NCBI GenBank assembly: GCA_031269485.1 | Contig: JAISZC010000097.1 | Span: 1 to 38,750 of the forward strand | DNA from: Deltaproteobacteria bacterium | Lineage (GTDB): Bacteria > Desulfobacterota > Desulfarculia > Adiutricales > Adiutricaceae | Length of the DNA: 38,750 nucleotides | Direction: 5' to 3' | In this document: positions 1 through 38,750 of the stretch, piece after piece | How the letters are laid out: every line of letters starts with the position of its first letter | How positions within the stretch are numbered: position 1 is the first letter of the stretch | Position numbers and translations under genes: made by a program | The notes under the pieces: model-generated | Told to the model about the DNA's origin: nothing | Databases searched by the model: none | Seen by the model: only the letters and a program-made list of their open reading frames with translations

Positions 1-168
1 AAAGAAGCAAGCTTGGTGATTTAGGGACTAGTTAATGACGAATAAGGAAATAACACATTTTTTCAACGACACACAGGCGTATATCCAAATACCTATCAGG
101 GAGATGTCAGGCGGCACACGCTTTAAAAGGTCCTTCAACTCCGGTACAAGGAATGGTTCAGCCGTGGC

Positions 169-1287
169 GTGGCCCTCGCGCCTGAGTGCAACCGGTCCAT
201 CGTGAACGCCAGCATTCAGTGGTTTCAACACCTCCGGGAGACCGGCACATTCCACCAACTGATTGCGGTCGCATGTTCGGTGGACCACTCTGTAGACTGC
301 CCAAAATACTTCAGCAAACATGAGTTGCGATATAAACACCTTGAGCATGCCATGACTCGTGACGAAGCAAGCTCTTCGCGAGCTAGAGATAATTGCTCCA
401 CGATGTTAATGCGCATTTACCGGCTACTGGAAGACTCCCAGTTTGAATTTATGTTCGGCCCCACTTGTTATGAGTGGCCATCGATCATGCACTCTCTCGC
501 CACCTTCATGCGGGACATTCTGGGAGCTGGATGCTTAAGGGGAGCAGGACTAACTGGCACTGCTGCATGTCCGGAAGGCCAACTGCCTTTCTACGACAGG
601 CAGCGAGGCGGTTCTACTCGATCCAATGTTGTCATCATTGACTTGAGCCTCCTCGCCTCTGAAGTCCTTGAAAATGTAACCGCGCTTATTGGTCGCTTAA
701 TTCATGAATTCTTGCAGCGATTGAGCGATCCGGTGAGTGGGATCGGCCGCGGGGAGTACCCGGTCGTTATTATTCTTGAAAATGCGCATAACTATATTCG
801 AGATGGCAGAAGAACGGAGGATGATTCCATTTCGAAGCTTGTTTTCGAGCGCATCGCCCGAGAAGGCAGAAAGTATGGGTTAGGATTGGTTGTAGCTTCC
901 CAACGCCCAAGTGAATTATCCAAAACGGTTCTCTCGCAGTGCAATAGCTTCATCGTTCATCGTCTGCAGAATCCTGAAGATCTGCGCTACTTCCGGGAGA
1001 TCGTGCCCGGCATCTATGGACAGCTCCTCGATCAACTTCCAGCTCTTGCCCCTCGAAGTGCCTTGGTATTGGGAGAGTGTGTTCAAGCTCCCGCGTTGGT
1101 GGATATGCGAGAAGCCAGCCCTGTTCCAAAAAGCAAGAACCCGAAATTCTATCGAAGCTGGACCCAAGAGGAGAAGCAGCCTGATTTTGAAGCCGTATGT
1201 GAAAGATGGGAGGGCAGGCAACCTGGCTGCCCAGCTCCTGCTGATCAGCCTTATGGTGCTCCTGAGAATGGAGGCGAGGCGGAATGA
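169..1287 (+). CDS. HerA/DUF87-like P-loop ATPase, C-terminal part (probably 5'-truncated or frameshifted)
   Basis: Translated motifs '[14 protein letters not shown]', '[14 protein letters not shown]' (Walker B-like), '[44 protein letters not shown]' are typical of the HerA/COG0433 C-terminal half. No Walker A (GxxxxGKS/T) is present. In-frame stop at 124-126 and GTG start at 169. Confidence 0.7.
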
Positions 1288-2333
1288 CCAAAAGCTTTCA
1301 TCCCACGTTCACCATCACCAACCTGATCACCGCCGGGCTGACCCGCATCGAGCGAGCCCGGGGATTCCTGGAGGCAGCGACTTTATCCGATGCCTGGATG
1401 CGGGAGATGGGCCGCCGTGCGTTGATCTTGGAAGCTCATCACACCACGCGCATCGAGGGAACGCGTCTGACCTTGGCTCAGGCCGAGCAACTCCTGGAAG
1501 GCAAGCCGGTCCCCGAGGCCGATCCCGATGATGTGCGGGAATTGCTGAACTACAAGAAAGCCTTTGAGTTCGTTTCCGAGTATCTCGAGCACGGCGGTCC
1601 GATCACGGAGGGGCTGGTTCGGGAAATCCACAAGCGGCTCGTCGAGGGTGTGCGGGGCGGAGCCGCTGCTCCCGGCGAGTATCGGAAAATCCAGAACTAC
1701 GTGGTCGACTCGACCACCGGCGAGACGGTCTGCACGCCGCCCCCGGCGCATGATGTGCCGATCGCGATGGCGGAGCTGGTGGACTGGCTAAACCAGGAGA
1801 AGGAGGTTCACCCGGTCCTGGCGAGCGGCATCTCTCAGTTCCAGTTCGTGCATATCCACCCGTTTCTGGATGGCAACGGCCGGACATCCCGGCTGCTCTC
1901 CACCTTGCACCTCTACCGAGCCGGGTACGACTTCAAGCGGCTGTTTACGATCAGCGAATACTACGACCGGGACCGGCCGGCATTCTATCGGGCTATCCAG
2001 AGCGTCCGCGAGCACGGCATGGACATGACCGGCTGGCTGGAATATTTCGTCGAGGGGTTGACTACCCAGCTTACCGAAGTCAGAGAGCGCGGCGAGCAGG
2101 CCATCCGCCGGGATGCGCTCATCAAGGAGCACAGACTTTCGGCTCGCCAGGCCAAAGCGCTCGGCCACATTCTGGAACACAGCAGTCTGACCATCCAGGC
2201 TTTTGAGGACTACTTTCCCGAGGGCAACCGCCGCTCTCTGCAACGCGACCTGAAGGCCATGGTGGATATGGGGCTGTTGGTTTCGGAGGGATCGACCAAC
2301 AAGCTCGTTTACCGGATGAAGGGGACGGGGTGA
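1284..2333 (+). CDS. Fic-domain AMPylase-like protein with N-terminal inhibitory motif and C-terminal winged HTH
   Basis: Fic core '[14 protein letters not shown]' (HPFx[D/E]GNGR). 'TTRIEG' matches the class II inhibitory motif [S/T]xxxE[G/N]. C-terminal '[24 protein letters not shown]' is wHTH-like. Overlaps upstream ORF by ATGA. Confidence 0.93.
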
Positions 2334-2580
2334 ACTCGCGACAATCTTGCGACACAACTTGCGACAAACTCACGACTCGACTTGCGACATCCGCATTGGG
2401 TAGAGTAATTGGAAATCGAGTTTGACGCCGCTTCCGGTCCGCCGGGAACGGCCTGCTCTTTGATAACTCGTGATATAATAAGGGCTTAGTGACATGAAGC
2501 GTAATAGAGAATGGTTATGAAGAGGGTTGCACACGGAGAAACAGCGGCATTTGGTTCTCCATCGACGCCATGGTCCCCTA

Positions 2581-2610
2581 AAAACCCTGGAAAATCCAGG
2601 GTTTTTTGTT
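2581..2610 (+). terminator. Rho-independent terminator
   Basis: ACCCTGG-AAAAT-CCAGGGT followed by TTTTTG TTT (stem 2584-2590/2596-2602). Confidence 0.75.
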
Positions 2611-3415
2611 TCTGGTTTCACCCTGAAGACCATTGTTGCCTTGACCGCGCAGCTTGAAAGCGCCGATAATGGCCGGCCTCCAATTGCCTTAAGGTCAGAT
2701 GGATTTTCGGGCAAAGCCTCCACGGTCCGCCGGACGGCCAAATTCCCCGGAAAGCCTACCCTGACCGTCGGGCGCCAGACGCAACCGCTCCCCCTTGGCG
2801 ACGAGGAACGGAAATCATTGAGGCCATCAGACGCAAAGGGTTCCGCAAGGCGCTGGTCGTGGGCCGAACTGGAATCATGATTGGGCAGAACCAAGGAAAA
2901 CCGTTACGATAGGCGGCTGAACAGGCGGGGGTTTCAGCCGCATAGGCGAAGTCCTTTCGGGAGCGAGGGGTGGTCGGGCTGCCGGACAGGCCCCGGTCGG
3001 GCCGGCCTAAAGTGTTTGGGGCTTCTATCCAAGCCATGGTTAAGGCCACCCTTGAAAGCGAACATAATCCTAGAAATTAAGAATATTGACAGGCTTATCA
3101 GAGTATATTGTGGTGAAAAAGAATATTTGGATAGACCAAATAATGCCGGGATAATAGGCATCAAAACTGCCCTATTCCGTCCTGACCCAGGTTTTTGCAG
3201 CTTGATCAAAGACAGACGGACTGGAAATTGACGCGTGACTGGACGCCGTCGCCTCAGGATGCCGCCGGCTTGAAGGCAAGGGTTGGTGCAAAAAACCCGG
3301 TCAAGGCCAAAATCGCCAAACTTTGACGCCCGTTATCAAGGGTTTAGTTTAGTCGTCAAGCTGAGAATGGGGTTTTGGCGCATCGATCAGACTTGGTCTG
3401 CGGCGAGAGCGAGGA

Positions 3416-3805
3416 TCAGGCGTCGTCCCGGGCGGGGGCTTCCAGCGAGGTCTCGGCGCCAGGGGCCAAGGCCGCCGCAGATTCGGCGTCTTGAGATCCG
3501 CTCAGGGCGGAGGCGGGTTCCGAGGCGTCATGAAGACCGTTGAGCTTCTCTTGATAGGCCAAGGCCTCGGCTTGGTAGCGGTTGGCCTCGTCGGGGGAAG
3601 AAAAATCCAAAAAGGCCGTCTTGCGATCCATGCGTTCTTCCCAGCCGAAATAGGCCAAAACTCCGCCCACGGCGATGACGGCCAAGGGCAGAAGGGCCTT
3701 GAAGACGATGACAAAATATTCAAACCAGCCGACAAACAGCGCCAGTCCGCCGACGATCATCAAAGCTCCGATTATAAGGAGCAACGGCATAAAGCCTCCG
3801 TGCAT
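3416..3805 (-). CDS. Small membrane protein of unknown function
   Basis: 129 aa with two hydrophobic segments ('FMPLLLIIGALMIVGGLALFVGWF', 'ALLPLAVIAVGGVLAYFGW') and a plausible polar tail. Confidence 0.6.
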   Translation of the reverse strand: MHGGFMPLLLIIGALMIVGGLALFVGWFEYFVIVFKALLPLAVIAVGGVLAYFGWEERMDRKTAFLDFSSPDEANRYQAEALAYQEKLNGLHDASEPASALSGSQDAESAAALAPGAETSLEAPARDDA

Positions 3806-3941
3806 AAAATATAATCAGCTAAAAAAATGGAGGGATGGAGTTCGGCACGCGTCTTGAGCGTCGGCCGGCCTGAAGGCCGCACGAACGACAGGGCGAGGCC
3901 GAACGAGGAGTCAAGCCCCCAGAGCAAAAAGGGTCAGGCTG

Positions 3942-4175
3942 TCAGGGCCGCTGGCCGCAATCGGTGCAGACGCCGTCGTCGCCGATGATGCCGATGCAGC
4001 TCTCGTCGGAGCACAACTGCCTTTTGGTTTTTTTTTGGCCTTGGGCGTTGCGTCTCGTCGTCAAGTCCTGGCCGCAATGCGGACAAAACTTGGCCCACAG
4101 GGGAGCTTGCTGGTCGCACTTGGAACATGCGTCGCTGGGAGTGACCGCGCCGCATTGTTGGCAAACTAAGTCCAT
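3942..4175 (-). CDS. Small zinc-ribbon protein
   Basis: ATG at 4175; 'MDLVCQQCGAVTPSDACSKCDQQAPLWAKFCPHCGQDL...LCSDESCIGIIGDDGVCTDCGQRP' with repeated CxxC knuckles. The ORF track reports longer versions with a low-complexity N-terminus. Confidence 0.65.
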   Translation of the reverse strand: MDLVCQQCGAVTPSDACSKCDQQAPLWAKFCPHCGQDLTTRRNAQGQKKTKRQLCSDESCIGIIGDDGVCTDCGQRP

Positions 4176-5281
4176 AATATTCTCTGCGCGTCGTTGGACC
4201 GGCAGTGACCGTTGGGCGGTCCGTGGGTCAGCAGGCAGGACCAGCCTGGGACGGGCCGGCGCGTCCGGGCGCCGACGCGAGCGTCGGCGGCGGAGCTGGG
4301 CCATGAAAGCGCGGGCGACCGCCTGCGGCGGCCTCAAAGCCGAACGCTGGCTCGTAGCCGGTCCGCCGCAAGCGCGCTGCGCGTCGACGAGCTCAAGCTG
4401 GTTGCCCGGCGTTGATCTGCCCCCATTATAACATAGGGCGCCTTGAGGTTCCAGAGGCGATCTTGGCCGGTCGCCGTCAAAGTCGGCAGCTTGGACGCCA
4501 GGCGTCGCGCCGAGCGCGAGATCCGGCGCGGCCGGCCGGAACCGGACCAAGCGGCCGCGTCCGCCTTTTTCGCGTTTTATTTCCGCGTGACGTTTTTTTG
4601 GCTTTTTGAGGCCCGGCGCAGGCGGACGCCAGCGAGCTTTTGCTCCGCCGCCTTGCGCCTTGCGCGTCGCCGGACGCGGGCTTCGGCGTTCCGCCGAGCG
4701 GCGGCGGCTTGCGTGGCCGCCGACGAGCGACGTTCCGGAAAACGGAGCGCAAAAGGCGGCTGTGGGGCGTCTGGTCGTTCGCTTCGGCGGAGGCGAGACG
4801 TGACGGTCTTGCGGCTCTGGCCGGGAAGACGGCAGTTGGCGGCTGGGGCCGCGACTGTTCGGCCGCGGGGCGCGGCCCTGGAGGCCGACCTGAGCGCCCC
4901 GCAAGAGCCGTTTTCCGGACCTGCACGGTCGTCAGGGAGGCTGCCGGGTCACGGACCGTCGCTGGCGAGGCCATGATGTTCGCGCCCTTGGCAGGAGCAA
5001 GGATTGGTTCGCTGGTCCTGCTCGGCGGCGCGTCGCCGGCGAAATGAAAGAGCTCGGCCGCTTGAGCTTGAGCTCGAGCCGAGCTCGAGCCGAGTTTGAG
5101 TCTGGGCTCGATCGCAGCTCGATCTTGACCTCGGGGCAGATAAGGGATATATTTTCCAAACAAGAGTGGGAAGAGCAACGCGTGGAATTCGCCTCTGACT
5201 TGACGCCGCGCGCCATTTCTTCCAGCGTCTGGCGGCCTTCATGCCGCGCTTCGTCCCTCTCCGACGCCCTGGAAGGCTCGA

Positions 5282-5707
5282 GTGAAACGCATCCCCACCG
5301 ACAAGGCCGCGCCGGGCCAGATATTGGCCGAAAAGCTGACTCGCAACGACGGGGTGCTCTTGGCCAGCCAGGGCGCCGAGATCACCGAAGGCCTCCTGCG
5401 CATGCTGGCCCGCCTCAACGTCGAGACCATCGTGATCGAAGAGGAGGAGTCCCGCACGGAAGAAGAGGTGCTGGACGAATTCCGGCGGTTCAAAGACGAG
5501 CTCGACGCCCGCTTCGTCCGCGTCGCGGATCAGCCGATCCTGCAGGCCCTGAAGAAGACGTTGTTCTATTTGGCCGAAAAGGAAAGAGACGAGACCTTGG
5601 CCGTCATCAACAACCCCGCCTCCGACGAAGTCCAAGCCGATTCGGCGCCGTCGGCCGCCCCGTCGAGCCAGCCGGCCGATGCAGCCCCAGCCAGCCATAC
5701 AAGATAG
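5282..5707 (+). CDS. Hypothetical protein upstream of an HDOD gene, possible accessory signalling domain
   Basis: MKRIPTDKAAPGQILAEKLTRNDGVLLASQGAEITEGLLRMLARLNVETIVIEEE...; overlaps the start of the HDOD gene. Confidence 0.7.
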   Translation: MKRIPTDKAAPGQILAEKLTRNDGVLLASQGAEITEGLLRMLARLNVETIVIEEEESRTEEEVLDEFRRFKDELDARFVRVADQPILQALKKTLFYLAEKERDETLAVINNPASDEVQADSAPSAAPSSQPADAAPASHTR

Positions 5708-6533
5708 GGTCCAGGCCAAGCGGGAGGTGCGGCGAATCAAGAATTTGCCCACCGTGCCGGGCATAGTGGCCAAAATTTCCCGCATGGTCGAAAACCCCGA
5801 GACCAGCGCCGCCGAAGTGGGCCGTCTCATCGCCCAAGATCAGGTCTTGTCGGCCAAGGTCTTGCGGATGGCCAACAGCGCCTTCTTCGGGATGTCGCGC
5901 AAAATAAGCTCCATCTCCCAAGCCCTGGTCATCCTCGGCTTTGAGGTGGTCAAGGGCCTGGTGCTGACCAGCAGCGTCTTCGACATGATCCAAAAGTCAA
6001 TGGCCGGGCTGTGGGAGCACTCCATCGGCTGCGCGGCCGCCTCCGGGGCGGTGGCGACTCTGCTGGGCCGCGACGACGCCGAAGAAATCCTGGTGGCCGG
6101 GCTGCTCCACGATTTGGGCAAGGTGGTGCTGGCCCTCAACTTGCCCGAAGAGATGAGCTTGGTCAAGGCGAAGGTCAGCTCGGGCGACATTCTTTTCTAC
6201 GAGGCCGAAAATCAGGTCCTCGATTTCGATCACAGCGAGCTGGGCCAGTGGCTGGCCGAGCACTGGAATCTCCCGGAGAGCCTGGCCGAGCCCATGCGTC
6301 TGCACCACCGCCCCGAAAAGGCCGTGGTCAAGCCCGAATGCACGGCCATCGTCCACATCGCCGACGTGATCATCAGGGCCAAGGGCTTCGGCAACGCCGG
6401 CGACGCGCTCGTTCCGCCCATCTCGGCGTCCGCCTGGGAGATGCTGGGCTTGCGCAAGACCGACTTTTTGCCCATATTGGAAATTTTGGAGCCCAAGCTG
6501 TCGAGCCTGCGCGACATCACGTCAATCAATTAA
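5679..6533 (+). CDS. HDOD-domain signalling protein
   Basis: 'LPTVPGIVAKISRMVENPETSAAEVGRLIAQDQVLSAKVLRMANSAFFGMSRKISSISQALVILGFEVVKGLVLTSSVF' and 'LVAGLLHDLGKVVLA' match HDOD hallmarks. Confidence 0.93.
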   Translation: MQPQPAIQDRVQAKREVRRIKNLPTVPGIVAKISRMVENPETSAAEVGRLIAQDQVLSAKVLRMANSAFFGMSRKISSISQALVILGFEVVKGLVLTSSVFDMIQKSMAGLWEHSIGCAAASGAVATLLGRDDAEEILVAGLLHDLGKVVLALNLPEEMSLVKAKVSSGDILFYEAENQVLDFDHSELGQWLAEHWNLPESLAEPMRLHHRPEKAVVKPECTAIVHIADVIIRAKGFGNAGDALVPPISASAWEMLGLRKTDFLPILEILEPKLSSLRDITSIN

Positions 6534-6557
6534 CGTCCGGCCCATGACCCTCGCATC

Positions 6558-7085
6558 ATGAACTTCGGCAAATACCTTTGGACTTCCGCGACGGCGCTGG
6601 CGGCGACGGCCTTGGACTTGAGCGCCAAGCGGCTGGCCCTCGACAATCTGACGCCTTACGAAGTCGAGCCGGTCGCCGCCTTCTTCAACTTGACTTTGGT
6701 CTTCAACCGCGGCGCGGCCTTCAGCCTGCTGTCCGGCGAAGGCCCTCGGCAAGGCCTTATGATGGCCTTGCTGGCCTTGGCGGCCCTGGCGCCCGTCGTC
6801 TGGCTTCTTCGGCAGGCCAAGCCGAGCGATCGCCTGCTGCTGAGCGGCCTGGGCCTCATCGTCGGCGGGGCTTTGGGCAACATTCACGACCGCCTGCGTT
6901 GGAACGCGGTGATCGACTTCTTGGATTTCCATTGGGGCGAGCGCCACTGGCCGGCTTTCAACCTGGCCGACGTCGTGATCTGCGTGGGCGTGGGCCTGCT
7001 GGCCGTCTCCATCCTCGGAGGTGGCGGGCGGGCGAGTTCCAACAAGCCGCAGACGAGCTCCAAAAAGCCGCGGAACAGACTCTGA
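6558..7085 (+). CDS. lspA: Lipoprotein signal peptidase (signal peptidase II)
   Basis: 'VFNRGAAFSLLSGEG', 'LGLIVGGALGNIHDRLRWNAVIDFLDFHWGERHWPAFNLADVVICVGVGLL' contain the LspA motifs with both catalytic Asp. Confidence 0.95.
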   Translation: MNFGKYLWTSATALAATALDLSAKRLALDNLTPYEVEPVAAFFNLTLVFNRGAAFSLLSGEGPRQGLMMALLALAALAPVVWLLRQAKPSDRLLLSGLGLIVGGALGNIHDRLRWNAVIDFLDFHWGERHWPAFNLADVVICVGVGLLAVSILGGGGRASSNKPQTSSKKPRNRL

Positions 7086-7261
7086 CGTCCGCCCTGGACC
7101 GCGAGGACTCCGCGCAGCCCTCTGGTCCCGGTTCTGCGGGGGCGCCCGCCCCTCCACGAGCCGGCGCGGCCCGCCCGGCCGTCGAGACGTTCAGGGCCCT
7201 CGGGCGGCTCCTCGAAACCCCACAACCAACCTCGACCAACGTCGCGGGTTTCCTTGGCTTG

Positions 7262-8374
7262 GTGGCCGTGGCCTTAATTCTGATAGCCGAATCCAATCTG
7301 CCGGCCGCCGATTATGCGGCCTCCACTCTGATCAAAGCCGGGTTCGAGACTCGCGTCGTGGACGGCCAAGCCGAGGCTTTGGCCGTGTATCAAGAAAGGC
7401 GGCCGGATCTGGTTTTGGCCGATTTTTTCTTGGCCGAAGGCGACGGCCTGGCCCTGTTGCAGGCCCTCAAGCGCGTCGCCCCCGACGCCCTGGCCGTGAT
7501 GACCACCGGACTAGGCAGCGAAAGGCTGGTCCGCGAGGCCTTCATGGCCGGGGCCGACGACTACGTCGTCAAGGACGCCTCCTATTACCGGGACTTGCCC
7601 GCGATGGCCGCCGCCATTTTGGACAAGCGGGCCCAGGCCGTCAGGCGGCGGTCGGCCGAACATCTCAGGGAGCGCCTGGACGCCCAGCGCGAGCTGGCCG
7701 GCTGGCTGGACCACAACTTTCGAAACATCCTCTCGGCCGTGGCTGGCTCGCTGAGCCTCATCAACTTCGACCAGCCGGCCCAGAGCCAGGACAAGCGCCG
7801 CGAGTACCTCGCCGACGGCCTCGCCAGCCTCCGCGAAGCGCTCAAGCTCGTCGAGGGCTTGGGCCGCATGAACAGCCAGGGCAGCGCCGAGGACGTGAGA
7901 ACCGTCAACGTCGCCGCCTCGCTCGACCAGGCTTGGGGCGAGGTCATCGAACAGCTCAAGCGGGCGCCGGAATCCTCGGCCGCGTCGCTTGACGAGGTCG
8001 TCTTCGTCAACGCCGCTCGCCGTCTGCCGCCTTTGCGGCTGGTCAGCCAAGACCTGCTGACCATTTCGGAGATTTTGCTGAAAAACGCCGTCGAGGCCGC
8101 CCGCCAAAGCGCCGAGCCGATGGTGACGGCCGCGGGGGAGCTGGAGGACGGTCATTTCGTGTTGACTGTCAAGGACAACGGCCCTGGCATGGACGAAAAA
8201 GTCGCCCGGCACGCCTTCGAGCCTCTTTTCTCCACCAAGGGGCAAGTCGGCGTGGGCCTGTCGCTGACCACGGTCAAGGCCTTGGCGGCGCGTCATCATG
8301 GCGAGGCTTCCATCGAGTCGACGCCCGGACGCGGCGCCGTCGTCCGGGTCAGCTGGCGACTCGGCCCGAACTGA
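7262..8374 (+). CDS. Response-regulator receiver/histidine kinase hybrid (REC-HK)
   Basis: N-terminal REC-like 'LILIAESNLPAADYAASTLIKAGFETRVVDG...PDLVLADFFLAEGDGLALL...ADDYVVKD'; H-box 'WLDHNFRNILSAVAG'; N/G boxes 'ILLKNAVEAA', 'DNGPGMDEK', 'GVGLSL'. GTG start at 7262 is inferred; the ORF track start at 6578 lies inside lspA. Confidence 0.85.
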   Translation: MAVALILIAESNLPAADYAASTLIKAGFETRVVDGQAEALAVYQERRPDLVLADFFLAEGDGLALLQALKRVAPDALAVMTTGLGSERLVREAFMAGADDYVVKDASYYRDLPAMAAAILDKRAQAVRRRSAEHLRERLDAQRELAGWLDHNFRNILSAVAGSLSLINFDQPAQSQDKRREYLADGLASLREALKLVEGLGRMNSQGSAEDVRTVNVAASLDQAWGEVIEQLKRAPESSAASLDEVVFVNAARRLPPLRLVSQDLLTISEILLKNAVEAARQSAEPMVTAAGELEDGHFVLTVKDNGPGMDEKVARHAFEPLFSTKGQVGVGLSLTTVKALAARHHGEASIESTPGRGAVVRVSWRLGPN

Positions 8375-8423
8375 CGGACGGCGGCGCGGCCCTCGAGCCG
8401 CGCGAAAATGCGGAGGTCCAGGC

Positions 8424-8981
8424 TTGCCGCCTTCTCTTTTGGTCCACGTCTGCTGCGCCCCTTGCGCCACGCTGCCGGTCTGCTCCTGGCTGCTGCGCCG
8501 CCCTCGCCCGGAACTGCGGCTGTGGTTCTACAACCCCAACATCCAGCCGGCCGAGGAGTTTCGTCGCCGCCGCGACGCCGTGGCTTTTTTGGTTTTGGAG
8601 CTCAAGAACCTCGTCCCGGACTTGACGACCCCGCTGCCGGTCGATTTCTCGCCCCCCTACGAGCCGAGCGAGTTCCTGGCCGCGGTCGCCGAAACTCCCC
8701 AGGCGCCGGACCGTTGCCGCGCTTGCTGCCGGCTGCGCCTGCGGGCCGCGGCCATCGAGGCCAAGGCCTTGGGCCTGGCGGCCTTCACCACCACCCTTTT
8801 GTACAGCCGGCGCCAAAGGCACGGCATAATCAAGGAAGAAGGCTTCCGCGCCGCCGTGGAGACCGGCGTCGAGTTTCATTACGAGGATTTTAGGGACAAG
8901 TGGCGGGAAGGCGTGGAGCTCGGTCGGCGGCTGAGCCTCTACCGGCAAAGATGGTGCGGTTGCGTCTACGAGGCCCGGTAG
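8424..8981 (+). CDS. queH: Epoxyqueuosine reductase QueH
   Basis: 'LLVHVCCAPCATLPVCSWL', 'LWFYNPNIQPAEEFRRRRDAV', 'DRCRACCRLRLRAAA', 'TTTLLYSRRQRH', 'RWCGCVYE'. TTG start at 8424 with upstream GGAGG. Confidence 0.88.
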   Translation: MPPSLLVHVCCAPCATLPVCSWLLRRPRPELRLWFYNPNIQPAEEFRRRRDAVAFLVLELKNLVPDLTTPLPVDFSPPYEPSEFLAAVAETPQAPDRCRACCRLRLRAAAIEAKALGLAAFTTTLLYSRRQRHGIIKEEGFRAAVETGVEFHYEDFRDKWREGVELGRRLSLYRQRWCGCVYEAR

Positions 8982-9070
8982 AGCGCTTCGGCCCTCCAGG
9001 GCGCCGGCGTTGGCAGGACGCCGTCGCCGGCTGAAGGGCTTAGGGAAAACTTGACGCCGGCGAGCGGCGG

Positions 9071-9094
9071 CAAGCAAGCAAGCAAGCAAGCAAG
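9071..9094. repeat. Tetranucleotide microsatellite (CAAG)6
   Basis: caagcaagcaagcaagcaagcaag read directly. Confidence 0.97.
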
Positions 9095-9317
9095 ATGGAA
9101 ACCACCGGCGGAGCGCTCCGGCGCCGGCCTCTGGTCTGCGGGCCGAAAGGCGCCGCCTTGCTCGGCGGCCTTGGCGTCGACGATTCGGCCGCTGGCCAGC
9201 CTCAAGCGCCTTTCGCCAAGCTTGGAGCTTCGGTCGAGCGGGACTGGCCGCGCGCTGCTCTACGGGCGGCCCGCGTCCGGCGGCGGAGAGCCTCCTGCGG
9301 CGCCCCCGATTGGCCCC

Positions 9318-10628
9318 TCAAAAATTCTCCACCCTGATGACCCGCGCGTCGGCGACGACCTCCATGCTCCGCAGCTCGGCGAGGGCGGCCTGAAGATCGC
9401 TTTCCAGGGCCGTGTGGGTCCACAGCGCCAGCGAAACCACCTCTTGGGCGCCTTGGAGGCCTTTTTGGATGGCCTGGGCGATGCTGATGTTGTGATCGCC
9501 CAAAACGCCGCTGATGGACGCGAGCACTCTCAGGCGGTCCTTGACGGTCAAGCGCAGATAATAGCTGGTCCGGACCTCGGCCATGGGCTTGACGGCCGCT
9601 ACGTCGGCCGACTCCAGGCCCTTCCAGCCCAGCAGCGGCGGCCGATGGCTGCCGGAGGCGCGCAGGACCCTGGCCGCCTCGATGACGTCGCTGACCACCG
9701 CGCTGGCCGTGGGCATCATGCCGGCCCCGGCGCCGGACAGAAAGATGTCGCCGGAGGCGTGCCCGCGGATCATGACCGCGTTGAGGGCGCCGCCCACGCC
9801 GGCGAGCATGTGCCCCGACGGCAGCAGGCTCGGGTGGAGCCGCACCTCCAGCCGGCCGTCGTCGCCCAAGGAGGCCACGGTCAGCAGCTTGAGCGTCCGG
9901 CCGTATTCGGCGGCGAAGGCGAAGTCCTCCGGCTCCAAGGCCGAGATGCCCTCGATGTGGATGTCCTGGAGGCGGGGCAGACGTCCGTAGGCCAAGGCCG
10001 TCAGAATCGAAAGCTTGTAGGCCGCGTCAAAGCCGTCGACGTCGGAGGAGGGATCGGCCTCGGCGTAGCCGGCCTGCTGCGCCTCGGCCAGGGCCGTCTG
10101 GAAGGCCAGCCCGTCGCGGGCCATGCGCGTGAGGATGTAATTGGTGGTGCCGTTGAGGATGCCGTAGACGCTTTCAATGCGGTTGGCGGCCAGGCCTTCC
10201 TTGAGGGTCTTGATGACCGGCAGCCCGCCGGCCACCGCCGCCTCGAACATCACCTCGCGGCCGACTTCGGCGGCTTTGGAGAAAATCTCCGGGCCGTGGA
10301 CGGCCAGCAGGGCCTTGTTGGCCGTCACCACGTGCTGCCCGGCCGCGAGAGCCTCTAGCACCAGCCGCCTGGCCGGCTCAAGCCCGCCCATGAGCTCGCA
10401 GACCACCTCAATTTCGGGGTTGCCCACCACTTGGGCGAAATCGGTCGTCAGAGCCCCCTCCGGCGGCGGGAAGCCCCTTTTGCCCTCCAGGTTCCTCACG
10501 ACGGCCTTGACCAGCCTGATGGGCCAGCCCAACTTGTGGCGCAGCAGATCCTCGTCTTGGCAGACGATTTTGGCGACCCCCGCCCCGACATGTCCGTAGC
10601 CCAGCAATCCTATTTTGGTTGGCTCCAT
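9318..10628 (-). CDS. hom: Homoserine dehydrogenase with C-terminal ACT domain
   Basis: 'KIGLLGYGHVGAGVAKIV', 'VTANKALLAVHGPE', 'GILNGTTNYILTRM', 'AQQAGYAEADPSSDVDGFDAAYKLSILTALAYG', ACT-like 'YYLRLTVKDRLRVLASISGVLGDHNISI'. Confidence 0.96.
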   Translation of the reverse strand: MEPTKIGLLGYGHVGAGVAKIVCQDEDLLRHKLGWPIRLVKAVVRNLEGKRGFPPPEGALTTDFAQVVGNPEIEVVCELMGGLEPARRLVLEALAAGQHVVTANKALLAVHGPEIFSKAAEVGREVMFEAAVAGGLPVIKTLKEGLAANRIESVYGILNGTTNYILTRMARDGLAFQTALAEAQQAGYAEADPSSDVDGFDAAYKLSILTALAYGRLPRLQDIHIEGISALEPEDFAFAAEYGRTLKLLTVASLGDDGRLEVRLHPSLLPSGHMLAGVGGALNAVMIRGHASGDIFLSGAGAGMMPTASAVVSDVIEAARVLRASGSHRPPLLGWKGLESADVAAVKPMAEVRTSYYLRLTVKDRLRVLASISGVLGDHNISIAQAIQKGLQGAQEVVSLALWTHTALESDLQAALAELRSMEVVADARVIRVENF

Positions 10629-10755
10629 GCCCTTCGGTTCCCCAGGCCCTCGTCCGGCCGGCAAATGGCCGCCGCCGGGCCGGCGACGGGCGCCGCGGCG
10701 GCAGGCCGAAAAAAAAGACCAAAAAGCGCCCGACGGAGTCCAGCCCCTCAGGTCG

Positions 10756-11982
10756 TCAGACCCCGACGCCCGCCGCCCCCAGAAAGTCGGCGGCCCGGCC
10801 GAAGACGCTTTCGAAGGCCTCGTGGATTTCGTCGGCGAATTTTTCGACGGCCGGAAAAGGATCCTCGTGACGGTAAGGGTAGGGCAGCTCCTCGACGTCC
10901 ACCTTGACGCTCACGTCGCGCGCGCTCCCTTGGAGGGTGTTGACGACCTCGTAGGGCGGCACCACCTCGTCGGCGCTTAGCGCCACGGCGTAAAGGCGGT
11001 CGGCCATGGCTCTGAAGCTGGCCTCGCGGCGCTCGCGGTCCAGGCGGTAGTTGAGCATGGCCCTGAAATTTTGCCCGACCGGCGTTTCTCCTAAAAATTT
11101 TTCCAACTGTGGATCTTTGCGGCGATGACTATCGAGATGTTCCACCAGAAAAGAATAAAGCCTAACATTAGCCTCAGAATCCAAAATAAATTTAGAAACT
11201 GGTGATAATCTATTGAAAACTGGTCCTCCACAAAATAAGAACATGCGAGTTTTTGAAAAAAAGTTATCATGATTGGTCATCATTACAATTTCGCCCAAGA
11301 ATGAGCCAATTGAATATGTGAAAAAATTTATATTAGCCGTTTTATCAACATATTGATGAAGACCATGTTTTATTTTGACAACAATATCGATTATATTATC
11401 GTATGATTCGAGGCCTGACCAAAAAAAACGATCTGGATTGTCATGAATACGTAAGCTGATGGCCGCGTTGGCGAGCGAGGAGCACAAGACGTCAGGATAA
11501 ACGTCCTTGCGGTGTTTTGAGACCTTTTGCATAATCCGGGCGTCGGTCCACATCTCCGGGGCGCGGTTCATATGAAAAGACAACGGCAGCAGCAGGACGC
11601 TCTGGCCGGTCAGCTCGACCAGGCGGACCGCCCAGGGCAGGTATTTGTCCCACAGCCGGTCGTTGAAGCCGTGCAGCAGGATGATGAGATTTTTGGCCTG
11701 CGCCTCGCCGGCCGGGTGAATGATGTGGTAACGAAACTGGCGGTTTTCCGCGATCTCGTCGTCGCCGGCGACGTAAAGGCTGGACAGGTCGGTGCCGGGC
11801 GGCAGATCGTCCAAAATTTTCGGCGGAATGCCGGAACCGGGCCGCACGGTCAAGGTCGGGGAGCGACGGCACTCGGAGACGTAGTCGTGGTTGGAGACCC
11901 ATAAGCCGTCCGGCAGCTCCAGTCCGGGAGGAGCATAGGAAAAAATTTTTTTAAGATTTTTTAGTCGTTCTAAATATTTCAT
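10756..11982 (-). CDS. Alpha/beta-hydrolase-like protein (DUF6051-like)
   Basis: 'NLIILLHGFNDRLWDKYLPWAVRLVELTGQSVLLLPLSFHMNRAP' and 'FFTYSIGSFLGEIVMM' (GxSxG-like, with Ser-Ile-Gly). Family name recalled from memory. Confidence 0.7.
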   Translation of the reverse strand: MKYLERLKNLKKIFSYAPPGLELPDGLWVSNHDYVSECRRSPTLTVRPGSGIPPKILDDLPPGTDLSSLYVAGDDEIAENRQFRYHIIHPAGEAQAKNLIILLHGFNDRLWDKYLPWAVRLVELTGQSVLLLPLSFHMNRAPEMWTDARIMQKVSKHRKDVYPDVLCSSLANAAISLRIHDNPDRFFWSGLESYDNIIDIVVKIKHGLHQYVDKTANINFFTYSIGSFLGEIVMMTNHDNFFSKTRMFLFCGGPVFNRLSPVSKFILDSEANVRLYSFLVEHLDSHRRKDPQLEKFLGETPVGQNFRAMLNYRLDRERREASFRAMADRLYAVALSADEVVPPYEVVNTLQGSARDVSVKVDVEELPYPYRHEDPFPAVEKFADEIHEAFESVFGRAADFLGAAGVGV

Positions 11983-12358
11983 TTGGTATTTTCGTCTTTG
12001 TTAATGACTTTTTAACCATAAATTTTGTTAATGATTTAAAGTCACGATTTTATTTCGAGATTAGTCTCGTCAGGCCTGGCAGATTTGCTCCTAAAATTGG
12101 GCGATCGGTCTTCAAGCTAGGTTTAAGGCCATAAAGCCTCAAATAGCCAAACCGCGCGGCGAAGCCGCCGCCCTCGGCGCCCGTAAGACGGCGAGGGCGT
12201 TCTGGCTCGGCCGCTCAAAAGGCGCGACGTCGCCGTCCGCGGTCAAGCGAGCCTGGGTCGAAAGCCGGTTCGCGAATCGGGCTGAAGGTCCTGAAGCCGG
12301 CCGAAAAAGGCCGGAAAAAAAGCCAGCGCCGACCACGAGGCCGCCAGTTTGGCCCGGC

Positions 12359-13006
12359 TCAAGGCAGGGTCAAAGTCAGGCGCAGCGGCTCGGCGCCAGG
12401 GTCGCGGTTGAGGCCGCGGTACAGGGGATCTTGATAGCGCGCGAAGGACTCCCTGTCGTCGATGTCCCACTCGTAGACCGCGCCGTCGATGGCCATGAGG
12501 GCGGTCATGAAGACGGGAAACTCGACCACCACGTCGCCGGTCTTAAGCGCGCTGCGATCGTAGACGGCCGTAGGCTCGACGCGCGCCTCCAGCCGGCCGG
12601 CGGCGTCGGTCACCCCTCGTCCGTCGGCCGGGCTGACGAGCTTGGCCGGCGCCAGCACGGTCAGGCGCACCTCGCGGCCGGCCAAAGGCCTAAAATCCCC
12701 TTCTCGCTCGAAGATGAGCGTCAGGCGTCTTTCCGGAAAAAGCGGGGCCTCGACGGCCGTCAGGTGGTTGTCAAAGCGGGCCGGCGACGAGCAGCCCGCC
12801 GCCGGCCAGAGGGCGGCCGCAGACGCCAAGAGCCAGACGGCCCGGACGAGCCAGGACGTCCTGCGGGCCGTCTGGCTGGCCGTCTTCTGGCCTGTTCTCT
12901 GGCCCGTCCCTTGGCCAGTCCTTTGGCCCGGGCTAGCCGGACCGCGGTCCGTCGTCTCTCCGTCCGTCCGCCGGGCCGGGGCTGGGCGCGGCTTAGACGG
13001 CGGCAA
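12359..13006 (-). CDS. Putative lipoprotein
   Basis: Lipobox-like 'LLASAAALWPAAGCSS' after 'VRAVW'; start codon uncertain because the N-terminus is a GQxT repeat tract. Confidence 0.65.
   Translation of the reverse strand: MPPSKPRPAPARRTDGETTDRGPASPGQRTGQGTGQRTGQKTASQTARRTSWLVRAVWLLASAAALWPAAGCSSPARFDNHLTAVEAPLFPERRLTLIFEREGDFRPLAGREVRLTVLAPAKLVSPADGRGVTDAAGRLEARVEPTAVYDRSALKTGDVVVEFPVFMTALMAIDGAVYEWDIDDRESFARYQDPLYRGLNRDPGAEPLRLTLTLP
12870..12929. repeat. Five imperfect 12-bp tandem repeats (GTCYKKYTGGCCN)
   Basis: gtctggctggcc/gtcttctggcct/gttctctggccc/gtcccttggcca/gtcctttggccc; encodes 'GQRTGQGTGQRTGQKTASQTA' on the minus strand. Confidence 0.85.
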
Positions 13007-14741
13007 CGGAAGATTCCGGGGCGGCGACGTTTCTGGGGGCGTCGCCGCGTCCGCGGCGCGAGGAGCGGCCGCGGCGGCCGTCCCGCCGGGCGTCGCGGCC
13101 GGCCGGGCGGCGGCTTTCGGCAGGCCGCGCGTCGTCGTCGGCTTGGGGGCTCTCCTTGGGCGTTTCGCGCATTTCCGCCTCGTCGAAGTCCAGGCCCTCG
13201 CGCACGCGCTCCTCGGCTTCGTCGCCGTAGCCGTTGACCACTTGGCCGGGCTTGAGGGTTTCGGTCTCGGCGATTCGTTTGACGCCTTCGGCCTCCCAAT
13301 GGCCTGGCGGCAGGTCGTCGTCGCCGACCGCCACGATGCGGGCCTTGTGGCGCTCCTCCAAGCGGGTCAAATCTTGGCGCTTGTAGTTCAGCAGGTAGTG
13401 GGCCACGTCGGGGCTCAGGCGGCCCCTGATCTCGCCCAGGCCGCCTTTGGACAGCAGGTGGGCGGCTTGGCGCAAAAAGCCCAGAGAGGCGGTTTCGGGG
13501 GTCTTGACCATGCCTCGGCCTTGGCAGTGGGGGCAGGGCACGTAGGCGCCGGTTTCGATGGAGGGCCGCAGGCGCTGCCGGGTGAGCTCCAGCAGGCCGA
13601 ACTTGGAGATGAAGCCGAAGTCGGTCTTGGCCTTGTCGACCTTGCAGGCCTCGCGGATGCGCCGTTCGACCTCGCGGCGGTGGCGCTCCTCGCGCATGTC
13701 GATGAAATCGACCACCACCAGCCCCCCCAAGTCGCGCAGGCGCAGCTGGCGGGCGACCTCCTCGGCGGCTTCAAGGTTGGTGGCGAAGGCGGTGTCCTCG
13801 AGGTTGCCTTCCCTGGTGCCTTTGCCGGAGTTGACGTCGATGGAGACCAGCGCCTCGGTGGGGGTGATGACGATGGAGCCGCCGCTTTTGAGCTTGACGT
13901 TGGTTTGATATATGGTGGCCAGCTGCTCTTCGAGCTGGTGGCGGGCGAAGATGGGCCGCTTTTCCTTGTGGAACTTGACGATTTTCTGCTGGCCGGGGGA
14001 GATGGCCTTGACGTATTCCAGCACCCGCGCGTACGTGGCCGGCTCGTCGACCAGCACTTCCTTGACGTCGCTGGTGAAGCGGTCGCGCAGGATTTTGACG
14101 GCCAAATCATGTTCGCGGTAGATCAGGCTGGGCGCCGGGGCCTCCTGGCCCTGGCGGCGGATGTCCTCCCACAGGCCGTGGACCTGCATCAGGTCGTAGG
14201 CCAGCTCCTGCTTGGTGCGTTCTTCGGCCACCGTGCGGACGATGTAGCCCACCCCGGCGGGCGCGGGCAACTCGTCGGCCACGGCCCGCAGGCGGGCGCG
14301 CTCGCGGTCGTTTTCGATCTTGCGGCTGACGCCCACGTGCTCGCGGCCTGGGGTCAGCACCACGAAGCGCCCGGCCAGGGAGATGTAGGTCGTCAGGGCC
14401 GCGCCCTTGATGCGCGAGGGCTCCTTGAGGATTTGCACCAAGATGGGCTGGCCTTTTTTCAGGCAGCGCTTGAGGTCGGGAATGCGGTCTCGGGACTCTT
14501 CGAGAAAATACTCCGGGTGGATGTCGGCCAGCTGGAGAAAGCCGTTGCGGTCGGCGCCGTAGTTGACGAAGACCGCCTGGAGGCTCGGCTCGATGTTCTG
14601 AATGACTCCTTTGTAAATGTTCGACAGGCTCAGCCGCTTGAGGGCGGAGTCCGTGAAATACTCCTGCAGCCGGCCCTCGGCGTCGAGCATGGCGACTCGA
14701 CATTCCTCCGGATCGGCGGCGTTGATGATGATTTTCTCCAC
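12993..14741 (-). CDS. rng: Ribonuclease G/E family endoribonuclease
   Basis: 'MEKIIINAADPEECRVAMLD...LSNIYKGVIQNIEPSLQAVFVNYG', 'GGSIVITPTEALVSIDVNSGKGT', 'DLGGLVVVDFIDM', 'CPHCQGRGMV'. Confidence 0.95.
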   Translation of the reverse strand: MEKIIINAADPEECRVAMLDAEGRLQEYFTDSALKRLSLSNIYKGVIQNIEPSLQAVFVNYGADRNGFLQLADIHPEYFLEESRDRIPDLKRCLKKGQPILVQILKEPSRIKGAALTTYISLAGRFVVLTPGREHVGVSRKIENDRERARLRAVADELPAPAGVGYIVRTVAEERTKQELAYDLMQVHGLWEDIRRQGQEAPAPSLIYREHDLAVKILRDRFTSDVKEVLVDEPATYARVLEYVKAISPGQQKIVKFHKEKRPIFARHQLEEQLATIYQTNVKLKSGGSIVITPTEALVSIDVNSGKGTREGNLEDTAFATNLEAAEEVARQLRLRDLGGLVVVDFIDMREERHRREVERRIREACKVDKAKTDFGFISKFGLLELTRQRLRPSIETGAYVPCPHCQGRGMVKTPETASLGFLRQAAHLLSKGGLGEIRGRLSPDVAHYLLNYKRQDLTRLEERHKARIVAVGDDDLPPGHWEAEGVKRIAETETLKPGQVVNGYGDEAEERVREGLDFDEAEMRETPKESPQADDDARPAESRRPAGRDARRDGRRGRSSRRGRGDAPRNVAAPESSVAAV

Positions 14742-14814
14742 TGGTTCTCCTCTGCGGGAATTTCGTCGTCCTCCGAAAAGGGCCGGGGAGCGGGCCGCCT
14801 CGTCGGCGGCCGCG

Positions 14815-17800
14815 TCAGGCGCGGGCCGTTTTCGGGTTCCTAAAGTTGCGCACCTGGTACATGAAGGCCTCCAGGCGGGCTTGAGTGTTGGTTTGGCTTT
14901 GGCCGTCGAAGGCCAGGCTGATGGCCGGCATGCCGGCCGCCTCGTCTCTGAGGCGGGAGGTCAGGCCGCCCACCACCATGCCGGGCATGCAGGTGAAGGG
15001 CATGATGTTCACCAGCCCTCTGGCGCCGTGCTCAAAATATTCGAGGCCTTTGCCCATCGACAGGATGGCCTCGCCCTGAAAGGCGCGGCCCATGAATTTT
15101 TCGCCCAGCTCCACAACCTGGGAGACCGGCGGCTCTTTGGCCCCGCCCGGGAAAAAGCCTCGCCAGGGCGCGGCCAGGCGGCCGAGCTCCCAGCGCTGGA
15201 CGAGGCCGGTGAGGACGGCCGCGAACCTCTTGCGCCAGGCGCCGGCCCGGGCCGCTCGCATGGCGTTGACCAGGCCGGTGTAAAAGATCCATTCGGTGAA
15301 GGGCGGGGCCAGCACCTCGGCCCCCAGGGCCTCGAGGCGGCGGACGACGTCCTCGTTGGCGAAGCGGTTGTGGCGGACGTAGATTTCGCCCACCAGGCCC
15401 ACCTGGGGAAGCGGCTCGCGGTCGAGGCCGTCGCGCGCGGCTTCGAAGCGTTCCCTGGCCCTGGCCTGGGCCGTCATTTCTTGCCGGCCGTCGCCGGCCT
15501 CCAGAGCGGCGGCGAACTCGTCAAGCGAGGCCCGGAAGGCCGCGTCGGCCGCGCCGGGGGTCTTTTCGCGGGGCCGCGTCGTCAGCAGGGCCTTTTGGAG
15601 CAGATCGACCCCGGCCAGGGCCCGCCACAGGCTTTTCGACAGGCTGCCGGCGCGGCGGCCGGCGGACCCGGCTTGGTCCAAGGCGGCGTACATGCCTCCC
15701 GTCTGGTCGATGGAGAGCACCTCGAGCTCCTCGAGGCCCAGACGCTTCATGACCAGGCTCGTGTAGCGGGCGTACTGCCCGAAGCGGCACGGCCCGTTGG
15801 AGGAGGGCATGAACAACGCCGAGGCCGCCGGATCGAAGCCCGGCCGGCGGGAGAGCTTGATGAAATCGCCGATGGTCAGGATGAGCGGATAGCATTCCTT
15901 GCCGGAGGTCTGGGAGCGGCCCAGCTCGACGGTCTCCTGATCGGAGGGCGGCAAGGCTTCGGCGGCCAGGCCGGCGGAGCGGAAAACGGCGGCCACGGCC
16001 TCGACGTGATCGCACATGGGAGGCAGGTAGATGGTCTGGCCGCGTCGAGGGCGGCGGGCGACCTTGATGGGCCGTCCGGTCGTCCGCGGGGGACGGGCCG
16101 TCTGGCCGGCCCGGAGCTGCTTGGCTCGGGCTTTGCGGGCGGCCAGAGAATCCAGGAACGCCTCCAGGCGGGTGACCGCGCCCACGTCGGAGGAGTGCTC
16201 GTCGATTTCGATCTCCAAAAAAGGCTTGTCGCCCATTAGGTGCTTGAAAAAATGGATGATGAAGGAGTCCGGGCCGCAGCCGAAGTTGGAGATGTAAAGC
16301 CCTTCGAGGCGGTCGTCGGCGGCGATGGCGGCGGCCGCGGCGGTTATTTTTTGGCCGTAGCGCCAGTAATGGGCCAGCGGCTCTTCGTGGTTCAAGGCGA
16401 GCGGCAAAAAGTCCATGGGCACGCCCAGCACGCCCAGATTGGAGAGCTTTTGGCTCAGCCGCAGGTTCAGGCCAGGATCGAAGCCGTTGTAGGGGCGGGC
16501 CACCACCACCATGGCCAGATCGTCGGGGCCCAGCAAGGCCAGGGCCTGCTGCCCCTTGTCCTGCAAAGTCCTCTGAAAGCTCTTTTGGGCCGTCTGGGCC
16601 AGCTCCGCGGCGGCGCGCACCTCCGAAGCGGGCAGGCCGATCCGGGCGCCGAGCTTGACCAGCGAATCCAGCAAAGGCTTGGGGCCCTCGCCGAAGAACA
16701 CCGGCCCGGCCAGCAGCCGCGGGGGCTTGAGATCGAGGGCCGCGGCGGCCGTGTAGGCCAGCGACTGGGCGTAAGGGCAGGCGGCGTTGTCGGGGGCGCC
16801 GGCCTCGCCGGCGGCGGGCATGTTGACCGTGGAGGGGAGAAAGATGAGCTCGACTCCGGCCTCGGCCAGCTCGAGGAGGTGCCCGTGGGCGGCCTTGACG
16901 GGAAAGCAAAAATCGCTTTCGGCTCTCTCGCAGCCGCGGTTGATGGTGGTCTTGCTGGTCGGCGACGACCACACGGGCTCGTAGCCCAGCGCGGCCCAGA
17001 AGACCGACCAGAAGGCGCCCAGCTCGGCGAAGAACATGGTCCGGATCAGCCCGACGCGGCCGCGCCGGAGGCGCTGCGGGTCGTCGAGCAAGGGCCGCAG
17101 CTCGGGCGGACTGAAGCAGGCCTGGGCCCGGAACTCGAAGAGATCGGGCCAGCGGGGCGCCTTGGCCGCCCGGGCGCCTTCCTCCTCGTAGCGATCGCAA
17201 CGGGAGCCGTAAAAGAAGGGGCGTCCGCCCTCGACGGCGACTTTGCGTATCTCGCAGCGGTTGGCGCAGTGCCGGCACTCGAAGCTGGCGATTTGATATC
17301 GGCGGCGGGACAGATCGAAGCCCACGAACTTGGACCGCGTCCAGGCGCGGCGGTCGCGGGCGATGAGGGCCGCGCCCATGGCGCCGGTCACGTCGGCGTT
17401 GTCGGGGACGGTCACCGGCCGGCCCAGACGGCTGGCGAAGGCCGCGGCCACGCCCTGATTGAAGCTGGTGCCGCCTTGGAAAAAAACGTTGCGGCCCACC
17501 GCCCGGGTCTCGACCACCCGGCCGAGGTAGTTGGCGACGATGCCATGGCACAGCCCGGCGGTCAGATCCCGCACATCGACGCCGTTTTGCTGGTGGTGGA
17601 CCAGATCCGACTCCATGAAAACCGTGCAGCGTTCGCCGAGGGCCACCGGGGCCGGGCTCGACAGGGCCAGATTCCCGAACTCGTCTTTGATCGACAAGCC
17701 CAGCTTGTCGGCCTGCTCTTCGAGGAACGAGCCGGTGCCGGCGGCGCAGGCCTTGTTCATCATGAAATCGACGATCACGCCGTCCTGAATGGAGATGTAT

Positions 17801-19116
17801 TTCGAGTCCTGGCCGCCGATCTCGAAGACCGTGTCGACGGCCGGGTCGATGGCCACCGCCGCCGTGGCCTGGGCGGTGATCTCGTTGACGGTCATGTCCG
17901 CGCCCAGATAGTCGGCCGTCAGGTATCGGCCCGAGCCGGTGGCGCACACGCCCAAGGCGACGCACTTGCCCTCGACCTGAGGCGCGACGGCCGCGAAGCC
18001 CTGGGCGATGGCCTCCAGCGGCCGGCCGGCCGTGGGCAGATACTGGCGGGCCACCAGGCGGCCGTCCTCGGTGACGAGGGCCACGTTGGTGGACACCGAG
18101 CCCACGTCCACGCCGATGTAGACCGGCAGCGGCTGGTCCGGCGAGACCTGGGCCCAGTCGAACTCGGCCGTGCCGGGCGTCCGCCGGGGACGCTCCAAAG
18201 GCGGCAGGCGGCTGGGATTGCTGCGTCCGGCGGCGGCGAACTCGGCCAGCGCCCGCAGATCCAGCCCCGCGGGGGGGCGCTCGGGCCGGGAGGCCGCCTC
18301 GGCCAGGGCGGCCTCGGCCGCGCCGGCGGCGGCGAAGACGAAATGCCGCTCCGGGACGATCAGCTCCTCCGGCGCGAGCTCCAGCGCCTCCCCCAGGGCC
18401 CGGACCAGGCCGCGGTTGGCGGCCACGCCGCCGACGAACAGCGCCGGGGCCGAAAGCGGCCGGCCTTTGGCCAAGCCGCTTTTGAGGTTGCGGGCCATGG
18501 CCAGACACAGCCCGTAGATGATCTCGTAGTCGGGCGTGGCCGACTGCTGGAGATGGATCATGTCGCTTTTGGCGAAGACGCTGCAGCGGCCGGCCACCCG
18601 CGGCGGAACCTCGGACTTGAGGGCCAGCTCGCCGAACTCGGCGATGCCGTAGCCCAGGCGGTGGGCCTGCTGGTCGAGAAAGGAGCCGGTCCCGGCGGCG
18701 CACAGCGCGTTCATGGCGAAGTCGGCCAGCAGCGGCCCGCCGTCGCCGTCGCGACCGAACCACAAAAGCTTGGTGTCCTCCCCGCCGATGTCGACGAGCG
18801 TCCGCGCCTGAGGCAGAATTCGACGGGCGGCCAGCGTCAGGGCCATGATCTCGCCGACGGGCCGTCCGCCGAGGAGCTCGGCCAGCCGGCCGGCGGCGGC
18901 GCCGGTGACCATGGGCGCGTGGATGAGGCTTGGGTCGTGGTCCGCGAGGAGCTCTTTGAGGGCTTCGAGAGCGGCGGCGTAGGGCCGTCCTTGGTGGCGA
19001 AGATAGCGTTCCGAGACCAGGCGGCCGCCTTGGTCGAGCAAAGCCAGCTTGACGCTGATGGACCCTGCGTCCAGACCTAGAAAGCGGCCGGGTCCGGACT
19101 TGTCGGAAAAAGTCAT
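14815..19116 (-). CDS. Fused acyl-CoA dehydratase activase (tandem ASKHA ATPase domains plus dehydratase-like C-terminal region)
   Basis: Two ASKHA/BcrAD_BadFG-type modules ('FLGLDAGSISVKLALLD...', 'VYIGVDVGSVSTNVALV...CATGSGRYLTADYLGAD...EIGGQDSKYI...MNKACAAGTGSFLEEQADKLG'), followed by 'CRHCANRCEI' and a COG3580/3581-like tail. ATG at 19116 preferred over 19155. Confidence 0.92.
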   Translation of the reverse strand: MTFSDKSGPGRFLGLDAGSISVKLALLDQGGRLVSERYLRHQGRPYAAALEALKELLADHDPSLIHAPMVTGAAAGRLAELLGGRPVGEIMALTLAARRILPQARTLVDIGGEDTKLLWFGRDGDGGPLLADFAMNALCAAGTGSFLDQQAHRLGYGIAEFGELALKSEVPPRVAGRCSVFAKSDMIHLQQSATPDYEIIYGLCLAMARNLKSGLAKGRPLSAPALFVGGVAANRGLVRALGEALELAPEELIVPERHFVFAAAGAAEAALAEAASRPERPPAGLDLRALAEFAAAGRSNPSRLPPLERPRRTPGTAEFDWAQVSPDQPLPVYIGVDVGSVSTNVALVTEDGRLVARQYLPTAGRPLEAIAQGFAAVAPQVEGKCVALGVCATGSGRYLTADYLGADMTVNEITAQATAAVAIDPAVDTVFEIGGQDSKYISIQDGVIVDFMMNKACAAGTGSFLEEQADKLGLSIKDEFGNLALSSPAPVALGERCTVFMESDLVHHQQNGVDVRDLTAGLCHGIVANYLGRVVETRAVGRNVFFQGGTSFNQGVAAAFASRLGRPVTVPDNADVTGAMGAALIARDRRAWTRSKFVGFDLSRRRYQIASFECRHCANRCEIRKVAVEGGRPFFYGSRCDRYEEEGARAAKAPRWPDLFEFRAQACFSPPELRPLLDDPQRLRRGRVGLIRTMFFAELGAFWSVFWAALGYEPVWSSPTSKTTINRGCERAESDFCFPVKAAHGHLLELAEAGVELIFLPSTVNMPAAGEAGAPDNAACPYAQSLAYTAAAALDLKPPRLLAGPVFFGEGPKPLLDSLVKLGARIGLPASEVRAAAELAQTAQKSFQRTLQDKGQQALALLGPDDLAMVVVARPYNGFDPGLNLRLSQKLSNLGVLGVPMDFLPLALNHEEPLAHYWRYGQKITAAAAAIAADDRLEGLYISNFGCGPDSFIIHFFKHLMGDKPFLEIEIDEHSSDVGAVTRLEAFLDSLAARKARAKQLRAGQTARPPRTTGRPIKVARRPRRGQTIYLPPMCDHVEAVAAVFRSAGLAAEALPPSDQETVELGRSQTSGKECYPLILTIGDFIKLSRRPGFDPAASALFMPSSNGPCRFGQYARYTSLVMKRLGLEELEVLSIDQTGGMYAALDQAGSAGRRAGSLSKSLWRALAGVDLLQKALLTTRPREKTPGAADAAFRASLDEFAAALEAGDGRQEMTAQARARERFEAARDGLDREPLPQVGLVGEIYVRHNRFANEDVVRRLEALGAEVLAPPFTEWIFYTGLVNAMRAARAGAWRKRFAAVLTGLVQRWELGRLAAPWRGFFPGGAKEPPVSQVVELGEKFMGRAFQGEAILSMGKGLEYFEHGARGLVNIMPFTCMPGMVVGGLTSRLRDEAAGMPAISLAFDGQSQTNTQARLEAFMYQVRNFRNPKTARA

Positions 19117-19516
19117 ATGTCGGCGAAACCTCGATTCTTGGCCGTAAACGGCCAAGAGAGCAATTCAACGCCGTCCGGTCCTCAAGGCGCCGCTTGGCCG
19201 TCTTGCGGGCGGCGGGCGATCCTCAGGCCGAGGCGGACAGCCGTCAGGCGCGGAGCCGAGGATTGCGGCGCCGAAGGGCAAGGCGAGCCGTTCGGAGGCT
19301 GGGGCCAAGGCGAAATCATGAAAGTGGGCCGCGCCAGGCGACTCGGCGGGGCGATCCGAACCGTCTGGGCCAAAAGCCGAGATTGGGGAATTCGTTCGGA
19401 CGGCGCCGCGGAAAAAATCTGGGCGGCGCTCCGGCGGAGCGCCTGAGCCGGCCCGCTTGTCCGGGCCGGCGAGCGCCTGGCGGCGGTTGGGGGCCGTCTG
19501 GCGGTTGCTTGCGGCA

Positions 19517-19545
19517 TTGTATCATAAACGTCGTCAAATTATAAT
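19517..19545 (+). promoter_or_regulatory. Putative sigma70-type promoter upstream of leuD
   Basis: TTGTAT-N17-TATAAT read directly; leaves a leader of about 250 nt before leuD. Confidence 0.45.
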
Positions 19546-19805
19546 AGGCGGGGCCGAGCTGGAAACCAAGACGCCCGGCCGCCTTGAAGCGTCCGGCCTC
19601 GGCCTGTCCCAAGCCTCGTGAGCTCAAGTCCCGCGGTTTCGAGCCGAGCCTCGTGGTCCCGGCCCGAACAGCCTCGGCGCCGGGCTTAGCTTCGGCGTCA
19701 GAAGTCCGGCGAGGGCCTGACTCTTGGCCGGTCCGGCGGCTTGACTGGAAAAAGCCGCCCCGGGCCTCAAAGGGCCCCTAACCTCCAAAATAATTGAGAG
19801 CCGCA

Positions 19806-20429
19806 ATGCAGCCCTTCGACGTCCTGACCGCCGTGGCCGCGGTGCTCGACCGCCCCAACGTGGACACCGATCTGCTGGTGCCCAAGCAGTTTTTGACCAG
19901 CATCGAAAGGTCCGGCTTTGGCCGCCATCTTTTTCACGACTTGCGCTACCTGGAAGACGGCCGCGAAAATCCCGACTTTTTCCTCAACCAAGCCCCCTTC
20001 CGCCGAGCCCGGATCTTGTTGTCCGGCGAGAACTTCGGCTGCGGCTCCAGCCGCGAGCACGCCGCCTGGGCCTTGGAGGACTTCGGTTTCAGGGTCGTGG
20101 CGGCCCCGAGCTTCGGGGACATTTTCCGCAACAACGCCTTCAACATCGGGCTGTTGCTCGTCGAGCTCCCGCCGGAGCGCCTCCGGCGCCTGATGGATCT
20201 GACGCTGGCCGAGCCTGGGCGCGAGCTGACGGTCGATCTGCGAAGCCAAACCATCAGCCGGCCCAACGGACTGACGGAGGCCGAGTTCTCGATTGATCCC
20301 GATCGGCGCGAGCGCTTGCTGAACGGCTTGGACGCCATTGGCCTGACGCTCAAGCGCGAGGCGGCCGTGGAGGCGTACGAGCAAGCCCACGGCCAGAGCT
20401 GGCGGGCGGTTCTGCCCGGCCGGAGCTGA
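19806..20429 (+). CDS. leuD: 3-isopropylmalate dehydratase small subunit
   Basis: 'NVDTDLLVPKQFLTSIERSGFGRHLFHDLRY', 'ILLSGENFGCGSSREHAAWALEDFGFRVVAAPSFGDIFRNNAFNIGLL'. Confidence 0.95.
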   Translation: MQPFDVLTAVAAVLDRPNVDTDLLVPKQFLTSIERSGFGRHLFHDLRYLEDGRENPDFFLNQAPFRRARILLSGENFGCGSSREHAAWALEDFGFRVVAAPSFGDIFRNNAFNIGLLLVELPPERLRRLMDLTLAEPGRELTVDLRSQTISRPNGLTEAEFSIDPDRRERLLNGLDAIGLTLKREAAVEAYEQAHGQSWRAVLPGRS

Positions 20430-20494
20430 CCAGGGGCTCAGGCGGAGCGGAAAAAGGGCGGACAAGGCGGGGGGTGCAAAGCTGATCGAGGCGC

Positions 20495-20517
20495 AAAAAC
20501 CCCATTTTCAGTTGGGG
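20495..20517 (-). terminator. Possible rho-independent terminator downstream of the thi cluster
   Basis: Minus strand CCCCA-ACTGAAAA-TGGGG-TTTTTG; weak 5-bp stem. Confidence 0.35.
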
Positions 20518-20672
20518 CGAGGATCTAGCCGTCCGGCCAAGAGGGTCTCGAAGACAGGGAAAAGGTCGTCCGTCGGTAGGGCGGCTTCGGAAAATCTTGC
20601 CGCCGGGCGGGTCGGTCTTGGCGGCCGACCAGCCCAAGAGCAAGCCTGGAGACGGAAAACTGCCCAAAACGC

Positions 20673-21317
20673 TCAAGGCCTGGCGGCCAGCAGACGGCGG
20701 GCCGTGTCGGTCGGGTCGGAGGCGGTCGTCAAAGCCGAGATGACCGCCAGCCCGGCGAAGCCCAACCGCCAGATTTCGGCGGCGTTGTCGACCGTCAGCC
20801 CCCCGATGGCCACCGTCGGGGCGCCCAGAGCGACGACGGCCGCGGCTTGGCGGCGATCGGCCGTCGGGGCGTCGGTTTTCGAGCCAGTGGCGAAGATGGC
20901 CCCCACGCCGATGTAGTCGGCGCCGGCGGCCAAGCCGGCTTGGGCTTGGGATTCCAGAGCCGCCGAGAGCCCCAAAATTTTGGACTTGGGCCAATGGGCG
21001 GCCGCGGCCTCCAAGGGCAGATCAGTTTGGCCCAGGTGAAGGCCGTCGGCGTCGGAGGCCAAGGCGATGTCGAGGCGGTCGTTGACGATGAAAAGACGGC
21101 CACGCTCGCGGCAGAAACGGGCCAAAGCAAGGGCCGAACGGTAGAGCTCTCCCCCGGGGAGCTTTTTCTCCCTCAGCTGCAAGGCCGTGACGCCGCCGGC
21201 GAAGGCCAGCTCGGCCAACTGCTCCACGGAGCGCGGCTGGGCCTCGGCCTGGCTGACGACCAGCGTCAGCCGCAGCCTTTCGGCCAGTTCGCTTCTTCGG
21301 CTTTTCGAGCCGCTCAT
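20673..21317 (-). CDS. thiE: Thiamine-phosphate synthase
   Basis: 'GGVTALQLREKKLPGGELY', 'LFIVNDRLDIALASDADGLHLGQTDL', 'ADYIGVGAIFATGSKTDAP', 'PTVAIGGLTVDNA'. Confidence 0.95.
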   Translation of the reverse strand: MSGSKSRRSELAERLRLTLVVSQAEAQPRSVEQLAELAFAGGVTALQLREKKLPGGELYRSALALARFCRERGRLFIVNDRLDIALASDADGLHLGQTDLPLEAAAAHWPKSKILGLSAALESQAQAGLAAGADYIGVGAIFATGSKTDAPTADRRQAAAVVALGAPTVAIGGLTVDNAAEIWRLGFAGLAVISALTTASDPTDTARRLLAARP

Positions 21318-21518
21318 CGGCGCCTCCTGCGCAATTGGCCGCCAAGCCGGCCGCCGGACCCGTCAGCCGGCGGGGCCAGGGCGTCCGGGCCAGCTGCGAC
21401 CGGGCGGCTCTTGCCGGCCAGCTCGCCTCCGACAGTCCCCAAAGAGCCTAAGGCCATCCAGCTCTCATGGTCTTCAGCCGCCGAGGCGGCGGCCGTCGTC
21501 ATTCGAGTCGGCTGGCCC

Positions 21519-22325
21519 TCAGTCGCCCGGGCCGAGCAGATCCCCGCCTGCGATCAGCCCCAGCCAGTCGAACAAAGCCGCCTTGAAGCCGCCCAAGGCG
21601 CCTGGCGTTCCAAGGCCGGCCTCGGCCTTTTCGGCGGCTCGGGCCAAATGGCGCAGCGCTCCGGCCGCGGCCAGCAGCGGCCGGTCAGGGTTGGCCCCGA
21701 CATAGGCCCCGATCAGAGCGCTCAGCAGGCAGCCGGCGCCGGTGAGCTTGGTCAAAAGCGGCGTCCCGCCGGCGACCTTCAAAACGGTCGCGCCGTCGGC
21801 GACCAGATCGGTCGGGCCGGTCACGGCCGCGACGAGGCCACGGCTTTCGGCCAGCGCGGCGATTTTGCGGGCCAAGGTCTCTTCCGTCGCCGCGGCGGTG
21901 GAATCCACGCCCTTTTGCCCGGCCGAGCCTTCGTCGGAGGGGGCGCACAGCGCCAAAATCTCCGAGGCGTTGCCCCGGACGATCTTGGCCGCCGGCAAAA
22001 ATTCCAGCGCCGCCGCCAAGCGTCTGGGCGTGGCCCCGGCGCCCACGGGATCCAGGACGATGGGGACGCCGGCCTCGGCGGCGGCCGCCGCCGCCCGGCG
22101 CATGACGGCCAAGGAGGCCTCGTTGAGGGTGCCGATGTTGATCACCAAGGCCGAGGCCAAGCGGGCCAAGCTTTCGGCGTCCTGCGGGTCTTCGCTCATC
22201 ACCGGCGAGGCCCCCACGGCCAGCAGCGCGTTGGCGCAGTCATTGACCGTGACGGTGTTGGTCAGGCACAGCACCAAGGGCGAAGAGGCCTTAAGACGGT
22301 CCAGAAGACTGGCCCAATCAGCCAT
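21519..22325 (-). CDS. thiM: Hydroxyethylthiazole kinase
   Basis: 'PLVLCLTNTVTVNDCANALLAVGASPVMSEDPQDAESL', 'PIVLDPVGAGATPRR', 'IVRGNASEILAL', 'LTGAGCLLSALIGAYVG'. Confidence 0.95.
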   Translation of the reverse strand: MADWASLLDRLKASSPLVLCLTNTVTVNDCANALLAVGASPVMSEDPQDAESLARLASALVINIGTLNEASLAVMRRAAAAAAEAGVPIVLDPVGAGATPRRLAAALEFLPAAKIVRGNASEILALCAPSDEGSAGQKGVDSTAAATEETLARKIAALAESRGLVAAVTGPTDLVADGATVLKVAGGTPLLTKLTGAGCLLSALIGAYVGANPDRPLLAAAGALRHLARAAEKAEAGLGTPGALGGFKAALFDWLGLIAGGDLLGPGD

Positions 22326-22358
22326 GTTTCACCTCAGTCAAAAAGGGCGGAAAAAAAA

Positions 22359-23177
22359 TTACTTGTAGTCGTAGAGGCGGTAAAAATGGTTGAGCGGACC
22401 GTGGCCGTGGCCCAAGCTCAGGCCGTGCTTGAGGCCTTCCTTGACATAGAGCTTGGCCAGGTGCACCGACTCCTCCATGGTTTCGCCGCGAGCCAGGCAG
22501 GCCGCGACCGCCGCCGACAGCGAGCAGCCCGTGCCGTGGTCGTTTTTGGTCTCCACTCGTGGAGCGGTCAGCCAGATGGGGCCGTCAGCCCCGAAAAAGA
22601 GATCGACGCATTTTTGGCCCGGCGCGTGTCCGCCTTTGACCAGCACATCCTGGGCCCCGAGCTTTTTTAAGGCTTCGGCGGCCTTGAGGCAGTCGTCGAG
22701 ATCGGCGATCTTCACGCCGGTCAAGGCCTCGGCCTCGGGGATGTTGGGCGTGGTGAGCCGGCAAAGAGGCATCAGCCTAAACAAGGCCTCTACGGCGTCG
22801 GGCGGGAGAAACGTGTGCCCGGCGGCGCTGACCATGACCGGATCGAGCACCGCCGGCGGCCGCGGGTCGAGGCGCTCCATAAAGTCGGCCAAGGCTTCGG
22901 CGTTGGCCTTGTTGCCCAAAAGGCCTATCTTGACGGCCTCCACCGGGAAGTCGTCGAAGACGGCTTCCAGCTGGGCGGTCAGCAGGGCCGGCGAGAGGCA
23001 TTCCATGGCGGTCACGGCCACGGTGTTTTGAGCGGTCACGGCGCTCACCGCGCACAGGCCGTAGACGCCCAAGGCGGCGAAGGTCTTGAGATCGGCTTGC
23101 AGGCCGGCCCCGCCGCCGGAGTCTGAGGAGGCGACGGTCAAAGCTCTCGTCAGCGGCAAAACCGCAACGTCGGACAT
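22359..23177 (-). CDS. thiD: Hydroxymethylpyrimidine/phosphomethylpyrimidine kinase
   Basis: 'ALTVASSDSGGGAGLQADLKTFAALGVYGLCAVSAVTAQNT', 'AVKIGLLGNKANAEAL', 'VLDPVMVSAAGH', 'HGTGCSLSAAVAACLARG'. Confidence 0.95.
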   Translation of the reverse strand: MSDVAVLPLTRALTVASSDSGGGAGLQADLKTFAALGVYGLCAVSAVTAQNTVAVTAMECLSPALLTAQLEAVFDDFPVEAVKIGLLGNKANAEALADFMERLDPRPPAVLDPVMVSAAGHTFLPPDAVEALFRLMPLCRLTTPNIPEAEALTGVKIADLDDCLKAAEALKKLGAQDVLVKGGHAPGQKCVDLFFGADGPIWLTAPRVETKNDHGTGCSLSAAVAACLARGETMEESVHLAKLYVKEGLKHGLSLGHGHGPLNHFYRLYDYK

Positions 23178-23245
23178 GTTGAGTCTCCATGGAGCTGCGA
23201 CGGACGCCCGTCGGCGGGCGCCCGTCTTTTCGAGCGGACGAAGTT

Positions 23246-23275
23246 ATATTAGCCTCACCTGTCGCCGCATTGCAA
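23246..23275 (-). promoter_or_regulatory. Putative promoter for the thiD-thiM-thiE cluster
   Basis: Minus strand TTGCAA-N18-TAATAT about 70 bp upstream of thiD. Confidence 0.4.
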
Positions 23276-23589
23276 TATTTTTTGGCTCGGCCATTTTCGG
23301 CTTGGGCGGAGCTGTCAGCCGGCTCGACGCCCGAGGACCGCCGGAGGCCGAGGTTCGACGAGCCGGCCTCGCGTCCCGTTCGCCCGGCCGGCCTTGCTTT
23401 CGAGGTCAACGGCGACGCTTTTTCGCCCTTCGGCGGCCCCTTCCGTCTCAAGCCCCCTCGGCCGGCGGCCGGCTTTTTCGCCCTGGAAACCGGTCGGGCT
23501 TTATGGCCGTCCGGCGAAAGCCTCGCGAAAGCCCGGCCAAGCCTTCGGCAATATAGCCAACAATTTATTTTAAAAGTTATTGCGCGTCC

Positions 23590-23830
23590 GTGAAGGCTTG
23601 TTGTCAGCGAGGTGCAAGTCCACGCCAGGGGTGTCGCCGCAGCCCCTGCAGCCAGAGATGACCGCGTCGTCGTGAGGTTGGGAGCAACCTGAGGCAAAAG
23701 AGCAGTCCGTAGGTTAACTAACCCGTTTAGACAGAGCGTCGCAGACGAGCCAGCCTTAATTTGGCGAAGCCAGATAGGCGTGCGGCGCCATCTGGGCGGT
23801 TGCTTTGGCTACATGATAGGGTTAACGTCA
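23590..23830 (+). mobile_element. Group II intron-like 5' RNA domain fragment (decayed)
   Basis: 'GTGAAGG...GCGAGGTGCAAGTCCACGC...GAGCAACCTGAGGC...GAGCAGTCCGTAGGTTAACTAACCCG...GACGAGCCAGCCT' resembles domain I of some bacterial group II introns as recalled. Strong hairpin CCAGAT-A-GGCG-TGCGG-CGCC-ATCTGG at 23770-23795. No intact intron-encoded RT ORF follows. Confidence 0.5.
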
Positions 23831-24727
23831 TGTTTCTGAGTTGATGAACAAAAAAATGGCGTCTAAATCGACGCGCATCAAGTTTTTAGGCGTGGAATGC
23901 TCTGAAGACAATGCAAGATAAGTGGAGAAACATATTTAGTCTGATACGATGGCAATAAGAGCTTTTATAGCGCTAAAAGCCATATATGCACCATAATACA
24001 GGGTTAAAAAGCAAAGTCGGTCCATGGAAGGGAATGGAAAGATGGATACGCAGAATATCACCAAAAATTAGAATATTAATCCATATTTAGCTAAATCGAT
24101 ATATTTATTTGTATACGCCTAATAGTCATGCTATTAAGCAGCAACAAGAATAATAGATTCGGCAAGTCATATGCTGCACACTTAAAATGGCTAAATAGCT
24201 TCTTATGAAAGCTTTAGTGCAAATCTATTGAAATTATATGGAACAGCGAAGGACAAAATCGTTTATTTTTCATATATATAGGCTAATTATTCCAATTTAT
24301 GATGATAGCCCTCAATTATAGAAATAAATCTGAAAAAATCGCTAGATATATTCAGAAGTAAGGGAGACAACACTTTTAATACACATATATGAGAAATATC
24401 AATCTATAATAAAAGTCAAATAAGGGTTATATGTCACAAAAAGGCGACCAACGACCGATTACGCCAAAGCTTGAGGGGGCCGACCGCCGCGCGGCGCACG
24501 TCCGCTCGTTCAGACGGCGGCCGAGGCCGAAGCATTTTGACCTTTTCGGCCGAAAAAATCGCCAAAGCTGTCTTGGCTGCGAACCGATTCCAGTGTATTA
24601 TGTTAGCGGCGCTGACTCGAATGTCGGAGGCCGATTCACGTTCAGGCTCGCCGCCGAAGACGACTTTTTGCCGCTGCAGGCCTGAGCTGGGAGCTCCGGG
24701 CCGGGCGCTCGATTGGATAGGCGTGAC

Positions 24728-25627
24728 ATGACGTCTTCACGCAAGAACTTAAGTCCCTCCGCCAACTTGACTTCCAAGAGCCGGCGTCGCGAAGGCGCCG
24801 CTTTCGAGGCGGCGACGGCTACGAAGACCGGCTCGTCCGGCAGGAAAGCTGCGACGCCCGCCGCTGAAGCCCGATTGAGGCTGGTCGTGGAGACGGCGAT
24901 TTTTCAGACGGTTTTGGAGACGTCGGTCGGCGACCGAAAACGCCCCGATGAGCTTAAGCTCAAGATGCTTCTGATCGGACAGGACGGCCCCGCCGAACAC
25001 GTCCGCTGGGCTCTGCCCGGAGACGAGCTGAGATCGTGCGAGGACCTCTCGCAGGCGGCGGACCGGGTGGCCGTCGAGGCTTCCGGGCTGGAATGTCGCC
25101 GCCTCGAGCAGCTGCGGACCTACCTGACCCCGGAAGACGAGCAGGGCCGCCGCCTGGCAAGCTGCGTCCATCTGGTCCTGACTGGTCTCGCGGTCTCGGA
25201 CGGTCCGGTCGGGCATCCTCGGGCCGTCTGGTTTGAGGCCGAAAGAAACATGGAAGGCTTTTGGCGCTTGAGCCGCGACTGCACGAAGGTGGACTTGAAG
25301 CCGCCGACGCTCGGGAAGTGGGCCGGCCGCCTGGAGGAGTCGGCCGCCGCGGCCTTGGAGAAGCTTGAGCTGGAGGCCCTCAGAGGCTGGCCTATCTTCG
25401 AGCTGATGCCCGAGATGTTCACCGTCGGACAACTGCAAAGCATTCAGGAGCTCATTTTAGGCCGGCGGCTTCTGGGCTCGGCCTTTCGGCGGAAGGTCGA
25501 ACGGATGCTGTCGCCCACCGGCGAGTACGTCCGAGACCGGCGTTTTAGGCCTTCGCAGCTCTTCCGCCATGACCCCGATTGGCTGATTTCGCCGCAGGCG
25601 GTGGCGGAGGCCCTGGAACGGCGCTGA
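24728..25627 (+). CDS. NrtR-like Nudix/winged-helix regulator
   Basis: Nudix-like 'LKMLLIGQDGPAEHVRWALPGDELRSCEDLSQAADRVAVEASGL' plus C-terminal 'FTVGQLQSIQELILGRRLLGSAFRRKVERMLSPTGEYVRDRRFRPSQLFRHD', matching the NrtR-type wHTH tail. ATG at 24728 preferred. Confidence 0.8.
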   Translation: MTSSRKNLSPSANLTSKSRRREGAAFEAATATKTGSSGRKAATPAAEARLRLVVETAIFQTVLETSVGDRKRPDELKLKMLLIGQDGPAEHVRWALPGDELRSCEDLSQAADRVAVEASGLECRRLEQLRTYLTPEDEQGRRLASCVHLVLTGLAVSDGPVGHPRAVWFEAERNMEGFWRLSRDCTKVDLKPPTLGKWAGRLEESAAAALEKLELEALRGWPIFELMPEMFTVGQLQSIQELILGRRLLGSAFRRKVERMLSPTGEYVRDRRFRPSQLFRHDPDWLISPQAVAEALERR

Positions 25628-25686
25628 CGGCCAGTCAGGGGCGGGCAGATGGGCGTTGAAACCTTGCGCATACGGACGCCCGTTAG

Positions 25687-25730
25687 TTTGCCGAAATGGC
25701 AAAATAACGATAAATATGGCAACGTTGCCA
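25687..25730. promoter_or_regulatory. Two palindromes sharing TTGCC/GGCAA half-sites (putative operator)
   Basis: TTTGCC-GAAAT-GGCAAA (25687-25703) and TGGCAACGTTGCCA (25717-25730). Confidence 0.5.
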
Positions 25731-25745
25731 ACGAGGCTTTGTCTG

Positions 25746-25774
25746 TTGCTCCGGCGCCGCGAAACAAGTATAAT
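25746..25774 (+). promoter_or_regulatory. Putative promoter of the coiled-coil/OmpA/GTPase/DGC cassette
   Basis: TTGCTC-N17-TATAAT, just downstream of the paired palindromes. Confidence 0.5.
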
Positions 25775-25787
25775 ATAATGTTGGCCT

Positions 25788-25823
25788 CGCAAAGCCGGCG
25801 GCCGCTTGGCCGCCGGCTTTGCG
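25788..25823. repeat. Perfect 16-bp inverted repeat with 4-nt loop
   Basis: CGCAAAGCCGGCGGCC-GCTT-GGCCGCCGGCTTTGCG. Confidence 0.95.
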
Positions 25824-25991
25824 GCCTGTCCGTCGCAGAGCCGCCATGGTCCGCTGTTTTTTTTTCAAGGACGTTTGACCGTCCGTCGTCCCTCACCCCT
25901 TTTGTCGGCTTGAGGGCCGCCTCAATTCAGCTTCCTTGCTGCCTTTACAAATTGCAACTTGCGCCCAGGCTGGGCGGGGAGGACAAGCATA

Positions 25992-26756
25992 ATGAGCAAA
26001 AATTTTCCGGATGCGCCCATAGCCCAGGTGCGCGAGATTTTGTTCGGGGCTCAGCTCAAGGACATGGAAGTGAGATTTCGTCGCCAGGAGGAACGCCTTT
26101 TGCGGGAAATCAGCGAGGTCAAGGAGTCGCTCAGAAGCCGCCTTGACTCTTTGGAAAATTTCATGAAAAGCGAAATTACCTCCTTGATGACCAAGCTCAA
26201 GGAGGAACGCGACGAACGCGACGCCTTGATGAAATCCGAGGCTCGCGAGCGCGGCGAGCAGCAGGCCGCCGACCGGCGCGAAAACGCCGAGAATTTGGCC
26301 AAGGAGCAGCGCGAAAGGAGCGAGGCCGACGCCAAGCTGACCTCCGATCTCAACGCGGCCAACGAAAATTTCGATCGGCGGGCGACCAAGATCAGCGGCG
26401 CGGTGGACGGCCTGGAGCGGACCTTGCGCGAGCTCATCATGACCGAGTCCACCGAGATCAACGACAAGATCGACCTCAAGCACAACGAGACGGCGACCGT
26501 CATTGACAAGACATCCTCCCAGATCCGCTCCGACATGGTCTACCGCACGGCCTTGACGAGCATGTTCACGGAAATGGTGGCTTCGCTGTCCAAGCCCTGG
26601 AACATCGACGTTTCGCAGGTCGAGCCTGAAGACATCTACGAAGCTGAGGCTTCGGAAGGCTCGTCGGGTCAGGAAGGCCAAGGCGGCCAAGAAGGCCAAG
26701 GCGGCCAAGACGGCCAGGGCGATCAAGGCTGGCAGGGGGATCAGGGCCACTACTGA
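25992..26756 (+). CDS. Coiled-coil protein with C-terminal Gly/Gln repeat tail
   Basis: Long heptad-rich charged region 'LKDMEVRFRRQEERLLREISEVKESLRSRLDSLENFMKSEIT...'; tail QEGQGGQEGQGGQDGQGDQGWQGDQGHY. ATG at 25992. Confidence 0.8.
   Translation: MSKNFPDAPIAQVREILFGAQLKDMEVRFRRQEERLLREISEVKESLRSRLDSLENFMKSEITSLMTKLKEERDERDALMKSEARERGEQQAADRRENAENLAKEQRERSEADAKLTSDLNAANENFDRRATKISGAVDGLERTLRELIMTESTEINDKIDLKHNETATVIDKTSSQIRSDMVYRTALTSMFTEMVASLSKPWNIDVSQVEPEDIYEAEASEGSSGQEGQGGQEGQGGQDGQGDQGWQGDQGHY
26670..26741 (+). repeat. Four 18-bp in-frame tandem repeats
   Basis: caggaaggccaaggcggc/caagaaggccaaggcggc/caagacggccagggcgat/caaggctggcagggggat. Confidence 0.9.
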
Positions 26757-26923
26757 GCCGGGCGCGAGGCGCTCGGAGCGCGCCGCCCGTTTCGGGTCCG
26801 AGGCCTCGCCGACCGCCGTCGGCGCCGATCACGCCTCGGGAGGCTCGAGGCGGCGGCCGAGCGTTTTGGCGGGTCTTTTGAGCGCTAAGGCTTGGGCTCC
26901 TTCAGGGTTCGTCCTTCGCCCGC

Positions 26924-26976
26924 CGAGCCTAATGCGGCGGCGCCGTCCGCGACGAGCCGCCGCCGCATTAGGCTCG
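26924..26976. repeat. Perfect 19-bp inverted repeat, 15-nt loop
   Basis: CGAGCCTAATGCGGCGGCG ... CGCCGCCGCATTAGGCTCG (arms 26924-26942 and 26958-26976). Confidence 0.95.
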
Positions 26977-27026
26977 AGCTGGGCGCGTCCAGGTCGCCGA
27001 CTTGTCGACGCTCATCCGTGAGGACT

Positions 27027-29525
27027 ATGGGTTTTTTTTCAAAATTTTGGGGCAAAAAAGTTTCCTCAGCGCCTCCGGAAGGGAGTCCCGCAACTCTCGA
27101 CGGCGTCGGGGCCGACGGCGCTCCTCCGTTCGGCTCGTTGACCCTCGAAGAGCCCCTGGAACGCCTGGGGCCGGAGATTCAAGGCCCGGACGAGGACGCA
27201 TTGCTCTCCCCGGACGAGGCCGGCTTGGCGGCGGGATCCGCCGAAGACTTCAACCCCGTTGACGCGGCGGTTGAAGAGGAGCGGACCTTCGAGCGGGCCG
27301 CCGCTTTGACTTTGGCGTCTTCGGAATCCTCGGCGTCTTCGGAGTCCTTGGAGATCGCGGCCTTTTCGGAGGCCGCAGAGCCGTCGTCGACCGCCGAAGA
27401 CCTCGACGCGCAAGACCAGGGCGATGGATCCGCGCCCCAAGAGTCCCAAGAGTCCCAAGAGTCTCCGGCCGAAAGCGGCCAGACCCCGGAAGGCAAGTCG
27501 GCCGCTTCGTTGAATGACATCGAAGCGCTGCTTTTGAACGATCTCGACAACTTGCTGGGCGACGATTTGCTGGCCTCCGCGGCGCCGCCGCATGATGGCG
27601 CGTCTGCGTCGTCTTCCGAGGCGGATCTGGCGGGCGGCGAAAGCCGTTTCGTCGACGGCCCTTCGGAAGCCGACGATCCGTCCCGCTGGCCCTCCCCTCC
27701 GGAAGATGGCAGCGATCTGGCCCAACTGCGCCGTTTGCTGATGGATCGCGAGCTGACCCAGCTCTCCTACTTCGGCAAGCTCGTCACTGATCCTGGCCGC
27801 CAAGCCCACGCCCTCAGCCAAGTCGTCACCGAAGCGCTGTTGCTGCGCACCCGACGCGACGACAAGCTCAACACCGTCTTGGCCCCGACGGTGGAACGCA
27901 TTGTCACCTCCTCCGTTCGGCGCAACCCCGACGCCTTTGCCAGCCAGATCTTTCCCGTCATCGGCCCGGCCATCAGACGCTCAATTTCCGAGACGTTCGT
28001 CTCGATGCTCCAAAGCTTCAACAGCATGCTCGAAAAGAGCCTGTCGTTCAAAGGTCTGATGTGGCGGCTGGAGGCCTTGAGGGTCCGCAAGCCCTTCAGC
28101 GAGATAGTCTTTCTTCACACGTTGCTGTACCACGTCGAAGAAATTTATCTAATTCACGCCGAGACCGGCCTGGTGCTGCAGCACTTGGTCTCAGAAGGCG
28201 GCGAGAGTCGAGACGCCGATCTGGTGGCCGGCATGTTCACCGCCATCCAGGAGTTCGTCCGTGACAGCTTTTCCGGCGCCGGCGGCGAAAACTTAGAAAA
28301 TTTGCGCTTGGGCGAACGCTCGATATTTTTGCGCCGCACCGAAATGGTCTATTTGGCCTGCGTCGTGCGCGGCAATCCGCCGGCCACCTTGCCTCAGGAC
28401 CTTCAGGAAGCCTTGGAGCTCATGGTGGTCGACTGCGCCGAAGATTTGGACGCCTTCAAGGGCCATGTTGAACCATTCGTCAAGTGTCGCCGATATTTTG
28501 AAGATTTTTTGCAGGTCCGCTATCAGGAAAAGCCCAAAAAACTGCCGTTGGCGGTGCGTCTGCTGCCGGCGGCCGCCGTCTTCGCCGCCTTGTTCTGGCT
28601 GTCCGCCACGACGTACAACCATCGCCGCGATTTGGCCCTGGCCGCGCGTCAGGCCGCCATGGCGGCCGAGCTGGCCCAGGCCCAAGAAAACTCCTTGCTG
28701 CTCGACCGCCGTAAAGTCGATCGGGCGCTCGAGCTGTTGCGCCAAGAACCGGGGCTGGTGCCCGCCAGGGCGGCCCTGAACAGCCGGTCGGTCTGGGAGG
28801 TGATCATCTTGCGGGACAGTCTGGCCAAAGATCCGACCGCAATACTCGTCGACGAAGGCGGCCTCAATCCTGCGCGCCTGACGGTCATCAACCGGCCCTA
28901 CGTCTCATTGGACGAAGACATCGTCGAGAAGCGGGTGGAGACGACCATCCGTCCTCTGAGCACGGTGACGATGGATTTTCAGGGCGAGACGGGGCTGCTG
29001 ATCTTGCGGGGCTCGGCGCCCATGGGCTGGATTCTGTCGGTGCGGGAGCGGGCCATGACCATCCCGGGGGTGCTGGAGCTGGACACGACCTTGCTGCAGG
29101 ATCCCAGGAGCATGGAGATGGAGTCCTTGATTGCGTCCATCAACGGGTTGATCATCCACTTTCCGACCAACAAGGCCGAGCCGGTGCCCGAGGACTTGCC
29201 GGCCCTCAACATGGCGGTGAACAATTTGGTGGCGCTCGAGCGGCTGGCGACGGAAATGCAGATGAGCGTCAACTTGGTCATCTTCGGCTTGGCCGACGCC
29301 ACCGGGCAGGACCGCCGCAACTACGAGCTCTCCGAGCAGCGGACCAAGACCGTGGCCGCCATGCTCTACGCCCGCGGCTGCAGCATTCCCATCGCCAACT
29401 ACGGCCTGGGCAGCCAGTTCTCGGCCCAATCCGAAGAAGGCGGGCCTCTTGAGGATCCGGAAAGCCGTCGCATCGAGCTCAGGGTCCGCCTGTCCCAAGG
29501 CGGCTTCCGGGCGACCGAGGAATGA
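27027..29525 (+). CDS. OmpA-family membrane protein with putative roadblock/longin-like and BON-like regions
   Basis: Acidic N-terminus; 'SFNSMLEKSLSFKGLMWRLEALRVRKPFSEIVFLHTLLYHVEEIYLIHAETGLVLQHLV...DADLVAGMFTAIQEFVRDSF'; TM 'LPLAVRLLPAAAVFAALFWLSATTY'; C-terminal OmpA 'VIFGLADATGQDRRNYELSEQRTKTVAAMLYARG'. ATG at 27027 preferred over 26892. Confidence 0.88.
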   Translation: MGFFSKFWGKKVSSAPPEGSPATLDGVGADGAPPFGSLTLEEPLERLGPEIQGPDEDALLSPDEAGLAAGSAEDFNPVDAAVEEERTFERAAALTLASSESSASSESLEIAAFSEAAEPSSTAEDLDAQDQGDGSAPQESQESQESPAESGQTPEGKSAASLNDIEALLLNDLDNLLGDDLLASAAPPHDGASASSSEADLAGGESRFVDGPSEADDPSRWPSPPEDGSDLAQLRRLLMDRELTQLSYFGKLVTDPGRQAHALSQVVTEALLLRTRRDDKLNTVLAPTVERIVTSSVRRNPDAFASQIFPVIGPAIRRSISETFVSMLQSFNSMLEKSLSFKGLMWRLEALRVRKPFSEIVFLHTLLYHVEEIYLIHAETGLVLQHLVSEGGESRDADLVAGMFTAIQEFVRDSFSGAGGENLENLRLGERSIFLRRTEMVYLACVVRGNPPATLPQDLQEALELMVVDCAEDLDAFKGHVEPFVKCRRYFEDFLQVRYQEKPKKLPLAVRLLPAAAVFAALFWLSATTYNHRRDLALAARQAAMAAELAQAQENSLLLDRRKVDRALELLRQEPGLVPARAALNSRSVWEVIILRDSLAKDPTAILVDEGGLNPARLTVINRPYVSLDEDIVEKRVETTIRPLSTVTMDFQGETGLLILRGSAPMGWILSVRERAMTIPGVLELDTTLLQDPRSMEMESLIASINGLIIHFPTNKAEPVPEDLPALNMAVNNLVALERLATEMQMSVNLVIFGLADATGQDRRNYELSEQRTKTVAAMLYARGCSIPIANYGLGSQFSAQSEEGGPLEDPESRRIELRVRLSQGGFRATEE
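27437..27463 (+). repeat. Three perfect 9-bp tandem repeats (CCAAGAGTC)
   Basis: Read directly; encodes QESQESQES in the acidic N-terminal region of the OmpA-family protein. Confidence 0.95.
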
Positions 29526-29874
29526 GGCCTGGCCGACGGGCGCAAAAAGTCTTATTAACGCTGGACTTTGGCGGATTCGTGGGTTAAAATTGCTCACCAT
29601 TGGCGTCGCCGCCGGCGGACGGAAAATGTCCCGGCCCCGCGCGCCGCCGCGCGGCCCGGCCTCCGCCCCAAGGCGCCTTTCGGCGATGGTTGTCGCCTTG
29701 CTTTTCAGCCCAGCCGGCCTCAACGCCTGAATCGCGCGCGGTTCGCCTTTGGAAGATTGTCGCCCGGGCCATGACGGCAGGGCTCAAGAACCGACATTGT
29801 CACGACGTCGACTCTCCGACGGCGAATCGCCGCCGGACGGACCCCCGCCGCCGTGGGCTTATTGGTAATTTCTT

Positions 29875-30375
29875 ATGATAAATAAAAAAATATGTATGCT
29901 AGGTTCATTTTCAGTCGGGAAAACTGCCTTAGTTAGGCAATACGTTAATTCTATTTTTTCTGATACCTATCTTTCGACTGTCGGGGTTAAAATTAGTAAA
30001 AAAACTATACATATTAAAGATGAAGAGATGAATTTATTGTTATGGGATATGGAAGGGCAAGATAACTATAGCCTGGTCAATATGTCTTATTTGCGTGGGG
30101 CTCATGGTCTTTTGTTTGTAGTTGACGGTACTAGAGGAGAAACACTGGCTGTTTCGCTTAAACTCAGAGTCGAATCCATGAAAATTCTTGGATCGGGGAT
30201 TCCTAGTATTTTTATTATAAATAAAGCAGACCTTGAATCGGAATGGGAAATCACAGAAAAAGTTTTAGCCTCCTTAGAGGCTAAAGGTGTAACCATTTAT
30301 AAGACTAGTGCTAAAACGGGCTTGAATGTTGAAAAAATTTTTGCTGTTCTAGCTGAATCTATGTTGGATAAATAA
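29875..30375 (+). CDS. Rab/Ras-like small GTPase
   Basis: G1 'GSFSVGKTAL', G2 Thr in 'YLSTVGVK', G3 'WDMEGQD', G4 'NKAD', G5 'TSAK'; 166 aa, no lipidation Cys at the C-terminus. Strongly AT-rich. Confidence 0.95.
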   Translation: MINKKICMLGSFSVGKTALVRQYVNSIFSDTYLSTVGVKISKKTIHIKDEEMNLLLWDMEGQDNYSLVNMSYLRGAHGLLFVVDGTRGETLAVSLKLRVESMKILGSGIPSIFIINKADLESEWEITEKVLASLEAKGVTIYKTSAKTGLNVEKIFAVLAESMLDK

Positions 30376-30528
30376 ACTAATTTAACATTTAATAAAAATA
30401 AAAGTATTCAAAACGTTTGGAGCTGTCCAGGCCGTGAAAAAAACTCAAAAAAAGCTCGACGTTCATGGAGTCCACCCAGGACCTCAGGCGCCGCCGCCCG
30501 GCAGTTCGTTTGAGCACGGAAAAGGTCA

Positions 30529-31596
30529 ATGCACGAGAAGAAGACTGCCCTGCTGAGCGACGCGCCCGCTCGCAAGGACGCCGAAGACCGACGCGGCGGC
30601 GACGTCGCTGATGAAGCTCTCGCCCTACGTTTTCTTTGCAGCATGGAGTTCGCGTTGCTGAGGCGCCTCAAGCCCATGTTCTACGAGCTTTACGGCTTGG
30701 CGCCAGATTTTTACTCCAAGTTTTTCCCCCCCGAGCCCGACGGCGCGCCCTGCCGCGCGCCTTGGGAGCACTCCTCGATGCTGGAGTTTTTTCTCTTGGA
30801 CGCGGAGGAGTTTTTCGACCGCTCGCCCAAGCCCGGCGACAAGGTCAACTCGGGGATTTGGCTGGAATCCAACGACAAAACCGGCGATGAGTTGCCGCTG
30901 GTGGCCAAGGCCGTGCAGCTGCACTCCGATCAGCTGATCACCATTCAAGTCATTCAGGAAGAATATGCCGAGCGGGTGCGCATCTTGCGCAAGGCCCGGA
31001 TGGAGCTGGTCGAACGCCGAAAAATATTCAACGCGCTGAACTCCTTCAAGAAGAAGGCCCTGTACGACGCCATGACCAAGCTCTACAACCGGGGCAGCTT
31101 CATGGAGATTCTGCAGGATCAGGTGGAGAAGTACGGCGCCTACACGCCCGCCATGGCCTTGTTCATGATCGACGTCGACAATTTTAAAAAGGTCAACGAC
31201 ACCTTGGGCCATCTGGTGGGCGATTCGGTTTTGGTGCAAGTGTCGGAGATTTTAATAAACTCCTTGCGCAAGAACGATTTTCCGGCCCGCTACGGCGGCG
31301 ACGAGTTCGCCGTGGTGGCCCCCGACACCAACGCGGAGCAGTCCAGCAAGCTGGCCGAAAAACTCAGGCACCGCATTCAGGCCCACAACTTCAACACCGG
31401 CGAAATTCCCGTGACCATCAGCGTGGGCTGCACGACCTACCGCACCGGGGAGAGCATCCAGAACTTCATCCGTCGGGCCGACAAGGCCCTTTACGAAGCC
31501 AAGCAGCTGGGCCGCAACGTGGCCTGCTTCAGGGATCCCTGGCTCATCGACGACGAGGAGCTCTCGCCGGCCGCCCCCGTGGAGCGGGGGGCCTGA
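30529..31596 (+). CDS. Diguanylate cyclase (GGDEF) with uncharacterised N-terminal sensor-like domain
   Basis: 'ALYDAMTKLYNRGSFMEIL', 'FMIDVDNFKKVNDTLGHLVGDSVL', 'RKNDFPARYGGDEFAVVA' (I-site RxxD five residues before GGDEF), 'RRADKALYEAKQLGRN'. Confidence 0.95.
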   Translation: MHEKKTALLSDAPARKDAEDRRGGDVADEALALRFLCSMEFALLRRLKPMFYELYGLAPDFYSKFFPPEPDGAPCRAPWEHSSMLEFFLLDAEEFFDRSPKPGDKVNSGIWLESNDKTGDELPLVAKAVQLHSDQLITIQVIQEEYAERVRILRKARMELVERRKIFNALNSFKKKALYDAMTKLYNRGSFMEILQDQVEKYGAYTPAMALFMIDVDNFKKVNDTLGHLVGDSVLVQVSEILINSLRKNDFPARYGGDEFAVVAPDTNAEQSSKLAEKLRHRIQAHNFNTGEIPVTISVGCTTYRTGESIQNFIRRADKALYEAKQLGRNVACFRDPWLIDDEELSPAAPVERGA

Positions 31597-31697
31597 GAGA
31601 CAGGGCGGCCGGAAAGCGGGCGGTTTTTTCGCCGGCTGGCCAGCGCTCTTTTTTTCAAGACCCCAGTCGGGTTTTCGCGTCAGCCCCGCACGAAGCC

Positions 31698-31741
31698 CTT
31701 GACCCGCCCTTGATCCGCTCTTGACCCGTTCTTGATCCGCC
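31698..31741. repeat. Four 11-bp tandem repeats (CTTGAYCCGYY)
   Basis: cttgacccgcc/cttgatccgct/cttgacccgtt/cttgatccgcc. Confidence 0.9.
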
Positions 31742-32013
31742 CTGGAGCTGACGTCGGCCGACGCGACCGAAGGTCGCCGTCCCGAACGGATCCCGCCTTT
31801 TTTCAACCTAACGCCAGAAGTCGCGCCCTGTCCTTGGGGCCGGCTCCGGCGCTCCGGCTCTCGCCAAAACGCCAAACCCGCTTGACGCGGCTTCAGAACT
31901 CGCGCGCCTGGCTTGGGGGCATTTTTTATTGCCTGTTCGTGACTCCCGCCCGCCTTGTCCCCAAATTTTTTCGCCAGAGGTCCAGCGCGTCGCGCCCGCG
32001 GCACGCATCCCCG

Positions 32014-32051
32014 CGCAGCGTTGAGTCGCAGCGTTGAGTCGCAGCGTTGAG
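32014..32051. repeat. Three 13-bp tandem repeats (CGCAGCGTTGAGT)
   Basis: Two full perfect copies plus 12 nt of a third. Confidence 0.95.
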
Positions 32052-32876
32052 GCGACCTTCCTGGCCTCGCCCCGGAACCGAACGGCGCTCGCGTCGATTG
32101 GCGGCCGCTTCGGAAGAAGGGGAGCGTGAGGATCATCCTCCGCCGAGACTCCTCCTCGCCCACGCGGTCGACGACCTGCGCCGCTCGGGGGACGCGCTTG
32201 ACGTCGGGCGCCAGGCCCTCCTCGACCCTCGGGACGGTCGGGCGATCCTCTCCCCGGGCCCCGGATTGCCCGCCTGGCGCCTCATGGCGTCCTGCGTCCC
32301 GGCCAGCCTTGGGCGTTTGCCGGGCCCTCAGGCGCACGCGGAGCTCTTCGGGGGGAAGCTTGAAAACCGCGGCGCGCCGCGAGGCGCAGTCCCGGGTGAC
32401 CTTGGTTCTCGGGGCCTCGAGGATCTTAGCGGGTCTCCCGGCTCGCATCGACGGACGTCGCCAGCCGCGAGGCCGCGCGCGGCCGAGACCGGGAAACGGA
32501 CCGCCTGAGGGCGGCGGGGAAGCAATTTCCTTTGACGAGCTTCGGGCCGCCTGCGGGCCGTCGGATTTCGTCTGGGCGAAGGACGGAGTCTTGCTTGTCG
32601 CCAACTTGGCGAAAAGGGACGGCGGGCTTTGCACGCCGAAGGAGCGCCTCCTGCGCGGCGTCCAGCGGGAGAGCTTGCTCGCCTCAGGGCGGGTCAAGGC
32701 GCGGCGCCTTGAGCCCTGGGAATTTGGAGGCTAAAGTTTTTTTCGTCAACGCCAGGCTGGAGGAAGAGGTCTCGGCGCCGACGGAGAGGAGCCTTCCGTT
32801 CTGGAGGCCAGCCCAGGACCGTCGCCGGTCGCCTGGGAGCCGCGACGCCGCCCGCCGAGGCCTAGGCGCAAGGCCG

Positions 32877-35267
32877 TCATGAGGAGGACGCCGGCCGCTT
32901 GGCGTCTTGGCCCGCCGTTTCGGCCTCCCTTTCGGCCGTCAATGAGACGGGGCCTGACGTGGACGGCCGGTCGGGGCCGGTCGTCTTCTTCTTCGGGGTC
33001 CGCCGGGCCGGACGGCTGTCCGCCGGACTCTTCCGAGCGCCCGCGGACATGGCCTCCGCCGCGGCGCCGCCTTCGAGCCCGCCCGCCAGGCCGTCGGACG
33101 CCTCCGCGCTGGCCAAGCCGTCCTGCTGGCCTTCTCGGGCCAGGGCGGCCGCCTCTCGCGCCACCCGTCGGCTGAAGTCGGGCGGCCAGTCGGCCCGCCG
33201 CGCCCAGAGAGCTTCAGCCAGCTCCAAGGCTTGGGGCAAGAGGTCCAGCTGCCCGGGCAGCTTGGCGAACTTGAAAAGCGGCCAGCCGCTTTGCCGCAGG
33301 CCCAGCTCCTGGCCGGGGCCGCGCAGCTTAAGGTCTAGCTCGGCCAAGGCCAGGCCGTCGTCTTCGTCCTCGAGGGCGGCCAGGCGCGCCAAGGCCGCCG
33401 GGTCGCCGGTCGCCGCCAGCATGAGGAAAACTCCTTGGCCTCCGCCGCGGCCCACCCGCCCTCTGAGCTGGTGGAGCTGCGCCAGACCGAAGTTTTCCGC
33501 TCCTTCGACCAGCATGACGTTGGCGGCCGGAACGTCGACGCCCACCTCGACGATGGTGGTCGACACCAGCGCCCGCAGCTCCCCGGACCGAAAGCGGTCC
33601 ATGACGGCGTCCCGCCGTTCGGCCGAAAGGCGCCCATGGATCAGCCCCAGCCGCGGGAGCAAGGTCTGCAGGGCCCGGGCCGCGCCGAGCGCGTCGGGGC
33701 GGCCGCCCGCCCCGGCGGGCTCGCCTGCGCCGCGGGCCTGGTCCTTGGCCCGAGGGCCGCTCCGAGCGTCGGCGTCTTTGTCCTCGCGGTCCTCGTCCTC
33801 GCCGATGCGGGGGCAGACCACGAAGCCCTGCTCGCCGCCCAGGACCAGCTCGGCGAAGAGCCGGCGGCCTTCCTCGGCCCGGTCGGGGGCGAACAAGACG
33901 GTTTTCGGACGTCGGCGGCCGGGGAGAGCCCCGCGCATGACGGTGAGCTCCAAATCGCCGTAGAGCACCGCCGCCAGGCTGCGGGGTATGGGCGTCGCCG
34001 ACAGGCACAGCATGGCGGCTTGGGGGTTGTTGAGGCGCAAGGCCGCCCGCTGCTTGACGCCGAAGCGCTGCTGCTCGTCGATCACCGCCAGGGCCAGATC
34101 GCCGAAGACGGCCTTGGGCGAGGCCAGAGCCTGGGTGCCCACGGCCAGCAGAGGCTCGCCGGAGGCCAAGGCGGCCAAGGCTTCTCGCCGTTCCCGGGCG
34201 CTTTGGGCGCCGACCAGCAAAACCGTCCGGCGGCCGTTCCCCAGCCGGCTGAAAACCTCAAAATGCTGGCGGGCCAGCAGATCAGCGGGGGTCATCACGG
34301 CCGCCTGCCGGCCCTGGTCGAGGACGGCGCGTATGGCCGCGGCGGCCACCGCCGTCTTGCCGCAGCCGACTTCGCCTTGCAGCAGGCGGCTCATGGGCCG
34401 GGGACCGGCCAGATCGCGAACGATTTCCTCCGTCGCGCGTCTTTGCTCCGGACTGGGCTCGAAAGGCGACTGTCGCCAAAAGCGCTCGGCCGAAGCCAAG
34501 GCGTCGGCCGTCCAGTCGAGCTCGACGTCGCGGGCGGCCGCTTGCTGCTCGGCCCGCAGCCAGCTCAGCGTCAGCCGCCAGCAAAGAAGCTCATGCAGCC
34601 CCAAGGTCCGCCAGCTGCGGCTCTCCTTGGGGCGCGGCAGCGGCCCCTGGGCGTCCGCGGGCGGCCGGTGGACGATCGACAGCAGCTTGACCGGATCCGT
34701 CAGCTGGCGCTCGGCGAGCCACTCCGGCGGGAGCGCCGGCGGGCAATCGTCCAGCAGCCGGGCCGCCTGCTGGGTCGCCACGCGCCGCCAGCCGGCCGAA
34801 AGACGGCCGACGGGGTCGTAGACCGGCGTGACCCCCGGCGGGGCCGCGGAGTCGAGCGAGCGCAGCTCGGGGTGGGTGAAGGTGGGCCGGCCGTCGCGCA
34901 GACGGCACAGACCGAAGGCCTCCACCTGGCGGCCGTCGTAGACCGCGTTTCGGAGCCGCGCCAGGCCGTTGAACCACCACAAGAGGGCCGAGGCGGTGCC
35001 GTCGTCGAGCTCGGCGCGCAGCCAGCGGCCGCCGCGATCCCACGTGACGCGTTGCAGCCGGCCGCAAAAGACCAGCTCTTGGCCGTCGACGGCCTCGGCC
35101 AGCTCGACGAGGCTGCGGCGGTCCTGGTAGCGCCGGGGCGGCGCGGTCAGCAGATCGCCGCAGACCTCGAAGCCGTGGGCCCTCAGTTCTGACGCGCGAG
35201 CCGGACCCAGCCCGGGGAGCTTGCAGAGGGGCCAAGCGAAGGCCGGATGGTCGGGCCAGGGAATCAT
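32877..35267 (-). CDS. recG: ATP-dependent DNA helicase RecG
   Basis: 'MSRLLQGEVGCGKTAVAAAAI', 'LAVIDEQQRFGVKQRAALR', 'MLCLSATPIPRSLAAVLYGDLELTVM', 'LIHGRLSAERRDAVMDRFRSGELRALVSTTIVEVGVDVPAANVMLVEGAENFGLAQLHQLRGRVGRG'. ATG at 35267. Upstream part of the supplied ORF is antisense-phase pbpC. Confidence 0.95.
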   Translation of the reverse strand: MIPWPDHPAFAWPLCKLPGLGPARASELRAHGFEVCGDLLTAPPRRYQDRRSLVELAEAVDGQELVFCGRLQRVTWDRGGRWLRAELDDGTASALLWWFNGLARLRNAVYDGRQVEAFGLCRLRDGRPTFTHPELRSLDSAAPPGVTPVYDPVGRLSAGWRRVATQQAARLLDDCPPALPPEWLAERQLTDPVKLLSIVHRPPADAQGPLPRPKESRSWRTLGLHELLCWRLTLSWLRAEQQAAARDVELDWTADALASAERFWRQSPFEPSPEQRRATEEIVRDLAGPRPMSRLLQGEVGCGKTAVAAAAIRAVLDQGRQAAVMTPADLLARQHFEVFSRLGNGRRTVLLVGAQSARERREALAALASGEPLLAVGTQALASPKAVFGDLALAVIDEQQRFGVKQRAALRLNNPQAAMLCLSATPIPRSLAAVLYGDLELTVMRGALPGRRRPKTVLFAPDRAEEGRRLFAELVLGGEQGFVVCPRIGEDEDREDKDADARSGPRAKDQARGAGEPAGAGGRPDALGAARALQTLLPRLGLIHGRLSAERRDAVMDRFRSGELRALVSTTIVEVGVDVPAANVMLVEGAENFGLAQLHQLRGRVGRGGGQGVFLMLAATGDPAALARLAALEDEDDGLALAELDLKLRGPGQELGLRQSGWPLFKFAKLPGQLDLLPQALELAEALWARRADWPPDFSRRVAREAAALAREGQQDGLASAEASDGLAGGLEGGAAAEAMSAGARKSPADSRPARRTPKKKTTGPDRPSTSGPVSLTAEREAETAGQDAKRPASSS

Positions 35268-37777
35268 CGGGCCTCGACGACGGTCGTCGTCCGGGCGGCT
35301 TCGCGCCCCTGGCTGAGGCCCACGGCGGTCAGCGAGCGGCGGCCGGGCCGGTAGTCCGCCAAAAATTCGGCCCGGCGCAGGCCGCTGACCTGGCGGCGGG
35401 CGACTTCCCGACCGTCGCAGTACAAGACGATTTCGTCGAGTTCGGGGACGCTTTGCACCACGGCCCGAATCTTTTGGTGCTCGGGCGGCAGATCCGGATC
35501 CCAGGCCATGACTTCGCCGTTGACGGGCGTCAGAAAGCCGAAGGTCCGCGGCAGGCCGATGACGTCCACGCGCCGGCCAGGTTGTTGGGCCAGGGGGGCT
35601 AGGCCCTGGCGGCCCAGCTCGTCGTGGCGGCACTGGGCGGCGGGAACGGAGCCTTTGATGAAAAGCTCGAGGCGGAAGTTGGGGCACTGGGGCCCGGCCG
35701 GCAGGCCGGAGACCGGGCAGATCCGCGCGGTCTCCACGTCCTGGGGCCGCTCGGGCGGCCGCGGCGGACGCCGCTCGGCCATCAGATCGGCGACGGCCCG
35801 CCAAAGATGGCCGGCCCCGGTCAGGCCGGAAATCTGCTCCATGGGCTTGGCCTCGAAATTGCCGGCCCAGACCCCGACGACGAAGCCGTCCGTGTAGCCC
35901 AGACACCAGTTGTCGCGGAAGTTTTTGCTGGTGCCGGTCTTGACCGAAGAGCGGTAAGGCGTCGCCAGAGGGCCTTGGGCGCCGAAGCCCGTGGTTCGGG
36001 CCAGATCGTCGGACAAGATGTCGGAGATGATGTAGGCCGCTTCGGGGCTGAGGACTTGACCGCCTTGAAAAGCCTCGCCGTAGCTCGCCCCGCCGGCCTC
36101 CGCCGGACCGCGGGCCGTCCGGAAAGAGCCCGGCTCGGCGGGCCCGTCTGCAAGCTCGGCGGGACGCAAAAAGATCTTGGGCGGCCGCAGGCGTCCGCCG
36201 TCGGCCAAGGCCGCGTAGGCCGTGGTCAGAGACAGCAGGCTCACCTCGCCCCCGCCCAAGGCCAAGCCCAGTCCGTACCAGTCGGCCTCCCGCTCCAGCG
36301 AGCTCAAGCCCAGCCGGCGCAGCTGCTCCAAGACCCGCTCGACGCTCAAGGCCGCCGTCAGGTTGACGGCCGGCAGGTTCAGCGAGCTGGCCAAGGCCGT
36401 GCGGACCGGCACGGGCCCGTGGCTGGCCCCGGAATAATTGCGGGGGCTGAAGACGCCGCCGGGAATGGCGTAGTCGGCGGCCTCGTCGTTGACCAGCGTG
36501 GCCGCGGTGACGAGGCCTTCGTCCAAGGCCAGCCCGTAGATGAAGGGCTTGAGGGCCGAGCCGGGCTGCCGGAGGGTCGTCGCCCCGTCGTTTTGTCCGT
36601 CGTCGACATCGAAGAAGTCGGCCGAGCCGACCCAGGCCAGCACCTCCCGTTCCGGCAGGCTGAGGACCACCACGGCCGTCTGGCTGAGGCCGTGTCCGCG
36701 GAAGCGCCGGACGGTGGAGGCGGCCAGGGCCTCGACGGCCTGCTGGAGCTCGAGGTCCAGCGTGGCGGCGATCCTCTTGGGCGGCCGCGGTCCCAGCCGG
36801 CTTTTGAGATGGTTGACGAAGTGCGGGGCCAGCCAAGCCTTTTGCGGGGCCTGCAGGACCAGGGGCTCGGCCAGGGCCCGCTCGGCGGTCGCGGCCGTCA
36901 GGCGGCCCTGCGCGAGCATGCGCCGCAGGACGGACTGGCGGCGGGCCAGTGCCCGGTCCGGACGGCGGTAGGGGTTGTAGGTCGACGGGGCGGCCGGCAG
37001 GCCCGCCAGCAGGGCCGCCTCGGCCGGCGAGAGGCTTTTGGCGCTCTTGCCCAAATAGGCCTCGGCGGCGGCCTGAAAGCCCACGTTGAGATCGCCCGTC
37101 GGGGCCGAGTTGAGGTAGGCGGCCAAGATGTCGTCTTTGCTGTGATGGCGCTCCAAAAGGAGGGCCAGCCACATCTCGCGGAGCTTGCGTCGAAAGGTCC
37201 GCGGGCCGGGGGTCAGCCCCAGCGTCAGGCGGGCCGTCTGCATGGTGATGGTCGAGCCGCCGCTTATGATGCGGCGGCCGCGAACGTTCATGATCAAGGC
37301 TCTGACGATGGCCGCGGGATCGACGCCGGGATGGAGGCGGAAACGCTTGTCCTCGGCGGCCAGCACCGCCTCGACGAGGTAGGGGCTGAACTCCTCGAGG
37401 CGCAAGTATTCCTTGCGGCTCATGGGCGGCGGGAGGATCTCCTTGAGCAGCCGGCCTTCCCGGTCGGCGACCAAGACGTTCCAATCCCAGATCGCCTCGC
37501 GCTCGAAGGGATCCGGAAAAAGGCCCAGAGCCAGCCAGCCCAGGGCCGCAAAAATCGTCAGGGCCGCCAGAGCCAAGGCCGCGCGGCGCCGCAGGCGCTT
37601 CGTCGGGCGCGGCTGGGGACAAGGCGCGGCGTCTTCGAGTCGGGCGGCCGGGCCGCGGCGGGACGGTCCGCCGGAAAGGCCGCAAGCTCCGGCAGACCGC
37701 CTAGACTCCGGCGGCGGCTCGGAAGGCCGGCTCGCCGGGTCCGTCCGTCCCTGGCGATTCGGCGGGGGCAAGCTCAC
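35264..37777 (-). CDS. pbpC: Penicillin-binding protein 1C (bifunctional)
   Basis: GT51 'EAVLAAEDKRFRLHPGVDPAAIVRAL', 'ISGGSTITMQTARL'; transpeptidase 'QPGSALKPFIYGLAL', 'SLNLPAVNL', 'VKTGTSKNFRDNWCLGYT'; PBP1C-type C-terminal region. GTG at 37777 overlaps the fabD stop. Confidence 0.93.
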   Translation of the reverse strand: MSLPPPNRQGRTDPASRPSEPPPESRRSAGACGLSGGPSRRGPAARLEDAAPCPQPRPTKRLRRRAALALAALTIFAALGWLALGLFPDPFEREAIWDWNVLVADREGRLLKEILPPPMSRKEYLRLEEFSPYLVEAVLAAEDKRFRLHPGVDPAAIVRALIMNVRGRRIISGGSTITMQTARLTLGLTPGPRTFRRKLREMWLALLLERHHSKDDILAAYLNSAPTGDLNVGFQAAAEAYLGKSAKSLSPAEAALLAGLPAAPSTYNPYRRPDRALARRQSVLRRMLAQGRLTAATAERALAEPLVLQAPQKAWLAPHFVNHLKSRLGPRPPKRIAATLDLELQQAVEALAASTVRRFRGHGLSQTAVVVLSLPEREVLAWVGSADFFDVDDGQNDGATTLRQPGSALKPFIYGLALDEGLVTAATLVNDEAADYAIPGGVFSPRNYSGASHGPVPVRTALASSLNLPAVNLTAALSVERVLEQLRRLGLSSLEREADWYGLGLALGGGEVSLLSLTTAYAALADGGRLRPPKIFLRPAELADGPAEPGSFRTARGPAEAGGASYGEAFQGGQVLSPEAAYIISDILSDDLARTTGFGAQGPLATPYRSSVKTGTSKNFRDNWCLGYTDGFVVGVWAGNFEAKPMEQISGLTGAGHLWRAVADLMAERRPPRPPERPQDVETARICPVSGLPAGPQCPNFRLELFIKGSVPAAQCRHDELGRQGLAPLAQQPGRRVDVIGLPRTFGFLTPVNGEVMAWDPDLPPEHQKIRAVVQSVPELDEIVLYCDGREVARRQVSGLRRAEFLADYRPGRRSLTAVGLSQGREAARTTTVVEAR

Positions 37778-38688
37778 GCCGCCGGCCAGTTGGCCGCCGA
37801 GCGGACGACCGCCGAGGAGCCCTGGGGCAGGCTTTTTTTGACCAGGGGGGCCAGATAGGCCTTGGGCCAGCATTCCAAAAATTCGTCGACCCCGGCCTCG
37901 ACCAGGCCGCTCACCGTCTCCGTCCAACGCACCGGGCTCGTCATCTGGCGCTTGAGGTGCTCTTTGATCTCGGCCGGTTCGGCGACTGGCCGGCCCAAAG
38001 CGTTGGGGACGACGGGAAAAAGCGGCCGCCTAAATTCGACTTCGTCGAGCAGCGACGCGAAGGCCTCCGCGGCCTGGGCCATCAAGGGGCTGTGAAAGGC
38101 GCCGGAGACCGGCAGCGGCACGGCTTTTCCGCCCTTGAGCGCGGCGAAGCGCGCGGCCGCGGCCACCGCCCTGGCCTCGCCCGAGACGACGGTCTGCAGC
38201 GGGGCGTTGTAATTGGCGGCCGTCACTTGGCCCTCATGGCGGGCCAGCTCGCAGATGGCCTCCACCGCGCGGGCGTCGAGGCCCAAAATGGCGCTCATGG
38301 CCCCCGGCGCGGCCTCGGCGGCCCGCTGCATGAGCTCGGAACGCTTGGCCACCAGCTTCAGAACCTCCAAGTCGGTCAGCGCGCCCGCCAGAGCCAGAGC
38401 CCCGAACTCGCCAAGGGAATGTCCGGCGGCGAACGACGGGCGGGCGCCGGCCTTGACGAGGCGCTTGGCGGCGGCCAGGCCCACCGTCAGCGCGGCCGGC
38501 TGGAGGTTGCGGGTCTCGGAGAGCTCCTCCAACGGACCCTGGAAGCTCAGCCGGCTGACGGGCCGGCCGGTGAGCGAGTCGGCCAGCGCGAAGAGGGCGG
38601 CGACGTCGGGATCGGCCGCGGCCCAGTCGGCGCCTTGCCCCGCGTATTGGCCGCCCTGGCCTGGAAAGATGAAGGCTTGCACGGTCAT
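37774..38688 (-). CDS. fabD: Malonyl-CoA:ACP transacylase
   Basis: 'FIFPGQGGQYAGQG', 'AAGHSLGEFGALALAGAL', 'VSGAFHSPLM'. ATG at 38688 with AGGTGG upstream. Confidence 0.95.
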   Translation of the reverse strand: MTVQAFIFPGQGGQYAGQGADWAAADPDVAALFALADSLTGRPVSRLSFQGPLEELSETRNLQPAALTVGLAAAKRLVKAGARPSFAAGHSLGEFGALALAGALTDLEVLKLVAKRSELMQRAAEAAPGAMSAILGLDARAVEAICELARHEGQVTAANYNAPLQTVVSGEARAVAAAARFAALKGGKAVPLPVSGAFHSPLMAQAAEAFASLLDEVEFRRPLFPVVPNALGRPVAEPAEIKEHLKRQMTSPVRWTETVSGLVEAGVDEFLECWPKAYLAPLVKKSLPQGSSAVVRSAANWPAA

Positions 38689-38750
38689 GAGAGCCACCTT
38701 TCAAAAAGGCCGCGAGCGGCGAAAGCAGACAAGAGCGGCGAAAAAAGGCG

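What the first reader, a model, noticed from the sequence alone, without database searches (positions are those of the whole stretch)
25992..31596. Candidate membrane-anchored small-GTPase/c-di-GMP signalling cassette
Four consecutive plus-strand genes: coiled-coil protein, inner-membrane OmpA-family protein with a long cytoplasmic N-terminal region, Rab/Ras-like GTPase, diguanylate cyclase. Seen directly: order, orientation and motifs. From memory, unverified: cyanobacterial genomes contain similar OmpA-family proteins ('GLKWRLEALR...HTLLYRVEQVFLIH') near Rab-like GTPases, and histidine kinases with an N-terminus similar to this GGDEF protein. Inference: a conserved module in which the GTPase and a GAP/GEF-like membrane scaffold link the cell envelope to a variable output, here c-di-GMP.
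Basis: partly seen in the sequence, partly recalled or inferred. Interest (0 to 1): 0.88.

Follow-up and report, generated by a model that had tools for sequence, protein, structure and literature searches.

The report
Bacterial Rab-like GTPase signalling operon
This is a four-gene bacterial signalling operon, of a type first catalogued in 2014, in which a Rab-like molecular switch probably works with an envelope-anchored protein whose inner part is predicted to fold like the activators of Rab switches in our own cells, and passes a signal to an enzyme that makes the messenger c-di-GMP.

Summary
Four plus-strand genes encode a coiled-coil protein, a membrane protein ending in an OmpA-like domain, a Ras/Rab-type GTPase and a GGDEF diguanylate cyclase, in the order given. 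The set is not chance: of 51 genome loci found with the GTPase alone and with enough flanking DNA, 50 carry the membrane protein, 50 the coiled-coil protein and 43 the same kind of output protein.

The system is already known: Wuichet & Sogaard-Andersen (2014, PMC4316618) described this neighbourhood as 'Group 1 Rup'. No experimental study was found.

New here:
(1) The membrane protein's cytosolic 'unknown' domain is predicted to have a longin/Roadblock-superfamily fold. Its best solved match is the Rab-activating complex Mon1-Ccz1 (Foldseek E = 3.5e-5). This rests on structure; no sequence search supports it significantly.
(2) The output protein's N-terminal domain is PAS-like, and the outputs are more varied than reported.
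(3) The window belongs to a derived clade. Its GTPase has the canonical G3 glutamine, and its cyclase lacks the glutamine that is 96% conserved elsewhere. The tree gives no independent support for a compensatory swap.

GEF, GAP or effector activity is inferred, not shown.

The parts
25992..26756 (+). Coiled-coil protein (254 aa), first gene of the module; N-terminal two thirds conserved, Gly/Gln-rich tail
   Evidence: ORF; 48-66% identical orthologues directly upstream of the membrane protein in relatives; present in 50 of 51 loci with enough flank
27027..29525 (+). Single-pass membrane protein (832 aa): N-terminal 'MGFFSKF' motif, acidic linker, cytosolic domain, transmembrane segment, periplasmic OmpA-like domain
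   Evidence: present in 50 of 51 loci; ATG at 27027 chosen over the TTG at 26892 because orthologues start MGFFS
27714..28094 (+). Helical part of the cytosolic domain
   Evidence: AlphaFold2 model residues 1-127, pLDDT mostly 77-88 and 52-64 around residues 81-110
28095..28523 (+). Longin/Roadblock-superfamily domain (b-b-a-b-b-b-a-a)
   Evidence: AlphaFold2 model; Foldseek best hits Mon1-Ccz1 5ldd E = 3.5e-5 and 4.0e-5, then AP sigma subunits, Fuzzy-Inturned, TRAPP, MglB; sub-threshold Pfam Intu_longin_1 and Fuz_longin_1
28548..28604 (+). Transmembrane segment
   Evidence: Kyte-Doolittle maximum 1.89 at aa 508-526
29238..29384 (+). Periplasmic OmpA-like (peptidoglycan-binding type) domain, partial match
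   Evidence: PF00691 E = 5.3e-5 in the genome search and 9e-4 in hmmscan, below the family cut-off
29875..30375 (+). Rab/Ras-like small GTPase, Group 1 Rup type (166 aa)
   Evidence: Pfam Ras 7.5e-30; best solved relative Rab23 E = 2.2e-23; separated from MglA by a 100-support branch
30058..30060 (+). Codon for Gln62, the G3-motif glutamine equivalent to Ras Gln61; Glu in most homologues
30529..31596 (+). Diguanylate cyclase: PAS-like N-terminal domain, signalling helix, GGDEF domain
   Evidence: model and fold search
30601..30951 (+). PAS-like output N-terminal domain shared by the module's different outputs
   Evidence: AlphaFold2 pLDDT 90.6; PAS/LOV hits
30988..30990 (+). Codon for Arg154 in the post-PAS helix, at the position that is Gln in 96% of acidic/His-type homologues
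31057..31518 (+). GGDEF domain with intact active site and I-site
   Evidence: PF00990

Best explanation
It is a Group 1 Rup signalling operon, in a derived variant with a GGDEF output. Shown by sequence, comparison and structure prediction: the conserved four-gene module, the GTPase with complete G motifs, the intact cyclase, the PAS-like domain that links varied outputs, and the predicted longin/Roadblock fold of the membrane protein's cytosolic part. Inferred mechanism: the OmpA-like domain attaches the membrane protein to the cell wall; its cytosolic longin-like domain, probably as a dimer, binds the GTPase and sets its nucleotide state (more likely as an exchange factor or docking platform than as a GAP); and the GTP-bound GTPase then engages the PAS-helix region of the cyclase and switches c-di-GMP synthesis in response to the state of the envelope. 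The coiled-coil protein is a constant but unexplained scaffold. In this clade GTP hydrolysis probably uses the GTPase's own Gln62, not a glutamine supplied by the output protein.
For: Order and co-occurrence. Published neighbourhood and its proposed signalling role: PMC4316618. Predicted longin fold with Rab-GEF longins as the best hits; longin dimers bind small GTPases, mainly as GEFs (PMC10933270; PMC5216073). GTPase on the Rup/Rab side and not MglA. No Roadblock (MglB) match in the genome, so no MglB-type regulator was found. PAS fold before each catalytic output. The only strongly conserved output glutamine lies in the post-PAS helix and is Arg in the window's family, whose GTPase has Gln in G3. 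The genome has other GGDEF proteins and one PilZ protein.
Against: No biochemical or complex-structure evidence. The longin assignment has no significant sequence support: Pfam E values are at best 0.05, PDB profile searches were negative, and HHalign against an MglB alignment gave 0.3%. The cis/trans glutamine shift rests on essentially one clade: the independent-pairs test gives no support, R/R and S/R pairs have neither glutamine, and L126 has both. The OmpA match is weak in the window, so peptidoglycan binding is an assumption. No EAL protein was found and HD-GYP enzymes were not searched for, so how the messenger is removed is unknown.
Confidence: 0.6

Rival explanations
1. The membrane protein's longin-like domain is the GAP, working like MglB, and the output protein is a pure effector.
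For: Roadblock proteins, including MglB, appear among the fold hits (3t1r E = 3.7e-3, 3t12); MglB is a Roadblock GAP for MglA (PMC4316618; PMC3521125); one sub-threshold Pfam Robl_LC7 match.
Against: Best fold hits are longins of Rab GEFs, about two orders of magnitude better in E value than MglB; no profile similarity to MglB; the GTPase is on the Rup/Rab side, not MglA.
Confidence: 0.2
2. The output protein itself is the GAP: its conserved glutamine enters the GTPase active site in trans, as Wuichet & Sogaard-Andersen speculated, so the cyclase is both effector and terminator; the window's clade abandoned this when the GTPase acquired Gln62.
For: A single glutamine column is 96% conserved in acidic/His-type systems and 17% in the rest; in the window's family the GTPase is Gln and the output is Arg or Ser.
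Against: Association is carried by one clade and is not supported by independent pairs; R/R, S/R and K/R pairs lack glutamine on both sides, and L126 has it on both. The glutamine lies in the signalling helix of the PAS domain, so dimer packing is an equally good reason for its conservation.
Confidence: 0.15
3. The genes are neighbours by shared expression only; the GTPase does not act on the cyclase.
For: No interaction was tested; evidence of interaction is purely comparative.
Against: Same gene set and order across phyla although the output enzyme changes; a common PAS-like N-terminus is kept while the catalytic part varies.
Confidence: 0.05

Closest known systems
Group 1 Rup systems (Wuichet & Sogaard-Andersen 2014, PMC4316618)
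   Same: Same four-gene neighbourhood: coiled-coil protein, unknown domain plus membrane helix plus OmpA protein, Rab-like GTPase, signal output with a shared N-terminal region; no MglB partner.
   Different: The published group lacks the G3 glutamine and has an invariant glutamine in the output N-terminus; the window has Gln in G3 and Arg in the output. That paper leaves the unknown domain unassigned; here it is predicted to be longin-like.
MglA/MglB polarity module and actinobacterial conservons
   Same: Small GTPase with a Roadblock/longin-superfamily partner, coupled to signalling proteins.
   Different: Different GTPase family (100-support split); partner not detectably related in sequence to MglB; here the partner is membrane- and envelope-anchored.
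Mon1-Ccz1, Fuzzy-Inturned and TRAPP longin Rab GEFs (eukaryotes)
   Same: Predicted longin fold next to a Rab-like GTPase; Foldseek top hits.
   Different: No significant sequence similarity; exchange activity unproven; bacterial, membrane-spanning, one longin-like domain per chain.
YfiBNR (Pseudomonas): OmpA-like YfiB controlling the cyclase YfiN
   Same: OmpA-like protein linked to a diguanylate cyclase (from general knowledge, not tested here).
   Different: No GTPase; the cyclase itself spans the membrane; no homology claimed beyond the OmpA and GGDEF domains.

Membership tests
Group 1 Rup system | Small single-domain GTPase (150-240 aa) with Ras-type G1-G5 motifs and the conserved Asp of G3 | tested here: met
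   166 aa, motifs intact
Group 1 Rup system | Groups with Rup/Rab-type GTPases and apart from MglA | tested here: met
   100-support split from 20 MglA; clusters with cyanobacterial, Nitrospira and Bacteroidales Rup sequences
Group 1 Rup system | Neighbourhood of coiled-coil protein, unknown-domain/TM/OmpA protein and signal-output protein | tested here: met
Group 1 Rup system | No MglB partner | tested here: met
   No PF03259 match in the window genome, which is 76% complete
Group 1 Rup system | G3 motif lacks the catalytic glutamine (reported property, not the criterion on which the group was defined) | tested here: not met
   Window and its whole family have DMEGQ or DLEGQ: hence 'derived variant'
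Group 1 Rup system | Invariant glutamine in the output N-terminal region (reported property) | tested here: not met
   Arg154 at that column; the column is 96% Gln in acidic/His-type systems. That this is the paper's glutamine is inferred, because its logo figure is not held.
Longin domain | Longin/Roadblock-superfamily fold | tested here: met
   Predicted model only; essentially all of the 50 best PDB hits are longin or Roadblock proteins
Longin domain | Longin rather than Roadblock arrangement (extra C-terminal helix in place of the N-terminal one, PMC10933270) | tested here: inconclusive
   Helices both before strand 1 and two after strand 5; the latter have the highest confidence; coordinates not available for inspection
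Longin domain | Significant sequence similarity to known longins | tested here: not met
   Best Pfam E 0.05-0.19; PDB profile search negative
Rab GEF | Accelerates nucleotide exchange on its GTPase | not testable with these tools
   Needs purified proteins
Active diguanylate cyclase | GG[DE]EF active site and domain match | tested here: met
   RYGGDEF, I-site RKND, PF00990 3e-44

The most novel reading that the evidence does not exclude
Bacteria contain a complete, envelope-anchored counterpart of the eukaryotic longin Rab-GEF/Rab pair. The unknown domain of Group 1 Rup OmpA proteins would be a true longin exchange factor for a Rab-like GTPase whose closest solved relative is Rab23 (whose own GEF, Fuzzy-Inturned, is among the fold hits), driving interchangeable PAS-coupled outputs. 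In the clade of the window, catalysis moved from a glutamine in the output protein to one in the GTPase.
Probability: 0.2. Interest if true: 0.85.

Novelty: new variant of a known kind. Interest (0 to 1): 0.6.

Why it matters
Group 1 Rup GTPases are the bacterial proteins reported to be closest to eukaryotic Rab/Ras/Rho/Ran (PMC4316618), and no study of their function was found. Assigning the partner's unknown domain to the longin/Roadblock superfamily gives a concrete, testable regulator for them. It also bears on where the Rab-longin partnership came from, since eukaryotic longins have been proposed to derive from MglB-type Roadblock domains (PMC3521125). The window's family offers a natural contrast for testing the 2014 idea that another protein supplies the catalytic glutamine in trans.

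Tried and rejected
A strict cis/trans glutamine swap: rejected as unproven, because independent pairs show nothing and there are R/R, S/R and Q/Q exceptions. Sequence-level proof of longin or MglB homology: negative; the MglB alignment contained one wrong sequence (L210). Dgc2 of Leptolyngbya as a studied relative: no link to a GTPase or OmpA protein in the paper. HGT of the AT-rich GTPase gene: rejected, since its protein sits with the same sister genomes as its neighbours do. Cross-phylum transfer among gut bacteria: not claimed, because some MAG names look unreliable (L099 is named Betaproteobacteria, but an identical place, L181, lies in a genome of the GTDB family of a Desulfovibrionaceae genome). 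In-frame stops in some GTPase hits are only their normal terminators. One search was a malformed alignment.

Full report
Observation. Searches confirm the four plus-strand genes at 25992-31596, in the order and with the motifs described. The window is contig C83 of a 2.59-Mb, 76% complete assembly. This is inferred from record titles.

Is it a module? Searching relatives with the membrane protein found it in nearly all genomes of the family. In about 28 loci the same four genes lie in the same order. A scan of 84,980 species genomes with the GTPase alone brought in 80 loci from many phyla. Of the 51 with enough flank, 50 have the membrane protein, 50 the coiled-coil protein and 43 the same output N-terminal domain. 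In part of the rest, another PAS-type protein follows the GTPase, for example a histidine kinase or a guanylate cyclase. Conservation is highest in the GTPase (up to 92% identity within the family) and the cyclase.

Prior knowledge. Wuichet & Sogaard-Andersen (PMC4316618) described exactly this neighbourhood for 'Group 1 Rup' GTPases and proposed a membrane signalling system. They noted that these GTPases lack the G3 glutamine and that the outputs share an N-terminal region with an invariant glutamine, and speculated that the catalytic glutamine is supplied in trans. No experimental follow-up was found in the open-access library, which lacks subscription papers and most preprints. So the system as a whole is known.

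What was added. (a) AlphaFold2 of the cytosolic domain, using 50 diverse homologues, gave pLDDT 81.7, with residues 200-265 mostly at 92-98. Foldseek against the PDB gave Mon1-Ccz1 longin chains at E = 3.5e-5 and 4.0e-5, then AP sigma and mu subunits, Fuzzy-Inturned, GATOR1, TRAPP, MglB and Roadblock proteins. Essentially every one of the 50 best hits is in the longin/Roadblock superfamily. Among the weak Pfam matches of the region, far from significant, are the longin domains of INTU/CCZ1/HPS4 (the best for the window itself) and of FUZ/MON1/HPS1. Profile comparison with MglB and the PDB sequence search were negative, so the assignment is structural only. (b) The output N-terminal domain is PAS-like (pLDDT 90.6; PAS and LOV hits). 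(c) Outputs behind the module include GGDEF, histidine kinases, histidine kinase with receiver, sigma-54 activator, HD domain, SpoIIE phosphatase and a class III cyclase, wider than reported. (d) In acidic/His-type systems one output column is 96% glutamine and is the only conserved glutamine; in the remaining systems, almost all in one supported GTPase clade, it is 17%. The G3 residue is Glu in most lineages, Lys/Arg/Ser in gut Desulfovibrionaceae-like lineages and Gln in the window's family, whose output residue is Arg or, once, Ser. The tree shows the association is carried by essentially one clade, and the independent-pairs test finds no support. It is a good hypothesis, not a result.

Mechanism. 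[quoted passage not shown] Mon1-Ccz1 holds the Rab switch I region open (PMC5216073). The window genome has no detected Roadblock protein. The simplest reading is an envelope-anchored longin-like protein that sets the state of the GTPase, which then acts on the PAS-helix of the cyclase. The steps after the fold prediction are inference. The genome encodes other GGDEF proteins and a PilZ protein but no detected EAL protein.

Verdict. A real, conserved, already described type of signalling operon, here in a derived variant, with a new structural clue to how its GTPase is regulated. Interest 0.6.

Noticed in passing
window 29875-30375: The GTPase gene is sharply AT-rich (GC 0.35, third-position GC 0.29) between neighbours at third-position GC 0.78-0.83; orthologues in relatives are 0.50-0.96. 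The protein is placed vertically, so the cause is unexplained.
   Followed up: partly
window 23800-24450: AT-rich stretch (28-40% GC) upstream of a Nudix/NrtR-like regulator gene (24713-25627); no gene called and no Rfam match.
   Followed up: partly
L060-L065: One genus of the family carries a second OmpA-like reading frame, about a third identical to the periplasmic part, between the membrane protein and the GTPase.
   Followed up: no
L066 and L079: In genome G012 the module is split: coiled-coil and membrane protein on one contig, GTPase and cyclase on another.
   Followed up: partly
L085-L087, L130-L133, L141: Where the usual output domain is absent, another PAS-type protein follows the GTPase (guanylate cyclase, histidine kinase, apparently sigma-54 AAA+): a second output adaptor.
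   Followed up: partly
L135: Locus with two output-type proteins around one GTPase.
   Followed up: no
window 20673-23177 and 32877-37685, minus strand: Thiamine genes (ThiE-like, ThiD-like) and a RecG-like helicase flank the module; they recur near it in relatives of the family but not across phyla.
   Followed up: partly

What the first reader, a model, noticed from the sequence alone, without database searches (positions are those of the whole stretch)
28020..28440. Putative roadblock/longin-like domain inside the OmpA-family protein, a possible GAP/GEF for the adjacent GTPase
The stretch 'FSEIVFLHTLLYHVEEIYLIHAETGLVLQHLVSEGGESRDADLVAGMFTAIQEFVRDSFSG...LENLRLGERSIFLRRTEMVYLACVVRGNPPATLPQDLQEALELM' has the strand-helix-strand-strand-strand-helix rhythm of roadblock/longin folds. 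MglB, a roadblock protein, is the established GAP for the small GTPase MglA. A membrane protein combining such a domain with an OmpA peptidoglycan-binding domain next to a Rab-like GTPase would be an unusual envelope-coupled GTPase regulator.
Basis: inference. Interest (0 to 1): 0.8.

Follow-up and report, generated by a model that had tools for sequence, protein, structure and literature searches.

The report
Longin-like domain on GTPase-linked envelope protein
A bacterial cell-envelope protein encoded beside a Rab-like GTPase carries a domain predicted to fold like the longin/roadblock platforms that bind and regulate small GTPases in eukaryotes; the gene set was already known, but this domain was on record only as 'of unknown function'.

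Summary
The stretch lies at 28095-28424, in the predicted cytoplasmic half of an 832-aa membrane/OmpA-like protein, and is conserved in bacteria and archaea. Two AlphaFold2 models (pLDDT 73 and 84) give the order β-β-α-β-β-β-α-α. All 50 best Foldseek PDB matches listed for each are roadblock/longin proteins or complexes containing them. The top match is Mon1-Ccz1, the Ypt7 GEF; MglB, TRAPP, Fuzzy-Inturned and Ragulator also appear.

Sequence searches do not reach any known roadblock or longin family: Pfam hits are sub-threshold and hhalign to MglB-type roadblocks gives 2.5%. So this is a longin-type fold, not a proven MglB homologue.

The coiled-coil / domain-OmpA / Rab-like GTPase operon recurs in Desulfobacterota, the sampled proteobacterial phylum and Planctomycetota. 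It is the 'Group 1 Rup' gene set of Wuichet & Søgaard-Andersen 2014, which called this domain unknown. New here: the fold, and the same domain as a separate, multi-copy module in an archaeal phylum, again beside Rab-like GTPase genes more often than chance (10 observed, 0.68 expected).

Most likely it is an envelope-anchored longin platform that binds the GTPase. GEF, GAP or scaffold is undecided. No binding or activity was tested.

The parts
25992..26756 (+). Gene for a predicted coiled-coil cytoplasmic protein (P0004), first gene of the conserved cassette
   Evidence: Homologues directly upstream of the domain-OmpA gene in relatives from Desulfobacterota, the proteobacterial sample and Planctomycetota
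27027..29525 (+). 832-aa envelope protein: acidic low-complexity N-terminus, helical region, longin-type domain, one TM segment, OmpA-like C-terminus (P0001)
   Evidence: Translation; Pfam OmpA E=9.2e-4, below the curated cut-off, at residues 740-786; hydropathy
27027..27713 (+). Residues 1-229, acidic, A/S/G/P-rich, probably disordered
   Evidence: 22% D+E, 48% A+S+G+P, 4% K+R; many relatives' matches begin only after it
27714..28121 (+). Residues 230-365, helical region conserved in the bacterial family only
   Evidence: AlphaFold2 helices; absent from archaeal copies, whose matches begin at profile position ~138 (conservation)
28122..28496 (+). Residues 366-490, longin-type (roadblock/longin superfamily) domain: the finding
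   Evidence: AlphaFold2, Foldseek PDB, family-wide conservation
28215..28271 (+). Residues 397-415 (ADLVAGMFTAIQEFVRDSF), central helix of the domain, its most conserved helix or strand; equivalent to longin helix alpha-1, which carries the GTPase-binding surface in Mon1-Ccz1 and TRAPP
   Evidence: Conservation 2.56 bits across bacteria and archaea; role of the equivalent helix from PMC5216073. Equivalence is inferred from topology.
28542..28607 (+). Residues 506-527, single transmembrane segment
   Evidence: Kyte-Doolittle maximum 1.89 at 508; no segment above 1.15 outside this area; 94 of 98 bacterial family ORFs have a 19-aa segment above 1.6
29235..29417 (+). Residues 737-797, OmpA-like peptidoglycan-binding region
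   Evidence: Pfam OmpA E=9.2e-4, NCBIfam YiaD-type E=6e-6, both below curated cut-offs; clear OmpA hits in relatives
29875..30375 (+). Rab/Ras-like small GTPase (P0002), Rup Group 1 type
   Evidence: Pfam Ras E=7.5e-30; G1-G5 motifs present, G3 = DMEGQ; orthologues in 32 of 41 genomes of the order
30529..31596 (+). Diguanylate cyclase (GGDEF) with a conserved N-terminal domain (P0003), output gene of the cassette
   Evidence: Pfam GGDEF E=3e-44; N-terminal domain aligned in relatives

Best explanation
Residues 366-490 form a longin-type domain that serves as the docking and control platform for the Rab-like (Rup Group 1) GTPase encoded next door. The host protein spans the inner membrane once, with the longin domain in the cytoplasm and an OmpA-like region in the periplasm holding peptidoglycan. 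GTPase control would thus be fixed to the envelope and perhaps respond to its state. The likely working unit is a dimer of longin domains whose central helices (residues 397-415) form the GTPase surface, as in Mon1-Ccz1, TRAPP and MglB. I favour platform or GEF action over GAP action. The loaded GTPase would then act on the neighbouring diguanylate cyclase through its N-terminal domain. Shown here: predicted fold, family conservation, conserved gene order, domain layout. Inferred: binding, dimerisation, direction of catalysis, signal and output.
For: Two AlphaFold2 runs (pLDDT 73 and 84, pTM 0.54 and 0.75) give the same longin-order topology. Foldseek top hits are Mon1-Ccz1 (E=2e-5), with TRAPP, CPLANE/Fuzzy-Inturned, MglB bound to MglA, and Ragulator among the best. 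Independently, the most recurrent weak Pfam match among 111 members is Fuz_longin_1 (MON1/FUZ/HPS1; 8 members, best E=0.0032); Intu_longin_1 (CCZ1/INTU/HPS4) matches 3, the window's own copy at E=0.15. Gene order coiled-coil > domain-OmpA > GTPase recurs (90 of the 94 fetched loci with both genes have them on the same strand, duplicates included). In an archaeal phylum the domain alone recurs and 10 of 105 copies lie within 1 kb of a Rab-like GTPase gene against 0.68 expected. The central helix is the most conserved helix or strand in the combined bacteria-archaea set.
Against: No sequence match passes any roadblock or longin cut-off. The genome-wide Fuz_longin_1 search is weak: the best hit in the G318 genome is this gene at E=0.45, and it finds nothing in most relatives. 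Longin and roadblock folds also occur in proteins that bind no GTPase (AP adaptors, SNAREs, dynein light chain). No complex could be modelled. The archaeal adjacency test does not correct for relatedness; the 10 genomes include probable close pairs. Most archaeal copies found (95 of 105) are not next to a GTPase gene.
Confidence: 0.7

Rival explanations
1. GEF: the longin domain, as a homodimer, opens the GTPase's nucleotide pocket, like Mon1-Ccz1, TRAPP or Fuzzy-Inturned do for Rabs. (This and the next two are sub-cases of the best explanation.)
For: Closest structures are RabGEF longins; weak Pfam hits are to the same GEF families; the GTPase is Rab/Ras-like, and its switch I keeps the aromatic positions (F28, Y32) that Mon1-Ccz1 engages in Ypt7.
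Against: Those GEFs are heterodimers with extra elements; the Mg-displacing switch I Lys of the Rab7 family is Leu here; switch I aromatics are general to Rabs.
Confidence: 0.3
2. Non-catalytic anchor or scaffold: the domain recruits the GTPase (and perhaps the coiled-coil protein and the cyclase) to envelope sites, as Ragulator does for Rags.
For: Roadblock/longin platforms often scaffold; Ragulator chains are among the matches; the host has a membrane and OmpA-like anchor; archaeal copies sit on PKD/Ig surface proteins, AAA-TPR proteins and others, consistent with a docking module.
Against: Nothing specific excludes catalysis.
Confidence: 0.3
3. GAP: the domain stimulates GTP hydrolysis, as MglB does for MglA.
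For: MglB, including MglA-bound MglB (3t12, 6h5b), is among the fold matches; the window clade's GTPase has its own G3 Gln, so an organising GAP of the MglB kind could suffice.
Against: No sequence relation to MglB; Wuichet & Søgaard-Andersen 2014 place the presumed trans-Gln in the output protein; the domain has no invariant Arg or Gln.
Confidence: 0.15
4. The fold is right but the domain is only a dimerisation or sensing module and the GTPase binds elsewhere, for example the coiled-coil protein or the conserved helical region 230-365.
For: The helical region is about as conserved as the domain in bacteria; the coiled-coil gene is an equally constant neighbour.
Against: In archaea only the longin part is kept, yet GTPase genes still adjoin it.
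Confidence: 0.2

Closest known systems
Group 1 Rup GTPase neighbourhood (Wuichet & Søgaard-Andersen 2014, PMC4316618)
   Same: Same set: coiled-coil protein, domain-TM-OmpA protein, Rab-like small GTPase, c-di-GMP or kinase output protein
   Different: The paper lists the domain as unknown function and finds no MglB coupling for Rup GTPases; here the domain is predicted to be longin-type. In the window clade the G3 Gln is present and the candidate trans-Gln of the output protein is replaced by Arg.
Longin domains of heterodimeric RabGEFs (Mon1-Ccz1, Fuzzy-Inturned, BLOC-3)
   Same: Predicted fold and element order, best Foldseek scores, sub-threshold Pfam hits, Rab-like partner gene
   Different: One domain per chain in the bacterial protein, no extra longins, membrane and OmpA-like anchor, identity about 14-19% over the structural alignments, activity unknown
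MglB (roadblock) / MglA
   Same: Bacterial small GTPase paired with a roadblock/longin-fold protein; MglB is among the structural hits
   Different: No sequence similarity (hhalign 2.5%); different GTPase family; longin rather than roadblock element order
Actinobacterial conservon (CvnA-D)
   Same: Membrane signalling protein plus roadblock protein plus small GTPase encoded together
   Different: MglA-type GTPase and a separate MglB-type protein; no OmpA fusion

Membership tests
Roadblock/longin superfamily (by fold) | Five-stranded sheet with beta-beta-alpha-beta-beta-beta-alpha core | tested here: met
   AlphaFold2 secondary structure and Foldseek PDB matches; prediction only
Roadblock/LC7 family (MglB, PF03259) | Sequence match to the family profile | tested here: not met
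   No hit in Pfam scans; PF03259 finds nothing in the window's genome; hhalign prob 2.5% to ten roadblock proteins
Roadblock/LC7 family (MglB, PF03259) | Roadblock element order, with an N-terminal helix before strand 1 as part of the conserved unit | tested here: not met
   Archaeal copies conserve no helix before strand 1, and the unit ends with two helices, i.e. longin order; the bacterial model does have a short helix there
MON1/CCZ1/FUZ/INTU longin-1 families (PF19036, PF19031) | Profile score above the curated cut-off | tested here: not met
   Best E=0.0032 among 111 members; no match over the cut-off in any of 24 genomes, best on this gene E=0.45
Longin GEF | Binds the cognate Rab through the paired alpha-1 helices and speeds nucleotide exchange | not testable with these tools
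   No complex modelling or assay available; the corresponding helix is the most conserved helix or strand
Group 1 Rup system | Four-gene neighbourhood: coiled-coil, domain-TM-OmpA, Rup GTPase, c-di-GMP or kinase output | tested here: met
   against the description
Group 1 Rup system | GTPase lacks the G3 catalytic Gln | tested here: not met
   Window clade has DMEGQ; relatives outside the family mostly have R, K, E or T at that place
Group 1 Rup system | Invariant Gln in the N-terminal domain of the output protein | tested here: inconclusive
   The column with Gln in divergent relatives (LQxAR) is Arg in the window clade; identity with the published logo could not be checked
Group 1 Rup system | Placement in the Rup Group 1 clade of a GTPase tree | not tested
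   No tree was built

The most novel reading that the evidence does not exclude
The Rab-like GTPase plus longin-platform pair that eukaryotes use for membrane identity exists in bacteria and in an archaeal phylum as a membrane-receptor signalling module. This domain family would be the prokaryotic counterpart of RabGEF longins: the missing roadblock/longin partner of the Rup GTPases, which were recorded as never coupled to MglB.
Probability: 0.25. Interest if true: 0.85.

Novelty: new variant of a known kind. Interest (0 to 1): 0.62.

Why it matters
Rup GTPases are the prokaryotic small GTPases closest to Rab/Ras/Rho, yet the 2014 survey found none coupled to MglB and left their constant membrane partner as a domain of unknown function. 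If that partner is a longin, both major prokaryotic small-GTPase families pair with a roadblock/longin-fold protein. The pairing of Rab-like GTPases with longins would then not be special to eukaryotes and Asgard archaea. It also gives a direct test: do residues 357-505 bind the adjacent GTPase, and do they change exchange or hydrolysis? The archaeal copies on surface proteins suggest a wider class of receptors wired to small GTPases.

Tried and rejected
Pfam and NCBIfam scans of the window proteins: no roadblock or longin match passes. PDB sequence search with two profiles: nothing significant; TRAPP Bet5 appears only at E=0.93. hhalign against ten MglB-type roadblocks: not significant. Natural fusion of domain and GTPase that could be folded as one chain: none among the fetched loci. 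Strict exchange between a Gln in the GTPase and a Gln in the output protein: rejected, since some lineages have neither (loci L115, L116, L128). Genome-wide PF19036 search as sequence proof: too weak. One literature search for follow-up work on 'Rup' GTPases found only the 2014 survey and passing mentions. Levine 2013 on new longin and roadblock families is not held and could not be read. Co-folding with the GTPase was not possible: the tool takes one natural chain.

Full report
What was checked. The quoted peptide is residues 357-466 of the 832-aa product of 27027-29525 (window 28095-28424). The protein has an acidic low-complexity N-terminus (1-229), a helical region (230-365), the domain in question (about 366-490), one hydrophobic segment (506-527) and an OmpA-like region (737-797; Pfam E=9.2e-4, NCBIfam E=6e-6, both under curated cut-offs, but clear OmpA hits in relatives). 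The domain precedes the transmembrane segment, so if the OmpA part is periplasmic the domain is cytoplasmic, where the GTPase is.

Fold. AlphaFold2 on residues 230-505 with an 80-sequence alignment gave pLDDT 73; on residues 332-505 with a 111-sequence alignment it gave pLDDT 84 and pTM 0.75. Both give helix, two strands, long helix, three strands, helix, short helices. Foldseek against the PDB: top hits are chains of Mon1-Ccz1 (5ldd, E=2e-5), then TRAPP, AP adaptor small and medium chains, CPLANE/Fuzzy-Inturned, MglB, Ragulator, bacterial and Asgard roadblocks. All 50 listed matches of each search are roadblock/longin proteins or complexes containing them. Which subunit chains 5ldd_B and E are was not checked.

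Sequence. No known family is reached. Robl_LC7 is not hit, and hhalign to ten MglB-type roadblocks gives 2.5%. The commonest sub-threshold Pfam match among the 111 members is Fuz_longin_1 (8 members, best E=0.0032), with Intu_longin_1 in 3. These are the same GEF families that lead the fold search, which is suggestive, not proof; the members are related, so the 8 are not independent.

Longin rather than roadblock. Published work notes that the two are circularly permuted (PMC3521125). The archaeal copies conserve nothing before strand 1 and end with two helices around an F-x-G-[DH] loop. That is the longin order (my reading of the topology).

Spread. In the window's order 33 of 41 genomes have the protein and 32 the GTPase. 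Profile searches found the domain with its helical region in 14 of 395 genomes of the window's phylum (7 of these from the window's own family), 51 of 399 of a proteobacterial phylum and 15 of 294 of the phylum of a Planctomycetota locus. In the phylum of an archaeal locus ('Euryarchaeota' record), 33 of 293 genomes carry the domain alone, often many copies, on PKD/Ig-like surface proteins, AAA-TPR, DUF835 and RING-bearing proteins, or as tandem pairs. Several of these loci are partial reading frames, so full architectures are not established.

Link to the GTPase. In bacteria the order coiled-coil, domain-OmpA, GTPase is nearly constant. In archaea 10 of 105 copies lie within 1 kb of a Rab-like GTPase gene, with 0.68 expected from gene counts and genome sizes. 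Relatedness was not corrected, and the list of copies was capped per genome. The central helix 397-415 is the most conserved helix or strand in the combined set (2.56 bits). In Mon1-Ccz1 and TRAPP the two alpha-1 helices form the Rab-binding surface (PMC5216073). The equivalence is by topology only; surface exposure could not be inspected.

What was known. Wuichet & Søgaard-Andersen 2014 (PMC4316618) described this four-gene neighbourhood for Group 1 Rup GTPases, called the domain one of unknown function, found no Rup GTPase coupled to MglB, and proposed that a Gln missing from the GTPase is supplied by the output protein.

A twist on the catalytic Gln. In the window's family the GTPase has Gln in G3 (DMEGQ), while other lineages mostly have Arg, Lys, Glu or Thr. 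In the output protein a Gln found in divergent relatives (LQxAR) is Arg in the window's family. Some lineages have neither, so it is not a simple exchange.

Verdict. GAP or GEF action is open. I hold 0.7 that the domain is a GTPase-binding longin platform, with GEF and scaffold about equal and GAP less likely.

Noticed in passing
window 29875-30375: The GTPase gene is 34.5% GC (GC3 28.7%) between genes of 60-63% GC (GC3 79-83%), though its protein is about 90% identical to those of related genomes, whose copies are less skewed. No explanation.
   Followed up: partly
L185-L214, L066, L134 (archaeal loci): The same domain is a multi-copy module in an archaeal phylum, mostly on long surface-type or AAA-TPR proteins, sometimes as tandem pairs; no Pfam family was found that covers it.
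   Followed up: partly
window 29875-30375 and 30529-31596; loci L114-L144: A catalytic-type Gln is in the GTPase in the window's family, and a conserved Gln is in the output protein's N-terminal domain in divergent lineages; a few lineages appear to have neither.
   Followed up: partly
L120:920-8998: In one relative the domain gene opens into a reading frame of at least 2693 aa (3116 aa) with no recognisable domain except a weak DUF998 match; possibly a fusion.
   Followed up: no
window 24713-25627: A NUDIX-like protein with an NrtR-type winged-helix domain upstream of the cassette (Pfam NrtR_WHD E=6e-14).
   Followed up: no
whole genome G000: No Robl_LC7 protein was found in the window's own genome (75.7% complete), so no MglB is at hand for this GTPase.
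   Followed up: yes
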